Part shown: piece by piece, positions 1 to 64,000 of the stretch | How the letters are laid out: every line of letters starts with the position of its first letter | Position numbering within the stretch: the stretch's first letter is position 1 | Assembly: GCF_034424215.1 (NCBI RefSeq) | Contig: NZ_CP139960.1 | Coordinates: 1,674,001 to 1,738,000 of the forward strand | DNA: 64,000 nt | Origin: Niabella yanshanensis | Lineage (GTDB): Bacteria > Bacteroidota > Bacteroidia > Chitinophagales > Chitinophagaceae | Direction: 5' to 3' | Notes under the pieces: generated by a model | What the model was told of the DNA's origin: nothing | Database searches by the model: none | What the model saw: the letters and a program-made list of their open reading frames with translations, nothing else | Position numbers and translations under genes: made by a program

Positions 1-89
1 CTGTAAACCACCGGCCAGGCAAAATGAAAGTGCCCCTCCTGTTACAATTGATCTATATAGGTTCATTGACTAACAATTAGTATTGACTG

Positions 90-1934
90 CTATTTAACGG
101 TGACATCATACAATTGCTGGTGCAACTGCTTCAGTGTTTGTTCAGGCATCTTCATTACCTTGCGATCATAAGTAAGAATGCCGTTGGTTTCAATTTCTAC
201 ATCAGTAGTTTGTGTATATACAGCGGCGGATAAGCCCAATGGAATTAATTTCTTCAAGTCATTCATAGACCTGGTATAACGCTGCAGCAGCTCTTCTTTA
301 TTTTTAAAGCTCTGGTAGCCCCAGTTATTTTTATCCTGCCAGGTATGGCCATCTACCGGTAAGCCAAAACCTCCAAACTCACCCAACACCAGTGCCTGTC
401 CGCTTTTCCCAAACACTTCCGGATCGGGCATCTGAGGATCGGGGTAATGGTGAATATCCAGTACATGACCGGTATAGAAGAAGTTCCCTCCGCTGGCGCT
501 GTTTACCAAACGCGAAGGATCATATTTCATGGTCCACTCTGTTATTTCCTTCGTTTTAAATTGTCCCCACGCCTCATTAAACGGCACCCATGATACAATC
601 GAAGGAAAGTTGTGTGCTGCATCCATGATCGCTTTCCATTCTTTCCTGTAATATCCTTCCGATTCAGCAGTACGTTGCTTGTCCCTGTTGAATCCGGACA
701 CCTGACCTGAACGCATATCCCAATGATTACCGCCGAGGTCACCGCTTGGCATGTCCTGCCAAACCAGGATGCCTACGCTATCACAATAGTAATACCAACG
801 GGCCGGCTCCAGCTTAATATGCTTACGAATCATATTAAAGCCCATCTCCTTTGTTTTAACAATATCAAATAAAAGGGCTTTATCGGTTGGAGCTGTAAAC
901 AATCCGTCAGGCCACCATCCCTGATCCAGCGGCCCATACTGGAATAATATTTTATTGTTCAAAGCCATACGGTTAATGCCCGCAGCATCTTTTAGAAGAG
1001 ATGACTTACGCATAGCGAAATAGCTTTCAGCGTAGTCAATTTGTTTACCAGCCCTGTATAAATACACTTTCAGATTGTATAAATAAGGAGACGCAGGCGA
1101 CCATAATTTTGCATTTTCTATTTTAATATCCGCATTCACTCCTGAAGGAACGGTTACCTCTCCTATTGGTTGCACACCATCCAAAGCAACGAACTTCACA
1201 ATATCCCCTGCCTGGGCACCCTCAACAAGGGCCGATACGCGCAGCTGGCTTGCGTCTACATCTGGTGTATGTTTAGTTGATGCGATATGAGTAGCGGGTA
1301 GTATCTCTGTCCAAACTGTTTGCCAGATACCTGTTACAGGGGTATACCAGATACCTTCCGGCTTTTTTACCTGCTTGCCTCTTGGCTGGGGGCCCTCATC
1401 GGTAGGGTCCCAGACGTGTAAGGCTATCGCTTGCTGTTTGCCTTTACCCAAATAGCTTGTAATATTGAAAGAAAAGGGATCAAAGCCGCCTTCATGTCTT
1501 CCCACTTTTTTGCCGTTTACAAACACATCACACTGCCAGTCTACTGCACCAAAATTCAATATTACCTGGTTGGTTCCTGAGGGCTTAGAGAGCGCAATAT
1601 TGGTGCTATACCACAGTGCCTGGTCTTTACCCACTGTTTTCCCAACACCGGAGAGAGCCGACTCAACCGGGTAAGGCACTAAAATATCTCCCTGGAATGT
1701 TGCGGGGATATTTTGTTCGGATGCGGGAGTAATTGCATACTTCCATAAGCCGTTCCAGTTTTGCCAGTTGGCTCTTTTCAACTGTGGCCTGGGATATTCA
1801 GGTAAAGGTTTTGCCGGGTTGACATCTGCCACCCATGATGTTTGAGGTTTACCCGGTACAATTTTCCAGGTACTCTGAGCCTTAGCTGTCACTGATAAAA
1901 CAACGACTGCCAGGCATGGAAATAGAATTCGCAT
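90..1934 (-). CDS. Glycoside hydrolase family 2 protein (beta-galactosidase/beta-glucuronidase type)
   Basis: Secreted or periplasmic glycosidase of 614 aa. A signal peptide is visible (hydrophobic stretch, cleavage near AKAQ-S at residues 17-21). Order: jelly-roll sugar-binding domain (about 60-215), Ig-like domain (about 220-310), TIM barrel (about 320-600). The GH2 acid/base motif NEAW puts the catalytic acid at about E454, and GEFGG puts the nucleophile at about E519. It is short for a GH2 enzyme (many are 800-1000 aa) and lacks large C-terminal domains. It is the last gene of the minus-strand SusC/SusD/GH43 cluster, so it probably removes a side chain or terminal sugar from the same glycan. 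Exact sugar specificity cannot be read from sequence. Confidence 0.9.
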   Translation of the reverse strand: MRILFPCLAVVVLSVTAKAQSTWKIVPGKPQTSWVADVNPAKPLPEYPRPQLKRANWQNWNGLWKYAITPASEQNIPATFQGDILVPYPVESALSGVGKTVGKDQALWYSTNIALSKPSGTNQVILNFGAVDWQCDVFVNGKKVGRHEGGFDPFSFNITSYLGKGKQQAIALHVWDPTDEGPQPRGKQVKKPEGIWYTPVTGIWQTVWTEILPATHIASTKHTPDVDASQLRVSALVEGAQAGDIVKFVALDGVQPIGEVTVPSGVNADIKIENAKLWSPASPYLYNLKVYLYRAGKQIDYAESYFAMRKSSLLKDAAGINRMALNNKILFQYGPLDQGWWPDGLFTAPTDKALLFDIVKTKEMGFNMIRKHIKLEPARWYYYCDSVGILVWQDMPSGDLGGNHWDMRSGQVSGFNRDKQRTAESEGYYRKEWKAIMDAAHNFPSIVSWVPFNEAWGQFKTKEITEWTMKYDPSRLVNSASGGNFFYTGHVLDIHHYPDPQMPDPEVFGKSGQALVLGEFGGFGLPVDGHTWQDKNNWGYQSFKNKEELLQRYTRSMNDLKKLIPLGLSAAVYTQTTDVEIETNGILTYDRKVMKMPEQTLKQLHQQLYDVTVK

Positions 1935-2101
1935 AATTAATTTTTAGTGAACAATGGCAATGAGTCTAAATATGGCAAACTTAATAGCTACATATTACTA
2001 TGCAGTTAAAATTTGTTTCAAAAATTATACTTTTTGTACCATATTTTATGGTTCAAGGCCTCTTATTTTTTGAAACAGTACATTATAACTGATACCTAAT
2101 A

Positions 2102-3202
2102 TTACAACTCAGGTTTTTTCATTTTCCCGGCCGATGGCGTTCCATCGTTAACAACGGGCCAACCATCTGCATCCCAATTTACCTTATCAAGCAATAATGC
2201 CCGCTGGTTAACTGTATTGATCATCGCCCGCTCCACATCCATAGCGTGATAGAGCATCCAGTCCTGCTTCTTTTTATCGGTAATCAGCCGGGCATTATGA
2301 CCCGGTCCGGAAAATTGGGAATTTCTTTGCAAGACTAATGTACCGGCTCCCCGTTCCGTTAGATTTTTACCCGCTTTATCGATATAAGGTCCCATTAAAT
2401 TTCTGGATCTTCCTACCCGAACCTGGTATACGCTGGCCGCTCCATCACAACAATTATTTTTAGATCCGAAAAAATAGTAATAGCCATCCTTCCTGAAAAG
2501 ATTTACAGCTTCGAAATCGCCTGCAGCAATTTTTATTTTTTGAGCCGCGTCTTTTACACGTCTGCCATCTTCAGTCAGCTCCACACCATAAGTACCCTGC
2601 GTCGCTGAAGTATTGTAACTTCCCCAGAACAGGTATTTTTTTCCGCTCTCTTCATAATAAAAAGGATCGATAGAGTTGGGAACACCAATCTCCGAAGAGA
2701 GAAACAGTTTTCCCGCATCAATAAATGGTCCGGCCGGATAAGAAGATACAGCTAACCCGATTCCAGGGTTAGCATCGCCCCAGGTTGAATAAGAATAATA
2801 CAAATGATACTTACCATTTACGATGGCGATATCGGGAGCCCATATACCACCGGACGACTTCCAGGTTGGTTTACTGGTGAAAGCATCATTTACGTAAGTC
2901 CAGTTGATCAAATCCCTTGACCGAACAACCGCCACCAGGTGATTTTTATTGTCGGTATGCCAGAAATCTTCTGTTCCGTAAGCATAATAATAATCCGAAT
3001 TGGGATCCTTAATCACTGTAGGATCTGCCAGGATGGGCGTGAATACCGGGTTCTGATATTCCGCTACCGGTTTAAGTGGTTCGGGAGCGGGCGTCTCACG
3101 CTGAGACTTAGCCTTTGAACAACTTAACAATATACCTGACGTAACTATCGCTCCGTAGAACCACCAACGAACACTATTCAATCCCTGTTTATTTTTCATC
3201 AT
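2102..3202 (-). CDS. Glycoside hydrolase family 43 lipoprotein (arabinanase-like)
   Basis: Five-bladed beta-propeller glycosidase. The start is placed at the ATG at 3202; a TTG two codons upstream is possible. The N-terminus is a lipoprotein signal with a lipobox ending LLSC (Cys about 28), so the enzyme is membrane anchored. GH43 signature positions are present: base Asp in ADPTVIKD (about D60), middle Asp in IWAPDI, and acid Glu in GDFEAVN. The second-blade motif NSIDPFYY also fits endo-1,5-alpha-L-arabinanases and related alpha-L-arabinofuranosidases. It lies 30 nt downstream of susD in the same transcription unit. Specificity for arabinan is inferred from motif resemblance. Confidence 0.9.
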   Translation of the reverse strand: MMKNKQGLNSVRWWFYGAIVTSGILLSCSKAKSQRETPAPEPLKPVAEYQNPVFTPILADPTVIKDPNSDYYYAYGTEDFWHTDNKNHLVAVVRSRDLINWTYVNDAFTSKPTWKSSGGIWAPDIAIVNGKYHLYYSYSTWGDANPGIGLAVSSYPAGPFIDAGKLFLSSEIGVPNSIDPFYYEESGKKYLFWGSYNTSATQGTYGVELTEDGRRVKDAAQKIKIAAGDFEAVNLFRKDGYYYFFGSKNNCCDGAASVYQVRVGRSRNLMGPYIDKAGKNLTERGAGTLVLQRNSQFSGPGHNARLITDKKKQDWMLYHAMDVERAMINTVNQRALLLDKVNWDADGWPVVNDGTPSAGKMKKPEL

Positions 3203-3232
3203 AGTCAATCATTCATTTTTTTTAAAAAGAGA

Positions 3233-5050
3233 TTACCACCCGGGATTTTGAATTACCCATAATGCCCTGTCTATCTCGGTTTGAGGAATAGGCCATAAGT
3301 AATGTTTGGGAGCTTCGAAGATTCTTCTCTTCAAAACAACGCGTTGGTAAAACGCATCGTCCTGTATAGATGTTCCCTTGTCATAGCTCAACCTGTAAAA
3401 AGTTTTATTGCTGGTTTCGGGCGCTATTTTCCAGCGGTTGCAATCAAAATAACGCTGCGTTTCAAATGCCAGCTCAATGCGACGTTCATGCCTGATGCGC
3501 TCTCTCATCTGATCTTTTGACAAGCCGGCAGGTAAGCCTGGCAATCCTGCTCTTTCTCTTACTTTGTTCACATTCGTATATACATCGGCAGTTGGGCCTT
3601 GCGCCTCGTTAAGCGCCTCAGCATAGTTCAGGTACACTTCAGCCATACGGAAGTAAATCCAGGTTTTAAAAGTAAAAGTCCCAGCTTGAGTAAGATTAAT
3701 TTGTTCATCAGCAAACTTGCGAAGTAAGTAGCCCGTAACCGGGTAATCCTGGCCATTACCTACCGCACGTCCGTCACGGCCGGAATTGTGAAGTTCCAGT
3801 TGCCTGCCTCTCCATCTTTGCCCATTAAAGTTGACGCTTACATAAAAGCGAGGTTCCCTGTTTACATACATGTTTCTCACACCTGCGGGGTAATTCGCAC
3901 CAGCAGTAGCCGCATAGCCGGTTTCCTGGTATCCGGATGCCGCATTAATAATCGGACTTCCGTCGGCATTATAGCCGGTAATAGGTGTAGTTCCGTTGGC
4001 CATCTGGAATGCGTCTACCAGCTCCTGTGTAGGACAGTATCCGCTCCAACCGCCCATTCCCTTAGCGCCTGATGCGTATTCCAGCCTGTTAAAGTTCCCC
4101 ATATTCCTTGCAAAAAGCACTTCATCATTCCAACGGTCAATAAAAAGCCTGTAAAAGTTCTGATAGGGGTCATTAGTAGGCTTATAAAGAATATGACCTG
4201 CAGCTTCAGCCTGCGTTATACAGTCCCTGGCCGCATCTGCCGCTTTTTGCCATTTGGTAGCATCATAATTAGGCGAAATAAGGTTGCGTCCCTGGTCGTC
4301 TTTGAAATTGGCGTAATCGGAGTTGCCATTGTACAAAGGACTGGCTGCATACAATAAGATCCTGGCTTTTAGCGCCAATGCGGCCATTTTGGTAGCGCGC
4401 CCCAATTCAACGTCTACTCTTCTGGCAGGCAATAAGGCTGCTGCTTTGTCACACTCTTCGACTACGAAAGCCACGCAATCGTCATAAGGCGATCTTTTAA
4501 TCTGCGTATAATCATCTGCTGTTGAAAGCGACCTGTTCAGGATTGAAACAGGCCCATGTACCCTCATTTCAATAAAATGATAGAAGGCGCGAAGAAAATG
4601 CGCTTCCCCCTTAAATTCCTGCCTTTGCTGCTCGCCTGTTCTGCCCCAAGCTGATGGCTCGCGTTCAGAAAAATCGGTTTTATCAATGTTCTCTATGAAG
4701 ATATTTACTTTACGGATACCCTCCCAGTAAACCCTGTAGATGTTTTGCTCTACTGTAGCGGCGTTCCAGTTGCCGGTGTTCATTTGATTGCCGAATACGC
4801 CCCAGGTACACTCCAGATCATCAGAGGCGGTGGTAAAAGGATTGCGTCCCCACCATTCAATCCACTCCGGCTCTTCGGGCAGAGAGAAATATGCCGAGCT
4901 TAAAAACCGTTCCGCATACTGGGCGCTCGCAAATACCGAATCGATCGTCAGGTCCTCATCATATACTTTATCCAGGAACCCTTTTTTACAGGAGCTCAAT
5001 AATGCCGAGGTCAGAAAAATAGCTAGTACAAATTTTATATATTGTTTCAT
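3233..5050 (-). CDS. SusD/RagB family glycan-binding outer-membrane lipoprotein
   Basis: Surface lipoprotein of 605 aa that captures oligosaccharide and acts as the lid on the SusC channel. The lipobox LLSSC (Cys21) follows a hydrophobic signal. The RagB/SusD helical TPR scaffold is recognisable: the early HFLRAFYHFIEM segment, AALALKARILLYAASPLY in the middle, and the C-terminal ERRIELAFETQRYFDCNRWK and HYLWPIPQTEID motifs that close nearly all SusD proteins. It starts 35 nt after the susC stop, the usual susC-susD order. The ligand cannot be derived directly; the neighbours GH43 and GH2 suggest an arabinose- or galactose-containing polymer. Confidence 0.95.
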   Translation of the reverse strand: MKQYIKFVLAIFLTSALLSSCKKGFLDKVYDEDLTIDSVFASAQYAERFLSSAYFSLPEEPEWIEWWGRNPFTTASDDLECTWGVFGNQMNTGNWNAATVEQNIYRVYWEGIRKVNIFIENIDKTDFSEREPSAWGRTGEQQRQEFKGEAHFLRAFYHFIEMRVHGPVSILNRSLSTADDYTQIKRSPYDDCVAFVVEECDKAAALLPARRVDVELGRATKMAALALKARILLYAASPLYNGNSDYANFKDDQGRNLISPNYDATKWQKAADAARDCITQAEAAGHILYKPTNDPYQNFYRLFIDRWNDEVLFARNMGNFNRLEYASGAKGMGGWSGYCPTQELVDAFQMANGTTPITGYNADGSPIINAASGYQETGYAATAGANYPAGVRNMYVNREPRFYVSVNFNGQRWRGRQLELHNSGRDGRAVGNGQDYPVTGYLLRKFADEQINLTQAGTFTFKTWIYFRMAEVYLNYAEALNEAQGPTADVYTNVNKVRERAGLPGLPAGLSKDQMRERIRHERRIELAFETQRYFDCNRWKIAPETSNKTFYRLSYDKGTSIQDDAFYQRVVLKRRIFEAPKHYLWPIPQTEIDRALWVIQNPGW

Positions 5051-5085
5051 TGTCTTTTATTTATTGGCGATAAGATGAGACTGTT

Positions 5086-8000
5086 TTAGAAATTAACCTG
5101 AAGCCCGAAATTAATATTACGTGTAAGCGGGTAACGACCTGTTCCGTTGTCTGACTCAGGATCGATGATCTTCACTTTATCCCAGGTGAGTAGATTTAAA
5201 CCATTAACAAAAAAACGTGCCGTGGAAATTTTATATTTACCTGTTAGGTTCTGAGGAAGGGTGTAGCCGATTTCCGCATTCTTTAAACGAAGAAAACTAC
5301 CGTCTACCATATATAAGGTGTTGCCCCATCTGTAGTTATTCTCACTTATCATGTCTATCACCAGCGGGTACTTAGCACCAGAATTGTCTGCACCGGGAAT
5401 AAACCGGTTATCATAATATTCCCGTATCACATTGTTTACACCAAACCCTTCGTTAAATGCATACATAGAGGGCCCCTGCAGAAAAATATTGGTTTTAGCG
5501 GCCCCCTGGAAGAACATGCTCAGATCAAAACTTTTGTACACTAAGGTTCCACCGAAGCCGAAGATCATTTGAGGCGTACGAGCAAAACCTGTATAAACCC
5601 TGTCATTCGCATCAATTTTACCATCTCCATTCACATCGCGGAATTTGATATCTCCCGGACGGACTGTAGATTGGAAGGTTTGAACAGGGCTGTTTTTGAT
5701 TTCATCTTCATTCTGGAACAAGCCAATAGCTTCCAGCACATAGGGTTGTCCTATCATAGTACCATTAGGGTGTTGGTATGGGAAACGGGTGGGTGGAACA
5801 GCTGATTCGATCACTTTGTTTTTTGCATAGGTAAAAGTTCCCCTCAATGAATAGGAAAGGTCATAAGACGTAGCGTTTTTCAACTCTATCATACCATCAA
5901 ACCCGCGGTTATTCGCTTTACCCAGGTTTCCATAGGGTATAGTCCAGGGATAAATACCCGTGAAAAAAGGCAGGTCTGCTCTTTGTATCAGGATAGCCGA
6001 ACGGTCTTCATTAAAGAAATCGGCCTGTACCACAATCTTTCCTTTAAGCAACTCTACATCCAGGCCTATATTCGTTTTATTTGCCACCTCCCAGGTTACA
6101 TCAGGGTTACCTATTGCATTTTCGTCAATACCCGGATAATTCGTCATATTCTCACCAAACATATAAGACTGTGCTGTAGAAGTATTTACAGAAGTCAGGA
6201 ACAGGAAGCGTCTTCCACCAATCGCATCATTGCCTACCTTTCCATAAGAACCTCTTATTTTGAGCACTGATACAGGGTTATTCTCCCCCCAGAAATTTTC
6301 TCTTGATATTACCCAACCTGCAGAGACAGATGGGAAAAAGCCATATTTCTGCCCGGGAGGAAAATTCTCAGAGCCATTATAACCAAAGTTCCCTTCAATT
6401 AAATAACGCTCCATATAATCGTAGGTTACCCTTGCCGCATAGCCGCGCCTGCGGTAAGGCACACTATTTTCACGCACAGTAGTAGTAAGATCATTAAATT
6501 CATTCTGATTAAACAATAGTAAGCCCGAGACACCATGAACACCAAAGTTCCTATTGTAATTGAGTTTAGCCTCGTAATAAATATTTTTATTCGCGGTATT
6601 ACCTACCCCCAGACCGAGCGGTGTTTCTTCCCTTATAACCTGGTATCGGTCTTGTCCGTTTTCTTTATAATATCTACGCATTGCAAAATTCTTCGTACGT
6701 GCCTTATTTGCAAAGTAATAGTGGTCATATCCAAATCTACCACTCATTTCCAAACCCTTGGTAACAACACGCGATAGATCCCATTTAGCTGAAGCCGTAC
6801 CCTGCACCGTACTTTTGTCCTGCTGTGTGTATCCGGAATAACCTACCAGTCCCCATGGATTGGCATTGACTGCAGAACCGGCGCCCAAAGATCCATCAGG
6901 ATTGTATAAAGGAAAGTTCATGGGTGTCACTTTACGAAGCGCACCGAATATACCATCACTGGATGTGCCCGGGTAATTCTGGCTTTCGATAATGCTTGCG
7001 AGGCCCAGCTCCAGCACAAAGCTCTTTGATAAATTCATATCAATATTCGAACGAAAATTATATCTCCTGAAATTAGCGTTGTTATTATACTTGCTGCCCT
7101 CAGGCTTTTTCCATATACCATTCTGTTCAGTATAACCGATATTGGCAAAATACCTTACGGTTTCACCACCTCCCGAAACATTCAGGTTATTTATGGTTTG
7201 CCAGGTTCTTTTATTCATTACTACATCAGTCCAATCTACATTGGGGAAAAGATAGGGTTCGGATCCATCAAAATACTTGTTCACTTCCTCCTGAGTATAC
7301 TCAGGTCCTTTACCTACATTGGTACGTGCTTCGTTCATTAAAGTAGCATACTCACCTGCATTGATATAATCCGGCAGACGCTGGGCATACAGATTGGCAT
7401 ATTCCGATCTCAGAACTACCCTGGGCTTACCCGCTTTACCACGCTTGGTTGTAATTAATATAACGCCGTTAGCGCCCCTCACTCCATACACGGCTGTAGC
7501 GGAGGCATCTTTAAGAATAGAAAAGGTTTCTATCTCCATGGCATTAATATTATTCAATGGGCGTTCGATACCGTCTACAAAAACGAGTGGAGCGGTACTG
7601 GCGCCTGCAAATGTGGCTACGCCCCTGATAAACACCTGGGCTGCATCAGCGCCCGGCTCGCCACTGGATTGCCGGGTTATAATACCAGGCAACCTGCCGC
7701 CTATGGCATTGGATAACTGGGCTACTGCCGATCGTTCAATATCCTTAACACTAACGGAAGATACGGCGCCGGTAAGCGTTGTCTTTTTCTGGCGGCCAAA
7801 ACCTACTACTACCACTTCGTCCATCTTTGCCTTGTTCTCATCATAAATGAGCGTAAAAGTTCTTTCACCCTCAGTACCGGTCAATACGCGAAGTGTAATG
7901 TATCCGATGTTGCTGATGATCAGGCTATCATTAGGATCATTTACTTCCAGCAAAAATTTCCCGTTAGCATCTGTGATGGCCGTCTTATTGGTTCTGGGGA

Positions 8001-8202
8001 TCAGAGCCGAAGCTCCCACCAGGACATTTCCGTTACCGTCCTTCACATACCCGTTCAACACGTAAGATTGAGCGCTACTTCCTACGGAAATTAAAAGAAA
8101 TACAGCAATTAATATCTTGACTCTTCGCTTCGCAGGATCTAATGCAAAAAGCGATAATAATGGCAATATGCCACCATAAGCAACTGTCCGGTTTTTGAAC
8201 AT
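5086..8202 (-). CDS. SusC/RagA family TonB-linked outer-membrane transporter
   Basis: TonB-dependent oligosaccharide importer, 1038 aa from the ATG at 8202; a TTG 11 codons upstream would also be in frame. Order: an N-terminal extension of about 30 residues, a hydrophobic signal ending in GSSAQS, a carboxypeptidase-regulatory-like (CNA-B) domain (about 45-125), the TonB box/plug with MDEVVVVGFG and the SusC plug signature DGIERPLNNIN...ILKDASATAVYG, then a 22-strand barrel ending with an aromatic residue (NFGLQVNF). First gene of the minus-strand PUL operon and divergent from the sensor kinase. Its upstream region has a -7 box TATATTTG but no clear -33 box, which fits activator dependence. 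Confidence 0.95.
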   Translation of the reverse strand: MFKNRTVAYGGILPLLSLFALDPAKRRVKILIAVFLLISVGSSAQSYVLNGYVKDGNGNVLVGASALIPRTNKTAITDANGKFLLEVNDPNDSLIISNIGYITLRVLTGTEGERTFTLIYDENKAKMDEVVVVGFGRQKKTTLTGAVSSVSVKDIERSAVAQLSNAIGGRLPGIITRQSSGEPGADAAQVFIRGVATFAGASTAPLVFVDGIERPLNNINAMEIETFSILKDASATAVYGVRGANGVILITTKRGKAGKPRVVLRSEYANLYAQRLPDYINAGEYATLMNEARTNVGKGPEYTQEEVNKYFDGSEPYLFPNVDWTDVVMNKRTWQTINNLNVSGGGETVRYFANIGYTEQNGIWKKPEGSKYNNNANFRRYNFRSNIDMNLSKSFVLELGLASIIESQNYPGTSSDGIFGALRKVTPMNFPLYNPDGSLGAGSAVNANPWGLVGYSGYTQQDKSTVQGTASAKWDLSRVVTKGLEMSGRFGYDHYYFANKARTKNFAMRRYYKENGQDRYQVIREETPLGLGVGNTANKNIYYEAKLNYNRNFGVHGVSGLLLFNQNEFNDLTTTVRENSVPYRRRGYAARVTYDYMERYLIEGNFGYNGSENFPPGQKYGFFPSVSAGWVISRENFWGENNPVSVLKIRGSYGKVGNDAIGGRRFLFLTSVNTSTAQSYMFGENMTNYPGIDENAIGNPDVTWEVANKTNIGLDVELLKGKIVVQADFFNEDRSAILIQRADLPFFTGIYPWTIPYGNLGKANNRGFDGMIELKNATSYDLSYSLRGTFTYAKNKVIESAVPPTRFPYQHPNGTMIGQPYVLEAIGLFQNEDEIKNSPVQTFQSTVRPGDIKFRDVNGDGKIDANDRVYTGFARTPQMIFGFGGTLVYKSFDLSMFFQGAAKTNIFLQGPSMYAFNEGFGVNNVIREYYDNRFIPGADNSGAKYPLVIDMISENNYRWGNTLYMVDGSFLRLKNAEIGYTLPQNLTGKYKISTARFFVNGLNLLTWDKVKIIDPESDNGTGRYPLTRNINFGLQVNF

Positions 8203-8232
8203 AGCAAACAATTTTTCGTTAAAAATGATGCA

Positions 8233-8258
8233 CAAATATATTTTTGACTTTAAAAGTC
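8233..8258 (-). promoter_or_regulatory. Putative susC promoter -7 box with adjacent palindrome
   Basis: On the minus strand TATATTTG (8233-8240) matches the Bacteroidetes -7 consensus TAnnTTTG. No TTG/TTTG is found about 19 nt upstream. Immediately upstream, at 8246-8258, lies a perfect 13-nt palindrome GACTTTAAAAGTC (central A), positioned where an activator would touch polymerase. That the regulator encoded at 11552 uses this site is inference. Confidence 0.4.
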
Positions 8259-8391
8259 CTATTGAAATTTCATCTCATTCTTTCATCAAACCGTCTCATT
8301 TTTCAAAATCCACCCTATTTCGCGGGCAGCTACAACATACTCTTAGTTCTTACACAACCGTCAATGATCTTGTAAGCAAAAAATTGTATGT

Positions 8392-11300
8392 TTGGTTAAA
8401 CAGATTGCGTTGAGAACTTTCTTCATCCTGATATCCTTATTAATCAACATAGGCCTGTTCAGCTACCGGTCGTATGCGCAACGCTATTATTTTGAACATT
8501 TCCAGGTTGAACAGGGCATTTCCAATAATACCGCCAGCTGTGTTATACAGGACCAAAAAGGATTTATCTGGATAGGCACCAAGGACGGCTTGAATCGTTT
8601 TGACGGATACAACTTTAAAATATTCAGGAATGAAAGAAATGACCCTACCAGCCTGGGCAATAATTCGGTATGGAAGTTATTTGAAAGCAGCAACGGTACG
8701 ATATGGGTGGGCACGGAGCATGGTATTTTTGCTTATGATCCTCACCTCGAAACCTTTTCCCATGCGGCCGGAACACCCAAACAACTGGTGAGAGCAATGG
8801 TGGAAGATGCTGAAGGTAACATGTGGTTCATCATAAGCTTCCGGCTTTATGTATTATCAGCCAAAACGAAAAAAGTAACCGCTGTTCAGGGAGCACACCT
8901 GGATTTTTGTACCGCAATAACACTTTCAAAAAATAAAGAGATCTGGGTAGCCACCATGTATGGCAATATTGGCAGGTATAACGCGGATACAGAAAAATTT
9001 AATTTTTTCTCTGTCTTTGACCATTCGCCTGCACCGGTATCTCCATGGCTTGAACGGATATTTGATACGGGAGAAGGATATCTGCTGATAGGCACTGCTA
9101 CGCAAGGCATAAAAAAATTCAACCTGGCAAGCAATACTTATGATGATGTACTTATATATAATGCTGATAATACAGAAATATTTGCCCGTGACTTCCTGAA
9201 AATAAAGCCAGATGAATACTGGATTGCTACTGAGAGTGGGATATACATTTATAATACAACTCATAATAGTTTTAATAACCTAAAAAAAGATTATCAAAAT
9301 CCGTACGCCATCAGTGATAACGCAGTGTATTCTTTTTGCAGGGATAAGCAGGGCGGCATCTGGATAGGCACTTATTTTGGTGGTATTAATTATTTGCCTA
9401 ATAAGGGCCTGGTGTTTCAAAAATATTTCCCCCAATTTGGCACAGGCACTATTAAGGCAAATGCTATCCGAGAAATCACCTCAGACAATCACGAAAATTT
9501 ATGGATCGGTACGGAAGATGACGGCTTATATAAATTAAATCCGAATACGGGAGTCTTTTCAAACTATAAACCTTCTCAAAAAGGCAAAGGCATTGCACAT
9601 ACGAATATCCACGGACTTGCATTTTCCCAGAATAAACTTTGGGTAGGCACTTTCGAGCATGGCCTCAATGCAATGAACCTACCTGAAGCTACCGTCACTG
9701 ATCATTACACCAGCAACCCCGCTACCGGCCTCAGAAGCAACTTTATACACAGTCTCTATAAAACAGCGGATGATCGGCTATGGGTAGGTACTTCCAACGG
9801 CATTTACATCTACAACCGGAAGCATAATAATTTTATAACACCCGGTTATTTTCCCAAAGATGCATTCTATTCTTCTATACTTGAATTATCGGATGGTTCG
9901 ATTCTGGCTGGCACTTTCCAGGATGGACTACATTATTATTCACCTGCACGAAAAACCTATGGCCGTATCCAGATAATCAAAAACCATATCAATCTCCTGG
10001 CTGAAAATCGTATTACTTATCTTTTTGAATCGAATGATAAAACCATATGGATCGCTTCTGAGGATAAACTATATAATGTAAATACCCAAACGAATAATGT
10101 TCTGATCTTCTCCACCAGTACCGGCCTGCCTAGTAATATGATCTACACCATTGTAGAAGATGACCAGCACAACAAATGGATAACAACCTCTAAAGGGCTG
10201 GTCTTAATGGATCCCCAATACAAAATATTACGCATTTTCACAAAGATGGATGGCCTTCTGAATGATCAGTTTAATTACTCTTCCTGTCACAAAACCAGGG
10301 ACGGGACCATCTATTTGGGAAGTGTGAAAGGACTTATAAGTTTCAATCCGGGCAATTTAAGAATGGAGCATTATTCACCCCCGGTATATATAACCAATAT
10401 TTCTTTTTTTAATAACTCTTTATCAGTGAATCCTGAGAAAGGCCCATTACGTCAGTCTGCACTTATTACAGAAGAAATAACACTTCCCTACGACCAGTCT
10501 ACCTTTCACATAGATTTTGCGGCTCTTAATTTCACCTCTCCCGGTAACATTGAATATGCTTACAGACTAGAGAACCTGGATAAAAAGTGGAACTATATCA
10601 AAACAAATCGGAGGGTTTATTTCACCAATCTGTCACCCGGCTCCTACCTGTTTCGTGTACGATCTACTGATGGCAATGGAGAGTGGTCGGCCCATGAAAA
10701 AACATTGCTGATAAAAATACTCCCACCCTGGTGGCGCACCCATTGGGCTTACCTTATTTACGCCCTCTTTGCCGCATTAGGCGTTTATGGCATGGTGAGG
10801 TTCTATCATAATCGTCAACTGGAAAAACAACAGCGAAACATGGAGTTGTTTGAACGCATCAAGGAAAAGGAAACCTATGAATCTAAAATAGATTTCTTTA
10901 CCAAAATAGCTCATGAAATACGAACGCCATTAACGCTTATAAAAGCACCCCTGGAAAAGCTTTTACGCGGCCTGGCATCACCCACCCAAAAGGAGAAGTA
11001 CCTGGCAGTAATGAATAAAAATACCGACCGCCTATTGGACCTGACCAATCAACTGCTCGATTTCAGGCGCGTAGAAGCCGGAGCATTTGCACTTTCGATG
11101 GAAGCAAAAAATATCAATGATCTGGTTAAAAACATCTGGAATAATTTTCACCCTCTAGCAGAAAGCAAAGGAATAAAAATGGAGTTTACGTCACAGGGAG
11201 TGTATACCTGTAAAATAGATGAAGAAGCTACTACCAAGATCGTTAGTAACCTTCTGGATAATGCCGTTAAATATTGCCAGCATATTGTTACGGTTTCTAT

Positions 11301-11544
11301 AACCAATGAAGGAAATGATTTTGTAACCATACAAATAAGTAATGACGGACCTCTCGTACCAGCTGATGTAAGAAGCAAAATCTTTCAGCCTTTCTTCCGA
11401 TCCAAAAAAACAGATAAGATAACAGGAACCGGCATGGGACTGGCTTTATCCAGATCGTTAACGGAATTGCAAGGCGGCAGCTTAATCATGCATGTAGCCA
11501 ATCATTTAAATGTTTTTGTACTTAACTTGCCAACTGAAGCTTAA
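8392..11544 (+). CDS. Two-component sensor kinase with Reg_prop/Y_Y_Y sensor (HTCS sensor half)
   Basis: Periplasmic-sensing histidine kinase of 1050 aa. Order: signal anchor, two seven-bladed Reg_prop beta-propellers with many GLNRFDG/WIGT-type blades (about 30-670), Y_Y_Y domain (about 690-775), transmembrane helix (about 783-803), HisKA with AHEIRTPL (His841) and HATPase with a G-rich GTGMGLAL box near the C-terminus. This is the sensor half of a hybrid two-component system; such sensors bind PUL breakdown products. It stops right after the HATPase, and receiver plus AraC parts are in the next gene, 7 nt downstream. The start is non-ATG: TTG at 8392, or more likely TTG at 8410, which gives a cleaner signal peptide (RTFFILIS...). 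A TATGTTTG box overlaps 8387-8394. Divergent from susC, so it probably controls that operon. Confidence 0.92.
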   Translation: MVKQIALRTFFILISLLINIGLFSYRSYAQRYYFEHFQVEQGISNNTASCVIQDQKGFIWIGTKDGLNRFDGYNFKIFRNERNDPTSLGNNSVWKLFESSNGTIWVGTEHGIFAYDPHLETFSHAAGTPKQLVRAMVEDAEGNMWFIISFRLYVLSAKTKKVTAVQGAHLDFCTAITLSKNKEIWVATMYGNIGRYNADTEKFNFFSVFDHSPAPVSPWLERIFDTGEGYLLIGTATQGIKKFNLASNTYDDVLIYNADNTEIFARDFLKIKPDEYWIATESGIYIYNTTHNSFNNLKKDYQNPYAISDNAVYSFCRDKQGGIWIGTYFGGINYLPNKGLVFQKYFPQFGTGTIKANAIREITSDNHENLWIGTEDDGLYKLNPNTGVFSNYKPSQKGKGIAHTNIHGLAFSQNKLWVGTFEHGLNAMNLPEATVTDHYTSNPATGLRSNFIHSLYKTADDRLWVGTSNGIYIYNRKHNNFITPGYFPKDAFYSSILELSDGSILAGTFQDGLHYYSPARKTYGRIQIIKNHINLLAENRITYLFESNDKTIWIASEDKLYNVNTQTNNVLIFSTSTGLPSNMIYTIVEDDQHNKWITTSKGLVLMDPQYKILRIFTKMDGLLNDQFNYSSCHKTRDGTIYLGSVKGLISFNPGNLRMEHYSPPVYITNISFFNNSLSVNPEKGPLRQSALITEEITLPYDQSTFHIDFAALNFTSPGNIEYAYRLENLDKKWNYIKTNRRVYFTNLSPGSYLFRVRSTDGNGEWSAHEKTLLIKILPPWWRTHWAYLIYALFAALGVYGMVRFYHNRQLEKQQRNMELFERIKEKETYESKIDFFTKIAHEIRTPLTLIKAPLEKLLRGLASPTQKEKYLAVMNKNTDRLLDLTNQLLDFRRVEAGAFALSMEAKNINDLVKNIWNNFHPLAESKGIKMEFTSQGVYTCKIDEEATTKIVSNLLDNAVKYCQHIVTVSITNEGNDFVTIQISNDGPLVPADVRSKIFQPFFRSKKTDKITGTGMGLALSRSLTELQGGSLIMHVANHLNVFVLNLPTEA

Positions 11545-11551
11545 ATAAATA

Positions 11552-12325
11552 ATGGAAGCCAATTCAGAAAAACCTGCTATATTGATCGTAGATGATAACG
11601 AAGACATACTCGACTTTTTACAGGATGACCTGGGAGAGCTCTATACCATTTTCACAGCACCCAATGGAGTTCAGGCTTTATCAGTTTTAGATCACCAGGT
11701 GGTGCAACTGGTGATCAGTGATGTGATGATGCCTGAAATGGACGGCATTGAACTGTGTGAGAAAATAAAGTCCAGCTTTGAATTGAGCCATATCCCTGTC
11801 ATATTGTTAACAGCAAAGAATACCTTGCAGGCAAAAATTGAGGGGCTCAATACGGGTGCTGACGCCTATATTGAAAAGCCCTTTTCGCCCGAACACCTGG
11901 CGGCACAGGTTTTTAGTTTACTGAATAACCGCAATAAAATAAAGGACTATTTTGCTCAATCGCCATTAGCTCACATTAAAAGTATGGCACATTCTAAAAT
12001 GGACGAAGAATTCCTTGAAAAGATGAATAATTTTATTGTGGAACATATTTCAGATACCGACCTGGATGTGGATCACCTGGCGATAGCCATGAATATGAGC
12101 CGCGCCACTTTCTACAGAAAAGTAAAGTCCATATCCAACCTCTCTCCTAATGAAATGATCAATATATCCCGATTGAAAAAAGCGGTTGAATTGATGAACA
12201 CCCGCATGTTCCCCCTAAGCGAAATTGCCGAACGGGTAGGCTACCAGACTTTAACTCAGTTGGGAAGAAATTTTCAGAAGCAATTCAAGCTTACTCCCAG
12301 CGAATACCTGCAGATGCAAAAATGA
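11552..12325 (+). CDS. Response regulator, receiver plus AraC-type HTH (HTCS output half)
   Basis: DNA-binding response regulator of 257 aa. Receiver domain residues 8-125: acidic pair D14 D15, phospho-acceptor D57 (in SDVMMPEMDG), conserved switch region and Lys in YIEKPF. The C-terminal AraC-family HTH (about 155-255) shows both helix-turn-helices, including MSRATFYRKVK and the signature IAERVGYQTLTQLGRNFQKQF...TPSEYL. In most Bacteroidetes this pair of domains is fused to the C-terminus of the sensor; here it starts 7 nt after the kinase stop in another frame and has its own ATG. Predicted to activate the divergent PUL operon. It ends 8 nt from the convergent PAS kinase. Confidence 0.93.
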   Translation: MEANSEKPAILIVDDNEDILDFLQDDLGELYTIFTAPNGVQALSVLDHQVVQLVISDVMMPEMDGIELCEKIKSSFELSHIPVILLTAKNTLQAKIEGLNTGADAYIEKPFSPEHLAAQVFSLLNNRNKIKDYFAQSPLAHIKSMAHSKMDEEFLEKMNNFIVEHISDTDLDVDHLAIAMNMSRATFYRKVKSISNLSPNEMINISRLKKAVELMNTRMFPLSEIAERVGYQTLTQLGRNFQKQFKLTPSEYLQMQK

Positions 12326-12333
12326 TCTCTTAT

Positions 12334-14610
12334 TTACGCAATGCTTTTAAGCGTCCCGAAAACTACTGTAAATGTACTGCCTTCGTTAACGTTGCTTTCA
12401 ACGTGTATGGTTCCGCCTAAAGACTCGATCTGGGTTTTGGTAAGATAGAGCCCTACCCCTTTACTGTCCATACCCTTATGAAACACCTGGTTTAGCTTGA
12501 ATATTTTGTCGCCATATTTTACCATATCAATGCCAAACCCGTTATCCCGTACCTGCAGCGCAATAGCTCCGCCCTCAACTATGCGGGTACTGATCCATAT
12601 TTTTGACGCTACAAGAGGATTACAATACTTTACTGCATTGCTTACAAGATTATACAGAATGCTCTCCAGGTAGGGCCTGGGATAGTACATCTTTCCTACG
12701 CCAAGATTTCTTTGAATGTCTATGTTCCTTTTCAGTATATCGCCGGCAAGCTGGTCCACAACCGCATTAATCGCTTCATCGAAATCGCAATTATCAAATG
12801 GTACTTCCCGGTTTAGCCTGATCTCTGCTATATTCAACAAGGTTTCGAGGCTGTTAGTCATTGATAAACCCACCGTATCGAGCAAAGACGCCAGCTCGTC
12901 AATAGTAAATGAGCCCGCTAAAATATTGGCATCCTCATGATCAGATATCCTGCCACATTTAATGTTTAATACCCGGGTCAATAAATTAATATTTTTCGCC
13001 GGCCCGCGGAGGTTATGCGCAATAGCATGACTTATCTCCTCCAATTCCTTCACCTTACCCAACAGTTTTTCCCTGGCACTGTTAAGCTCTATATTTTTTG
13101 ACCGTAGTTTGTTGGTAAGGTCCTTTCTGGCAGTGATATCTACCAGTTGAGAGATAAAGAACAAAGGATGCGATTGCGCATCTCTCACAACAGAGGTTGT
13201 CAATAATATCCAAATAACCCGTCCTGATTTGGTGATATACCTTTTTTCAATATGATAATTGTCGGCCTGGTTATTCAGCACATTTTTCATGAGATGCAGA
13301 TCCTGGTCCAGATCTTCAGGATAAGTAATATCCTGGAAGGTAAGCCTAAACAATTCTTCCCGTGTATACCCAAGCATCTTACACAGGGCATCATTTACCG
13401 CATTCCATTTTCCTTCAGGACTTACTACCGCCATACCGGTACCCGACAAATTGAAATAAGTGGAAAAAGTCTTTTCACTGGCGCGTAATTCAGCCTCGGC
13501 ATGCATACGATCGCTGATGTCCTGTGCAAACGCTATTACATACTGCTCCCCATTGGGGTTGCTGAATACATAATTTTTATAGAGCAGGTGTTTTATACTT
13601 CCATCACCGGCTAAAACGCTTAACACCCCTTCGGCAGTTGTTTTTTTCCTGATCACATCCAGGTATTGAACTTGTACATCGCTTCTGAATTTCTCCGGAA
13701 CAAGATCAGCAATGTTTCTGCCTTTCAACTCATCATATGAATACTGAAGCAGTTCGGTTGCATAGGGGTTTACGTTCAGTACATTTCCCTCCAGATCGTG
13801 TGTACAAATAGCAGCCAGGCTATAATCAAATATTATTTTATACTGTTTTCTATCTTCGACATGGGCAAGGTCTGCAAGTTTTTTCTCATGAATATCTTTA
13901 TGGGTGCCAATAAACCGCAAAGGCTTGCCATCGTCGCTGAAAGCCGTTACGACTCCCCTGCTCAATATCCACCGGTAGCTGCCATCTTTACGCTGAAACC
14001 TGATCTCACATGTATAAACAGGTGTTTTCCCCGACACATGATCCTCCATAGCTTTTTGAGAAATCGGCAGGTCTTCCGGATGTATTTTTGTGGCCCACTG
14101 CTCGGTGGTTACAATTTCGCTTTGCGAATAACCAAATATCTCTTCCCATTTGGACGAAAAGAAAATCCGCCTGGTTTGCAAATTCACATCCCAGATCCCA
14201 TCGCCTACTGCATCCAACGCCAAACGCCACTTGTCTTCGGTTACTTCCTTCACCTCAGTTCTTTCTACTACCACCAGGCTGAAGTCGTCGCTATATGACG
14301 CGGGTAGTATCTTGATGGCAAACCTGGCAGCCTTGCCATCAAGGGTTATATTGTATTCAAAAAATTGCGGTTTGCCTTGCTGAAATACCTTGCGGATGGA
14401 CGACACACATTCCCTGATGATGGTATCATTATTAATATCGGAAGCGTATAACCCCAGGTATAAAGCCCGGCCCCGCTCTTCATCTTCACTATTTCCCGCC
14501 CATACGTTAGTAATTTTTTCATCGCGTGAAACTTCAAAAATGCGGAACGCAAATGTTTTGAATGCCTTTATGACGGCATCTCTACTCGTATTGACCGGGT
14601 CACTATCCAT
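12334..14610 (-). CDS. Multi-PAS sensor histidine kinase (cytoplasmic)
   Basis: Protein of 758 aa without a signal peptide or evident membrane helix, so probably a cytosolic sensor. An N-terminal PAS-like segment (about 10-120) is followed by three recognisable PAS/PAC units (about 125-250, 255-370, 380-495; each ends with a PAC motif such as RWILSRGVVTAFSDDGKP), a short coiled coil, a HisKA-like dimerisation region with AHNLRGP (His about 532) and a HATPase with NAVKYCN (N-box), DNGFGIDM (G1) and GVGLYLTK (G2). No receiver or DNA-binding domain is fused, and no cognate regulator is adjacent apart from the convergent HTCS regulator. The signal is unknown; PAS domains could hold a small ligand or cofactor. 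Confidence 0.9.
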   Translation of the reverse strand: MDSDPVNTSRDAVIKAFKTFAFRIFEVSRDEKITNVWAGNSEDEERGRALYLGLYASDINNDTIIRECVSSIRKVFQQGKPQFFEYNITLDGKAARFAIKILPASYSDDFSLVVVERTEVKEVTEDKWRLALDAVGDGIWDVNLQTRRIFFSSKWEEIFGYSQSEIVTTEQWATKIHPEDLPISQKAMEDHVSGKTPVYTCEIRFQRKDGSYRWILSRGVVTAFSDDGKPLRFIGTHKDIHEKKLADLAHVEDRKQYKIIFDYSLAAICTHDLEGNVLNVNPYATELLQYSYDELKGRNIADLVPEKFRSDVQVQYLDVIRKKTTAEGVLSVLAGDGSIKHLLYKNYVFSNPNGEQYVIAFAQDISDRMHAEAELRASEKTFSTYFNLSGTGMAVVSPEGKWNAVNDALCKMLGYTREELFRLTFQDITYPEDLDQDLHLMKNVLNNQADNYHIEKRYITKSGRVIWILLTTSVVRDAQSHPLFFISQLVDITARKDLTNKLRSKNIELNSAREKLLGKVKELEEISHAIAHNLRGPAKNINLLTRVLNIKCGRISDHEDANILAGSFTIDELASLLDTVGLSMTNSLETLLNIAEIRLNREVPFDNCDFDEAINAVVDQLAGDILKRNIDIQRNLGVGKMYYPRPYLESILYNLVSNAVKYCNPLVASKIWISTRIVEGGAIALQVRDNGFGIDMVKYGDKIFKLNQVFHKGMDSKGVGLYLTKTQIESLGGTIHVESNVNEGSTFTVVFGTLKSIA

Positions 14611-14675
14611 AAGGCAGAATAATTTGATAAGGTTAACCTAAGCAAAAAACAGAAGTTCCTCATTTCCTTTCCTGC

Positions 14676-15845
14676 TTAGAAGACAAATGAGGTTTCCGGG
14701 GTAATGATCTCCAGTGATTTAGTTTCCGAAGCCTCCACGCGACCAATTACCTGCGCCTGCACACCTAAACTTTGGGCAACGCTGATAATAACGTCAGCAT
14801 CAGCTTCATTGGTATAAATTTCAAGACGGGTCCCCATATTAAACACCTGGTACATTTCGCGGGCATCGGCGCCGCTGGCATCCCTGATGATATCAAAAAT
14901 TACCGGTGGCGTAAACAGGTTATCTTTTACGATCTTTACATTACCGGGCATATATTTCATGCACTTGGTTTGCCCGCCGCCACTACAATGTATCAATCCG
15001 TTAATCGCATCAAAATGCTCTTCCAGCAATACTTTCATTACCGGTGCAAAGGTGCGGGTAGGGCTTAAAACCAGCTTTCCAATAGTAGTTTCAGTGTCAT
15101 CTACTGTTATTGTATCGGTAAGTCGGTGCTTACCTATATATACCACATCATCACTCAGCTTAGGCTCAAAAGTTTCGGGATATTGTTCCGCATAAAACTT
15201 ATTCAATACGTCATGCCTGGCACTGGTTAAACCATTGCTCGCCAGGCCACTGTTATATTCGGTTTCATAGCTGGCTTTGCCAAAAGAAGCCAGCCCAACA
15301 ATTACATTACCGGGTTGAATCTTTTCGTTGGTAACCAGCTTGTCTTTAGGCCACCGGGCCACCATCGTACCGTTTACGGCCACAGTGCGTACCACATCTC
15401 CCACGTCAGCCGTTTCCCCACCCATAAAAGTGATATTCACTCCCCAGGCCTTCATGGTATCAAAGAATTCCTGGCTGCCATTGATCACTTCACTGAGCAC
15501 TTCGGCCGGTATCAGGGTTTTATTCCTATCGATTGTTGATGAAAAAGCCAGCTTATCATAAATACCCACACAAAGCAGGTCATCCAGGTTCATTACGATA
15601 GCGTCCTGTGCAATGCCTTTCCAGATGCTGGCATCCCCGGTTTCTTTCCAATACAGATAAGCCAGGATACTTTTGGTACCGGCTCCATCAGCATGCATTA
15701 CATTTACCCAATCAGGATCGCCCACCAATACATCAGCATAAATTTTACAAAAAGCATTTTCATAAAGCCCTTTATCCAGCTTTTTTACAGCTTCATGTAC
15801 TTCTTCTTTTTGGGCAGATACACCTCTTTTGGAATATAATGACAT
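14676..15845 (-). CDS. purM: Phosphoribosylformylglycinamidine cyclo-ligase (AIR synthase)
   Basis: Catalyses ATP-dependent closure of FGAM to AIR in purine biosynthesis (cytosol). At 389 aa it is the longer Bacteroidetes form (E. coli PurM is about 345). The PurM-type ATP-binding fold is evident: VMHADGAGTKS near residue 50, DAIVMNLDDLLCVG near 85, MGGETADVGD near 140 and FNMGTRLEIY near 345. It stands alone on the minus strand. The other purine gene in the window is purE at 31319, not linked to it. Confidence 0.93.
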   Translation of the reverse strand: MSLYSKRGVSAQKEEVHEAVKKLDKGLYENAFCKIYADVLVGDPDWVNVMHADGAGTKSILAYLYWKETGDASIWKGIAQDAIVMNLDDLLCVGIYDKLAFSSTIDRNKTLIPAEVLSEVINGSQEFFDTMKAWGVNITFMGGETADVGDVVRTVAVNGTMVARWPKDKLVTNEKIQPGNVIVGLASFGKASYETEYNSGLASNGLTSARHDVLNKFYAEQYPETFEPKLSDDVVYIGKHRLTDTITVDDTETTIGKLVLSPTRTFAPVMKVLLEEHFDAINGLIHCSGGGQTKCMKYMPGNVKIVKDNLFTPPVIFDIIRDASGADAREMYQVFNMGTRLEIYTNEADADVIISVAQSLGVQAQVIGRVEASETKSLEIITPETSFVF

Positions 15846-15996
15846 TCTTTACTATTTTATTTAACCGGCTACCAACCTTTTTACCGGTGGGACAGCTCTT
15901 CTATTTGCCGCGAAGATAGAATAAAAGCAGGTTCATTAACCAACCGCTTATTGTGCACCAGACCTGCTAACTTTTCAACATTTCAATTGGTAAACC

Positions 15997-16004
15997 TAAT
16001 TTTG
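15997..16004 (+). promoter_or_regulatory. ribF -7 promoter box
   Basis: TAATTTTG matches TAnnTTTG and ends 6 nt before the ribF ATG at 16011. With the usual spacing the transcript would start at or next to the start codon. The -33 box is not clear. Confidence 0.4.
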
Positions 16005-16010
16005 CGTTCC

Positions 16011-16952
16011 ATGCAAATTCATTACGATATTAATCAATTGCCGGTTTTCAAAAATGCCGTGGTTACAATAGGCACTTTTGATGGTGTACATGAAGGTCAT
16101 AAGAAAATAATCGACCAGCTGACCAAAACAGCACAGGAAGCGGGAGGAGAATCCGTTATCATTACTTTCCACCCCCATCCGCGTAAGATCGTATCCTCGT
16201 CTATACTGGGTATTCGCCTGATTAATACGTTAAATGAAAAGACAGAGCTACTGGAACAATTGGGTATCAATCATTTAGTAATCACACCTTTTACCGAGGT
16301 TTTTGCCAACCAGGAGCCGGAAGATTACCTGAAGGATTTCCTGATCGATAAATTTCACCCCCATACCATTATTATTGGCTATGACCATCATTTTGGCAAA
16401 AACCGCAAGGGGAATTATAAGCTGTTAGAAAGCTACCAGGAAAAATATGGCTACCATCTTAAAGAAATTCCTAAACATATCCTGGATCATATCGGCATTA
16501 GTTCTACCAAAATACGGGAATCCATCCTTAACGGTGACACTACCACCACCAATCACCTGCTGGGTTATCCCTTCTTTTTTGAAGGCGAAGTGGTGCATGG
16601 AGACAAATTAGGGCGGGAATTAGGCTACCCTACCGCCAATTTAAAAGTGCAGAATGAAGAAAAAATATTACCCTGCGATGGCATTTATGCCGTGTATGCG
16701 TCAGTAAAAAATATCGACGGCGGCTATGGCCCCGTTTTAAAAGGGATGATGAGCATTGGCTTCAGGCCTACTGTAGACGGTACCAAAAGGGTTATTGAGG
16801 TAAATCTCTTCGATTTTCAAAATGATATTTACGGTAAAACCTTACGGGTATATGTAAAACAGTTCTTAAGGTCAGAAGAAAAATTCGACAGCCTGGAGGC
16901 TTTGGTTAAGAAAATAGATGACGATAAAGAAAGGAGTTTGAAAGTGTTGTAA
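16011..16952 (+). CDS. ribF: Bifunctional riboflavin kinase / FAD synthetase
   Basis: Makes FMN from riboflavin and then FAD, 313 aa. The ATG at 16011 is chosen because the protein then opens MQIHYDINQLP just before the nucleotidyl-transferase core; a longer frame opens upstream at 15951 but adds unconserved residues. N-terminal FAD synthetase: TIGTFDGVHEGHKKII (HxGH-type nucleotide-binding motif), IIGYDHHFGKNRKG and the ISSTKIRESI motif. C-terminal flavokinase: EVVHGDKLGRELGYPTANL and a GVMSIG-like segment (GMMSIGFRPT), then EVNLFDF. Monocistronic; no FMN riboswitch is visible upstream. Confidence 0.95.
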   Translation: MQIHYDINQLPVFKNAVVTIGTFDGVHEGHKKIIDQLTKTAQEAGGESVIITFHPHPRKIVSSSILGIRLINTLNEKTELLEQLGINHLVITPFTEVFANQEPEDYLKDFLIDKFHPHTIIIGYDHHFGKNRKGNYKLLESYQEKYGYHLKEIPKHILDHIGISSTKIRESILNGDTTTTNHLLGYPFFFEGEVVHGDKLGRELGYPTANLKVQNEEKILPCDGIYAVYASVKNIDGGYGPVLKGMMSIGFRPTVDGTKRVIEVNLFDFQNDIYGKTLRVYVKQFLRSEEKFDSLEALVKKIDDDKERSLKVL

Positions 16953-17036
16953 CTAACAAGATATTGCAGTTTTGTAAAGTCAAACATCGCCAAACATTGC
17001 GCCATCGCTGCTTTCGTATGGACTGTATTTTAGCGA

Positions 17037-17441
17037 TTATCTTTTCAATGATCTTAAATGTTTAATATCCTCCAAATCTTTCTTACGCCCTGTAGCTTCT
17101 TTGTCTGTTATTAAATCAACGTAATTCATTACAAATATCTCCACGCCTTCAACACTAATTACTTCCTTTCTTTTATAGGCATCAAAAAAGTCTATATCGG
17201 CTACTATTCCCGGAATAAGATCTAACGAAAAATTATCAAGTTCCAATTTGAAATAGGAGGATTTTGGATTGGGTGTTTGCTCGTTTAGAAATTCGGTAAT
17301 GTCATATTCGAATTCCTCCATCACATGTAAAACTTTGAAATAGTTTTCATAAGTAGGTAGATACCAAATATCAATATCTGGTTTATCAATTAATTCGCCA
17401 AAATCACTCACTGAAGGCCGGAAATAGCCGTTAAGCCCCAC
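17037..17441 (-). CDS. Nucleotidyltransferase (Bacteroidetes nucleotidyl transferase AbiEii/DUF6036-like), 5' end disrupted
   Basis: The frame reads 134 aa from a GTG at 17441, but coding similarity clearly continues upstream. In the same frame, codons 17442-17487 give KHQVNYLIIGGTAV, which carries the GG motif of the nucleotidyltransferase fold, with DIDIW of the catalytic Asp pair further on. A TAA at 17488-17490 separates this from an in-frame ATG at 17502 (M-F-V-V-L-stop-Q-K-H). The TAA is one base from TTA (Leu), so a nonsense mutation is a simple explanation; alternatively translation begins at a non-ATG codon (ATT at 17459 or 17456). A GTG start would drop half the active site. Downstream partner of the small gene 17510-17701. 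Role (tRNA- or toxin-type NTase) unknown. Confidence 0.6.
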   Translation of the reverse strand: MGLNGYFRPSVSDFGELIDKPDIDIWYLPTYENYFKVLHVMEEFEYDITEFLNEQTPNPKSSYFKLELDNFSLDLIPGIVADIDFFDAYKRKEVISVEGVEIFVMNYVDLITDKEATGRKKDLEDIKHLRSLKR

Positions 17442-17509
17442 TGCTGTCCCTCCAATAATAAGATAGTTTACCTGGTGTTTTTGTTAAAGCACTACAAACA
17501 TGGAGTAAG

Positions 17510-17701
17510 CTACTTTTTATATTTGGCAACATTGAATGAATTAGACAGAGCTAATTTGCTCTTTTCAGTTTTCAAAGTATAAATTTTCTGAAGTAAAGAA
17601 GTGAACTCAACGTGCTTTTTAACGCTCACAACAGTATTTACGGCATTCTTTTCAGCAGCCTTTAATTCTTGAAATGTATTATATTTCTGAACTGTCTTCA
17701 T
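17510..17701 (-). CDS. Small protein upstream of nucleotidyltransferase
   Basis: Protein of 63 aa, basic and Lys-rich, predicted mostly helical, with no signal peptide or cysteine. It opens with MKTVQKYNTFQELKAAEKN. Its stop at 17510-17512 lies only 8 nt before the in-frame ATG at 17502 of the disrupted nucleotidyltransferase, so the two appear to be one transcript. Such small helical genes commonly precede this nucleotidyltransferase type in Bacteroidetes, which suggests a functional pair, possibly toxin-antitoxin-like; that is inference from arrangement only. Confidence 0.6.
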   Translation of the reverse strand: MKTVQKYNTFQELKAAEKNAVNTVVSVKKHVEFTSLLQKIYTLKTEKSKLALSNSFNVAKYKK

Positions 17702-17951
17702 TTAGAAAAACAATTTAAAATCGTTTTTAACTACATAAAATTCATGCAAAACAAATCATTTCCGGCATCTACCAATAAAAACAATACAATCCAATTACTA
17801 TAAATAATTTAAACAAATAAAAATTGTATAATTTATTCTCTTTAAGTGTCTGTTTTTGCACACAGCTATTTGAAATAAATTTATGAATTCATTGACCACG
17901 AATGGCAAACCAGCTAATTTTAATTATTGGCAAAGGTTCGCACATTTCAAC

Positions 17952-17959
17952 TATTTTTG
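17952..17959 (+). promoter_or_regulatory. gatC -7 promoter box
   Basis: TATTTTTG matches TAnnTTTG and is separated by only four bases from the gatC ATG at 17964, implying a leaderless or nearly leaderless transcript. A TTGG lies about 22 nt upstream, slightly further than the usual 19. Confidence 0.4.
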
Positions 17960-17963
17960 ATAT

Positions 17964-18254
17964 ATGGAAGTAAATGACGCATTGGTTAATAAATTAGCAC
18001 ATCTTTCCAAACTGACTTTTACCGAGCAGGAAAAAAAAGATATTTCAAAAGATCTTCAGAATATGATCGGCTTTGTTGAAAAGCTGAATGAGCTGGATCT
18101 GAAAGAGGTGGAACCATTAATGCATATGAGTGAAGAAATTAATGTACTACGGGAGGATGTGATCAAAGGTTCTGCCAGTCGCGAAGAAGCGCTAAAAAAT
18201 GCGCCCGAAACAGACGGGCAGTTTTTCCTGGTGCCCAAAGTGATCAAGAAGTAA
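17964..18254 (+). CDS. gatC: Asp-tRNA(Asn)/Glu-tRNA(Gln) amidotransferase subunit C
   Basis: Small subunit (96 aa, the family length) of the GatCAB transamidosome that converts Glu-tRNA(Gln) and Asp-tRNA(Asn) to the amidated forms; it clamps GatA and GatB together. Typical features: LAHLSKLTFTEQEKKDISKDL near the N-terminus, MIGFVEKLNELDLKEVEPL in the middle, and the closing EALKNAPETDGQFFLVPKVI. gatA and gatB are not in the window. It is followed after 49 nt by an ABC ATPase gene. Confidence 0.95.
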   Translation: MEVNDALVNKLAHLSKLTFTEQEKKDISKDLQNMIGFVEKLNELDLKEVEPLMHMSEEINVLREDVIKGSASREEALKNAPETDGQFFLVPKVIKK

Positions 18255-18303
18255 ATGAGGGTGATCAATAGTAAATAATGAGTAATCAATAAATATTTAA
18301 TAG
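18255..18303 (-). repeat. Degenerate word-repeat spacer (TATTCACTATT family, inverted)
   Basis: The 49-nt gap between gatC and the ABC gene is built from variants of one short word, read on the minus strand as TTGATTACTCATTATTTAC and similar. The same vocabulary fills the spacer before the VWA gene at 48896-48975 in the opposite orientation. No coding potential. Confidence 0.4.
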
Positions 18304-19011
18304 TTGCCAGGTATTATCCATATTGAACAATTGCGTAAAAGCTACTTTATGGGCCAGCAGGAACTGCAGGTGCTAAAGGGCGTTTCGTTGGATATACACA
18401 AAAACGAGTATGTATCTTTAATGGGACCTTCCGGTAGTGGCAAGAGTACACTAATGAATATACTGGGTTGCCTGGATAGTCCTACCGCGGGCACCTATAT
18501 CTTAAATGGGCATGATGTAAGCAAAATGCATGACAATGCTTTGGCCGAAGTGCGCAATAAAGAAATTGGTTTTGTATTTCAGCAATTCAACCTGCTCCCC
18601 CGCCTAACCGCACTTGAAAACGTAGCATTGCCGCTTATTTATGCAGGTGTTTCCAAAAGCCAGCGTAATGAAAGAGCTATGCAGGTATTGGAAAAAGTGA
18701 ATCTTACCGATCGCAGCCATCACAAGCCCAATGAGCTGAGCGGCGGTCAATGCCAGCGTGTGGCTATTGCCAGGGCATTGGTGAATGATCCCTCCATTAT
18801 ACTTGCCGATGAGCCTACCGGCAACCTGGATACCAAAACTTCCTACGAGATCATGGACATCTTCGGAAAAATACATGCAGGAGGCAATACGGTGGTGTTG
18901 GTAACCCATGAAGAAGATATCGCGCAACACTCCCATCGCATTGTACGCTTAAGAGATGGTTTAATCGAAACGGACAAAAGAGTTGAAAATCCTACCCTTG
19001 CGAAAATCTAA
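18304..19011 (+). CDS. ABC transporter ATP-binding protein (MacB/LolD type)
   Basis: Cytosolic ATPase of 235 aa from a TTG start at 18304 (the next in-frame ATG at residue 17 would remove the first strand). Complete ABC motifs: Walker [10 protein letters not shown] (about 39-47), Q-loop [13 protein letters not shown], signature LSGGQ (about 146), Walker [13 protein letters not shown] (about 168) and switch His in VTHE. The [18 protein letters not shown] stretch is typical of MacB/LolD/FtsE-like enzymes that power mechanotransmission permeases. No permease gene is adjacent, so the partner is elsewhere. Confidence 0.9.
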
Positions 19012-19015
19012 TTTT

Positions 19016-19121
19016 TGAAGTTCAAGGTTTGAGATTCAAGCTTGGCAGTCCTATGTGTTAGTTCAAAAGATATTAAAGCCCCTCTCAACTCTAAACCTTA
19101 AACTTTTAATCTTAAACTTGT
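19016..19121. repeat. Degenerate word-repeat spacer (TTCAAGGTTTGAG family, inverted halves)
   Basis: The spacer between the ABC gene and the ATR gene carries TTGAAGTTCAAGGTTTGAG on its left side and, on its right side, the same kind of words in reverse complement (CTAAACCTTAAACTTTTAAT), so the transcript could fold into a long imperfect hairpin. Confidence 0.45.
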
Positions 19122-19127
19122 TCAGCA

Positions 19128-19694
19128 ATGGCCTTTAGAATTTATACAAAAACGGGCGACCAGGGTAAAACATCACTGATCGGAGGTACTAAGGTGTCGA
19201 AGGCCGATCTGCGCATTGAAAGCTACGGAACAGTAGATGAGCTAAACTCATACATTGGCTTATGTAAGGATCTTTTGCAGGATGATATAAGCATTACAAT
19301 TTTACAGGAGGTACAGGACCGCCTTTTTACTATTGGCGCTGAACTCGCCTGCGATCCGGATAAAGCCACTAAAGTATCCATTCCCGGCCTGCACGAAAGC
19401 GATATTGTTTTTTTGGAAAAAGAAATAGATCGCATGGAGCTAAAGCTGGAGCCTCTAAAAGCTTTTATTCTGCCGGGAGGACACCTCACTTTGTCACACC
19501 TGCATATAGCGCGCACCGTTTGCCGCCGCGCAGAACGTTGCTGCGTACGACTGGCCCATGAATCAATAGTTGACCCGTTCATTATAAAATATCTAAACCG
19601 GCTGAGCGATTACCTGTTTGTGCTGGCCAGGTATTCGGGACATTTGATGAATGTAGCTGATATACCCTGGAAGCCCAGAACAAAAGGGCATTGA
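19128..19694 (+). CDS. Cob(I)yrinic acid a,c-diamide adenosyltransferase (PduO type)
   Basis: Transfers the adenosyl group of ATP to cob(I)alamin to make the B12 coenzyme; trimeric helical-bundle enzyme, cytosolic. 188 aa is the family length. Signatures: the N-terminal ATP-binding segment IYTKTGDQGKTSLIGGTKVSK, the SYGTVDELNSYIGL helix, and the C-terminal ARTVCRRAERCCVRL...YLNRLSDYLFVLARY active-site region with the conserved Arg/Glu. No cobalamin biosynthesis genes are near, so it probably serves corrinoid salvage for B12-dependent enzymes encoded elsewhere. Confidence 0.93.
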   Translation: MAFRIYTKTGDQGKTSLIGGTKVSKADLRIESYGTVDELNSYIGLCKDLLQDDISITILQEVQDRLFTIGAELACDPDKATKVSIPGLHESDIVFLEKEIDRMELKLEPLKAFILPGGHLTLSHLHIARTVCRRAERCCVRLAHESIVDPFIIKYLNRLSDYLFVLARYSGHLMNVADIPWKPRTKGH

Positions 19695-19799
19695 TCGCTC
19701 ATTATTAATGAATCACCAGGCCAAGCTACTCAACCTAACTAATGGGAACATTTTTATATCTAAAGTTATTCGTGATATTTTGATGCGCAAACAACATTT

Positions 19800-20258
19800 A
19801 TGAGGCTTCCTTCAGTATCTAATCTTATCTCACTCATTTTTCTGACTGTATTATCCGGATGTCATTACCCCAACTATTTCTATGTATCTAACCCTTTAAC
19901 AGAGCCCAGTACTATAAAAGTGAAATACAGTGATAGTTACGGACGATACTCAGCGATTGGTCAAACAGTTCGCTATAAAGACAGCCTTATAAAGAAAGCC
20001 ACTCCTGAAACCTTTACTACTTTAAACCAGAAACTGAACATCAGGGCTATTAATTCAAAAGAAGCTGAGATTATTTTACCGGCGTCGGGAACTATTCTTA
20101 TTAGCATCGGGTCTACCGGCATACCCCCTTCTATAGACAGTTTGTATATTACAACCCTCGAAAAAACAACCGCTTATTCCTGGGCAAAGTTTATGAAATC
20201 GTCTAAAAGGTCTGGAGGATTTTTTAGTAGTATGCTCACACTGTATAATGTAAAATAA
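19800..20258 (+). CDS. Hypothetical lipoprotein
   Basis: Protein of 152 aa that I do not recognise. The N-terminus is a lipoprotein signal: hydrophobic run followed by TVLSGC with the lipobox Cys at about residue 22. The remainder is predicted beta-rich, without cysteines or membrane helices, with repeated Ser/Thr. Flanked by short non-coding gaps and convergent with the rhamnosidase gene, so it is probably a single-gene unit. Confidence 0.65.
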   Translation: MRLPSVSNLISLIFLTVLSGCHYPNYFYVSNPLTEPSTIKVKYSDSYGRYSAIGQTVRYKDSLIKKATPETFTTLNQKLNIRAINSKEAEIILPASGTILISIGSTGIPPSIDSLYITTLEKTTAYSWAKFMKSSKRSGGFFSSMLTLYNVK

Positions 20259-20384
20259 CTTTTGCCTTCAAGATAACCACCCTTTGAATAGTTGATAGAT
20301 CAGGAGTCAGGTGACCTATTCACAAGTCACCTTATTAACTAGCCAACCTACTTGCCACAGTCACCGGCAACACAACCAGTCATC

Positions 20385-23180
20385 TTAAAAAGAATAGCTA
20401 CCCGATTGCAATTCATAAACACGATATCCGCCTTCATTGGGAAGCTCTTGAATGCGTCCTTTCAACTCGCTGATCAGTATATGTTCCTGATCGCTTACCT
20501 TTAAAACAGCAGTGGTATTAGGTGGCACAGTTAGCTTTAATTGTAGCTGGCCGGCACTGCGTTTCCAGCGTGTTTCAACTCTTCCCGAAGGACCGTCATA
20601 GCTGGCTCTAACCCATGATAGCCGGGTATTGCCCATATTGGGTTGCTGAATAATGATACTGGAAAAACCCGGGTCATTTTTCTTTATGCCCGCAAGTCCT
20701 TCTATAAACCAGGCGCCAGGAAATAGAAAAGAACTATGTAACAAAGAATGGCCGGGTAAATCTTTTTCCCACATTTCCCAGATAGTAGTAGCGTCATTAT
20801 CTCTCATATAACCCCAACCGGGATAGGTAGTTTTAGAAAGCATCGTAAATATAAGATCATCGCGCAGCTCCTGCCTTAACAACTTAAAAAGTACCGTACC
20901 ACCGGTGATACCGGCAGATATATTTCCTTTGTTTTTTATAAGGATCTCGTCCTCCAGTGCCTTCATTACTTTAGCCCGGAGTTCGGCGGGTACCGTTTCC
21001 GACAAAAGAGCCATAGCCAGGTTAGCAAGGCTACCATCTGAATACGTATGGGTTGCCGGGTTAAAAAACTTCTTATGAATAGCATCCGCTGCGCTATCGG
21101 CCTCACGCTCCCAATTCAGTGCATCTTTATCATTGCCTAAAACCTGCGCTACCCTCTGCGCTGTTCTTAAATTATAAACCCGGTAACAGTTGTTAAAGAA
21201 CAGCGTTTGAGGCTTATCATTATTCATCCCCTCAGCGGTAGCATTGGGCCATAACCAATCACCCAGGAAATCCCATTGCCCTCCAAATCTTTTCAGCATG
21301 TTGTCTTCAACCTGGGTATCTAAAAAAGACAACCAGTTTTTCATCAGCTGGTAGTTTTCTTCCAGAATCTTTTTATCGCCGTAATGCTCATATACATACC
21401 AGGGTAATGAAACGACGATACCCCCCCAGGCCGGCCCTCCACCACCCCAATAAGTAGGAGCGGTATGTGGCAGAATGCCATTATTGAACAAACGGCCGCT
21501 GGTTACAGTTTTTCGGGCGGTTCTGCCATCATACATATTGCCCACCATGGGCTCAGTGCCTTGTACATCGCGCCAGTCCTGCATCCACTTGGTATAAAAT
21601 GCGCCGAGTTGATAATTATACATACCCGTTTCGCTGGTTGCATGCGCATCGCCGCCATAGCCCATTCGTTCACGCTGCGGACAGTCTACAACATAGCCGC
21701 CCAACGAAAGATTCTCAAAAGTCCAGCGCACTTTATCGTAAATCCAGTTCATTAAGGTGTCGGAGCATTCAAAAGTCGTAGCATTTTTATAGTTGGTTCT
21801 CACCAGCCACCCCTTGATCAAATCGAGCCTGGGCGCTTCCTTCAGGCCTTTAATAGTGAGCCAGCGACCAGAGCTGTAATTGAAGCGATTGCGGAACACT
21901 CCTTTGCCGGTTGCACCAATAATAAAGCTGCTCCTGATATTAAAAGTAGTCTCCATACTCTTCCTTTCAGAAAAATTAAACCTGATCGTATCTCCCGGTT
22001 GACCGCTTACCGGTATTTCCGTCCAGCCCGCGAAATTAGTTCCAAAATCGACCCTGTAACTCCCATCCGGCCGATGTTCTATACCTATTGGTTTTATAGG
22101 CGTTAGCCGCCTGTTTTCTTCTACCATTTGAGCAGATACCACTAACTTGGGATGATACAATTCGACAGGCTTCCAACCTTCTTCAGCACCGGTAACTAAA
22201 TTCCAATTACTGTCAGCTTTTCGATCATCCCACTGTTCGCCTCCCATATTGGAAAAATCCCAGACGCCCAATAATTTATTAGGGCTCTTTTTTGTTTTCC
22301 ATTCCTGGTTAGTTAGTAAAGTATCAAAAGGAAGATCTGTTTTAGATGGATTTTTACTCTTGTAGAAAAATGCCTGCGCAGAAACAACAGGAGTTAAGGG
22401 ACGGTTATTGGCCTCGAGATGATACGGTCCGAAAATTGACCACGAAGCACCCAACCAAAGACCTATTATATTTTTTCCTTTGCGAACAAGAGCAGTTATA
22501 TCATAAGCGATATAGCGGGCTCTTTTGGTATGATCTGTTACCACAGGAGCCAGAATGCCATCTCCCACTTTAACACCGTTTACATACAGCTCATGATAGC
22601 CAACAGAAGCCACATATATAAATGCCCGACCCGTTTGTTCTTTTAACGTAAATGTCTTTTTCAGCCAGGGGTCCCATATATTACAATCAGCCCCGCCCGG
22701 CGTAAAACGCTGGTCATCCCCGATCCATTGGCCTTTCCATTCTTTTGGATCGAAAAAGCCGGTTGTAAAACTATTCACGTCGCTCCATGCTGATACCTGC
22801 GAGCGTTCATCCTTTATGCAAACCTTCCAGTAATAAGTTCTGTCAGACGACAAGGGATGTCCATTATAGGCGATTTGCTGCGTTTGCGATGAATTTACCC
22901 ACTTAGAGTCCCAAACATCCCCTTTATTTTTTTGTAGTAATTCTTGGCTTGAGGCAACAATCAAACGGTAAGCCTCTTGCGTTTGCCCATACAACTTTTC
23001 GTTAAGCGAGCGCAGCTTCCAACCTAAACGGGGCTGCTGCTCATCAATTCCTTTGGGATTTGTGAGGTATTCGCAGGTCAGACCATACAACCCTATTTCT
23101 TCTTTTTTATTGAGGTTGGCTAAACAATTAAGGCTGATGACAAGCACAGATAATAATACAGTAACCGGTTTGTGGTTCAT
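20385..23180 (-). CDS. Alpha-L-rhamnosidase, GH78 family
   Basis: Exported enzyme that removes alpha-L-rhamnose from glycans or glycosides. The start is placed at the ATG at 23180, which opens directly into the signal peptide MNHKPVTVLLSVLVI; a TTG 7 codons upstream is also in frame. Order: Bac_rhamnosid_N Ig-like region (about 30-170), sugar-binding jelly roll (about 175-350), beta-domain, (alpha/alpha)6 catalytic barrel (about 480-830) and C-terminal beta-sandwich. Catalytic-domain hallmarks: DCPQRERMGYGGDAH (general acid Asp/Glu region) and TIWEMWEK. About 931 aa, normal for GH78. It stands alone, separate from the PUL. Confidence 0.92.
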   Translation of the reverse strand: MNHKPVTVLLSVLVISLNCLANLNKKEEIGLYGLTCEYLTNPKGIDEQQPRLGWKLRSLNEKLYGQTQEAYRLIVASSQELLQKNKGDVWDSKWVNSSQTQQIAYNGHPLSSDRTYYWKVCIKDERSQVSAWSDVNSFTTGFFDPKEWKGQWIGDDQRFTPGGADCNIWDPWLKKTFTLKEQTGRAFIYVASVGYHELYVNGVKVGDGILAPVVTDHTKRARYIAYDITALVRKGKNIIGLWLGASWSIFGPYHLEANNRPLTPVVSAQAFFYKSKNPSKTDLPFDTLLTNQEWKTKKSPNKLLGVWDFSNMGGEQWDDRKADSNWNLVTGAEEGWKPVELYHPKLVVSAQMVEENRRLTPIKPIGIEHRPDGSYRVDFGTNFAGWTEIPVSGQPGDTIRFNFSERKSMETTFNIRSSFIIGATGKGVFRNRFNYSSGRWLTIKGLKEAPRLDLIKGWLVRTNYKNATTFECSDTLMNWIYDKVRWTFENLSLGGYVVDCPQRERMGYGGDAHATSETGMYNYQLGAFYTKWMQDWRDVQGTEPMVGNMYDGRTARKTVTSGRLFNNGILPHTAPTYWGGGGPAWGGIVVSLPWYVYEHYGDKKILEENYQLMKNWLSFLDTQVEDNMLKRFGGQWDFLGDWLWPNATAEGMNNDKPQTLFFNNCYRVYNLRTAQRVAQVLGNDKDALNWEREADSAADAIHKKFFNPATHTYSDGSLANLAMALLSETVPAELRAKVMKALEDEILIKNKGNISAGITGGTVLFKLLRQELRDDLIFTMLSKTTYPGWGYMRDNDATTIWEMWEKDLPGHSLLHSSFLFPGAWFIEGLAGIKKNDPGFSSIIIQQPNMGNTRLSWVRASYDGPSGRVETRWKRSAGQLQLKLTVPPNTTAVLKVSDQEHILISELKGRIQELPNEGGYRVYELQSGSYSF

Positions 23181-23381
23181 CGCGGAGTTTTTGGCAAACA
23201 AATAATAAGCTATAAATATACGCCGTTTTCAATAGTGATTAACTTAATACGGGAACGTTACCGGTAGCTACCCTATTCAGTTTCATAGAGTTCATAACTA
23301 TTTTTTAAAACAAACGGTTGCTCATTTAGCCTGTAAATAAGGAATTGTTCATTATATTAGCCCTTCAAAATACTATTTGCA

Positions 23382-25331
23382 ATGTCATATCCCTTTCAGA
23401 TTAAATCATTAGAACAATATCATATAGATTATAAAAAAAGCCTTGAAGACCCGGAAGGATTCTGGAGCGGCGTGGCCGACAGTTTTGAATGGAGAAAAAA
23501 ACAGCCCTTCAGCAAAAAAGGATTGGACTGGAATTTCACAGAACCGTCTGTAAAGTGGTTTGAAGGCGCTAAACTCAATATCACCGAAAACTGTCTCGAC
23601 AGGCATCTGGATTCTATAGGCGACCGTCCGGCTATTATCTGGGAACCTAATGATCCTAACGAAAAAGTAAGAACACTTACCTATAAAGTACTGCATAAAA
23701 AAGTATGTGAGTTTGCACAGGTATTACGAAACAATGGCGTTAAAAAGGGAGATCGGGTTTGTATTTATATGGGTATGATCCCCGAATTGGTTGTAGCTGT
23801 TTTAGGTTGTGCCAGAATTGGTGCTATCCACTCTGTAATATTCGGCGGGTTCTCTGCTCAGAGTATTGCAGACAGGCTATATGATGCGGAAGCCGAATAT
23901 ATTATCACCTGTGATGGCGCCTTCCGTGGGGCGAAAGACATTCCGCTAAAATCGATTATCGATGATGCATTAATTGGAAATCGCACTGTAAAAAGAGTAA
24001 TTGTACATACGCGTACCCGCACGCCGGTAAGTATGATCAAAGGACGGGATGTATGGTGGAGAGATGAGGTGGAAGATGTTGTGGAAAGTATGCACGAAGA
24101 AGTATTGAAAGTACCTGCAGAAGAAATGGATGCCGAAGACCCACTTTTCATCTTATATACTTCAGGCAGTACCGGTAAACCTAAAGGAGTGGTGCATACT
24201 ACAGCCGGATATATGTTGTGGACTACCTATACTTTTGTGAATGTATTTCAATACAACCCCGGGGATGTGTTTTTCTGTACAGCAGATATAGGCTGGATCA
24301 CAGGCCATAGCTATATTGTATACGGCCCTTTATTGGCAGGCGCTACCTGCCTGATGTTTGAAGGGATACCCACCTGGCCTGATGCAGGCAGATTCTGGGA
24401 CATCGTTGATAAACACAAGGTAAACACACTTTACACCGCTCCTACCGCTATCCGCTCTTTAATGAGTTACGGTATGGATCCATTAAAAGACAAAGACTTG
24501 TCGAGTTTGAAAGTATTGGGTACGGTTGGTGAGCCCATTAACGAAGAAGCATGGCATTGGTACGATGAGCATATCGGTAAGAAAAAGTGCCCGATCGTTG
24601 ACACCTGGTGGCAAACAGAAACAGGCGGCATATTAATATCTAACCTGGCAGGTGTTACACCCGCAAAACCAAGCTGGGCAACACTACCGTTACCGGGAGT
24701 AAAACCGGTATTGGTAGATGAAAAAGGTGAGGAAGTAACCGAATTAACGGATACACATTATAGCGGCAACCTCTGCCTTACGATGCCTTGGCCCGGTATT
24801 TTACGTACTACCTGGGGAGATCATGAGCGTTGCAGGCAAACTTATTTCAGCACTTATGAGAATAAGTATTTTACGGGCGATGGCGCCTTTAAAGACGAGG
24901 AAGGCAACTTCCGCATTACAGGTCGTGTAGACGATGTATTAAATGTAAGCGGACACAGGCTAGGCACTGCAGAAGTGGAGAACGCCATTAATATGATGGC
25001 AGGGGTTGTGGAAAGCGCTGTAGTAGGTTATCCGCATGAGTTAAAAGGACAGGGTATTTACGCATACGTAGTGCTGGATGGACGCAACCGGCATGAAGAA
25101 GATGACCAACTGACCAAGCAGGATCTGTTAGCAACTGTTTCCCGTATTATTGGCCCGATTGCCAAACCAGACAAAATACAGTTTGTTAGCGCACTGCCCA
25201 AAACGCGCAGTGGAAAGATCATGCGCCGTATATTACGCAAGGTAGCTGAAGGAGAACTGGAAAACCTGGGTGATACTTCTACCCTGTTGGATCCTGCAGT
25301 TGTAGATGAAATAAAAGAAGGGAAAATATAA
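23382..25331 (+). CDS. acs: Acetyl-CoA synthetase (acetate-CoA ligase)
   Basis: AMP-forming enzyme that activates acetate to acetyl-CoA in the cytosol; 649 aa, the standard length. Adenylate-forming motifs: phosphate-binding YTSGSTGKPKGVVHT (about 258-272), acyl-binding region WWQTETGG, hinge/AMP motif GRVDDVLNVSGHR and the C-terminal PKTRSGKIMRRILRK, whose Lys is the usual acetylation-control site. Upstream TACTATTTG lies just 2 nt before the ATG and may be a loose -7 box. It shares a bidirectional terminator with trpF. Confidence 0.96.
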   Translation: MSYPFQIKSLEQYHIDYKKSLEDPEGFWSGVADSFEWRKKQPFSKKGLDWNFTEPSVKWFEGAKLNITENCLDRHLDSIGDRPAIIWEPNDPNEKVRTLTYKVLHKKVCEFAQVLRNNGVKKGDRVCIYMGMIPELVVAVLGCARIGAIHSVIFGGFSAQSIADRLYDAEAEYIITCDGAFRGAKDIPLKSIIDDALIGNRTVKRVIVHTRTRTPVSMIKGRDVWWRDEVEDVVESMHEEVLKVPAEEMDAEDPLFILYTSGSTGKPKGVVHTTAGYMLWTTYTFVNVFQYNPGDVFFCTADIGWITGHSYIVYGPLLAGATCLMFEGIPTWPDAGRFWDIVDKHKVNTLYTAPTAIRSLMSYGMDPLKDKDLSSLKVLGTVGEPINEEAWHWYDEHIGKKKCPIVDTWWQTETGGILISNLAGVTPAKPSWATLPLPGVKPVLVDEKGEEVTELTDTHYSGNLCLTMPWPGILRTTWGDHERCRQTYFSTYENKYFTGDGAFKDEEGNFRITGRVDDVLNVSGHRLGTAEVENAINMMAGVVESAVVGYPHELKGQGIYAYVVLDGRNRHEEDDQLTKQDLLATVSRIIGPIAKPDKIQFVSALPKTRSGKIMRRILRKVAEGELENLGDTSTLLDPAVVDEIKEGKI

Positions 25332-25343
25332 TTTTCCCCGAAT

Positions 25344-25386
25344 AAAAAAAATCAGGCCATGGTTTAAACCCCGGCCTGATTTTTTT
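25344..25386. terminator. Bidirectional terminator between acs and the trp operon
   Basis: Stem ATCAGGCC/GGCCTGAT flanked by A-run and T-run (AAAAAAA left, TTTTTTT right) with a 14-nt loop; works in both directions for the convergent acs and trpF. It overlaps the end of trpF. Confidence 0.9.
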
Positions 25387-26017
25387 ATTGGATATCTTGT
25401 ATAAAATGTTTTACCCGCTCCATATCTTTCACACCCGGCTCTATCTCAAACTTACTATTTACATCCAGTGAAAAAACATTATTAGTTTTAATAAAGCCCT
25501 TCACCTGTTCTACATCATCTGCCCCTATACCGCCACTCAAAAAATAAGGTTTGTTAATAGACGTATTTGTCAATACCGACCAGTCAAACTGCTTTCCTGT
25601 CCCCCCGTACTCTTGTGCCCTGGTATCAAACAAAAAATAATCCACACTATCTTCATAAGAGGCCAATAACTCAGCCAAAGCCGTTTCATCACCCCTGACC
25701 CGAAAAGCTTTGATAACTTTAACCTTATCCAATAAAGTCTTACAAAGTTCGGGCGCTTCATCACCGTGTAACTGTACGGCGTTTAGGCCAAAATCCGCAG
25801 CTGCCTGCAGAATAGCTTCTACAGTTTCATTGACAAATACACCAACTTTTTGTATACCTGTCAATGATTTTAAATCTTCGCCAGCGATCTTACTGCCCAC
25901 AAAGCGGGGCGACCCTTCATAAAAGATAAATCCTGCATAGTCTACTCCTAACGCAGCCAGTTCCTGTACCTGTTGTATGGAGGTCATGCCACATACCTTT
26001 ATCCGGGGTTGGTTCAT
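25385..26017 (-). CDS. trpF: Phosphoribosylanthranilate isomerase
   Basis: Third step-branch of Trp synthesis: Amadori rearrangement of PRA to CdRP. 210 aa TIM barrel with the classic KVCGMT start (catalytic Cys about 9), AGFIFYEGSPRFV, VQLHGDE and the phosphate-binding LSGGIGADDV, DVNSKFE...PGVKD (catalytic Asp). Last gene of the minus-strand trp operon; its ATG overlaps the trpC stop by four bases (ATGA), so translation is coupled. Stand-alone enzyme rather than the TrpCF fusion of enterobacteria. Confidence 0.95.
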   Translation of the reverse strand: MNQPRIKVCGMTSIQQVQELAALGVDYAGFIFYEGSPRFVGSKIAGEDLKSLTGIQKVGVFVNETVEAILQAAADFGLNAVQLHGDEAPELCKTLLDKVKVIKAFRVRGDETALAELLASYEDSVDYFLFDTRAQEYGGTGKQFDWSVLTNTSINKPYFLSGGIGADDVEQVKGFIKTNNVFSLDVNSKFEIEPGVKDMERVKHFIQDIQ

Positions 26018-26802
26018 TCTGCTGCTTTTAGTTGCTCCACAAATGATTGAAACGCTGCAGGCGTATCAGGTTGCTTCATAAAATACTCTCCGATTAAAAA
26101 TCCTTTAAATCCATTTTGCTTGAAAAGCAGAATGTCTTCAATTTTATCAATGCCGCTTTCAGCTATCTTTATTTTATCTGCAGGCAATTGTTCAGCCATG
26201 CGAAGACTGCGCTCAATATCTACGTTAAAGGTTTTCAGGTCGCGGTTATTAATGCCAACAATTTTTGTGGCATCGCAGATATGCTCCAATTCTTCTTCCG
26301 CATGTAGCTCCAATATGGCTTGCAGCCCCAGCGATGTAGCAAATTCAGCGAGGTGCTTCACCTCAGCCGGAGTAAGGCAGGCGGCTATCAACAAAACAAC
26401 ATCAGCACCGATCGATTTGGCTTCGGATATCTGGTATTCATCCACAATAAAATCTTTTCTTAAAACAGGGATATCATTAGTCCTTGCCTCAATTAAATCG
26501 GCGTCTGAACCTCCGAAAAAATTCTCGTCAGTCAACACAGACAAACAAGCCGCACCACACCGGGTATAAGCAGATGTAATTTGCGTTACATTGGCATCTT
26601 GTTTTATAAATCCTTTGGAAGGAGATTTGCGCTTAAACTCGGCAATAATACCTGTGCTATCCGGTTTTAACAAGGAGTCGGACAGTGATCGAACCGGTAA
26701 AGCAAAAGCAGGTTTGGCTTCCAGTTGTTTTACAGAAGCTTGTGCTTTCCGGTCTGTCACTTCTATTTTTTTATGAGCTACAATGGTATCTAAAATATTC
26801 AT
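26014..26802 (-). CDS. trpC: Indole-3-glycerol phosphate synthase
   Basis: Converts CdRP to indole-3-glycerol phosphate. The ATG at 26802 gives 262 aa starting MNILDTIVAHKK, the normal N-terminus; a TTG nine codons upstream is ignored. TIM barrel motifs: AEFKRKSPSKG (catalytic Lys), SVLTDENFFGGS, VLRKDFIVDEYQ (second Lys), GINNRDLKTF, AESGI and GFLIGEYFM. Separated by 47 nt from trpD and overlapping trpF by 4 nt. Confidence 0.95.
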   Translation of the reverse strand: MNILDTIVAHKKIEVTDRKAQASVKQLEAKPAFALPVRSLSDSLLKPDSTGIIAEFKRKSPSKGFIKQDANVTQITSAYTRCGAACLSVLTDENFFGGSDADLIEARTNDIPVLRKDFIVDEYQISEAKSIGADVVLLIAACLTPAEVKHLAEFATSLGLQAILELHAEEELEHICDATKIVGINNRDLKTFNVDIERSLRMAEQLPADKIKIAESGIDKIEDILLFKQNGFKGFLIGEYFMKQPDTPAAFQSFVEQLKAAE

Positions 26803-26849
26803 GATCTTATATCTGGAAAACCGTATCAAAGAATCTTAATACGACTTAT

Positions 26850-27842
26850 TTATTGTAAAGAAATTAACTTTTGTAAGCAGGCATTGGCCTTACCCGATCT
26901 CAGACTTTCCTTTGCTGCGGCAAAAGCGTCATCATAGCCGGTAAACTCATCTGTTACCTGCAAGGCAATGGCTGCATTAGCTAACACCACAGCTTCCTGT
27001 TCGGGTGTGCCATTACCTTCCAAAATAGATTTAAATATTTGTGCGGCTTCGGCCACCGTACTGCCACCTGATATAGCTTCCGGCTTCACTTCCAGCCCGG
27101 CTAATTGAATAGCAGATAGTATCTTTTCTCCCTGTGGCGTTAATAGTTTACTATCACCCGTGAGGGACACTTCATCATAACCATCCAGTCCATGCACTAT
27201 TGCAAATTGATTAGACTGCTGTTGCAAGAGGTAGTTATACAACCGTGCCATCTCCAGGCTATAAACGCCTATAATGCTGTAAGCAGGAAAAGCCGGGTTT
27301 ACCAAAGGGCCAAGCATATTGAAAAAAGTACGCATGCCCAGATTTTTACGTATCGGTCCCACGTTTTTTAAAGCAGGGTGAAATAACGGTGCATGGAGAA
27401 AACAGATATTGGCTTCCTCCAGCTCCTTCCGAAGTGCATCACCGTCGTTCTTGAACCTATATCCCATTGATTCTATCACGTTGGACGAGCCGCTGATTGC
27501 GGATGCTCCATAATTACCATGCTTGCTTACCTTAACACCAGCGCCGGCAACAATAAAGCAGGATAAGGTAGAGATGTTAAAAGTATTCTTCCCATCGCCA
27601 CCGGTACCCACAATGTCCAGGGTGGTTAAACCGCTAAAATCAACACGCACACAAAGTTCCAGCAATGCGTCCTGGAAGCCTTGCAGCTCCTGCAATGAAA
27701 TACTACGCATCAGGAATACGGTCATAAAAGCCGTTACTTCATGTTCATTATAGACGCCTTTACCGATATTCACCAATGCCTCTTTAGCAGTCTGCCGGTC
27801 CAGTGTTTTATGCTCAAATAATAAGCTTAATATTTTTTTCAT
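26850..27842 (-). CDS. trpD: Anthranilate phosphoribosyltransferase
   Basis: Joins anthranilate to PRPP, second committed step of Trp synthesis. 330 aa. Helical N-domain, then GTGGDGKNTFNIST (PRPP-pyrophosphate loop, about 79-92), KHGNYGASAISGSSNVIE and NLGMRTFFNMLGPLVNPA (anthranilate-binding and hinge). Separate protein, not fused to the TrpG glutaminase as in E. coli. Lies 38 nt downstream of trpG. Confidence 0.95.
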   Translation of the reverse strand: MKKILSLLFEHKTLDRQTAKEALVNIGKGVYNEHEVTAFMTVFLMRSISLQELQGFQDALLELCVRVDFSGLTTLDIVGTGGDGKNTFNISTLSCFIVAGAGVKVSKHGNYGASAISGSSNVIESMGYRFKNDGDALRKELEEANICFLHAPLFHPALKNVGPIRKNLGMRTFFNMLGPLVNPAFPAYSIIGVYSLEMARLYNYLLQQQSNQFAIVHGLDGYDEVSLTGDSKLLTPQGEKILSAIQLAGLEVKPEAISGGSTVAEAAQIFKSILEGNGTPEQEAVVLANAAIALQVTDEFTGYDDAFAAAKESLRSGKANACLQKLISLQ

Positions 27843-27880
27843 TTGAATTGTTCAATATCCAATAATCAATATCCTGTCTC

Positions 27881-28450
27881 TTATTTTTTCAACCAGTTTC
27901 TTAATATCTGCTCTCCCTGCGGCGTTAATACACTTTCGGGGTGAAATTGTACACCACGCACATCATAAGTTTTATGCTGTAATGCCATGATCATATCATT
28001 TTCATCTACAGCCGTAATTTCTAACTCACCAGGAAATCCGTCTCTTGAAACTACCCAGGAATGATAGCGGCCTACTTCGAACTCTTCGCTTAATCCCGCA
28101 AATAGCTCAACACCCGATTTTATAATTTTGCAGGGAGTAGCAATGCCGTGATATACTTTTGAAAGATTCGTGAGCTTTCCGCCAAAGGCCTCGCCAATAG
28201 CCTGCTGCCCCAAACAAACACCCAGTATAGATTTGGAAGCAGCATATTCTTTGATCAGCGGTAATAACAGCCCTGCTTCTTCCGGAATACCGGGACCCGG
28301 GGAAAGAATTATTTTATCATAGTCTTTTACCTGTTCCAAAGGTATCTGGTCATTGCGGTACACATCTACTTTCTGATGTAATATTTTTTCAACCAGGTGC
28401 ACCAGATTGTATGTAAAAGAATCGTAGTTATCGAAAACGAGAAGTTTCAT
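27881..28450 (-). CDS. trpG: Anthranilate synthase component II (glutamine amidotransferase)
   Basis: Class I glutaminase that feeds ammonia to TrpE; 189 aa. Opens LLVFDNYDSFTYNLVH; oxyanion region SPGPGIPEEAG; nucleophile Cys in GVCLGQQAIGE (about C79); catalytic His-Glu in VQFHPESVLT (about 168-170). Could also serve aminodeoxychorismate synthase, as in many bacteria with a single PabA/TrpG, but its operon position fits trp. Confidence 0.94.
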   Translation of the reverse strand: MKLLVFDNYDSFTYNLVHLVEKILHQKVDVYRNDQIPLEQVKDYDKIILSPGPGIPEEAGLLLPLIKEYAASKSILGVCLGQQAIGEAFGGKLTNLSKVYHGIATPCKIIKSGVELFAGLSEEFEVGRYHSWVVSRDGFPGELEITAVDENDMIMALQHKTYDVRGVQFHPESVLTPQGEQILRNWLKK

Positions 28451-28515
28451 ATTGAATGTAAAATGTAGAATAATAGTTTTATAATGTAGCGTATTACATA
28501 ATCAGGGTGCTGCAC

Positions 28516-29931
28516 CTAAATAGTCTGGGCAACTACAATCGCCTTTTTTAAGGCCCCCAATTTATTGTTCACCTCCTGCAATTCACTTTCCGGAACGCTG
28601 GCGGCTACCACACCCGCACCGGCCTGGTAGTATAAAGTATTATTCCGGCTAAGGAAAGTACGGATCATTATAGCCTGGTTACAGCTTCCGTCAAAGCCCA
28701 TAAAACCAACAGCTCCGCCATAGTAGCTACGCAAAGTAGGCTCATACTGGTTGATCAGCTGCATGGCTTTTATCTTGGGAGCACCACTTAAAGTGCCCGC
28801 CGGGAAAGTTTTTGCCAGCAGCTCGAATGCGTTAGTGGTATCATTCACCGTACCGACTACTTCGCTTACCAGGTGTATGACGTGAGAGTAAAAATGTGTT
28901 TCCCTGAAGTGTGCCACTTTCACATCATGACAGCCCCTGCTCAAATCATTACGGGCCAGATCCACCAGCATCACATGTTCCGCATTTTCCTTCGGATCTT
29001 TTTCAAGCCGTATCGTCTCTGCTGCATCCTGCTTATCATCACCGGTACGCTTTACAGTACCCGCTATCGGATGCACAACCGCCTTCCCGTTATTAATGAT
29101 GAGCTGTGATTCGGGAGACGAACCCATGATCTTATAATCTCCATAGTCGAAGAAAAATAAGTAGGGCGACGGGTTGATATTGCGCAGTGCACGATAAACG
29201 TTAAACTCATCGCCATTAAAAGATTGCTGAAACCTGCGGCTTAAAACAATCTGGAAAACATCACCCCGGTAACAATGTGCAATTCCCTGCTGTACCATAT
29301 TGCGATAATCATCATCGCTCATGTTCGAGCTTTCTCCACCACTGGTTGTAAAAGGGTATACCGGAACATCCTTCCCACGGATAAGTGACATCAATGCCGC
29401 TTTATCACTGCCTATACCCGCTATTTCGTTTTCGCATATAAACAATTCATCTCTGAAATGATTAATAGCTATAACATATTGGTACAAACGATAGCGCATT
29501 AAAGGAATGGCATCCTCATCCACCTTGAATACGGCACCCGGTACCGTTTCAAAAAACCGGATCGCATCATAAGATGTATAACCATAAAGCCCCTGTGCAT
29601 AAGCGGCTACTTTATTCGCCGATGTCTCTATTTCAAAACGCTGCATAAACCCGTTCAATACATCTGTGATGGATGATTGCTGCTGAAACGGAAACGTTTC
29701 TGCAGTCTGGCCGGGAAGCTTTATTTCCATTTTTTCGGCAGAGGAAATTTCAATGCCTCCAATGGCATTTACACCTATAAAGGACCAGCTGTTTTCAGCA
29801 ACATGATTATCTGTACTCTCCAACAAAATGGTATCCCGAAACCTGTCCCTTAAACGCAGGTATATCCCTACTGGCGTAAATACATCAGCCAGCATGGAAG
29901 TGACGGTAGTTTTAATTGTTATTTTTTGCAT
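28516..29931 (-). CDS. trpE: Anthranilate synthase component I
   Basis: Chorismate to anthranilate, first committed step of Trp synthesis. Start chosen at the ATG 29931 (MQKITIK), 471 aa; a TTG three codons upstream is possible. The LLES motif at residues 36-39 is the known Trp-feedback site of TrpE proteins, so allosteric inhibition by Trp is expected. Chorismate-binding core: NPSPYLFFFDYGDYKIMGSSPE, IAGTVKRTGDD, LARNDLSRGC, FPAGTLSGAPK and YYGGAVGFMGFDG. First gene of trpEGDCF, expressed through the attenuated leader at 30081-30199, about 150 nt upstream. Confidence 0.96.
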   Translation of the reverse strand: MQKITIKTTVTSMLADVFTPVGIYLRLRDRFRDTILLESTDNHVAENSWSFIGVNAIGGIEISSAEKMEIKLPGQTAETFPFQQQSSITDVLNGFMQRFEIETSANKVAAYAQGLYGYTSYDAIRFFETVPGAVFKVDEDAIPLMRYRLYQYVIAINHFRDELFICENEIAGIGSDKAALMSLIRGKDVPVYPFTTSGGESSNMSDDDYRNMVQQGIAHCYRGDVFQIVLSRRFQQSFNGDEFNVYRALRNINPSPYLFFFDYGDYKIMGSSPESQLIINNGKAVVHPIAGTVKRTGDDKQDAAETIRLEKDPKENAEHVMLVDLARNDLSRGCHDVKVAHFRETHFYSHVIHLVSEVVGTVNDTTNAFELLAKTFPAGTLSGAPKIKAMQLINQYEPTLRSYYGGAVGFMGFDGSCNQAIMIRTFLSRNNTLYYQAGAGVVAASVPESELQEVNNKLGALKKAIVVAQTI

Positions 29932-30080
29932 GTTTATCAAGCTAAGGCCAAAGGCTATTATTTTATTTTAATTCCTTGTATATTTTTTTATTGATTTCCT
30001 GCCAAGGGGAACTCCCATTCATTGTTTTATTCATTCTTCGATAATTGGCGAATAAAAAATTGAATGTACGTTTGAAACCA

Positions 30081-30106
30081 AAAAAAACCCCGGTACTACC
30101 GGGGTT
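30081..30106 (-). terminator. trp operon attenuator (leader terminator)
   Basis: On the minus strand AACCCCGG-TAGTA-CCGGGGTT forms an 8-bp GC-rich stem with a 5-nt loop and runs into a row of seven T. It lies between the leader peptide stop and trpE. The 5' arm can instead pair with the leader coding sequence: GGGGU at 30147-30151 with ACCCC at 30101-30105, extended by UUGU (30142-30145) with ACAA (30108-30111), giving a mutually exclusive antiterminator. Confidence 0.88.
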
Positions 30107-30139
30107 CTTGTATATCATTCATCTTTATGATGCGCAGCA

Positions 30140-30199
30140 TTACAATACCCCATTAGAGTTTGCGTGCCACCACCAAAAAAGATTCTTTTTATTTTTCAT
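30140..30199 (-). CDS. trpL: trp operon leader peptide
   Basis: Nineteen-codon reading frame: MKNKKNLF, three consecutive Trp codons (30167-30175), then HANSNGVL and TAA. Three adjacent TGG codons in so short a frame, between a consensus promoter and a terminator in front of trpE, identify a ribosome-sensing leader. When Trp is short, a ribosome stalled at the TGG codons leaves the GGGGUAUUGU segment in codons 16-20 free to form the antiterminator; when Trp is plentiful the ribosome reaches the stop, covers that segment and lets the terminator at 30081-30106 form. Mechanism inferred by analogy with classical amino-acid attenuation. Confidence 0.88.
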   Translation of the reverse strand: MKNKKNLFWWWHANSNGVL

Positions 30200-30204
30200 C
30201 GTCA

Positions 30205-30235
30205 CAAATATAATAGTTAATTGATTGCAGACAAA
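30205..30235 (-). promoter_or_regulatory. trp operon promoter
   Basis: Minus strand TTTG (30232-30235), 19-nt spacer, TATATTTG (30205-30212): a full match to the Bacteroidetes sigma-A consensus. The -7 box ends 5 nt before the leader peptide ATG, so transcription should begin at or just before that ATG. Confidence 0.8.
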
Positions 30236-30314
30236 TTTTTATTTGCATGAACATTAATAGCACTCCTTGATCCTATTGCAGGATACAACCTATCGCAGAT
30301 CGTAAATAGCTACA

Positions 30315-30339
30315 TAAAAAAAACCTGCAACGCAGGTTT
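30315..30339 (-). terminator. Terminator of the L,D-transpeptidase gene
   Basis: Minus strand AAACCTGC-GTT... stem (AACCTGC/GCAGGTT) followed by a T-run, placed 8 nt after the transpeptidase stop and upstream of the trp promoter, insulating the trp operon. Confidence 0.8.
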
Positions 30340-30346
30340 GAATAAT

Positions 30347-31087
30347 TTACCCAACTGAAAAATGTGCAGAGGGCCTGTAGCTCTTGTTGTAAATAAACAG
30401 GCAACTTCCATTTTTTATAGTTTGTATAATAGGCTTTGTTAATGCCGTTGGTATAGCTGGGCAGCCATGACTGCGGCCAATATATCCCTGCGCATCAATA
30501 AAAGACTGACTTACATAAGGAGCCCCATGTATAACAATGGCCCGGCGCATCGCATTCGTATTCAGGTTTTGCTCAAGACCTTTCAGCTTTAATGAATAGC
30601 CCTTGCTTCCACTATAAGTTTGATCGGTAATGTAAAAACCTAAACTGCTTTTATGCGATTCATTCGTATTACTGAAAAATTCTGCCATTTCTTTACCCGT
30701 ATTCCGGCCATGAGCCACCCAGGTATTGAATAACATTTTATAATTCTTTACATCAATAATATACATGCGCTTCTGGCTGCTGGGCTGGTCAAAATCGATG
30801 ATCGTTAGTACTGAATCATTTTGTAAAGCCCCTTCTTCGTCCAGCTTTTTGAAACCATTCATTGCATAAATAAATGCTTCATGCGACAAGCCCTGATCAT
30901 CTAATTCAAGGCTATCATATACCAACTCCAAAGCATTTGCCCCGCTACTGCTGGGCTCATTTGAAACTTTGATATCTTTTGCTACTTCTGGCTCGCTAAT
31001 TGCTTCTATTTTATTAATCGTCCAGGATAAAAAGGCTACTGATAACACACAAAGTCCTAGTAGCCGCAAATAATTCTTTAATTGCAT
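30347..31087 (-). CDS. Murein L,D-transpeptidase catalytic domain family protein
   Basis: Protein of 246 aa with an N-terminal signal/anchor (about 8-24), predicted periplasmic. The YkuD_2-type catalytic region shows the His in VIHGAPYVS (H187) and the nucleophile Cys in GRSHGCPAIP (C209). Members of this family resemble enzymes forming or trimming 3-3 peptidoglycan cross-links; the real substrate for this group is not certain. Single-gene unit with its own terminator. Confidence 0.88.
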   Translation of the reverse strand: MQLKNYLRLLGLCVLSVAFLSWTINKIEAISEPEVAKDIKVSNEPSSSGANALELVYDSLELDDQGLSHEAFIYAMNGFKKLDEEGALQNDSVLTIIDFDQPSSQKRMYIIDVKNYKMLFNTWVAHGRNTGKEMAEFFSNTNESHKSSLGFYITDQTYSGSKGYSLKLKGLEQNLNTNAMRRAIVIHGAPYVSQSFIDAQGYIGRSHGCPAIPTALTKPIIQTIKNGSCLFIYNKSYRPSAHFSVG

Positions 31088-31318
31088 GCGTTCTCCTTTA
31101 ATTCTTTTTTATATTAAAAATTATCGGTATGTTTTTCTATAAGAACTTGTAGAATTTTCGGTAGGCGTCTATATAAACGCATGTAAAATGCAATTATTGT
31201 CCATTTCTACTGCTATAAGAAAATTTTAACACCCTTAGGCCTAATGTTTTTACAATCATCTGGGAATCAATTTGCATAGTTTTTTGCAGGTCAATTGTTT
31301 TTATTGTTCCTTTGCAAT

Positions 31319-31831
31319 ATGGCAATAGAAGTTGGAATCATCATGGGCAGCGACAGCGATCTAAATATTATGCAGGCTGCCGCAGATATCTTAAAAGAAC
31401 TGGGTGTTGAATACGAGCTAACGGTTGTATCGGCTCACAGAACACCTTTGCGCATGGTTGAATATGCACAGCAGGCAAAAGCAAGGGGTTTAAAAGTAAT
31501 TATTGCCGGTGCCGGCGGCGCAGCCCATTTACCCGGTATGATAGCATCCATTACAGCGTTGCCGGTAATTGGCGTTCCGGTTAAATCAAGTAACTCTATT
31601 AATGGATGGGATAGCGTACTTTCTATTCTGCAAATGCCCAACGGTGTGCCCGTGGCTACAGTTGCATTAAATGCCGCGAAAAATGCAGGTATTCTTGCTG
31701 CCCAGATTATTGGCACTACGAATGAGCAGGTAGGTAATAACGTGGAGTTGTACAAGCAAAACCTTGAAAAAGAAGTACTGGTAAAAGTAGGTAACCTGAA
31801 AGAAAAAGGGTATACCAACGCTTTCGACTAA
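31319..31831 (+). CDS. purE: 5-(carboxyamino)imidazole ribonucleotide mutase
   Basis: Rearranges N5-CAIR to CAIR in purine synthesis. ATG at 31319 gives 170 aa beginning [14 protein letters not shown]; the frame extends upstream to a TTG without conserved residues. Class I PurE signatures: [35 protein letters not shown] and [18 protein letters not shown] just 4 nt before the ATG may be a near-consensus -7 box. The purK partner is not in the window. Stop codon overlaps the convergent bshC stop by 4 nt. Confidence 0.95.
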
Positions 31832-33432
31832 TGCTGGGCAAGAACCACCAGCTGCTGCTCAAAAGCATAAGAATTTTGATATAGGGTACTAATGAGATCT
31901 GGCCCCCAACATGCCAGGTAAGGCAATATATTGTCTACTCTTTCCTGTAAATTATTATGAGGAAATAATTGCTGTTTTAAAACATCAATTTGTCGCATGG
32001 CATCGTTGTAGTTCTTCTTTTCTGCTCTCAGGAATTTCTTTCCCAATTCCACGATATTCTTTTGCCCCTGTTTTTGCAACGCATAAATATGTCTTTTCAA
32101 GGTGGGATCAATAGGCGTCGCCTGGTCAGCCAATGTTTCAAATAAACTTTTAACAGCAAGCTGTGCCTGCTCTGTTGAAAGATCATGCTGGCTATTAGCC
32201 TTTACCCATTTATTTTTCAAACCCAACGGGCTCAGAAACAATTCCTGTTCGCTGAAATTCAACTTATTAATTCTTTCTACCTGCTTGCTATTAACAATCA
32301 AAAATGAATTGCGTAACACCAACAGCGGGTAGGGTACTTTGTAATGATTAAATATGCCTTTTAATTCCAGCCAGTAAGCCAGTTCTCCACCTCCTCCAAC
32401 AAATACGATATTAGGTAATATCATTTCCTGGAAAAGTCCACGCAGGATAACATTCGGACTAAACCGTTCGGGATGCGAGGCCAACTCGTTAAAAAGTTCT
32501 TCCTCTGTGAACCGGATATTGCTATCAACAACCATCCAGGCATCCTCATTTCTTTCTATCCTCAACCGTTCGCCGGTATCTTTCAGGTAAAAAAGATTAA
32601 TATCCCTGCCATGGGCCTGCGCCTTATACCCCGCATTCACCAGCTTTTGCGCAGTCTCAGCCACGATCCCCGAAGAGCGCTGGTTCAATAATTCATCCTT
32701 AAAGAGATCAATGGCAACCGACTTTAACACCGGGCTATCCGGTACCACCACCACCAGTCCGTAACTACCAAACAGGTAATTGACAAAACCCAATGTAGCG
32801 GTTTGTATATTATTTCCCCTGGTATAGAATTTCCTCACGGCTTTCATGATATCGGCTCCATGAGGCTGTACACCTATTTCAGACTCAATGCGGTCAATAA
32901 GTCGCAACAACTCAGCATCGATGGCCATTCTACCCACTGCCCCGGTTTGTTTGGTATTCCAAACCAGTTTTTCCCCATTCAAATGAATATGACCCAGTTC
33001 ATCCAGGTCAGCATCTTCACTTCCCATATAGTAAACCGGTACAAAATTGTAGTCGGGGTAAAAGGAATGACAATATTCCGCCAGCTTAATGGCATGGAGA
33101 ATTTTATAAATGAAATATAAGGGACCCGTAAAAATATTAGGCTGATGTGCTGTAGTGATCGTGAAGGTATTGGGTTGTTTTAATAGCTCAATATTATTGG
33201 CTAAGGCTTCGGTTTGATCAAGATTTTTATATTGAGCCTGTAAGGCGTCGCTAAGCAGCTGCCTGTTTTGTTGATACTCACTTTTGGCTTTAATTATTGC
33301 CGCTAAAGATTCTTTCCGGGGAAATTGTTCGTAAAATGGCTGAAGTGCTTCCGATTCATTTAAATAATCCAACGCAAGTTTGGAAAATGAATAAGTTTGA
33401 CCATAAGGAATTCCGGTTGCTTTAAAATTCAT
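31828..33432 (-). CDS. bshC: Bacillithiol biosynthesis cysteine-adding enzyme
   Basis: BshC adds Cys to glucosaminyl-malate to complete bacillithiol, the low-molecular-weight thiol of Firmicutes and many Bacteroidetes. 534 aa with the Rossmann-like core and coiled-coil C-terminus of the family; recognisable motifs are [21 protein letters not shown] (split here: [10 protein letters not shown] and GPLYFIYKI), [43 protein letters not shown] (segments [11 protein letters not shown] and GGGGELAYW) and [12 protein letters not shown]. bshA and bshB are not in the window. Confidence 0.93.
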
Positions 33433-33497
33433 ATTATCTATAACTTATGAAATAAACCCGCAATTTCTCCCATTTTTTATATTAGGCATTGCTGTCG

Positions 33498-33536
33498 GCG
33501 AATTCCCTGCCCGTTCCGTTCAGGCTGGGATCTGAC
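33498..33536 (+). repeat. Dispersed palindromic repeat, copy 1
   Basis: Contains TTCCCTGCCCGTTCCGTTCA followed by GGCTGGGATCTGAC. Shares about 30 nt with copies at 36519-36549 and 63762-63796. The core can fold by pairing the GCC(T)G and C(A)GGC ends. Located between bshC and the GlsB gene. Confidence 0.6.
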
Positions 33537-33626
33537 TATTTAAAAGATAAAAATACATGGATGAAAATACTATAACGCTTTTATTTCGAAATAGTTTTTT
33601 TGCACTGCGGGGCTTATAAAATAAAA

Positions 33627-33644
33627 ACCACCCAAAAAGGGTGG
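33627..33644 (-). terminator. Terminator of the GlsB-family gene
   Basis: Stem CCACCC/GGGTGG with a 5-nt A/T loop, followed on the minus strand by TTTTTAT; lies just beyond the stop codon at 33668. Confidence 0.75.
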
Positions 33645-33667
33645 CCATATTTTTAATTGTTCAAAAT

Positions 33668-33928
33668 TTATCCGCGTTTTCGGGTAGCCATACCATAAAT
33701 CCACAGTAGCAATATAGCCCCACCTACAGCAAATAAAAATCCTCTTAAACTCCAGTTACTGTTAATAGGTGTATCAGTAATTAACCCGTTTATCCATCCA
33801 CCCACAAAAGCACCGGCTATACCAATTAAAATGGTAACAATCCAACCACCCGGGTCTTTACCGGGATGTAAAGCTTTGGCTATTGCACCAGCGATTAAAC
33901 CAAAAAGTATCCAGGACAAAATGCTCAT
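33668..33928 (-). CDS. GlsB/YeaQ/YmgE family stress-response membrane protein
   Basis: Small integral membrane protein, 86 aa from the ATG at 33928 (MSILSWILFGLIAGAIAKAL); a longer frame to 34018 adds unconserved residues. Three hydrophobic helices separated by the Gly-rich family motifs LHPGKDPGGWIVTILIGIAG and GGWI, ending in a charged TRKRG tail. Members are induced by general stress in several bacteria; molecular role unknown. Downstream of aroC, but with a 113-nt gap and its own likely promoter. Confidence 0.9.
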   Translation of the reverse strand: MSILSWILFGLIAGAIAKALHPGKDPGGWIVTILIGIAGAFVGGWINGLITDTPINSNWSLRGFLFAVGGAILLLWIYGMATRKRG

Positions 33929-34041
33929 AGTTTTAATTTTTAAGGTTTGGTAAATTATATTACCATATATACTATTAAAAAACATGCCAAAGCATTTGTC
34001 TAAAGTATTTTTATTCACATCCTAATGCGCAATAAAAAATA

Positions 34042-35034
34042 CTAAACTATACGGGGAATTTTCTGCTCCTGCATCATCAGGTCTGCCAAAACTATGGCCG
34101 TAGCAGCTTCTACAATAACGGGTGCCCTCAAAGCCACACAAAGATCATGGCGACCTTTTACCGAAAAATCTTCAGTTTGACCGGTTTCCCAGTTTAAGCT
34201 ATGTTGCTGTTTAGGAGTTGATGCAGTAGGTTTTACTGCAATGCGAAATACTAATTCATTTCCATTCGTAATACCTCCTACGATCCCACCCGCATGGTTG
34301 GTAGTTGTTTTTCCATCCATATTTTCAATGGCGTCATTATGCTGGCTGCCGAACATTTTAGCTGCAGCAAAACCACTTCCGAACTCCACTCCCTTAACTG
34401 CCGGAATAGAGAACATTGCATGCGCTATTAAAGACTCGACCGAATCGAAATGCGGCTCACCTAAACCCAGCGGTAAACCGTTTACCCGGCATTCAATAAT
34501 GCCCCCTACCGAATCCTTCGCGTCAATACCTTTTTGGAGGCCCTTTTCCAGGTCGGTTTCGCCGGCAATCTCCGTAACTCTTGCTTCTACAGTAATACCT
34601 TTCAGTAGTTTTTTGGCGATCACGCCGGCTCCAACCAAACCAGTAGTTAGCCGGGCGCTAAAATGGCCGCCGCCACGATAATCTTCAAAACCACCAAACT
34701 TTTTATGGGCAACAAAATCTGCATGGCCCGGACGTGGAAAACTGCGCTGTTTTTCATAATCGCCGCTACGGGTATTCTTGTTTTCAAAAAAGATCATGAT
34801 CGGAAAGCCCGTTGTCTTCCCATTAAAATTTCCACTCCTGAAAATAGGTATATCATCCTCTTTTCTTGGTGTTGCACCTTTTTGTGTACCACCTTTCCGG
34901 CGTTCCATATCGGGCAGAAAATCTTCCACGGGAATATCCAAACCGGCTGGGCAACCATCGATCACCACACCCACCCCATCTCCATGAGACTCACCAAATA
35001 TCTGCACCCTGAAAATTCTGCCAAAAGAATTCAT
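34042..35034 (-). CDS. aroC: Chorismate synthase
   Basis: FMN-dependent trans-1,4 elimination of EPSP to chorismate, the last common aromatic step. 330 aa. Signatures: FRVQIFGESHGDGVGVVIDGCPAG (as FGESHGDGVG), ERRKGGTQKG, RPGHADF, YRGGGHFSARLT, FGSQHNDAI and KPTASTPKQQ. Final gene of the minus-strand aromatic supraoperon, 80 nt after aroA across a GTAC-rich spacer. Confidence 0.96.
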   Translation of the reverse strand: MNSFGRIFRVQIFGESHGDGVGVVIDGCPAGLDIPVEDFLPDMERRKGGTQKGATPRKEDDIPIFRSGNFNGKTTGFPIMIFFENKNTRSGDYEKQRSFPRPGHADFVAHKKFGGFEDYRGGGHFSARLTTGLVGAGVIAKKLLKGITVEARVTEIAGETDLEKGLQKGIDAKDSVGGIIECRVNGLPLGLGEPHFDSVESLIAHAMFSIPAVKGVEFGSGFAAAKMFGSQHNDAIENMDGKTTTNHAGGIVGGITNGNELVFRIAVKPTASTPKQQHSLNWETGQTEDFSVKGRHDLCVALRAPVIVEAATAIVLADLMMQEQKIPRIV

Positions 35035-35047
35035 AATAATTTAATTT

Positions 35048-35100
35048 TATGTACGGTGTACGAGGTCATTTGTACGTTATGTAATGTACAATGCATTTAT
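35048..35100. repeat. GTACGNTGTAC-type word repeat between aroA and aroC
   Basis: Contains ATGTACGGTGTACGAGG and TGTACGTTATGTAATGTACA: repeated GTAC words of the same family as the longer array at 37675-37775 in the same operon. No coding content. Confidence 0.5.
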
Positions 35101-35114
35101 AACGCGCCAAAAAT

Positions 35115-36458
35115 CTAGCCTTTAAATCCTTCTTTTAATGCGGATAAATCAATTCCTCCTTTAACCCGGGCGCCTAATGTTTTGATATGGTCGTAAAAAT
35201 CAGGGTAAGATTTATTAACAGCATAAGCTTCTTCAATAGTCGTATCACCTTCTGCCCTTAAAGCAGCAACCGCACAAGCCATGGCAATGCGATGATCGTG
35301 GCGAGAATGTACCAGTGTTCCTTTTAAACCATTACCGCCATGCACATACATCAGGTCTCCATCCAGATCTACTTTTAAGCCCATTTTACCAAACTCCTCC
35401 TGTAAAGTAATACCGCGATCACTTTCCTTATGCGCCAACCGGCTCACTCCTTTTATTTTTGTCACGCCGTTACAATAAGCCGCTAATGCTACCAATGGTG
35501 GAAATAAATCCGGGCAATCTGTAGCGTCGAACTCAAAAGCGTTCATCTCTGTTTGATGCAGCTGAATCGCTTTAGCATCAATAGCAATGCCTGCATTAGC
35601 TGCCATCAAAGCTTCGGTAATTTTTTTGTCAGCCTGTGTGCTGCTCATGCTTAGGCCACGTACAGAAATATTACCTGCGATAGCGCCTGCAACCAGCAGG
35701 AAAGCCCCGCCGCTCCAGTCACCTTCTACTGTATAGTTAGATGTTGTTTCTGTAGCAGGGGCATCTTTATGAAAAACAAACTCTTCATAATTCTTATTCT
35801 CAGGAACTTTTAAGCCAAACTTCTTCATCACATCCAGTGTCAGGTCTATATAAGGCTTACTTTTCAAGTTGTTTACCTTTATAGAAACGCTGTCGCCTTC
35901 AAACGGCGCTACGGCATAGGCCAACAATAAGCCTGTTAAAAATTGTGAGCTTAAAGATCCGTCGATAGTGATGTTTTTAGGCTGTAGCGGACCTTGTATA
36001 ACTAATGGCAATTTACCACCGTTAGATTCCACTGTAACACCTATCTGTGGCAGGATCTCGTCAAAAAAATCCATGGGCCGGGTCACCAAACTTCCTTCGC
36101 CATTGATCGTTATTTTATTGCTGGTTAAAGCAGCCAGCGGCGTAAACATACGAATGCTCAAACCACTTTCCCCGCAATTAATAGCACCTCCCTGATCTCC
36201 GTTCATAAAAGCAACTTCAGCAGCTGGTGAGAAACCGGTACTATCAATCACGAGACCCTCATTTCCTTTCTCTATAATAGCCCCTAAAGACTGTATAATG
36301 CCCATGGCAGCTATATCATCGTTGCTATGCCCCGGATTATACACTACAGATCTTTTTGCTGCTACCAAACCCGCTGCACAAGCACGTTGCATAGAGCTTT
36401 TAGATGCCGGGGCCAAAATATCACCTTTTAAAGCGGAGGGGGAAATCGTTACTTTCAT
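35115..36458 (-). CDS. aroA: 3-phosphoshikimate 1-carboxyvinyltransferase (EPSP synthase)
   Basis: Transfers enolpyruvyl from PEP to shikimate-3-phosphate. 447 aa, two inside-out alpha/beta domains. Substrate-binding segments: PASKSSMQRACAAGL (Lys/Ser site), INCGESGLSIRMF, GSLSSQFLTGLLLA, DCPDLFPPLVALA, RLAHKESDRG and SRHDHRIAMACAVAAL. The GESGLSIRM segment replaces the glyphosate-sensitive NAGTAMRPL of class I enzymes, so it is a divergent (class II-like) form; sensitivity cannot be predicted from this alone. Fourth position from the end of the supraoperon. Confidence 0.95.
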   Translation of the reverse strand: MKVTISPSALKGDILAPASKSSMQRACAAGLVAAKRSVVYNPGHSNDDIAAMGIIQSLGAIIEKGNEGLVIDSTGFSPAAEVAFMNGDQGGAINCGESGLSIRMFTPLAALTSNKITINGEGSLVTRPMDFFDEILPQIGVTVESNGGKLPLVIQGPLQPKNITIDGSLSSQFLTGLLLAYAVAPFEGDSVSIKVNNLKSKPYIDLTLDVMKKFGLKVPENKNYEEFVFHKDAPATETTSNYTVEGDWSGGAFLLVAGAIAGNISVRGLSMSSTQADKKITEALMAANAGIAIDAKAIQLHQTEMNAFEFDATDCPDLFPPLVALAAYCNGVTKIKGVSRLAHKESDRGITLQEEFGKMGLKVDLDGDLMYVHGGNGLKGTLVHSRHDHRIAMACAVAALRAEGDTTIEEAYAVNKSYPDFYDHIKTLGARVKGGIDLSALKEGFKG

Positions 36459-36518
36459 CCGTATTTTTTTGTTGCGGCTTAGCCGCGATTATTTTTGTCG
36501 TAGAACGTCCTGAACATG

Positions 36519-36549
36519 CCTGCCCGTTCTGTTCAGGCGGGCGTCTAAC
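36519..36549 (+). repeat. Dispersed palindromic repeat, copy 2
   Basis: CCTGCCCGTTCTGTTCAGGC followed by GGGCGTCTAAC; can fold as GCCTG/CAGGC or as GCCCG/CGGGC. It sits inside the aromatic operon, in the 167-nt aroB-aroA gap, next to a separate short hairpin GCGGCT/AGCCGC at about 36474-36486 that lacks a T-run on the operon strand. Confidence 0.6.
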
Positions 36550-36625
36550 TGTATGTGAAAAAATGTTATATGGTCGTTTCGTTCGAATACTTTTAGCACA
36601 AGACCAATATGCCTCGTAACCTATC

Positions 36626-37642
36626 TTATAATTTATTAATTATTTTCTCTAAACGTTGTAATGGAATAGGGTGTACCACAGCCTTTCCAATTTTATTCAG
36701 CAGCACGAAATTCATTTCCTTCTGAACTCGTTTTTTGTCCATCGCTAAAACTTCAAATACTTTTTTGGCGTCAAAAGAAATTGAGGTAGGCAACTGGTAT
36801 TTTTCGATCAAAGCCTTCACTCGCTCTTTACTATCAAAGCCCAGTAATTGCTCTGAGATCTGTCCCGCGTATACCATACCTATAGCAACCGCTTCCCCAT
36901 GCATCAAACCATACTGTGTTTCAATGGCATGGCCAATGGTATGACCATAGTTCAATAAGCGCCTGTCGCCTTTTTCAAATTCATCTTTCTGCACCACTTT
37001 GGTTTTGATCAGGGCATTGCGCTGAATGAGTTCAGCCAGCAATTTTTTATCCTTCATATAATCGGCCAGGCGATGTTGCTCCAACTGCTTAAACATAGCG
37101 GCATCTTTAATACAGGCATGTTTAATAATTTCAGCAAACCCGTTCTGCCACTCCTTTTCAGGCAACGACTGCAATAAAGACAGATCATGCAACAGGAAGG
37201 AGGGCTGGCGGATAATACCGACCATATTTTTATATAAACCTACGTCAATGCCGTTCTTACCTCCAATGGATGCATCTACCAAACCCAGGATAGTTGTAGG
37301 AACAAAACCAAATTGTATCCCACGCATGTATATCGATGCTGTATAACCTGTAATGTCCGTAATCACGCCTCCACCTACACCGATCAGCACTGATTTACGG
37401 TCTACTTTTTTATCGATCAGCTGTCCAATGATACCATCAACCAGAGATTGGTTTTTCTGGTCTTCTCCCGGAGGAATAACGATGGTTGTAAAGCCTTTGA
37501 ATTTTGATTCATGAGCTTTGAAGATATTTTCGTCAGTAATGACGATCGCGCTTCGTTTATCAACTATTTTTCCAAGCTCCTTTAAAGAACTGTCAAAATA
37601 AAAATCGGTAGAAGCGTTGGAAAACTTAATGGTCTGAGCCAA
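36626..37642 (-). CDS. aroB: 3-dehydroquinate synthase
   Basis: NAD- and metal-dependent cyclisation of DAHP to 3-dehydroquinate. 338 aa from a TTG start at 37642 (no ATG is available close by). Motifs: VIPPGEDQKNQS (NAD region), GVGGGVITDITGYTASIYMRGI, PTTILGLVDASIGGKNGID, metal ligands in EIIKHACI (Glu), NYGHTIGHAIE (His) and MHGEAVAIGM (His). Preceded by a 136-nt spacer filled with GTACGATGTAC words. Confidence 0.95.
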   Translation of the reverse strand: MAQTIKFSNASTDFYFDSSLKELGKIVDKRSAIVITDENIFKAHESKFKGFTTIVIPPGEDQKNQSLVDGIIGQLIDKKVDRKSVLIGVGGGVITDITGYTASIYMRGIQFGFVPTTILGLVDASIGGKNGIDVGLYKNMVGIIRQPSFLLHDLSLLQSLPEKEWQNGFAEIIKHACIKDAAMFKQLEQHRLADYMKDKKLLAELIQRNALIKTKVVQKDEFEKGDRRLLNYGHTIGHAIETQYGLMHGEAVAIGMVYAGQISEQLLGFDSKERVKALIEKYQLPTSISFDAKKVFEVLAMDKKRVQKEMNFVLLNKIGKAVVHPIPLQRLEKIINKL

Positions 37643-37674
37643 AGTTGAAAAGTTTTAGACGATGGAGAAATAAG

Positions 37675-37775
37675 CAAAAGTGTACAATGTAACGTACACC
37701 ATGTACGATGTAAGATGTACGATGTACGACCTTATCATCTCTGTCCGTACATCGTACCTTTAATATCGTACTTTC
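37675..37775. repeat. GTACGATGTAC word array between the DAHP synthase gene and aroB
   Basis: Left side: variants of TGTACGATGTA repeated four or more times on the plus strand (ATGTACGATGTAAGATGTAC). Right side: reverse-complement words GTCCGTACATCGTACC. The halves can pair into a long imperfect hairpin inside the operon transcript. Confidence 0.6.
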
Positions 37776-37778
37776 CAC

Positions 37779-38867
37779 TTAGGCGTCTAACACCTGTTTC
37801 TGGTGGTTGATACTTTCCAGGTGAACCGCATCTAAGTACTTATTCAAAAAGTCGCGGCTTAATCCCAGTTTTTCACCACGGGCGGCTGTCTTTTCAATAA
37901 TTTCCTGCCAACGGCCCGGCTGTAAAATAGTGATGTTATTATCCTTTTTATATTGACCGATCTGATCAGCAATTTTCATACGTTGTGCCAGTATTTGCAA
38001 CATTTCATCGTCCAGGTGGTTGATTTGCTGACGTAATTTTTCCAAAGCCTGGTGGTAGTCCTGGTTGTCCACATCTTCTTTTCTCCAGATGATCGCTTCC
38101 ATCATTTCTTTCAAACGAGCGGGGGTTACCTGCTGTTTTGCATCGCTCCATGCATTATCCGGATCGATATGGCTTTCGATCATCAAACCATCATAATCCA
38201 GGTCAATAGCTTTTTGAGAAACCTCTAACAGGTTATCGCGCTTACCACAGATATGAGACGGGTCGTTAAAGATCGGCAGTTCAGGGTATTTTAATTTCAT
38301 TTCAATAGCCAGGTGCCACATGGGTGCGTTACGGTATTGGGTATTACCATAAGAAGAAAAACCACGGTGAATTAAACCCAGGTTTTTAATACCGGCACGG
38401 GCAATCCTTTCTACACCACCAGCCCACAATTCCAGATCAGGGTTGATCGGGTTTTTCACCAATACCGGTACATCTACACCACGTAAGGCATCTGCTACTT
38501 CCTGAACACTGAAAGGGTTCACCGTAGTACGGGCACCTATCCAAAGCACGTCAACATCAAAAGTTAAAGCATCCTGTACCTGTTTGGCAGTCGCCACTTC
38601 AATAGCAGTAGGTAACCCCGTAATCTGTTTGGCTTTTTGTAACCAGGGTAAACCTTTGGCTCCTATACCTTCGAACATACCGGGTTTGGTACGTGGCTTC
38701 CAGATACCAGCGCGTAACATATCTACTTTACCGGTTGCTGCTAATTGCTGTGCTGTTTCCAACACCTGCTCTTCTGTTTCGGCGCTGCAAGGACCGCTTA
38801 CGATGATCGGTCTTTTAGCCCATAGTTCCTGGATTTTTTCTTTTGATGAAACCTGCTGAGTGCTCAT
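37779..38867 (-). CDS. Bifunctional 3-deoxy-7-phosphoheptulonate synthase / chorismate mutase
   Basis: First step of the shikimate pathway fused to the Phe/Tyr branch mutase; 362 aa. N-terminal KDO8P/AroF-like TIM barrel (about 10-265): IIVSGPCSAETEEQ, LRAGIWKPRTKPGMFEG, WIGARTTVNPF, LIHRGFSSYG and FNDPSHICGKR. C-terminal AroQ-type chorismate mutase (about 275-360): ALEKLRQQINHLDDEMLQILAQR...IGQYKKDNN. The fused mutase is likely also the sensor for feedback control by prephenate, as described for related fusions. Sits between tyrA and aroB. Confidence 0.95.
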   Translation of the reverse strand: MSTQQVSSKEKIQELWAKRPIIVSGPCSAETEEQVLETAQQLAATGKVDMLRAGIWKPRTKPGMFEGIGAKGLPWLQKAKQITGLPTAIEVATAKQVQDALTFDVDVLWIGARTTVNPFSVQEVADALRGVDVPVLVKNPINPDLELWAGGVERIARAGIKNLGLIHRGFSSYGNTQYRNAPMWHLAIEMKLKYPELPIFNDPSHICGKRDNLLEVSQKAIDLDYDGLMIESHIDPDNAWSDAKQQVTPARLKEMMEAIIWRKEDVDNQDYHQALEKLRQQINHLDDEMLQILAQRMKIADQIGQYKKDNNITILQPGRWQEIIEKTAARGEKLGLSRDFLNKYLDAVHLESINHQKQVLDA

Positions 38868-38986
38868 TGAAATATAATTATTGATGTTTATTTAATAACC
38901 GAAAGAATTTTTTTTAAAATTTATTCATTTATAGTGAAAACATTGAATAGTTTTTAATCAATTTTTCATCCGGCAAATTTAATTGT

Positions 38987-39850
38987 TTATTTGATGATTC
39001 TTTTTATTTTATTAGCATCCGCTATTAACGACTGTAAGTTTTCCTGGTCACTATTAGCGATATAATCTTTAAATTTTGTAAGCTGGTCGATATGCTCTGA
39101 TAATACATCCAGTATATTTTCCTTATTCTGCAGGAAAATAGGCACCCACATAGCCGGGTTACTTTTTGCCAGACGCACTGTACTTTCAAAACCTGCTGAT
39201 GCTATCTGGAAAATAGCGCTCTCCACCTTTTCCTTTTCCAATACAGTATTAGCCAGTGCGAATGAGGTTATATGAGAGATATGACTTACATAAGCCACGT
39301 GTAAATCATGCGCACGTGCATCCATATCTGTCACGCGCATGCCTATTTTCTGGTACATTTTCTCAACCCATTCTACCGCATCGGCATCGCTTTCGCTGCG
39401 ATTGCAAATAATCACCGCCTTTCCTTCAAATGCACCTCTTACTGCGGCAGCCGGACCACTATATTCTGTACCCCACATGGGATGCGAAGCTACATAGCGT
39501 CCGCGCCTGGGATGATTTTGGACGGCAGCAATCAGGTCAGATTTGGTAGACCCCATGTCCATTACAATCTGGTCAGTCACCTTATCCAGGATCTGTGGCA
39601 GCAGGTTTACCTGCACGTTTACAGGAACTGCCAATACAATGACGTCGGCAGCTATAATCGCTTCGTCTAGCGGCAATACCTCATCCACCAGTTCATATTC
39701 AAGAGCCTGCTCTGCATGTTGCGCACTGGCTTCCACACCAATTAACCGCGAGGAAAGCTTTTTCTCGTGCAACTGCAAAGCCATTGATCCGCCAATAAGC
39801 CCCACTCCTACAATTGCTATTTTTTTCCGGTTGTTCATGCCACTAAACAT
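38987..39850 (-). CDS. tyrA: Prephenate dehydrogenase
   Basis: NAD(P)-dependent oxidative decarboxylation of prephenate to 4-hydroxyphenylpyruvate. Two ATGs are possible (39850 or 39838); the second starts right at the Rossmann strand MNNRKKIAIVGVGLIGGS. Dinucleotide motif GVGLIGG, then DMGSTKSDL, the catalytic His in ASHPMWGTE and a helical dimerisation half with HDLHVAYVSHISHITSFALA. About 287 aa, no fused mutase or ACT domain. Lies between the aminotransferase and the DAHP synthase gene, within the Phe/Tyr part of the operon. Confidence 0.94.
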   Translation of the reverse strand: MFSGMNNRKKIAIVGVGLIGGSMALQLHEKKLSSRLIGVEASAQHAEQALEYELVDEVLPLDEAIIAADVIVLAVPVNVQVNLLPQILDKVTDQIVMDMGSTKSDLIAAVQNHPRRGRYVASHPMWGTEYSGPAAAVRGAFEGKAVIICNRSESDADAVEWVEKMYQKIGMRVTDMDARAHDLHVAYVSHISHITSFALANTVLEKEKVESAIFQIASAGFESTVRLAKSNPAMWVPIFLQNKENILDVLSEHIDQLTKFKDYIANSDQENLQSLIADANKIKRIIK

Positions 39851-39871
39851 TTCGCTGCTATGCAGCCTTTA

Positions 39872-41026
39872 TTATAACCCTGCTTTTATTCTTTTAATTG
39901 CTTCATCAAATCGTTCCACCGATCCACAAAGACTAATTCTTATATACTCATCGCCCGCGCTTCCGAAAATACCACCTGGGGTAATAAACACATTCGCTTT
40001 ATATAGCACATCGTCTGCTATTGCATAACCATCTTTATAACCCGCCGGTATTTTAGCCCATACAAACATGCCCACCTGGTTTTTCGAATACACCGCGCCT
40101 AACAGATCCAGTAATTGAAAAACCTTTTCTCTTCTCTCCCTGTAAATGGCGTTTACCTCATCATGCCAGTCTTTACCCAATGTTAAAGCTTTCGCAGCAG
40201 CCAGCTGCAGAGGCAGGAACATACCGCTATCCATATTACTCTTAAAACGAAGTACTTCGTTAATTCTTTCGGCAGCACCACAAAGAACACCTACCCGCCA
40301 GCCGGCCATATTATGTGACTTACTTAGAGAGTTCAATTCAATAACAACGTCCTTTGCACCTTCAATGCTCAATAGACTGGTGGGCTCTTCATTCAGGATA
40401 AAGCTGTACGGATTATCATGTACAATCAAAATACTGTGTTTACGCGCAAAGGCGATCAACTTTTCAAACACCTGCTTATCCGGCTGCTGACCTGTGGGCA
40501 TTTGCGGGTAATTCACAAAGAACAATTTTACCTTGCTCAGGTCCGCCGCTTCAATAGCTTCAAAATCCGGCTGGTAATTATTTTCTTCCTTCAGGTCATA
40601 ATCGATACAAACACCTCCGGCAATCGTCACATTACTGCGATAAGTAGGATATCCCGGGTTGGGCACCAAAACCGCATCGCCCTCGTTTAAATAGGTCATA
40701 CAAATATGCATGATGCCCTCCTTACTCCCAATCAACGGCAAAACCTCTGTATCTGCATTTAATGCTACCCCATACCAGTGCTGGTACCAGTCAGCAAACG
40801 CCTTCCTTAAAACGGGGCTCCCTTTATAATTCTGGTAACCGTGCACATTAGGTTTTTGGGCTTCTCCAAATAATACCTTTACCACATCCGGGTGTGGGGG
40901 AAGATCGGGACTCCCAATACCCAGGTTCACAATATTCTTTCCCTGCTTATTCAGCTCATCTATTTCCCGCAGTTTCTGAGAAAAGTAATACTCTCCTACC
41001 CCCTGCAATCTTTTTGCTACTTCCAT
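39872..41026 (-). CDS. PLP-dependent class I/II aminotransferase (aromatic branch)
   Basis: Fold-type I aminotransferase of 384 aa. PLP motifs: LGIGSPDLPPHP substrate loop, GSKEGI phosphate-binding region, NPGYPTYR, HDNPYSFI, and the Schiff-base Lys in ELNSLSKSHNMAGWRVG (Lys about 235). Its position between pheA and tyrA argues for transamination of phenylpyruvate/hydroxyphenylpyruvate or of prephenate; family resemblance to LL-diaminopimelate/aspartate aminotransferases leaves the substrate open. Its ATG overlaps the pheA stop by 10 nt, so expression is coupled. Confidence 0.9.
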   Translation of the reverse strand: MEVAKRLQGVGEYYFSQKLREIDELNKQGKNIVNLGIGSPDLPPHPDVVKVLFGEAQKPNVHGYQNYKGSPVLRKAFADWYQHWYGVALNADTEVLPLIGSKEGIMHICMTYLNEGDAVLVPNPGYPTYRSNVTIAGGVCIDYDLKEENNYQPDFEAIEAADLSKVKLFFVNYPQMPTGQQPDKQVFEKLIAFARKHSILIVHDNPYSFILNEEPTSLLSIEGAKDVVIELNSLSKSHNMAGWRVGVLCGAAERINEVLRFKSNMDSGMFLPLQLAAAKALTLGKDWHDEVNAIYRERREKVFQLLDLLGAVYSKNQVGMFVWAKIPAGYKDGYAIADDVLYKANVFITPGGIFGSAGDEYIRISLCGSVERFDEAIKRIKAGL

Positions 41027-41898
41027 ATGCCTTTATTATAAATGCCGTAAATTTTAATAGCTTCTGTTAATGGTTTTAATTTTTCAATTACCCTTTCAAA
41101 AGTTTTTATATTGTCAAATTCAAGGTCTGCATGAAACTGGTACTTGAATTCTGAACCGGGAATAGGGAAGCTTTGCAGCTTCGACATGTTTACTTTATGT
41201 ATGGCCATCACTCCTAAAACCCTTGCCAGCGCCCCTTCCTTGTGAATCGTCTGAAAATTGATCGACGCTTTATTCCCGGTTTGAGGTTCTTCAATATCTT
41301 CCGGCCTTTTAAGAACCAGGAAACGGGTATAGTTCTTTTTTAAGGTTTGTATTTTGGGAGCAATAACATTTAGGTCATAGATCTCCGCCGCCAGGCTGCT
41401 GGCGATAGCGGCAGTATGCTTGCTTTTATATTGAGCAATATGTTTGGCGCTTAAAGCGGTGTCATCACTCTCTACCAGTTTCCACTTGTACTGGTCCAGG
41501 TATTCATAACACTGCTGCAGGGCCATGGTATGCGAGTGTACTTCTTTTATATCTTCCAGCGTTACACCGTGGTTTACCAACAGGTTCTGGTGGATCTGCA
41601 TATATACTTCTCCCACGATCTTCAGGTTACTGCCCTGTATCAAATTGTAGTTGGCGAGGATACTGCCCGCTATGGAATTTTCAATAGCCATGATACAGCC
41701 GTCTGTACGTTCGGCATCTTTTGCTGCAGCCATCACATCTTTAAAAGTGGTACAACATTCCACCGTTACGTTCTTGTTAAAAAAATGATTGGCGGCCTGC
41801 TGATGAAAACATCCTTCAAAGCCCTGGATCGCCATATGAGGCGTGCTGTTTGGTTTACTTACGGTTTGTTCCTGCGAACTGTCAGCTTTTGGCACCAT
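41017..41898 (-). CDS. pheA: Prephenate dehydratase
   Basis: Decarboxylating dehydration of prephenate to phenylpyruvate, committed step to Phe. 293 aa; the catalytic type-2 periplasmic-binding-like domain (about 22-200) has AIQGFEGCFHQQAA, AIENSIAGSILANY and the catalytic TRFLVL (KNYTRFLVL). The C-terminal ACT domain (about 215-290) carries the Phe-sensing motif KLQSFPIPGSEFKYQF (ESRP-like position), so Phe feedback is expected. A second Met at residue 22 is an alternative start. First structural gene of the aromatic supraoperon; stands 45 nt after the leader terminator. Confidence 0.95.
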   Translation of the reverse strand: MVPKADSSQEQTVSKPNSTPHMAIQGFEGCFHQQAANHFFNKNVTVECCTTFKDVMAAAKDAERTDGCIMAIENSIAGSILANYNLIQGSNLKIVGEVYMQIHQNLLVNHGVTLEDIKEVHSHTMALQQCYEYLDQYKWKLVESDDTALSAKHIAQYKSKHTAAIASSLAAEIYDLNVIAPKIQTLKKNYTRFLVLKRPEDIEEPQTGNKASINFQTIHKEGALARVLGVMAIHKVNMSKLQSFPIPGSEFKYQFHADLEFDNIKTFERVIEKLKPLTEAIKIYGIYNKGIWK

Positions 41899-41942
41899 TG
41901 TATAACTTTTACTTATTCCTGCGAGCCCCGGGTATAAGTGCT

Positions 41943-41974
41943 AAAAAAAAATCCCGGCTTTCTTTGCCAGGATT
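41943..41974 (-). terminator. Attenuator of the aromatic (pheA-aroC) operon
   Basis: Minus strand AATCCTGGC, loop AAAGAAA, GCCGGGATT, then a run of nine T: a 9-bp stem with one U-G pair and a strong U-tract, 45 nt before pheA. Its 5' arm (41966-41972) is complementary over 7 bp to GCCGGGA at 42022-42028 inside the leader peptide frame, extended by CUUU/GAAA on the far side, forming an exclusive antiterminator. Confidence 0.88.
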
Positions 41975-42012
41975 CTTTTTATGTTGATTATTTTTTATTT
42001 GTTTGATTTCAA

Positions 42013-42084
42013 CTAAAGCATTCCCGGCTTCATTTCAAAAAAGAAGCTAAAATAAAAACCGGTAAAAAATCGAGTTGCTTTCAT
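42013..42084 (-). CDS. pheL: Phe-rich leader peptide of the aromatic operon
   Basis: Reading frame of 23 codons: MKATR, then FFTGFYFSFFF (seven Phe and one Tyr within 11 codons), EMKPGML, TAG. It lies between a consensus promoter and the terminator at 41943-41974 in front of pheA. The last codons (AAG CCG GGA ATG) hold the GCCGGGA segment, a copy of the terminator's 3' arm. A ribosome stalled in the Phe run leaves this copy free to form the antiterminator; a ribosome reaching the stop covers it and termination follows. Not homologous in sequence to enterobacterial PheL; named by position and composition. Confidence 0.87.
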   Translation of the reverse strand: MKATRFFTGFYFSFFFEMKPGML

Positions 42085-42091
42085 TGTACCG

Positions 42092-42122
42092 CAAATTTAA
42101 ATGATAAAATCAAATAACCAAA
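42092..42122 (-). promoter_or_regulatory. Promoter of the aromatic operon
   Basis: Minus strand TTTG (42119-42122), 19-nt spacer, TAAATTTG (42092-42099): exact consensus with the same spacing as the trp promoter. The -7 box ends 7 nt before the leader ATG at 42084, again implying a leader transcript that starts at or beside its first codon. Confidence 0.8.
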
Positions 42123-42186
42123 TATATTTTTATGCAAACGTTTGAGCAACATGCCCGGGCCAAAAACTAACAACTGGTAGCCTAAA

Positions 42187-42933
42187 ATGCAGTACAGTGG
42201 CCTATCTTGCATGATGATGCACCCCGACTTCCGGATATTTTTACTGGTTATATTGTCAGGTATGGTGGCCAGTGTTGTGTTTAAAAAATTAACACCACCT
42301 GCTGCCATAACCGGCGGTATATTGAGTTGTTGTATTTATGCGGGAGCGGGATTTGCAGGCATTACCCTGATGGCTGCTTTTTTCGTTCTGGGTGTACTGG
42401 CCACCTCGTGGAAACTGGATCAAAAAATATCGGAGGGGTTAGCTGAAGCTCAAAAAGGTAAAAGAACCGCGGCACAGGTTTTTGCCAACGCGGGTATGGC
42501 AGCTATCACGGGCCTGATCACCTGGATACTTCCTGAGTTAAGACCGGATGCCCCATTAATTATTGCGGCCTGCTTTGCATCTGCTACGGCTGATACCATA
42601 TCCTCCGAACTGGGAAATGTGTACGGTAAGCGTTTTTACCATATACTATCCTTAAAAAAAGCTACCGGGGGCGCCAATGGTGTTATCAGCCTGGAGGGCA
42701 CGCTGGCAGGATGTACCGGGAGTTGCATCATTTCAGTTATTTATGCCTTTTGGCAGGGCTGGAGCATTGATCTGCTCTTCATTGTCATCGCCGGCACCTT
42801 GGGTAATTTTATCGATTCCATTTTAGGAGCTACCCTGGAAAACACCGGGTATATCAGCAATAATGCGGTCAATTTTTTCAATACCTGTGCTGCAGCTGTT
42901 TTTATATTGATTCTGAACTTAATGAGATCATGA
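42187..42933 (+). CDS. DUF92 family integral membrane protein
   Basis: Protein of 248 aa with about six hydrophobic helices. The DUF92 motifs are present: GRRTAAQVFANAG-type segment (KRTAAQVFANAG), ATADTISSELG, KKATGGANGVISLEGTLAG and GTLGNFIDSILGATLE. Plant members of this family act as phytyl-phosphate kinases; the bacterial role is uncertain. The first 10 residues (MQYSGLSCMM) may be dispensable, as Met9-11 could start it. Divergent from the aromatic operon. Confidence 0.85.
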   Translation: MQYSGLSCMMMHPDFRIFLLVILSGMVASVVFKKLTPPAAITGGILSCCIYAGAGFAGITLMAAFFVLGVLATSWKLDQKISEGLAEAQKGKRTAAQVFANAGMAAITGLITWILPELRPDAPLIIAACFASATADTISSELGNVYGKRFYHILSLKKATGGANGVISLEGTLAGCTGSCIISVIYAFWQGWSIDLLFIVIAGTLGNFIDSILGATLENTGYISNNAVNFFNTCAAAVFILILNLMRS

Positions 42934-43039
42934 TTTTTGTCTTGAGCCACGCAAGCCATACTTTAACTAACTGTTAGTATTATTTTGTTCTAATTTACGC
43001 TGTTGAGCTTTATTAATTATCCCGATTGCAATTAACTTT

Positions 43040-43765
43040 GTGAAGTTGAAAACCCTTTGGAAATATTGTTTCTGCGCACTAACTGCTACAGCTTTTGTAT
43101 GGCATACCCGTGCGCAAACGGCTCCGCCGGCCGATAGCGTGCGTATCCCTCCGAGACCCAGCATGCAGGAGATCATGAAAGACTGGGGGCCTAATGACCT
43201 TACCAAAATTGGCGCGATCTGGTACGGAACCGACTACAACTCATTTAAAATGCTGCCTTTTACCGAGGAGGAAAACGTATGGATATCCAAACTCCCCCCG
43301 GCAAAACTGGAGCAGGTGAAAAAAGAATATAACCGGCTGAGAAATGCCGTATATGTATGTTATCCTTATGCCCGCATTGCCGGCAATACCATTAACCAGA
43401 TCAACCTGGAGGCAGAGAAGCTGGACAAGAAAAAGGACAAAAAAGCACTGATAAAGGCGAAAGAAAAGGAACTCAAAAAGCAATTTGCAGACCCGCTGAC
43501 CAATCTTTCGGTATACCAGGGGAAAGTACTGATGAAGCTGATCAACCGGCAAACCGGCAATAACTGCTACGAAATTTTAAAAGAATACAAAGGGGGGTTG
43601 AATGCCCGTTTATACCAAACCGTTGCTTTCTTTTACGGAGGCAGCCTGAAGCAGGACTATAACCTGAAAGACAATTTTGACCGTGATATTGAGAACTTCG
43701 TAAGAGAAATTGATGCCAGCTGGTATAACAACCCCTATCAGAATCCTGCATATATCAGGCAATAA
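43040..43765 (+). CDS. DUF4294 domain exported protein
   Basis: About 240 aa, found only in Bacteroidetes. A signal peptide is visible (WKYCFCALTATAFVWHTRAQ-T). The conserved block EEENVWISKLPPAKLEQVKKEYNRLRNAVYVCYPYARIAG and KLINRQTGNNCYEILKEYKGG define the domain; function unknown. Start is uncertain: GTG at 43040 is the longest, but a -7 box TAACTTTG covers 43033-43040, so a TTG at 43046 is possible. Followed after 80 nt by the small peptide and MNIO genes. Confidence 0.85.
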   Translation: MKLKTLWKYCFCALTATAFVWHTRAQTAPPADSVRIPPRPSMQEIMKDWGPNDLTKIGAIWYGTDYNSFKMLPFTEEENVWISKLPPAKLEQVKKEYNRLRNAVYVCYPYARIAGNTINQINLEAEKLDKKKDKKALIKAKEKELKKQFADPLTNLSVYQGKVLMKLINRQTGNNCYEILKEYKGGLNARLYQTVAFFYGGSLKQDYNLKDNFDRDIENFVREIDASWYNNPYQNPAYIRQ

Positions 43766-43844
43766 TTTTATTTTCCCCAACCTGTTGCACTCCGTAATTC
43801 ATTTGCGTATTATAGACAATACCAATCAGTTAAAATTAACATCT

Positions 43845-44015
43845 ATGAAATTGGAAAAGTCACTGCTTATTATGATTGCTGCAGCCGTAACAATAGGAGT
43901 AGCTGCCCCGTCCTGTTCTAAAGAAAAAATGGAAAAGAAGAGAGAAGAGAAGAAAGCTGCAAAAGAAAGAGAAAAAGCTTTGCTATATGGATGCCCTGGT
44001 TGTGGAATGGGTTAA
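43845..44015 (+). CDS. Small lipoprotein-like peptide with C-terminal GCPGCGMG (candidate RiPP precursor)
   Basis: Peptide of 56 aa. Hydrophobic signal (residues 5-21), a possible weak lipobox APSC with C24, then a strongly charged Lys/Glu stretch (25-45) and the tail LLYGCPGCGMG with C50 and C53. The ATG at 43845 is chosen because it opens directly into the signal; the frame stays open upstream. Its stop is 14 nt before the DUF692/MNIO gene. MNIO enzymes elsewhere modify Cys (or other residues) of small precursors, often exported ones such as bufferins, so this is inferred to be the substrate. A simple metal-binding lipoprotein is the alternative. Confidence 0.75.
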   Translation: MKLEKSLLIMIAAAVTIGVAAPSCSKEKMEKKREEKKAAKEREKALLYGCPGCGMG

Positions 44016-44029
44016 TCATTTAAAATACC

Positions 44030-45166
44030 ATGCCTGAAATTTTCTCATCCATTGCCTGTAATCTGGATAATGATATACTGGCGGCCTGCCTCCCGCTTTT
44101 CGAGTCTGAAAAAGTAGAGGCTATTGAATGGGCTTTTGACACCATTTTCAGCAAAGAAGTTATACCCGCCTGGTTTACCGAACTATTGCAAGCCTATAGT
44201 TCGCAAGGCAGGCTTATAGGGCATGGCGTATTTTTCTCGCTTTTTTCAGGCAACTGGTCTAAAGAGCAGGAAAACTGGTTATTAAAGCTTAAAGCGCTTT
44301 CGAAGCAGTTCAGGTTCGACCATATCACCGAGCATTTTGGTTTTATGACGGGTAGCGACTTCCATAAAGGAGCTCCCCTAAGCGTCCCTCTTACTGCTTC
44401 TACAATGCGTATAGGTATAGACCGGCTTCAACGCATCCAGGATGCCTGCAATTGCCCGGTAGGTTTGGAAAACCTCGCTTTCGCCTGTTCTGCTGAAGAA
44501 GTAAAAAGGCATGGCTCTTTTTTGCTGGAACTAATTGAAAGTGTTAATGGCTTTATTATCCTTGATCTTCATAATTTTTATTGCCAGTCTCACAATTTTA
44601 ATATTCCTTTTGACACATTGATAAAGTATTACCCCCTGGACAAGGTTAGGGAAATACATATCTCCGGAGGTAGTTGGGAACCGGTATCTGTACAGCCAGC
44701 AAGAACCATAAGAAGGGATACTCATGATGATGCCGTTCCTGAAACGGTTTTCGGATTTCTTGAAAAAACGCTCCCGCGATGCCCCAATTTAAAATTTGTA
44801 GTATTAGAACAGTTAGGCAACGGGCTCACTACACCCGAAAGCCGCCTGCAATTTCAAAAAGATTTCTATCGAATGCGAGCAATTGTCCAGTCAGCTCAAA
44901 AGAATAAAAAAGATGGGAGCCCTGATCCGTTTCTCCCCCCCATGGGACAGCGAGTATTTTCCACTCCCACTGAAGACCCTTTATTAGGCTTACAGCAACA
45001 AGAGCTCTCCGATATTTTTGAAAATGCTGAAAGTGTAAACGATGCTATTCGCCTGCTAAAGCGTTCTAGCTTAGCACAATCGGCGTGGAAAATAGAATAT
45101 TGGGATGAAGCCATGCTGGAAACAGCGATCAATATTGCTCAAAAATGGAAAAACGGTTTTGACTAG
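44030..45166 (+). CDS. DUF692 family multinuclear non-heme iron oxidase (MNIO), C-terminally extended
   Basis: 378 aa, TIM-barrel core about 1-285. Expected metal ligands of the family are all present: H65 (GHGV), H98/E101/H102 (DHITEH), E147 (GLENL), D179/H181/N182 (LDLHN), E208/H210 (EIHISGG), D230/H232 (DTHDDAVPE) and E260 (LEQ). Characterised relatives use a di- or tri-iron site and oxygen to convert Cys residues of a peptide to thiooxazolone-like or rearranged products, usually with a separate partner protein. None is adjacent; instead the protein carries an extra helical tail of about 90 residues. Follows the Cys-tailed peptide by 14 nt, so probably one operon. Confidence 0.85.
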   Translation: MPEIFSSIACNLDNDILAACLPLFESEKVEAIEWAFDTIFSKEVIPAWFTELLQAYSSQGRLIGHGVFFSLFSGNWSKEQENWLLKLKALSKQFRFDHITEHFGFMTGSDFHKGAPLSVPLTASTMRIGIDRLQRIQDACNCPVGLENLAFACSAEEVKRHGSFLLELIESVNGFIILDLHNFYCQSHNFNIPFDTLIKYYPLDKVREIHISGGSWEPVSVQPARTIRRDTHDDAVPETVFGFLEKTLPRCPNLKFVVLEQLGNGLTTPESRLQFQKDFYRMRAIVQSAQKNKKDGSPDPFLPPMGQRVFSTPTEDPLLGLQQQELSDIFENAESVNDAIRLLKRSSLAQSAWKIEYWDEAMLETAINIAQKWKNGFD

Positions 45167-45288
45167 ATCCATCTCAATGATTTGCTGAAAATTTGGCCGG
45201 TTGATAATTTTCTCCTAATACTACCCCTAAAAACTGTAAATGCAGGCTTTATCCCTATTTTTGCGAGCGTTATAAACTAAATTTTCAG

Positions 45289-48200
45289 ATGAACTTTAAA
45301 AAAGTAAACAACATCACCGGCTGGCTGGTTTTTTTAGTAGCCACGCTTACCTACACACTAACCAGAGAAGCCAGAGGCTCTTTATGGGATTGCGGTGAAT
45401 TTGTGGCCTGTGCCTTCAAATTAGGAATGCCCCACCCTCCTGGTGCGCCTTTGTTTACTTTACTGGGGAGGTTCTTCATTGTATTATTTGGAGATAATCC
45501 CCAAACCGCTGGTAATGCAGTGAACTTCATGAGTGCCCTGGCCAGTGCAGGCACTATTCTTTTCCTCTTCTGGACGATCACCCATTTTGCACGTAAAATG
45601 TTTGTAAAAGCAGGTGAAGCGCTTACCCAACCGCAAATGATCACGGTGATGGCTTCGGGTGTTGTTGGTGCCCTGGCTTATACTTTCACTGATTCTTTCT
45701 GGTATAGCGCTGTAGAGGGTGAAGTGTACGCCTTATCATCCTTCTTTACTGCTTTTGTATTCTGGATCATGTTGAAATGGGAGCATGCCGATGAGCATGC
45801 AGGTGATAACGAAACCGGAAGAATCAGAGCCGACAAGTGGATTATATTCCTCTTCTTTATGATGGGATTATCGATTGGTGTTCACTTATTGAACCTTTTA
45901 ACCATACCCGCAATTGTAATGATCTATTACTACCGCCGTTATAAGCCTACTACTAAAGGTGCTATTGCTGCCTTTTTAATTGGTTGTGTAATCACCGGTA
46001 TTGTACAGGTTGCCGTAATTCAGTATAGTATGAAAGCAGCTGGCTGGTTTGATATTCTTTTCGTCAACAACTTCGGGCTTCCTTTTTTCTCTGGTTTTGC
46101 GGCTTACTTTATTATAATAGCAGTTTTAATTGGCTGGGCATTAACTTTCAAAGCCAATGTATCTAAAGGCAAGATCATAGCCTGGACCGCACTGTTCTTT
46201 GCTTTGGCCTTTTTACCATTTGCTTTCTCAGGCACCATGGCAGTATTCAAGATCATTCTCTTGTTAATTATTGGGGCCGTTTTAGGATATTTCATTAAAA
46301 CTTCTGCCTTAAAAGTGCTGAAATTATCCCTCTGGTGCTATGCATTTATGATGCTGGGATACTTCATGTATTTCACTTCTCTGATCCGCAGCCATGCCAA
46401 CCCGGGTATTGATATGAACAATGTAGACAACCCGATTAACCTGGTTTACTACCTTGGACGTGAGCAATATGGCAGCGCGCCGCTGATTTACGGTCCTCAC
46501 TTTGCCGCCGAAGTGGATTACGACGAAAACGGATCTCCATATACAACCGGGGAGATGAAATATACCAAAGGGAGGGAGAAATACATTCCAACAGGTCCTG
46601 CCAGGGAAGTGCGGTATCAAAGTGGTGACAAAATGTTATTCCCGCGTATCTGGGACTCCAGCAACGACCAAAACCATGCGCAGTTTTATGCCGATTGGTT
46701 AGGAATAGGCCAGCAACAAGACCCCAACACTGGCCAAACCAAATATGACGCTCCAACTTACGGACAAAACATCAACTGGTTCCTTACCTACCAGACTGAC
46801 TTTCTTTTCATGCGTTATTTTATGTGGAATTTCGCGGGACGCCAAAACGATTTACAGGGATTTGGTAATAAGCGGGATGGCAACTGGATTTCGGGCATCA
46901 GCCTGATCGACAACGCGCGCCTGGGCGATCAAAGTAAAATGCCGGATAGTTTAAAAGCCAACAAAGCCAATAATAAGCTATTTATGCTACCGCTCATTTT
47001 GGGTATACTTGGATTTGTGTTCCAGCTTCTCAGAAACAAGAATGACTTTATTATTACAGCTATTCTCTTTTTCTTCCTGGGTGAGGCCATTGTACTATAC
47101 CTGAACGCCCCCGGTAATATGCCGAGGGAAAGGGACTATGTATTTGTGGGTGCGATGTATGTATTTGCTATCTGGATCGGCATTTCGGTATTGGCTTTCG
47201 TTAAGCTCGCGCTGGAAAAAACCGATAAAGAACTGTTTAAAAAGGTTTTAATATATGGAGCTACGGTAACCTTCCTGGTAACTGTCATTACCAGCCTCAC
47301 CGGATCTCCCGGCGGAGCGATCATAGCAAGTTTGGTTGCTGCTATCTTATTCGTTGCGGTAGTTGCCGCGGTTACCTATATTGTAAAAGCGGCTTCCGGT
47401 AACGGCACTAATTTAAAGATGGCGGGTATAACCGCTGGTGCCGTATGCTTACTGGTTCCTGTACTAATGGCACAGCAAGAATGGGATGACCATGACCGTA
47501 GCCAAAAAACATTAGCGCCGGACCTTGCCAAGGATTACCTGGAAAGCTGCGCGCCTAATGCCATCCTGTTCACCTTTGGCGATAATGATACTTACCCGCT
47601 TTGGTATGCACAGGAAGTGGAAGGCATCAGGCCCGATATCCGTATTATCAATACCAGCTTGTTGGGTATCGACTGGTATATCAACCAGCTTCGTTACAAG
47701 ATCAACAAAGCCGACAGTGTGGATGTGATCTGGTCGCCCGAACAAATCGAAGGCCATAACCGGGAGTATATCCGCCTGGGGCAACAGCAACAGGGACAAG
47801 CTATCGATGCTAATGCGTTCTACCCGCTGTACGATATCATGAAAGATTACCTGGGACAGGAAGTGAAAGACGAAGATGGCAATGATGTAGGACCTAATAC
47901 GATGCCTTTCAAAAAGTTCTTTGTACCGGTAGATAAACAATTAGTTTATAAAAACGGAACAGCAACTCCGGCAGACAGTGTAGTAGATCAAATGGCATTT
48001 GAAATTCCATCTGGTGCTATTGCGCGTAATGATCTCATTATGCTGAACATCATTGCTACCAACAAATGGCAAAGACCTATTTATTTTACTGCAGCCTATG
48101 GTGAATTAGGTTTTGGTCAGCACCTGCGCAAAGATGGTTTGACTTACAGGCTGGTTCCGTTCCTGGCTAAAGCGCCTCAGCAAAACTGGGTAACAGACCA

Positions 48201-48825
48201 GGCTATGAGAGCCATGAGGGCCGGCGGTTCTTCGGTGAAGGACAACAATCTTAAAGCCATTTTTGAGAATCTTCAAAAATTTGAATTTGGCGGTGCTAAT
48301 AAAAAGGGCGTTTATTTCGATGAAGTAAACCGCCAATATCTTTTAAACATCAGGGGCATCTTTGCTGAAGCAGCCGGTAACCTGGCAGATGCAGGTAAAA
48401 TTGATGAAGCGGTTAAGTTACTGAACAGGGAAGCTGAAGGAATTGATCCTGAAAACCTTCCTTATGGGATGACCAGCCGCTATAGCCAGCATAATCAAAC
48501 CGGCATTTTATTAACTGAAGCGTATTACAAGGCTGGCAAATTGGACCAGGCCCGTAAAGTGGCAGAAGATATTAAAAAGGATATTGCCAGCCAGAGAAGC
48601 TACTATGAATCTCTGAAAGCCGAAAAGCCCGAATACTACGCAGGTTTAGAACATACTGAAGTTATATTGAATGAAATAATGGGTGAGGTTTTAAGCCAGG
48701 TGGAGCAGCAATATGATCCGCTGAAAAAAGCAGCTAAGAATCCAGCACAGGAACTGACGCCCGAAGCCCTGTTAAAAGCGGCTGACAGCGCAAAAAAAGC
48801 AGGCGCCGCCGATTCGGGAAAATAA
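45289..48825 (+). CDS. DUF2723 family membrane protein (O-mannosyltransferase-like)
   Basis: Large integral membrane protein, 1178 aa. About a dozen transmembrane helices in the first half (20-830) with the DUF2723 loop: EARGSLWDCGEFVACAFKLGMPHPPGAPLF, where the acidic DCGE resembles the catalytic loop of PMT-type glycosyltransferases. A long soluble region follows (about 730-1080, with ILFTFGDNDTYPLWYAQE), then TPR-like helices and an Ala/Lys-rich tail. Probably transfers a lipid-linked sugar in the periplasm; in Bacteroidetes related proteins are thought to act in protein O-glycosylation, but the substrate is not known. Closed by a strong terminator. Confidence 0.88.
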   Translation: MNFKKVNNITGWLVFLVATLTYTLTREARGSLWDCGEFVACAFKLGMPHPPGAPLFTLLGRFFIVLFGDNPQTAGNAVNFMSALASAGTILFLFWTITHFARKMFVKAGEALTQPQMITVMASGVVGALAYTFTDSFWYSAVEGEVYALSSFFTAFVFWIMLKWEHADEHAGDNETGRIRADKWIIFLFFMMGLSIGVHLLNLLTIPAIVMIYYYRRYKPTTKGAIAAFLIGCVITGIVQVAVIQYSMKAAGWFDILFVNNFGLPFFSGFAAYFIIIAVLIGWALTFKANVSKGKIIAWTALFFALAFLPFAFSGTMAVFKIILLLIIGAVLGYFIKTSALKVLKLSLWCYAFMMLGYFMYFTSLIRSHANPGIDMNNVDNPINLVYYLGREQYGSAPLIYGPHFAAEVDYDENGSPYTTGEMKYTKGREKYIPTGPAREVRYQSGDKMLFPRIWDSSNDQNHAQFYADWLGIGQQQDPNTGQTKYDAPTYGQNINWFLTYQTDFLFMRYFMWNFAGRQNDLQGFGNKRDGNWISGISLIDNARLGDQSKMPDSLKANKANNKLFMLPLILGILGFVFQLLRNKNDFIITAILFFFLGEAIVLYLNAPGNMPRERDYVFVGAMYVFAIWIGISVLAFVKLALEKTDKELFKKVLIYGATVTFLVTVITSLTGSPGGAIIASLVAAILFVAVVAAVTYIVKAASGNGTNLKMAGITAGAVCLLVPVLMAQQEWDDHDRSQKTLAPDLAKDYLESCAPNAILFTFGDNDTYPLWYAQEVEGIRPDIRIINTSLLGIDWYINQLRYKINKADSVDVIWSPEQIEGHNREYIRLGQQQQGQAIDANAFYPLYDIMKDYLGQEVKDEDGNDVGPNTMPFKKFFVPVDKQLVYKNGTATPADSVVDQMAFEIPSGAIARNDLIMLNIIATNKWQRPIYFTAAYGELGFGQHLRKDGLTYRLVPFLAKAPQQNWVTDQAMRAMRAGGSSVKDNNLKAIFENLQKFEFGGANKKGVYFDEVNRQYLLNIRGIFAEAAGNLADAGKIDEAVKLLNREAEGIDPENLPYGMTSRYSQHNQTGILLTEAYYKAGKLDQARKVAEDIKKDIASQRSYYESLKAEKPEYYAGLEHTEVILNEIMGEVLSQVEQQYDPLKKAAKNPAQELTPEALLKAADSAKKAGAADSGK

Positions 48826-48849
48826 TATCAACGGAATAGAATCTCAGTG

Positions 48850-48881
48850 AAAGGCTGTCCCTAACCGGACGGCCTTTTTTT
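48850..48881 (+). terminator. Terminator after the DUF2723 gene
   Basis: AAAGGCTGTCC, loop CTAACC, GGACGGCCTTT followed by a T-run; an 11-bp stem with one U-G pair. Confidence 0.88.
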
Positions 48882-48895
48882 GGAGCAACCTCTTC

Positions 48896-48975
48896 CCATT
48901 CCCCACTCACTATTACCCCTTCACTATTATCTATTATCTATTCACTATTCACCAGTAAACCATTCAACCAGTAAA
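48896..48975 (+). repeat. Degenerate word-repeat spacer (CTATTATCTATTCACTATTC)
   Basis: From just after the DUF2723 terminator to the VWA start, the spacer consists of near-copies of CACTATTATC and CTATTCACTATTCACC. Same vocabulary as the gatC spacer at 18255-18303. It keeps an open frame by chance, so a longer VWA protein starting at 48880 looks spurious. Confidence 0.5.
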
Positions 48976-50088
48976 ATGTTATATTTATATATGCGTGGGT
49001 TTCATTTTTCAAAATTTGATGGTAGCCAGGAAGGGAAAACTCCCTTTGAGAAGCTTCTGGATATTTTTATGCAATTGCTCACTTACACCAGTGGTGATGT
49101 GGGCGAGGCTTTGGAATGGCTGAATGAACTGGATAAACAATACCAGCTTACCGACCAGGAATATGGCATGGGCGACTTTATAGAAGATCTGAAACAGAAG
49201 GAGTACATCACTGATGACGAGCAAAAAGGCGAAATAAAGATCACTCCTAAAACAGAACAGGGCATTCGTAAAAAAAGCCTGGAAGAGATCTTTGGCAAAC
49301 TGAAAAAGAGCAAACAGGGCGATCATAAGACCTTTAAGCCAGGACAGGGAGATGAGATCAACCCCGAAACAAGGCCTTTCCAGTTTGGGGACATGCTGGA
49401 GCAGATCGACTTCACCGAGTCCATCCGCAATGCCCAGATCAATCATGGGGTGGACAGCTTTTCACTTCGGGAGGATGACCTTAGTATCCGTGAAACGGAT
49501 TTCAAAACCCAGACTTCAACGGTGTTGATGATCGACATTTCCCACTCCATGATCCTTTATGGAGAGGACCGTATTACGCCTGCTAAAAAAGTAGCGATGG
49601 CACTCAGTGAACTGATTACTACCCGTTACCCAAAAGATACATTGGATATTGTAGTTTTTGGAAACGATGCCTGGCCGGTTGAGATTAAAGACCTTCCCTA
49701 TTTACAGGTAGGCCCCTATCATACCAATACCGTTGCGGGTTTGGAGCTGGCCATGGACATCCTAAGACGAAGAAAAAATCCGAACAAGCAGATTTTTATG
49801 ATCACGGATGGTAAGCCTACCTGTCTGAAAATTGGGAAGCGCTATTACAAAAATGCTTTTGGTTTAGATCGTAAGGTAGTAAACCGTTGTATGAATCTTG
49901 CAGCACAGTGCAAGAAAAATAAAATACCGATCACTACTTTTATGATTGCCACCGACCCCTATCTGCAGCGGTTTGTACAGGAATTTACAGAGATGAATCA
50001 CGGTAAAGCCTACTTTGCTTCTTTAGACAACCTCGGAAGTTTTATCTTTAAAGACTTTGAAAGCGGTAAGTCGAAGACCGTGATTTAA
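48976..50088 (+). CDS. VWA domain-containing protein (chelatase/MoxR partner)
   Basis: About 370 aa from the ATG at 48976 (MLYLYMRGFHFSKFDG). N-terminal helical half with GDVGEALEWLNELDKQYQL; C-terminal von Willebrand A domain (about 205-365) with an intact MIDAS: DISHS (about D213), a Thr site and TDGKPTC (second Asp). No signal peptide, so cytosolic. It is followed after 83 nt by a MoxR/chelatase-type AAA+ ATPase; such pairs act as metal-insertion or chaperone-like remodelling machines, targets unknown here. Confidence 0.88.
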   Translation: MLYLYMRGFHFSKFDGSQEGKTPFEKLLDIFMQLLTYTSGDVGEALEWLNELDKQYQLTDQEYGMGDFIEDLKQKEYITDDEQKGEIKITPKTEQGIRKKSLEEIFGKLKKSKQGDHKTFKPGQGDEINPETRPFQFGDMLEQIDFTESIRNAQINHGVDSFSLREDDLSIRETDFKTQTSTVLMIDISHSMILYGEDRITPAKKVAMALSELITTRYPKDTLDIVVFGNDAWPVEIKDLPYLQVGPYHTNTVAGLELAMDILRRRKNPNKQIFMITDGKPTCLKIGKRYYKNAFGLDRKVVNRCMNLAAQCKKNKIPITTFMIATDPYLQRFVQEFTEMNHGKAYFASLDNLGSFIFKDFESGKSKTVI

Positions 50089-50160
50089 TGATTAACCACT
50101 AAGACACAAAAATCAGTAAAATTCGCTTAGCGCCTTTGAGCCTTTGCGGTTCCATAAAAA
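50089..50160 (+). repeat. Degenerate word-repeat spacer (CACTAAGACAC...CCTTTGAGCCTTTGCGG)
   Basis: The spacer between the VWA and ATPase genes is built from phrases such as ACCACTAAGACACAAAAA and GCGCCTTTGAGCCTTTGCGG, which recur as spacer phrases in many genomes by my recollection. A different word family from the other spacers in the window. Confidence 0.45.
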
Positions 50161-50171
50161 ATAACATATTA

Positions 50172-51701
50172 ATGAACGCAAGCACAATCGGAGAACTGAA
50201 AAAATCCGGATACCAATCCAAATCTATAAAAGAAGAAATAAGACAGAATCTTATACAGAAATTAAAAGAAGGTGAGACTACTTTTCCTGGAATTGTTGGC
50301 TATGAAGACTCGGTAGTTCCGGAAACGGAAAGGGCTTTACTGAGTAAGCACAACATATTATTACTGGGTTTGCGCGGGCAGGCGAAAACCCGCATGGCGC
50401 GCCAGATGACCGCTTTGCTCGATGAATACATCCCTTTCGTTGCCGGCAGCGAGATCAATGATGATCCGCTGAATCCCATATCAAAATATGCGATAGACCT
50501 GATCGCTGAAAAAGGGGATAATACGCCTATCGAATGGCTGCACAGAAGCCAGCGCTACGGCGAAAAGCTGGCCACCCCCGATGTAAGTGTTGCCGACCTG
50601 ATTGGTGATATCGATCCTATTAAGGCAGCCAATTTAAAGCTGAGCTTTGCAGACGAACGCGTGTTGCATTATGGTATTATTCCGCGCAGTAACCGGAGTA
50701 TTTTTGTGATTAATGAGCTGCCCGATCTTCAGGCACGTATACAGGTTTCTTTGTTCAACATACTGGAAGAGGGAGATATACAGATTCGTGGCTTCAAATT
50801 GAGAATGCCGCTGGATATACTGTTTATATTCACCGCTAACCCGGAAGATTATACCAACCGGGGCTCTATCGTAACGCCACTAAAAGACCGTATTCAGAGC
50901 CAGATACTGACCCATTATCCCCGTACGCTGGAGCATGCTCTTGACATTACTGAACAGGAAGCCTTTGTGCATGATGACGTGGTTGAGAAAGTGCTCATAA
51001 GCGACCTGGTGAAAAAGCTTATCGAACAGGTGGCATTTGAAGCCCGCAGCAGTGAATTTGTAGATAAGAAAAGTGGTGTGAGTGCACGTCTTACTATTTC
51101 AGCCAGGGAGAATGCAGTAAGCGCTGCTGAGAGAAGAGCATTGATCAATGGCGAATCAACCACGCAAGTCTGGATATCTGATCTTGCTGGTATTATACCT
51201 TCCATAACGGGTAAAGTAGAACTGGTATATGAAGGAGAACAGGAAGGACCTTACCAGGTAGCTATGAACCTGGTGGATAAAGCCATTCGTTCGCAGTTCG
51301 TAAAATATTTTCCCGATCCGGACCAGTTGAAAAAACGCAGGAACACCGGTAAGCCCTCTGCACAGCAAAAGGCAGACGAAAATCCGTACCGCTCTATCAC
51401 AGCCTGGTTCGATAAAGGTAACCAGCTCAACATCCCCTTTAATGCTAAGGATGATCAGAAATTACAATTATTGTATGCAGTAGATGGCTTGCATGCGCTG
51501 GTGAAAAAATACTTTCCTGGAGCTAATGAAATGCAGTTGGGCTTACTAATGGAGTTTGTATTACATGGGCTGGCCTCCTACTCTTCTATTAGCAAAAAGC
51601 TATTTGAAAACAAGATCGAATTTAAGGACTTGTTTGGAAGCATGATGAGTATGGGGAATGATGACCAGGATGAGGAACTGGGCTTTGATGACGAGAACTA
51701 A
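50172..51701 (+). CDS. MoxR/magnesium-chelatase-type AAA+ ATPase
   Basis: Cytosolic ATPase, 509 aa from the ATG at 50172 (a TTG 12 codons upstream lies in the repeat spacer and is unlikely). Walker A is the variant GLRGQAKTRMARQM (about 68-81); Walker B region SIFVINELPDLQARIQ; sensor LFIFTANPEDYTNRGSIVTPLKDRI, typical of ChlI/BchI-like proteins. C-terminal helical domain holds RLTISARENAVSAAERRAL and an acidic tail (DDQDEELGFDDEN). Works with the upstream VWA protein. Confidence 0.9.
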   Translation: MNASTIGELKKSGYQSKSIKEEIRQNLIQKLKEGETTFPGIVGYEDSVVPETERALLSKHNILLLGLRGQAKTRMARQMTALLDEYIPFVAGSEINDDPLNPISKYAIDLIAEKGDNTPIEWLHRSQRYGEKLATPDVSVADLIGDIDPIKAANLKLSFADERVLHYGIIPRSNRSIFVINELPDLQARIQVSLFNILEEGDIQIRGFKLRMPLDILFIFTANPEDYTNRGSIVTPLKDRIQSQILTHYPRTLEHALDITEQEAFVHDDVVEKVLISDLVKKLIEQVAFEARSSEFVDKKSGVSARLTISARENAVSAAERRALINGESTTQVWISDLAGIIPSITGKVELVYEGEQEGPYQVAMNLVDKAIRSQFVKYFPDPDQLKKRRNTGKPSAQQKADENPYRSITAWFDKGNQLNIPFNAKDDQKLQLLYAVDGLHALVKKYFPGANEMQLGLLMEFVLHGLASYSSISKKLFENKIEFKDLFGSMMSMGNDDQDEELGFDDEN

Positions 51702-51750
51702 ATAAAGCTACACCCGGTCATTAATTCCGGACTTATATAATTATAATTGT

Positions 51751-51784
51751 AAAAAGACATCCTTAAATCAGGATGTCTTTTTTT
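51751..51784. terminator. Bidirectional terminator
   Basis: AAAAAGACATCCT, loop TAAATC, AGGATGTCTTTTTTT: a 13-bp stem with A-run and T-run on its two sides, serving both the ATPase gene and the convergent metallopeptidase gene. Confidence 0.92.
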
Positions 51785-51802
51785 ATAGAATACCCGTCAC
51801 AA

Positions 51803-52654
51803 TTAATTCAGAGACGGATCAGAAAAAGTATCTCCCTGTGAAATATCCCCGGTTTGAAAGCCTTTTTTAAACCAGTACATGCGTTGAGCAGAGGTTCCGT
51901 GGGTAAATGCATCGGGAACCACCGTCCCGCTACTTCTCTTTTGCAGCCGGTCGTCGCCAATAGCGTTGGCAGCATTTAAAGCCTCTTCGATGTCACCCTC
52001 ATCAAGGATATCTTTTGTTTTTTGTGCGTGATGAGCCCAAACCCCGGCCAGGAAATCAGCTTGTAATTCCATTTTTACTGAATACCTATTAAACTCAGCC
52101 TCGCTTAATCTACCGCGCAATCGCTGTAATTTTTCGGCTGTGCCATTCAAGTTCTGAATATGATGCCCTACCTCGTGAGCTACCACATAAGCCATGGCAA
52201 AATCACCACCAGCACCAAGCCTGGACTGCATTTCATCGTAGAAAGCAAGGTCTATATAAAGCTTACCGTCGCCGGGGCAATAAAACGGTCCGGATGCTGC
52301 ACTTCCATAACCGCAGGCCGTTTCGGTTTGCCCCCAATACAACACTAACCCTGGTTGTGAATAAGTTTGACCTTCTTTCGAAAAAAGTGCTCCCCAAACA
52401 TCCTCAGTATCAGCCAACACCACTTTCGTGAAAGAGGCCAGGTCCTTTTCTTTTTCCATTCGTTCTTCCACCGGCCCGGCAGATGCTTCATCATTTATTT
52501 GGGGCATCACCGGAGGTTCTCCAGTGCCTCCTAAAAAATTATAGAGCAAATAAATGATCAGGCCTACCACTCCTCCACCAACGGCCATACCACCGCCCGA
52601 CATGCCCCGCCTGTCTTCAACATTTCCACTTTCGCGTCTTCCTCTCCATTTCAT
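51803..52654 (-). CDS. Neutral zinc metallopeptidase (YpfJ/KPN_02809 family)
   Basis: 283 aa from the ATG at 52654, which gives the family's usual opening MKWRGRRESGNVEDRRG; the frame to 52684 adds ten weak residues. One transmembrane helix near residues 30-50 (VGLIIYLLYNFLGG). Catalytic zinc motif HEVGHHIQN (HExxH, about 170), with the C-terminal family motif FTHGTSAQRMYWFKKGFQTG. Substrate unknown; probably faces the periplasm. Confidence 0.92.
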   Translation of the reverse strand: MKWRGRRESGNVEDRRGMSGGGMAVGGGVVGLIIYLLYNFLGGTGEPPVMPQINDEASAGPVEERMEKEKDLASFTKVVLADTEDVWGALFSKEGQTYSQPGLVLYWGQTETACGYGSAASGPFYCPGDGKLYIDLAFYDEMQSRLGAGGDFAMAYVVAHEVGHHIQNLNGTAEKLQRLRGRLSEAEFNRYSVKMELQADFLAGVWAHHAQKTKDILDEGDIEEALNAANAIGDDRLQKRSSGTVVPDAFTHGTSAQRMYWFKKGFQTGDISQGDTFSDPSLN

Positions 52655-52859
52655 AATAGCTGGTTTATATATAAATATTTTCAATTAAAATATCGTGCCA
52701 TTATATAAACCGCTCATTGGAATATCTTCCCGGCCCTGAAACGAACTTTCACAGGAAAAGAGGAAGGGGATCTTTTAAATCCCTGAGTTCTAAACAAAAT
52801 TTCTTATAGTACTTGTGATGGGTCTAAAATAATTCTTAATGCCTGTTATACGTTTCATG

Positions 52860-53621
52860 TCATTTTATTTCAATTGCAGCAATTACGGGCAGGTGATCAG
52901 ATAAATCAGTTATGGGTACCTGATGTTGCTTTACACTTACCAGGTTCTTTTTACTCACCAAAATATAATCGATCTTTTTAGTGGCTACGGGTGCAGGATA
53001 GGTCATTATTTGTTTTGGATCCGTTCCTGTAAAATAAGATTCGAGGTATTGTATTTCAGGCGTCCCGGGGGTGGCATTTAAATCCCCGGTTAATATTACA
53101 GGATACCGATCAGTACCCAGGTAATTCACGGCTTCGCGCGCCTGAACCATCCGGGAAGAATCATCCAGGGCGAAATGAGCCGAAGCAAACCTGACCTTTT
53201 TGTTCTTCGGTAACCTGATCACCGCACTGATCATTGCAGTAGACGGCGTCTTGCTTTTCAACAAACTCATTCTTTTATTATCCACCTCTTCAATGGGGTA
53301 ACGCGATAAAATACCCATTCCGTATGCGCCGCCCTGGTAAGCATAATGCCGAACAAAAGCATAGTACATGCCGGTTAATTGCGCCAGTTCTTTCATCTGA
53401 TCTACTCCACTGGTTCTTGTACAAATACTATCCACTTCCTGTAAACCGATGATATCAGCGCGGGATGCTTTGATAAACGCCCCTATTGCTGCTAACTGAT
53501 CTTTTTCATCCTGATCGGCGCCATGATGAATATTGTAACTCATCACAGTAATGTTTTGCGCAGGTAAATCAACGCCATTCAACAGCAGTATAGAAAACAG
53601 CAGATATTTTACAGAATGCAT
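52860..53621 (-). CDS. Endonuclease/exonuclease/phosphatase family protein (exported)
   Basis: 253 aa with a signal peptide (about 1-20, ending DLPAQN). EEP fold motifs: VMSYNIHHG, GLQEVDS (metal-binding Glu), SAHFALDDSS, LTGDLNATPGT and the C-terminal catalytic LSDHLPVIAAI (Asp-His). These enzymes hydrolyse phosphodiesters such as DNA, sphingomyelin or inositol phosphates; the target is undefined. Its start is 4 nt from the stop of the upstream thioesterase gene, so they are co-transcribed. Confidence 0.88.
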   Translation of the reverse strand: MHSVKYLLFSILLLNGVDLPAQNITVMSYNIHHGADQDEKDQLAAIGAFIKASRADIIGLQEVDSICTRTSGVDQMKELAQLTGMYYAFVRHYAYQGGAYGMGILSRYPIEEVDNKRMSLLKSKTPSTAMISAVIRLPKNKKVRFASAHFALDDSSRMVQAREAVNYLGTDRYPVILTGDLNATPGTPEIQYLESYFTGTDPKQIMTYPAPVATKKIDYILVSKKNLVSVKQHQVPITDLSDHLPVIAAIEIK

Positions 53622-53624
53622 ATT

Positions 53625-54065
53625 TTAAGGATTTAGCCATTCAAAATCTTCCGATTTAGGCATTTCATCATAGGTACTCACCACTAATTCAGGCGGAGCA
53701 GCCAGCTTTCGTTTTGCGGTGTCCATCCAGGCGCCATCGAGGTTCATTATGGCAGCTACAGTGTCGCCGTTCTTAACAATGGTATGCCGCATCGAAAAGC
53801 GGCTGAAGTCTTTCCTGGCTTTTGTAAGCTCTACGTTGATAGTAACCTGATCTTCCTGTCTTATTTCCCGCCTGAAAACACATTCCTCCCTGAAAAGAAC
53901 CGGCCCGATCTGTAGCTCATGCATTTTAGTAGTGGAAAGGCCATGTTCCAATAAAAATTCTATCCGGCAATAAGCGCCCCAGTCATAATAAACACTATGA
54001 CGTAAATGCGCATTGGCATCTAAGTCTGACCAGCGTATCTGAACGGGTTTAATAAATCCAGTCAT
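53625..54065 (-). CDS. Acyl-CoA thioesterase (4HBT hotdog fold)
   Basis: 146 aa hotdog protein. Conserved RWSDLDANAHLRHSVYYDWG at residues 11-30 contains the active-site Asp (D14 or D16) of 4-hydroxybenzoyl-CoA/YbgC-type thioesterases; the middle has the ECVFRREIRQEDQVTI strand. No signal peptide, cytosolic. Substrate acyl chain unknown. First gene of a two-gene minus-strand unit with the EEP protein. Confidence 0.88.
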   Translation of the reverse strand: MTGFIKPVQIRWSDLDANAHLRHSVYYDWGAYCRIEFLLEHGLSTTKMHELQIGPVLFREECVFRREIRQEDQVTINVELTKARKDFSRFSMRHTIVKNGDTVAAIMNLDGAWMDTAKRKLAAPPELVVSTYDEMPKSEDFEWLNP

Positions 54066-54221
54066 TGAAAATCAATTTAAACGATAAAAATGGCGTTTAT
54101 CAGTTCCGTAACAATGATACGACTATTTTTGCACCTCCCTGAAAGACCAGAAGATTGAAGGGAAACGCTTCAGGTTAATGAAACCAGGTGTTTATATACG
54201 TAATTAAAAAATGCACGAAGA

Positions 54222-54962
54222 ATGAAACAGATCGCAACCATAGTTCTAACAGGTTTAGTAGCCGTAAGCGCCAACGCCCAAACAAAACCAAAGCCTAAGC
54301 CTTCTCCGGCTCCGGTTAAAAAAACAATAGCAGCGCCGACAGCCACTATTTCATCCACCCCTTTAAAAAACCTGGCAGATTCGGCGAGTTATGCCATCGG
54401 ACAAAACCTTGCTCAATCCATTACCAAAGACCTGAAGAACCTGAACAAACAGGCTTTTATCGAAGCGATCAAAACCGTATTCGATGGCAAAGATGCGAAG
54501 TTTGGGGAAGACGATGTGCGCTCCATTCTAACAGAGTTTTCCCAGCAGGAACAACAAAATGAGCATAAAGAAGTTATTGAAGCAGGAAGAACCTTTTTAG
54601 AAAAAAATAAAACAAATCCGAATATAAAAACCACCGGCAGCGGATTACAATACGAAGTAATTCAGGAAGGCAACGGTATTAAACCTGCTGCTACCGACAC
54701 GGTGGTATGCAACTACAAGGGCACACTGGTAGATGGAACTGAATTTGATAATTCTTATGAACGCGGAGAACCGTTAACCATTAAGGCTTCTAATGTAATT
54801 CCGGGCTGGACCGAAGGATTACAATTAATGAGTAAAGGATCTAAATATAAGTTTTATATTCCCCAGGAGTTGGGCTATGGTCTGCGCCCGGCAGGTCAAA
54901 TACCGCCCGGCAGCGTTTTAATTTTTGAAGTAGAATTACTGGATGTAAAGAAAGAACAATAA
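54222..54962 (+). CDS. FKBP-type peptidyl-prolyl cis-trans isomerase (exported)
   Basis: 246 aa. Signal peptide MKQIATIVLTGLVAVSANAQ, a Pro/Lys/Ala-rich linker (about 21-45), FKBP_N dimerisation helices (about 50-135: ASYAIGQNLAQSI...FGEDDVRSILTEF) and the FKBP_C catalytic domain (about 150-245) with GTLVDGTEFDNSYERGEP, VIPGWTEGLQLM and YGLRPAGQIPPGSVLIFEVELL. A periplasmic folding factor similar to FkpA/Mip. A TATTTTTG box at 54123 lies about 92 nt upstream. Own terminator downstream. Confidence 0.95.
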   Translation: MKQIATIVLTGLVAVSANAQTKPKPKPSPAPVKKTIAAPTATISSTPLKNLADSASYAIGQNLAQSITKDLKNLNKQAFIEAIKTVFDGKDAKFGEDDVRSILTEFSQQEQQNEHKEVIEAGRTFLEKNKTNPNIKTTGSGLQYEVIQEGNGIKPAATDTVVCNYKGTLVDGTEFDNSYERGEPLTIKASNVIPGWTEGLQLMSKGSKYKFYIPQELGYGLRPAGQIPPGSVLIFEVELLDVKKEQ

Positions 54963-54985
54963 GGCGCGTTAATCATGATTTTTTG

Positions 54986-55025
54986 AAGCGGCAACTTATT
55001 CAACCATGTTGCCGCTTTTCTTTTA
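54986..55025 (+). terminator. Terminator of the FKBP gene
   Basis: AAGCGGCAAC, 12-nt loop, GTTGCCGCTT, followed by TTCTTTT; 10-bp stem. Confidence 0.85.
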
Positions 55026-55099
55026 AAATAATTATGAAATAAAATTTGGAAATGAGATTTACTTCATATTAACTTTAGTAAAAATTCATTTCCCCATTT

Positions 55100-55207
55100 A
55101 TGGAAACACACATTTCAATTGATGAGCCTCCCTCGGAAGCTCTTTTTTTTAACCTATACTCATCTTTTTTAGACACGCTAACCGTTACGCACTTACCCGC
55201 ACCTTAG
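55100..55207 (+). other. Possible small reading frame echoing the next gene's start
   Basis: 35-codon frame beginning METHISIDEPPSEALFF. The segment ATTTCAATTGATGAGCCTCC is similar to bases at the start of the deacetylase gene (55301-55345, giving FPVDEPPSRLSF), sharing DEPPS in frame. No ribosome-binding or promoter evidence; listed as an observation rather than a gene. The rest of the 54963-55306 gap holds only the FKBP terminator and A/T-rich sequence. Confidence 0.25.
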
Positions 55208-55306
55208 CTATCCTTACATAACCATTATTGGGCGCATTTTCAGTGCCTTCCTGTATCGTTCACCCAACTTTATATACAATCCCCTATTATCTTAAAACAC
55301 ATTTCA

Positions 55307-56179
55307 ATGAAATCTATTTTCCCTGTCGATGAGCCTCCGTCCAGACTTTCTTTTACTTACTCAACGCTGATGGTATTGCTGTTTATAGCTGCCTGTCAAT
55401 ACAAAAAAGAGACGCACACTACAACCGCTACACCGGTTATTAAAGACTCGGCAATACTATCCAAAGCCGATATTATTTCATGCAGTATTCCGCCGAAGAA
55501 AACATCGAAAAGAAAAAAGATCTACCTCACTTTTGATGATGGTCCTAATAAAGGCACGCGCACCGTACTCGACATTATGAAGGAAGAGCAAATACCCGCT
55601 ACTTTCTTCCTGGTAGGTGAGCATGCTATTGGCAGTACTGAACAAAAAGAATTGATGGACAGCTTAAGAAGCCTGCAAACTATCGAGCTCTGTAATCATA
55701 GCTATTCGCACGCGCATAACAAGTTCGATAAATTCTATATGCAACCTGACTCTGTATTGGCTGACTTTGATAAGGCCCGTGCCGTTCTGCAACTTACTTG
55801 TATGACAGCCCGCACACCCGGACGCAATATATGGCGGATTGATAGTATTAATGGTACCGATATTAAAGCCAGCAAAGCCGCGGCCGACACTTTGCAGAAA
55901 TATGGGTACCAATTGGTGGGATGGGATATGGAATGGCATTTTGAAGCCAAAACCATGCAACTAACCAAAACCGCTAACGAATTAAAAATGCAGATCGATA
56001 GTCTTTTTATGCGCAATAAAGTAAAGCAGGAAAACCACCTGGTACTACTCGCACACGATCAGGCTTATAGAAGTCCCTCCAATATTGAAGAACTGCAAAA
56101 GCTGGTACGCAGTTTAAAGCAGGATGACAATTATGACCTGGAGCTGATCAAAAATTATCCCGGCTTAAGCAAAAACTAG
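55307..56179 (+). CDS. Polysaccharide deacetylase family protein (lipoprotein)
   Basis: 290 aa. The N-terminus has a hydrophobic segment ending LLFIAACQYKK with a lipobox-like Cys at about 31, though a polar MKSIFPVDEPPS prefix precedes it. NodB/CE4 domain (about 68-285): motif 1 YLTFDDGPNKGT (catalytic and metal Asp), motif 2 LCNHSYSHAH (metal His pair), motif 3 ARTPGRNIW (in place of RxPY), and LLAHDQAY near the end. Removes N- or O-acetyl groups from a cell-wall or extracellular polysaccharide; substrate unknown. Confidence 0.88.
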   Translation: MKSIFPVDEPPSRLSFTYSTLMVLLFIAACQYKKETHTTTATPVIKDSAILSKADIISCSIPPKKTSKRKKIYLTFDDGPNKGTRTVLDIMKEEQIPATFFLVGEHAIGSTEQKELMDSLRSLQTIELCNHSYSHAHNKFDKFYMQPDSVLADFDKARAVLQLTCMTARTPGRNIWRIDSINGTDIKASKAAADTLQKYGYQLVGWDMEWHFEAKTMQLTKTANELKMQIDSLFMRNKVKQENHLVLLAHDQAYRSPSNIEELQKLVRSLKQDDNYDLELIKNYPGLSKN

Positions 56180-56264
56180 TGCTGTTGACAAATCATGCCT
56201 GTCGCTCTGAAATATTCCCTGCTTTCTCTTTCGTCAACTCGTAGCAAATAAATACCTTAGCGGC

Positions 56265-57485
56265 ATGCGGTATCCTATATTTCTTTTGCTGACCTTATTA
56301 ATCATCAGCTATGTATCGGCTCAAAATAACAATTCGTTCTATATCATAAGCAGTTCCAAAGTTTATGATATGCCCAGTACAAAAGGTAAAGCTATCGGAG
56401 TATATGCCAGAGGTGGAGTAGCCACAGAACTGAAAAAATTTAACAATGGCTGGAGCGAGATACTGGTAGAGAATGGAGATAAAGCTTATATCCCCTCGCG
56501 GTTCCTGGCTGCAAGCCTTAATGCAAGAGACAACTATGAACCAGACCCGGATGATTTCGTTTTACCGGGTGAAGCTGATGCGGAATACGGAAGCCCCCAT
56601 TTATTTATAACCGCAGCAAGCGTAAAAGCGAGGGCTCTGTTCGCCAAAAATAAGCCCGTGGCTAAAATATATCGTACGAATGAACCTGTTCCGGTAAGTT
56701 ATCTCCCTTATGACTCTAATAGGTTGGTAAAAATAGGTGGCGGTGTATTTGCGGGCGACCGCTCGGCCTGGCTTTTTACACAAAGACGATTCCTGGGACG
56801 TAAACTAAATTTTGAAAAAACAGTAAGTGAGTATAATACACTACCCAAAACAGATACGGCGAAAAGAAAAATGCTGGCCGAAAGAATTTATGAAATGAGC
56901 TGGCGTGATAACAAAAGTAATAATTTACAAGGCATCCGGCTGTTTAGAAATCACCAGAAAGAGACCGGCAATAACCAGCTATATCAACAGCTGGCATTTG
57001 ATGAGTTTTTACTGAAAGCCACACAGGAAGCGGAGCAACAAAAGTCTACAGCTTTTGACGAATCTCCTATAAGGTTCACCATTTCGGGTAAAATGCTGCC
57101 TGCGCATTTTACTGAAAAAGATATATTAGACATTCCGCTTTCCCGGAAGATCATTACCAATGGAACCGGCTACCCCGAGTGCGGCGTTGAAGTAACTAAA
57201 GAGTATGCTTTCGACCATTTTAAAGTATATCATAGTCAAACTGAAACACTCACTTATTTTCCGCAAATCAGGTTTCATCAAAAAGAGATAGCTATCACCA
57301 TTGCCGGATTTGTGATTGACGGAGACACCACAGAAGAAACGTTCCTGAAAAAGCTGGGGAAGTTTGTGACCTACGATTGGCTGGATAAGCCACATGTTTA
57401 CTATATCAGCGGGGACGGCGATGCCCTGGCGCTCACTTTTAAAAACGGGAAGGCTGTGCTTTATGAATATTGGTTTTATTGCTGA
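56265..57485 (+). CDS. SH3 domain exported protein
   Basis: 406 aa. Signal peptide about 1-19 (YVSAQN). A bacterial SH3 domain (about 24-85): FYIISSSKVYDMPSTKGKAIGV...WSEIL...GDKAYIPSRFL. The remainder (90-406) is unrecognised, mixed alpha/beta, with ECGVEVTKEYAFDHF and a C-terminal DGDALALTFKNGKAVLYEYW. Probably periplasmic and cell-wall-associated by virtue of SH3. Lies 85 nt after the deacetylase gene on the same strand. Confidence 0.75.
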   Translation: MRYPIFLLLTLLIISYVSAQNNNSFYIISSSKVYDMPSTKGKAIGVYARGGVATELKKFNNGWSEILVENGDKAYIPSRFLAASLNARDNYEPDPDDFVLPGEADAEYGSPHLFITAASVKARALFAKNKPVAKIYRTNEPVPVSYLPYDSNRLVKIGGGVFAGDRSAWLFTQRRFLGRKLNFEKTVSEYNTLPKTDTAKRKMLAERIYEMSWRDNKSNNLQGIRLFRNHQKETGNNQLYQQLAFDEFLLKATQEAEQQKSTAFDESPIRFTISGKMLPAHFTEKDILDIPLSRKIITNGTGYPECGVEVTKEYAFDHFKVYHSQTETLTYFPQIRFHQKEIAITIAGFVIDGDTTEETFLKKLGKFVTYDWLDKPHVYYISGDGDALALTFKNGKAVLYEYWFYC

Positions 57486-57829
57486 GATAAGCTAATTGTG
57501 CGTGAAGACACGCGCAGAGCTTAAGGTTGCGGCGCCCATCTTTCTAGTTCCCAGACTTCATGGTGATAATCTGCAGTTGCCTGAATGATCATTCACTGGT
57601 ACTCCTTAGATCAAAATTTTAACTAAGTATTTTCCCCGGCGTATTTCTGTCAGTGCCTCTCACCGGTGGTAGGCCTATTTGTTTGCTTACTTCGGTCCAA
57701 AAAAACGCTTTGCAGCATCTTTCGTTCTCCACCTTGCTGATAAAAGTATATATACCAATTTATCGTTTATATGCTTTTATTGTAATAAGTAAAAGTATGC
57801 TATCTTCAGGATCTTAACCGCTACATGAA
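57486..57829. other. Intergenic region, 344 nt
   Basis: No gene is supported. It holds the hairpin GCGTGAAGACACGCGC at 57500-57515 (see the repeat entry), then mixed sequence, and a final A/T-rich part that probably contains the promoter of the S41 peptidase gene. Confidence 0.5.
57500..57515 (+). repeat. GCGTG-NN-GACACGCG hairpin, copy 1
   Basis: GCGTGAAGACACGCGC; the reverse complement of the hairpin at 59323-59342 contains GCGTGCGGACACGCG, identical except for two central bases. The two copies flank the broken S41 gene in opposite orientation. Confidence 0.4.
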
Positions 57830-59277
57830 ATGAAAATCCGATTAATTGCCTTGTTATTGATTTTTTGCAACCTGGCTTTTGGGCAAAAAAAATTTTCTCA
57901 TAAGGAACTGTTTGAAGACTTAGCGTTTTTTGGCAACCTTTTAATTAATAATGATCCGATATCAACTATAGAAGAAAAACAGGCAAGCGCAGCTTCCTTG
58001 GAAAAAGCGCTTAACAGTTTCGATAAGACGAACCTAACTACTGCAGAATTCATTAAATATTTAAGAGGCCTGAAATCTCTCACCAAATACGACATGCATG
58101 CCGGCATATCTTTTACCGACACGATCCCTCCAACAAATTTATTCCCCTTACCCGTAATTGCGATAGACAAAAAATTGTTTGTTAATGCAGAGAATGACCT
58201 GATACCGTTTGGAAGTAACATTCGCAGCATAAATGGTATTAGCACCAGCGAAATTCTATACCAGCTTACCGGAGGTGATACTACAAATACATTCAAATTA
58301 GAGAAGTTGGTGAATGATTTTTTCTACCTGTATTACCTGTTTTTGGGAAATCCTGAGCAGTTTGTTATCGAATACTCTTTAAGTAATGACAATGAATCGA
58401 AAACAATAACTGTTAAAGGAGTTTCGGTATTTGAATACCTGGAAACGGATGCCAGGAAAATATTTCCGTTACATCGCGACTTTGTGTTTACACAGTATTA
58501 TCCGGAGATAAGCACTTATTATTTGAGTCTCAACTCTTTTCTCTGGCCCGCTGTTAATGATACAAAACTAACTACCAATCCTTTCCAACATTTTTTCGAC
58601 AGTTTGTTTATCGACATAAAAAATAAACAGGTGCGCAATCTGATAATTGATCTCAAATACAATCCGGGAGGGGATATAAGCGTACCACCTTTATTGTTTT
58701 CCTATTTCATAGATAGTAGCCTCGCTATAAATGGTACTTTTAAATACCCGGCTTTCATCCCCTTTCAAAACCTGGTTGCCATTAATAATATACCAATTGC
58801 CGATAGTTTAGCCAGGACAACGCTAAATAAGTATCAACACCATAGCATTATTGAGGGCGAATATGCGAAAGGCACCACGGTGCAGAAGCTATTTCCCAGC
58901 CCTAATAAATCAATGGAAATCTATACGTCCTCATAGGTGGGACTACTGCTTCTGCATCAGTAGATTTCACAGCATTAATAAAAGCTTATAACAAAGGAAT
59001 GCTTATCGGGGAAAGTGTTGGCAGCTCCATACACAATACTACTGCAGGCCTCATTCTCACCTATCGGCTACCTCACACCAAATTAGAAATTAATACTCCT
59101 ATTGTAAATTTGGATTTTAGTGGTGAAATCATCAAAAAACTCCCGGAAAAATATATTAGTCCCGACCTAAAATTTCCAATTGAACTCAGGTACAAATACT
59201 TTCTCCAAAAAAAGGATGTCGACCTTGAAGAAACACTCCGGCTTATACGACAAAGACAGTCAGAGGAGAGCAACTGA
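57830..59277 (+). pseudogene. S41 family peptidase, frameshifted
   Basis: Frame 1 (57830-58936, 368 aa) has a signal peptide (to about FGQKK), the S41 N-domain and RNLIIDLKYNPGGD, then ends in a stop after KSMEIYTSS. The other frame, from 58912, continues as NGNLYVLIGGTTASASVDFT and on to 59277, which supplies the segment with the nucleophile Ser (TASAS) and the C-terminus. The two frames join if one A is restored near 58911-58914 (tcAatgg to tcAAatgg), giving about 480 aa, the normal length. One deleted base thus separates the Ser-bearing strand from the rest, so the protein should be inactive unless it is a sequencing error or is rescued by frameshifting. Confidence 0.85.
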
Positions 59278-59322
59278 TTCGCACCGTATCACTTACAGCA
59301 ATGATTTTTCATCACCCGCGTT

Positions 59323-59342
59323 GACGCGTGTCCGCACGCGTC
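59323..59342. repeat. GACGCGTG-TCCG-CACGCGTC hairpin (copy 2 of the GCGTG/CACGC family)
   Basis: Perfect 8-bp stem with a TCCG loop between the S41 pseudogene and the convergent Lrp gene, 6 nt beyond the Lrp stop. No long T-run, so at most a weak terminator. Confidence 0.5.
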
Positions 59343-59348
59343 TTCTAT

Positions 59349-59849
59349 TTACAATAACTGATTCGTCTGCTTCACTACGCCCATCACAAAAGTGCTCTGT
59401 ACATGCCCCACATTCTCTACCTGGCTGAGCTTGTTTACATGAAAATCGTAATAGGTTTCCATATCTTCAGTCAGCACTTTCAGCAAAAAATCAAACTCGC
59501 CTGAGATACTGTAGCACTCCAGCACCTCGTTCATTGCAAGAATGGACTTGATGAATTTGGAGCCGGCAATCTTATTATGTTCTCTTAACGATACATGGCA
59601 AATTACCATCAGCTTTTTGCCCAGCTTTGCAGCATCCAATATAGTGGTGTAGTGAGATATAATACCCGACTGCTCCAGCCGCTTCACGCGCTCGTGTACC
59701 GGCGTGGTGCTTAAATGAACGGCATCGGCTATTTCTTTGACCGTTACCCTCCCATTTTGTTGCAACATCCGGAGTATGTCCAGGTCTTTGCCATCCAATG
59801 TCACCGACAAACCAGTTGGTTTTTCTTTTGCATATTTATTTACCGCCAT
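59349..59849 (-). CDS. Lrp/AsnC family transcriptional regulator
   Basis: 166 aa. N-terminal HTH (about 18-75: LDILRMLQQNGRVTVKEIADAVHLSTTPVHERVKRLE, described in pieces DILRMLQQNGRVTVKEIAD and LSTTPVHERVKRLE) and a C-terminal RAM/ligand domain (about 80-160) with VLECYSISGEFDFLLKV. Divergent from ahcY, with a shared 164-nt region, which suggests it may regulate ahcY or the methionine cycle; the ligand is not known. Confidence 0.9.
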   Translation of the reverse strand: MAVNKYAKEKPTGLSVTLDGKDLDILRMLQQNGRVTVKEIADAVHLSTTPVHERVKRLEQSGIISHYTTILDAAKLGKKLMVICHVSLREHNKIAGSKFIKSILAMNEVLECYSISGEFDFLLKVLTEDMETYYDFHVNKLSQVENVGHVQSTFVMGVVKQTNQLL

Positions 59850-59936
59850 AAAACAGTATTTTATGCTATCAAAGATAATTTATAAATCATTTTATCCTTA
59901 AATATTAATTTTAACCTATTGTTTTATCCTGTGAAC

Positions 59937-59944
59937 TACCTTTG
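59937..59944 (+). promoter_or_regulatory. ahcY -7 promoter box
   Basis: TACCTTTG matches TAnnTTTG, 69 nt before the ahcY ATG. A TTG lies 15 nt upstream rather than 19. Between box and ATG a 6-bp inverted repeat GTTCAT/ATGAAC occurs; no known SAM or SAH riboswitch fold is evident to me. Confidence 0.4.
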
Positions 59945-60013
59945 CATCTCCTGTTCATGAGCCTTTACCGGCAAATATGAACTTTTATTCATCTCAAATT
60001 ATAAACAATATAT

Positions 60014-61342
60014 ATGTCTACAGTTACAAAAACTCAGATTGACTTCGACCTGAAATACAAGGTTGCTGATATTTCACTGGCTGAATGGGGCCGTAAGGAA
60101 ATTCGCCTTGCTGAAGCTGAAATGCCGGGCCTGATGAGCATCCGTAGTGAGTACGCGGCCTCTCAGCCTTTAAAAGGAGCACGTATTGCCGGTTGCCTGC
60201 ACATGACTATTCAAACCGCCGTTTTAATTGAAACGCTGATTGCATTAGGTGCTGAAGTAAAATGGAGCTCCTGCAATATTTTCTCTACACAGGATCATGC
60301 TGCTGCTGCTATCGCCGCTGCAGGTATTGGAGTATTCGCCTGGAAAGGTCAAACACAGGCTGAGGCTGACTGGTGCATTGAACAAACTTTATTTTTCGGC
60401 GCTGCCGACCGCCCCTTAAATATGATTCTTGATGATGGTGGTGATTTGACCAATATGGTATTAGACACTTATCCTGAACTGGTACAGCATGTAAAAGGTA
60501 TCAGTGAAGAAACAACTACAGGCGTTCACCGTTTATATGAGCGCGTTGCAAAAGGCACTTTACCTGTTCCTTCTATCAACGTTAACGACTCTGTTACCAA
60601 ATCTAAGTTCGACAACAAATATGGCTGTAAAGAATCTTTAGTTGATTCCATCCGCCGCGCGACAGATGTGATGCTGGCTGGTAAAATTGCAGTTGTAGGT
60701 GGTTACGGTGATGTAGGTAAGGGCTCTGCAGCTTCTTTGGCTGGTGCCGGTTGCCGTGTTATTGTAACCGAGATCGACCCAATTTGTGCTTTACAGGCTG
60801 CTATGGACGGTTTTGAAGTGAAGAAAATGATTGATGCGGTGAAAGAAGCGGATATCATCGTAACCGCTTCGGGTTGCCGCGACCTGATCACCGGCGAACA
60901 TTTTAAGGCAATGAAAGACAAAGCAATCGTTTGTAATATCGGTCACTTTGATATTGAAATTGATGTTGCCTGGTTAAATGATAACTATGGCAATACCAAA
61001 GACACGATCAAACCACAGGTAGATATTTATAATGTAGATGGCAAAGACATTATCCTGTTGGCTGAAGGTCGCCTGGTAAACCTGGGCTGTGCTACGGGGC
61101 ACCCCAGCTTTGTAATGAGTAACTCCTTCACTAACCAGACTTTGGCTCAAATTGAACTGTGGACTAACCACGACAAGTATGAGAACAATGTATACGTGCT
61201 GCCTAAGCATCTGGATGAAAAGGTTGCCCGTTTACACCTTGCTAAAATTGGTGTAGAGCTGGATATACTAACTGATAAGCAGTCTTCCTATTTAGGTATT
61301 CCTGTAGAAGGACCCTTTAAGCCTGAGTTATACAGATATTAA
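60014..61342 (+). CDS. ahcY: Adenosylhomocysteinase (S-adenosylhomocysteine hydrolase)
   Basis: Hydrolyses SAH to adenosine and homocysteine, relieving product inhibition of methyltransferases. 442 aa. Substrate motifs: [61 protein letters not shown]-binding Rossmann motif [15 protein letters not shown] (about 223-237), GHFDIEID and the conserved C-terminal PFKPELYRY, whose Tyr/Lys region reaches into the neighbouring subunit's NAD site. Lacks the 40-residue insert found in some forms. Divergent from an Lrp-type regulator. Confidence 0.97.
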
Positions 61343-61367
61343 GAAAAGTTTTTTTCATATAGCTTAC

Positions 61368-61396
61368 AAAACCGTCTCAAAAATGAGGCGGTTTTT
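61368..61396 (+). terminator. ahcY terminator
   Basis: AAAACCGTCTCA with TGAGGCGGTTTT and a trailing T-run; 12-bp stem with one U-G pair. Confidence 0.88.
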
Positions 61397-61714
61397 ATTT
61401 TGTTGATAAACTATGATTTGCAAAAAATAGTCAGTAATTTATACATAATCTTTTGTTGAGATTTCAATCCGCTCATCATTTTTAAAGAAAAATTAAACCC
61501 TAGTTATATACCAGTTATCCTTTCGGGGGCCAACTTGCCATTTCAATCACATTAAAATAATATTTAAATTAAATACAATTATATATAATAACACAAGTTG
61601 CTTGTTGTCAATTTATTAAACGACATATTTTTTGTTATTACATTGTTATTCTAATGAAATTTTAATCTGTAACGGGGTAAAAAATGTTGTCTATTTTGTA
61701 CCTTTATAATATAA
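61397..61714. other. A/T-rich intergenic region, 318 nt
   Basis: No reading frame, RNA or repeat is supported. The sequence is strongly A/T-rich and presumably includes the promoter of the following small gene. Confidence 0.5.
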
Positions 61715-62023
61715 ATGAAATTGCGTTATCTATATATCGTTGCTTCTTTCCTTTTATCGGTATTCGTATCGAAAGAGGTGATAGCTGATGTGCGCCTTAT
61801 TCATGATACACAAAAAGAAATCTGTGACAATTGCGAGTCCAGGAGCAGCGAAAAAAGCGCTGAAGAAAGAGGCTTCGAGCAGGAACAGAAATTGCTGGCT
61901 ATCAATCCATCTCTCCCATTGCCAGTAGTAAGCCATCTTTTTGATAAAATAGTCTATAAAGCTCCCTATATACCTGCCATCGAACTTGGTATTCTGACAC
62001 CACCTCCCAAATTTGTTGCTTAG
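61715..62023 (+). CDS. Hypothetical exported protein
   Basis: 102 aa, not recognised. A signal peptide is visible (LRYLYIVASFLLSVFVSKEV to about residue 24). The mature part has a CDNC motif (two Cys separated by two residues), a Ser/Glu-rich stretch and a Pro-rich C-terminal part ending GILTPPPKFVA. No neighbour gives a clear role; the small exported proteins that follow (62161, 62635) have different sequences. Confidence 0.55.
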   Translation: MKLRYLYIVASFLLSVFVSKEVIADVRLIHDTQKEICDNCESRSSEKSAEERGFEQEQKLLAINPSLPLPVVSHLFDKIVYKAPYIPAIELGILTPPPKFVA

Positions 62024-62160
62024 ACTTCTTATCACCCCCAGGTGGTATCTCCGACTTCTGCGGTATATAAGTATACTGCTTCCATCCATTTTTAGAAAAA
62101 TAGTACATCCATAAAAGGGATTAGTACTCTACATATATTAACTACTATAAACCTATAATT

Positions 62161-62523
62161 ATGAAAAAAGTAATTATCGCTTTCACAGCTATTTTATTCT
62201 CTGCTTCAGCAGCTTTTGCCCAGGTAACAGATCCTCAGAAAATGATCAAACTAGGCTCTGATGCACATTTCATAAATGAATTAAATCTTGAAAAAGGGAA
62301 AGAATATGGCTTCCTGGCAAAAGATCTTCAGGAATTATATCCTTCATTGGTAAAAGAAAAGAGAATCAGTGAGCGTTTTGGTAAAAACGCATATCGCACC
62401 AAAGTGATTAAAGTAATTGATGAAAAAGAGTTAATTCCTGCGATGGTAGCTTCTATCAAAAAACAAAATATTGAGATCCAGGATTTGAAGAAAAAAATGA
62501 TTACTATCGAAAGTAAAATGTAG
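62161..62523 (+). CDS. Exported protein with S74/tail-fibre chaperone-like domain
   Basis: 120 aa. Signal peptide MKKVIIAFTAILFSASAAFA-Q. After it, the segment EKGKEYGFLAKDLQELYPSLV resembles the C-terminal Peptidase_S74 (intramolecular chaperone) motif YGFIAQDLQEVFPELV, then VIDEKELIPAMVASIKKQNIEIQDLKKK resembles its closing helix and coiled coil. The autocatalytic Ser-Lys pair normally found earlier in the domain is not evident, and no tail-fibre body precedes it, so this is a stand-alone fragment type found in Bacteroidetes. Function unknown. Confidence 0.7.
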   Translation: MKKVIIAFTAILFSASAAFAQVTDPQKMIKLGSDAHFINELNLEKGKEYGFLAKDLQELYPSLVKEKRISERFGKNAYRTKVIKVIDEKELIPAMVASIKKQNIEIQDLKKKMITIESKM

Positions 62524-62550
62524 TCAGTATAAAAAATAATACAGTCTCTC

Positions 62551-62578
62551 AAAAGGCCGCCTTATGGCGGTCTTTTTA
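62551..62578 (+). terminator. Terminator after the S74-like gene
   Basis: AAAAGGCCGCC, loop TTAT, GGCGGTCTTTTT; stem with one U-G pair and a short T-run. Confidence 0.85.
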
Positions 62579-62634
62579 TTTGCCTGCAACTTTTTAAAAC
62601 GGTAGTACGTCAAGTAATTAAAAATGATACTTTT

Positions 62635-63057
62635 ATGAAAGCCCTGTTATTTTTATTCCTCCCCCTGGTAATGGTTGGTTGCACCAAAAACAAACTGGCC
62701 AAATTTAATACCCGCATTGTAGGCAGCTGGCAGCTGGTAGAGGTTAATACCTTTGGATTAGGTAGCAGCCATATTGTGTTCAATGGCGGAAATTTTACTT
62801 TCAATAGCGATAATACGGCGAGTTATTACGACCGGAATAATAACACCTACTATGGCTCCTGGTATATTGATGCCTATATGTATACAGATGATGAAGGAGA
62901 TTCGGAAACTGATTTTATATTAAGTGTAGATGTAAAAGATGGCAGCAAAATGAAATTCGACCGTTTCGAAATTCCCCGTTTTGGCAATTCAAACAGATTT
63001 AAAGCTAAAGTAAGAAACGGGCTGAACGTGGTTACTTATGTTTTTGAACGCAGGTAA
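62635..63057 (+). CDS. Hypothetical lipoprotein, lipocalin-like
   Basis: 140 aa. Lipobox VMVGC (Cys16) in a short signal. The mature part opens with VGSWQLVEVN, the WxL-type start of lipocalin-like domains common in Bacteroidetes lipoproteins, followed by alternating strands (FTFNSDNTASYYDRNNNTYYGSW, given here as its first 20: FTFNSDNTASYYDRNNNTYY). Likely a small beta-barrel exposed at the outer membrane. Ligand unknown. Confidence 0.65.
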   Translation: MKALLFLFLPLVMVGCTKNKLAKFNTRIVGSWQLVEVNTFGLGSSHIVFNGGNFTFNSDNTASYYDRNNNTYYGSWYIDAYMYTDDEGDSETDFILSVDVKDGSKMKFDRFEIPRFGNSNRFKAKVRNGLNVVTYVFERR

Positions 63058-63277
63058 ACTTAGAAGGATCATACCAGGAAACCTGCTTGCTTTTACTGCC
63101 GGCTACCCAAAAGAAAATTCTACCGGTTGCTGTAGTCCCGATAGCTACATATTAAGCGTATCGGCTTTCAACTTTCTCTGAGACGTTGGATATATACGTT
63201 TCATACAGAGAGAAGTTGCCAGGCAGTGTACCAGTTGTAAGCTTTTGCGCGGGCAATGGCAAGCAAAACATACAGAT

Positions 63278-63733
63278 TTACCTATAGCCACAGCTTTCCT
63301 TTCTTCGGGTATCTATTAAATATTGAATCTTCCAGCCAGATGTCAGTCGCACCAGCTGAAAGGAATTGACCCCGCAATGACTGAATTTGCCTTTGTAATA
63401 AAAAGAGTAGGGCGTCCAGACGCTGGCTAAATCTCCGTCGATTTGAATAGCTTCAAACTTTATTCTTTCATCCGCATTCCCCTTAGCTTCTTTGCTTATA
63501 AATGCAGCGAAATCATTTGCATGGCTGGAGCGAATTATGAGTGTATTGGAAGGCGACTTGATTATGGTTTGTAGTATTGCACTATCTGCGAAACAGGCTG
63601 TAAGCTGCTTTGCGTCTGCGTTACGCATGGCATCAAAAAGGTTGTTGATCAGCCGGATAACCGAATCCCGGCTGTCCTGCGCGTTTATTAAACAAGAATT
63701 GAATATAAACAGCACTAAAAACCAGTATTTCAT
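63278..63733 (-). CDS. NTF2-like/DUF4440 family exported protein
   Basis: 151 aa. Signal peptide MKYWFLVLFIFNSCLINAQD. NTF2-like cone fold: helical INNLFDAMRNADAKQLTACFADSAIL followed by curved strands ending in WKIQYLIDTRR. Members are diverse ketosteroid-isomerase-like proteins; no catalytic residues can be assigned. A copy of the dispersed palindromic repeat lies just upstream, at 63762-63796. Confidence 0.75.
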   Translation of the reverse strand: MKYWFLVLFIFNSCLINAQDSRDSVIRLINNLFDAMRNADAKQLTACFADSAILQTIIKSPSNTLIIRSSHANDFAAFISKEAKGNADERIKFEAIQIDGDLASVWTPYSFYYKGKFSHCGVNSFQLVRLTSGWKIQYLIDTRRKESCGYR

Positions 63734-63761
63734 GTGTATGCTTTTTATTAATTGGGGGGCA

Positions 63762-63796
63762 CATACCCGCCTGACCGGACGGGCAGGGAATTTCGC
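63762..63796 (-). repeat. Dispersed palindromic repeat, copy 3
   Basis: On the minus strand AAATTCCCTGCCCGTCCGGT followed by CAGGCGGGTATG; shares the TTCCCTGCCCGT...CAGGC core with 33498-33536 and 36519-36549 (TTCCC is absent from the second). Confidence 0.6.
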
Positions 63797-63978
63797 AGTA
63801 AGAAAATACTCATTATACCCGGTATCAAAATAAATATTTCCTTATGCTACATTTCTCCGTTCATTTTGTTAAAGATCTGCCATAAAAGGTACAATTGGCA
63901 TTAAATTCCCGTCTAATAAAAGATGTTGTATTTTATGCAATTTCTCTTATCTATTAATCTTTATTAAAAATACGAAAG

Positions 63979-64000
63979 ATGAAAAATTTAACACACATAG
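63979..64000 (+). CDS. Start of a gene cut by the window edge
   Basis: ATG AAA AAT TTA ACA CAC ATA followed by the end of the window. An ATG with a Lys-Asn start after an A-rich ACGAAAG stretch looks like the beginning of a gene, but seven codons cannot identify it. Confidence 0.3.

Follow-up and report, generated by a model that had tools for sequence, protein, structure and literature searches.

On the minus strand of a 64,000-nucleotide stretch of the Niabella yanshanensis genome (the whole stretch of DNA analysed, hereafter the window), we located pheA, a class I/II aminotransferase gene, tyrA, a gene for DAHP synthase fused to chorismate mutase, aroB, aroA and aroC, preceded by a short Phe-rich reading frame with a putative promoter before it and an intrinsic terminator behind it (Table 1). 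The aminotransferase is probably, judging from its context, an aromatic aminotransferase; the best NCBIfam models for it were those of LL-diaminopimelate aminotransferases, which scored below cut-off. The order of these seven genes on one strand was kept at 27 of 27 loci (20 of the 103 family genomes described below and seven named contigs). The original prediction had described a TTTG-N19-TAAATTTG promoter, a 23-codon leader with seven Phe and one Tyr in 11 codons, a 9-bp terminator stem followed by nine T, and a copy of the terminator 3' arm inside the leader frame, and all four could be read on the minus strand where it had placed them (42122-42092, 42084-42013, 41974-41943 and 42028-42022, respectively). 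Codons 6-16 of the leader read FFTGFYFSFFF, and the arm copy GCCGGGA can form 7 bp, one of them G-U, with TCCTGGC at 41972-41966.

Table 1. Features of the Phe/Tyr leader locus, the genes behind it and the sister leader of the trp operon in the window.
Feature	Position	Strand	Evidence or remark
Promoter, Bacteroidetes sigma-A-type, TTTG-N19-TAAATTTG	42092..42122	-	Read from sequence; TTTG 42122-42119, TAAATTTG box 42099-42092
Predicted transcription start	~42087	-	Position of the box
Predicted 3-nt 5' UTR, near-leaderless leader ORF	42085..42087	-	Position of the box
Leader ORF MKATRFFTGFYFSFFFEMKPGML, 23 codons, stop TAG	42013..42084	-	Read from sequence
Regulatory codon cluster, 7 Phe + 1 Tyr in 11 codons	42037..42069	-	Counted by hand
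Antiterminator part 1, GCCGGGA, copy of terminator 3' arm inside leader ORF	42022..42028	-	
Antiterminator part 2, CTTTAGTTGA, able to pair with TCAAC + AAAG ahead of terminator	42009..42018	-	
Conserved TCAACATAAAAAG, directly before terminator 5' arm, partner of antiterminator part 2	41975..41987	-	Alignment
Intrinsic terminator hairpin, 9-bp stem AATCCTGGC/GCCGGGATT	41950..41974	-	5' arm AATCCTGGC 41974-41966; 3' arm GCCGGGATT 41958-41950
Terminator T-run, nine T	41943..41951	-	
pheA, prephenate dehydratase	41017..41898	-	PF00800
Class I/II aminotransferase	39872..41026	-	PF00155
tyrA, prephenate dehydrogenase	38987..39850	-	NF006307 above cut-off, PF02153
DAHP synthase fused to chorismate mutase	37779..38867	-	PF00793 + PF01817
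aroB, 3-dehydroquinate synthase	36626..37642	-	TIGR01357 above cut-off
aroA, EPSP synthase	35115..36458	-	TIGR01356 above cut-off
aroC, chorismate synthase	34042..35034	-	TIGR00033 above cut-off
trp operon sister attenuator	30080..30235	-	Promoter 30235-30205, leader MKNKKNLFWWWHANSNGVL 30199-30140, terminator 30109-30080

The original prediction had proposed that the upstream regions of pheA in Chitinophagaceae be compared for a conserved Phe-rich frame and for compensatory changes in both helices. We drew 147 genomes from this family, obtained a pheA match in 103 of them, and read the upstream DNA in all 103, accepting as a leader any ATG-started ORF with at least seven F/Y/W, including at least three F, within 11 codons. 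Such a frame was present upstream of pheA at 96 of the 103 loci, compared with none of 103 on the reverse strand and a mean of 0.65 (maximum 3) in 20 dinucleotide shuffles, so that the expected frame is indeed kept. The seven loci that failed the rule were L104, L108, L111, L120, L124, L125 and L126, and four of these had weaker or GTG-started candidates under relaxed rules. Within the genus, all 13 further loci carried a leader, and with these, all genus genomes in which pheA was matched (16 of 16) have one. The pheA of the window and that of N. hibiscisoli share 99% identity. Among 13 genus leaders, codon-position differences numbered 94, 120 and 149 at positions 1, 2 and 3, and nonsynonymous codon differences (165) exceeded synonymous ones (98); the signal of purifying selection was weak, and counts as evidence against the attenuator described below. 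In Niabella defluvii CP079215 (L036, L050-L053), a genome rated 72% complete, the pheA matches came in four pieces with stops, which are probably due to frameshifts or sequencing errors.

Outside Chitinophagaceae, we evaluated 64 pheA loci of the class Bacteroidia (60 from a class search and four of five further class members from a phylum search) under a slightly looser rule of six F/Y/W with three F in the cluster. A leader was found at 38 of these loci, in 13 of 24 families, with a mean of 1.3 and a maximum of 4 in shuffled sequences, and behind each of the 38 leaders lay a hairpin with a T-run, at -8 kcal/mol or lower. Outside the class, two of the 18 phylum pheA loci that were read (of 77 matches) had a leader. 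At three family loci, those of Chitinophaga sedimenti and two similar genomes (L037, L112, L117), and likewise at two loci of another family of the class (L131, L133; f50), Phe/Tyr-rich leaders stood in tandem before pheA, and these are possible double attenuators.

The composition of the codon clusters bears on which amino acids are sensed. The 96 clusters contained 530 F and 323 Y, followed by S (30), G (28), R (18), T (17), W (14), N (10), C (6), A (4), Q (2) and one each of P, H and D. The codons of L, I and V are one-step neighbours of the Phe codons, and none of these three residues occurred in any of the 96 aromatic clusters of the family. At least two Tyr were present in 94 of the 96 leaders, the window leader being among the two exceptions. 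Because the clusters hold both Phe and Tyr, and the operon makes both amino acids, we interpret the leader as sensing Phe and Tyr jointly, with the weight on Phe in the window genome (7 to 1). The idea that Phe-tRNA gates the pathway needs to be widened to Tyr for the family, although the window leader itself contains a single Tyr.

Strong terminators followed most of the leaders. A hairpin with a T-run, of -10 kcal/mol or better, lay behind 88 of the 96 family leaders (mean of 0.6 in 10 shuffles). These T-runs, together with those behind all 38 leaders elsewhere in the class, weigh against control at the level of translation, in which the leader would couple to pheA by reinitiation and the hairpin would be no terminator in vivo. 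Reinitiation has been proposed at leader peptides, in Bacteroidetes among others (in a portion of PMC4833913), and in several relatives the leader stop lies near the estimated start of pheA. In the window, however, the two are 114 nt apart, and we regard this explanation as extremely improbable.

Transcription attenuation would further call for an alternative pairing that excludes the terminator, and several comparisons point to one. At least 5 nt of the terminator 3' arm were copied in the leader at 71 of the 91 loci with any hairpin, where 19.9 were expected. When the eight leaders without a strong terminator were excluded, 76 of the 88 remaining leaders formed a better pairing with the terminator arm of their own locus than the average over the arms of other species, and none of 5000 permutations, in which phylogeny was ignored, reached as high a sum. 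Covarying examples were arm TCCCGCCT with leader AGGCGGGA (L118, L119), arm ACCCGATC with leader GATCGGGT (L098) and arm CCTCAGT with leader ACTGAGG (L121). Among the 37 loci with deviating arms, six (L005, L016, L022, L072, L089 and L001, the locus of the window itself) scored lower with their own arms than with consensus arms, the window locus scoring 18 with its own arm and 20.5 with consensus arms.

From 95 leader-to-terminator stretches, we picked one subgroup by its leader end and aligned its 37 leaders for a pair test. This alignment revealed a second pair of conserved segments, TTTTGTTGA immediately 3' of the copy and TCAACATA immediately 5' of the terminator. The resulting two-part antiterminator was paired in 91.1% of cells, as opposed to 23-49% in slid versions, and the terminator in 98.1% of cells. 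Compensatory changes were found in both helices of this subgroup: two-sided changes affected 5 pairs (3 of 500 shuffles as high) and 10 cells (0 of 500) of the antiterminator, and 4 pairs and 7 cells of the terminator (0 of 500), phylogeny being ignored in each of these tests. The 22 aligned members of a second subgroup mostly had a TCAACATA-like segment and another leader end, and the second helix was judged there by eye only. In 69 family loci with a strong terminator and a copy of at least 5 nt well inside the ORF, the antiterminator duplex had a mean of -21.7 kcal/mol, versus -18.6 kcal/mol for the terminator. By comparison and folding, then, a mutually exclusive antiterminator that overlaps the end of the leader is present.

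These pairings also speak against the ORF being a real gene for a small membrane or secreted peptide with the hairpin simply as its own terminator, as its hydrophobic peptide (FYFYFF), its own promoter and its own terminator might suggest. The coding end covaries with the terminator arm, the alternative pairing is conserved, the leader recurs before pheA throughout most of the family, and its aromatic content is replaced by Trp, His or Ile/Val before other operons, as described below. We accordingly give a peptide gene very little credence.

We modelled folding around a stalled ribosome with an assumed footprint of -12 to +15 around the P site, on a transcript reaching as far as the terminator loop. 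If the ribosome awaited Phe10, Phe14 or Phe15, the terminator 5' arm paired with 42022-42028 before the 3' arm emerged, whereas with the ribosome at the stop codon, this pairing was absent from the constrained fold. It was also absent from the predicted fold when codon 16, the last Phe, was the one awaited. In the full-length transcript, the terminator won in all five constrained folds; the switch must therefore act kinetically, like that of classical attenuators. The arm copy of many relatives begins 25-31 nt upstream of the ORF end, and a ribosome at the stop codon may therefore not cover the copy, which makes masking less clear in those species. The leader ORF had a more stable fold than versions of it that encode an unchanged peptide by codons redrawn from the pooled leaders (mean z -2.04, with z < 0 in 91 of 96 leaders but only -0.96 in the window leader), and segment 1 paired with its own copy slightly better than with the copies of others (1 of 5000 permutations as high). 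A stable fold of the leader ORF, as modelled here, would be consistent with a 1:2 protector hairpin.

Taken together, the sequence comparisons make it very probable that ribosome-mediated transcription attenuation acts at this locus, with charged tRNA-Phe as the signal, joined by tRNA-Tyr in most relatives and probably in the window as well. The codon cluster, the terminator, the alternative pairing and the covariation come from comparison, and we infer the transcription start, the stalling and the direction of the response. With the predicted transcription start some 3 nt ahead of the leader AUG, a ribosome could load near the 5' end and trail RNA polymerase. Under shortage of Phe (or Tyr), this ribosome would wait in the Phe/Tyr codon cluster and leave GCCGGGA...TTGA free to pair with TCAAC...TCCTGGC, in which case no terminator would form and the seven genes would be transcribed. 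With both amino acids in good supply, the ribosome would reach the stop codon and cover GCCGGGA, the terminator would form, and transcription would end before pheA. The original reading of the locus as ribosome-mediated attenuation thus gained strong comparative support from the leader, the terminator, the covariation, the cluster composition and the folding.

Similar leaders precede other amino acid operons. In the window, a Trp leader with a CCCCGG terminator lies ahead of the trp operon, 12 kb from the Phe leader, whose promoter type it shares. Among Chitinophagaceae, WWW leaders lay before 20 of 23 trpE (a count that omits seven anthranilate-synthase-like loci, probable pabB), His-rich leaders before 22 of 24 hisG, and Ile/Val-rich leaders before 7 of 22 ilvD; these are raw counts. 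Terminators followed 19 of 20 Trp, 22 of 22 His and 7 of 7 Ile/Val leaders. The seven ilvD leaders (L298, L299, L301, L302, L308, L313 and L314) mostly end near P-A-L/I-H/N-G-G or similar and have CCGCCTCC-type terminators. Within 900 nt of ilvD in the window genome, the I/L/V pattern detected no leader. Before ilvB, 4 of 30 loci had an ORF with at least seven I/L/V in 12 codons, none of them leader-like, and 30 homoserine dehydrogenase (Thr operon) loci gave no Thr/Ile-rich leader in 1500-nt flanks, which often miss the start of the fused gene.

This exchange of codons to match the operon, in the Trp, His and Ile/Val versions, is difficult to reconcile with a protein- or ligand-responsive terminator/antiterminator of riboswitch- or T-box-like type, in which the aromatic ORF would be incidental. 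Conservation of RNA features such as the terminator and an alternative pairing would be expected of a riboswitch as well. Yet no Rfam family, T-box included, reached its gathering score in the window, and the aromatic cluster is conserved and free of L, I and V, which renders such a device very unlikely. In a relaxed Rfam search, RF01859 (Phe_leader) headed the five matches with E no greater than 1 and lay on the right strand at 42085-41943, with 21.3 bits (E 0.2) against a gathering score of 55 bits; the window leader is not an RF01859 member by score. The other four relaxed matches in the window look like chance.

Returning to the attenuator, we examined its promoter and the position of its start codon. 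The window contained three exact matches to the motif TTTG-N17-21-TAnnTTTG, two of them on the minus strand, at the Phe leader and the Trp leader; by itself the motif was not significant (three in the window versus a mean of 2.36 in shuffles). In 74 of the 96 family leaders, an exact TAnnTTTG ended 0-14 nt upstream of the ATG, as against 0.23 expected. In two flavobacteria, this box spans -12 to -5 relative to the transcription start, according to parts of two reports (PMC9723704; PMC6847099). Taking the G of TAnnTTTG as -5, from these start-site maps of F. johnsoniae and F. psychrophilum, we predicted 5' UTRs of 0-8 nt for the Chitinophagaceae leaders, most commonly 3 nt (33 of 74). An exact -7 box adjoined the leader start in only 1 of the 38 class leaders outside Chitinophagaceae.

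Bacteroidota is a phylum without Shine-Dalgarno sites, in which leaderless mRNA is rare. In the relevant passages of the respective reports, 3.7% of B. thetaiotaomicron 5' UTRs are under 10 nt (PMC7366714), and the leaderless share in F. psychrophilum is 5.5% (PMC9723704). An exact -7 box just before the ATG was found in 17 of 22 His and 7 of 20 Trp leaders, in addition to the Phe/Tyr leaders counted above, and in none of the seven Ile/Val leaders. We lean towards the view that Chitinophagaceae possess one unified near-leaderless attenuator system, comprising the Phe/Tyr, the His and at least part of the Trp leaders, in which the ribosome would load once the AUG emerges and the Phe/Tyr member would integrate two amino acids over both terminal branches and four common-pathway enzymes.

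In enterobacteria, the pheA attenuator (pheL) consists of a Phe-rich leader ORF, alternative hairpins and an intrinsic terminator ahead of pheA; that of E. coli contains Phe only and precedes pheA. The leader described here resembles enterobacterial pheL in its Phe-rich frame, its alternative hairpins and its terminator before pheA. Unlike E. coli pheL, however, the Chitinophagaceae leaders mix Tyr with Phe and have a predicted 5' UTR of a few nt, and the window leader precedes seven genes including tyrA, aroB, aroA and aroC. The trpL leader of Sinorhizobium meliloti differs in concerning Trp, in another phylum and with another promoter type. A comparative prediction of leader-peptide attenuation by Vitreschak et al. 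in 2004 is said to reach Bacteroidetes/Chlorobi. The likeness to S. meliloti trpL is that an amino acid attenuator leader ORF lies at the very 5' end of the transcript, as stated in a section of PMC7298713 (and as predicted here). Naville and Gautheret (2010) were aware, in an excerpt of their paper, of leader-peptide systems only in Proteobacteria and Actinobacteria before their own Firmicutes case.

The suggestion that no Bacteroidetes case had been described did not hold, since clues for leader-peptide attenuation upstream of amino acid operons have already been put forward in F. psychrophilum, in part of PMC9723704. That portion of the report also describes structured conserved 5' elements without an Rfam match upstream of pheA and hisG in F. 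psychrophilum and other Flavobacteriaceae. The likeness to our leaders extends to the phylum, the gene, the lack of an Rfam match and the occurrence at both pheA and hisG, but a leader sequence and an alternative pairing are absent from the parts of that report compared (PMC9723704). Among the matches listed in the open-licence literature, no other paper plainly described a Phe/Tyr leader element. The Phe/Tyr leader is most likely a variant of ribosome-mediated transcription attenuation, as far as its sequence features indicate, and what is apparently new is its spread, the two-part antiterminator, the start of the ORF about 3 nt past the predicted transcription start, and the Trp, His and Ile/Val sister leaders. 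If these assignments are true, codon-reading RNA switches run amino acid operons in a large part of Bacteroidia, Chitinophagaceae have Phe/Tyr, Trp, His and Ile/Val versions of the switch, and one Phe/Tyr leader precedes genes of the two terminal branches as well as some of those for the common pathway. A start at the 5' end would provide a clean test of ribosome loading for attenuation without a Shine-Dalgarno site, as well as a test of transcription-translation coupling in Bacteroidota. The leaders would also constitute a set of small genes and RNA elements without an Rfam match at gathering score, as searched in the window.

How far control by the attenuator reaches was evaluated from the arrangement of the operon. 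In the gap between tyrA and the DAHP synthase gene, we found a TAAATTTG -7-like box without a -33 element (38981-38974, minus strand), and the operon may, to judge from this box, have an internal promoter before the DAHP synthase gene. A -7 box was present in this gap at 14 of 27 loci, accompanied by a -33-like TTG at one of them, and the spacing between tyrA and the DAHP synthase gene was 0.6-2.7 kb at 12 of 27 loci. None of the seven operon genes is aroD/aroQ, aroE or aroK. On this basis, the attenuator probably controls pheA, the aminotransferase gene and tyrA fully, and the remaining genes at least in part. The proposed supraoperon from pheA to aroC was thus borne out for its seven genes, but not as covering the whole shikimate pathway, given the absence of aroD/aroQ, aroE and aroK and the possible internal promoter. 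Four of six genus contigs (L031-L033, L036) had a -7 box in the same gap, and in the window three codons and a stop (ATG-AAA-AAT-TGA) begin 4 nt past the box at 38974-38981 (minus strand). Directly after aroC lies a gene for a transglycosylase-associated-like small protein (PF04226; 33668-34018, minus strand), followed by a terminator-like hairpin at 33646-33626, where the operon possibly ends.
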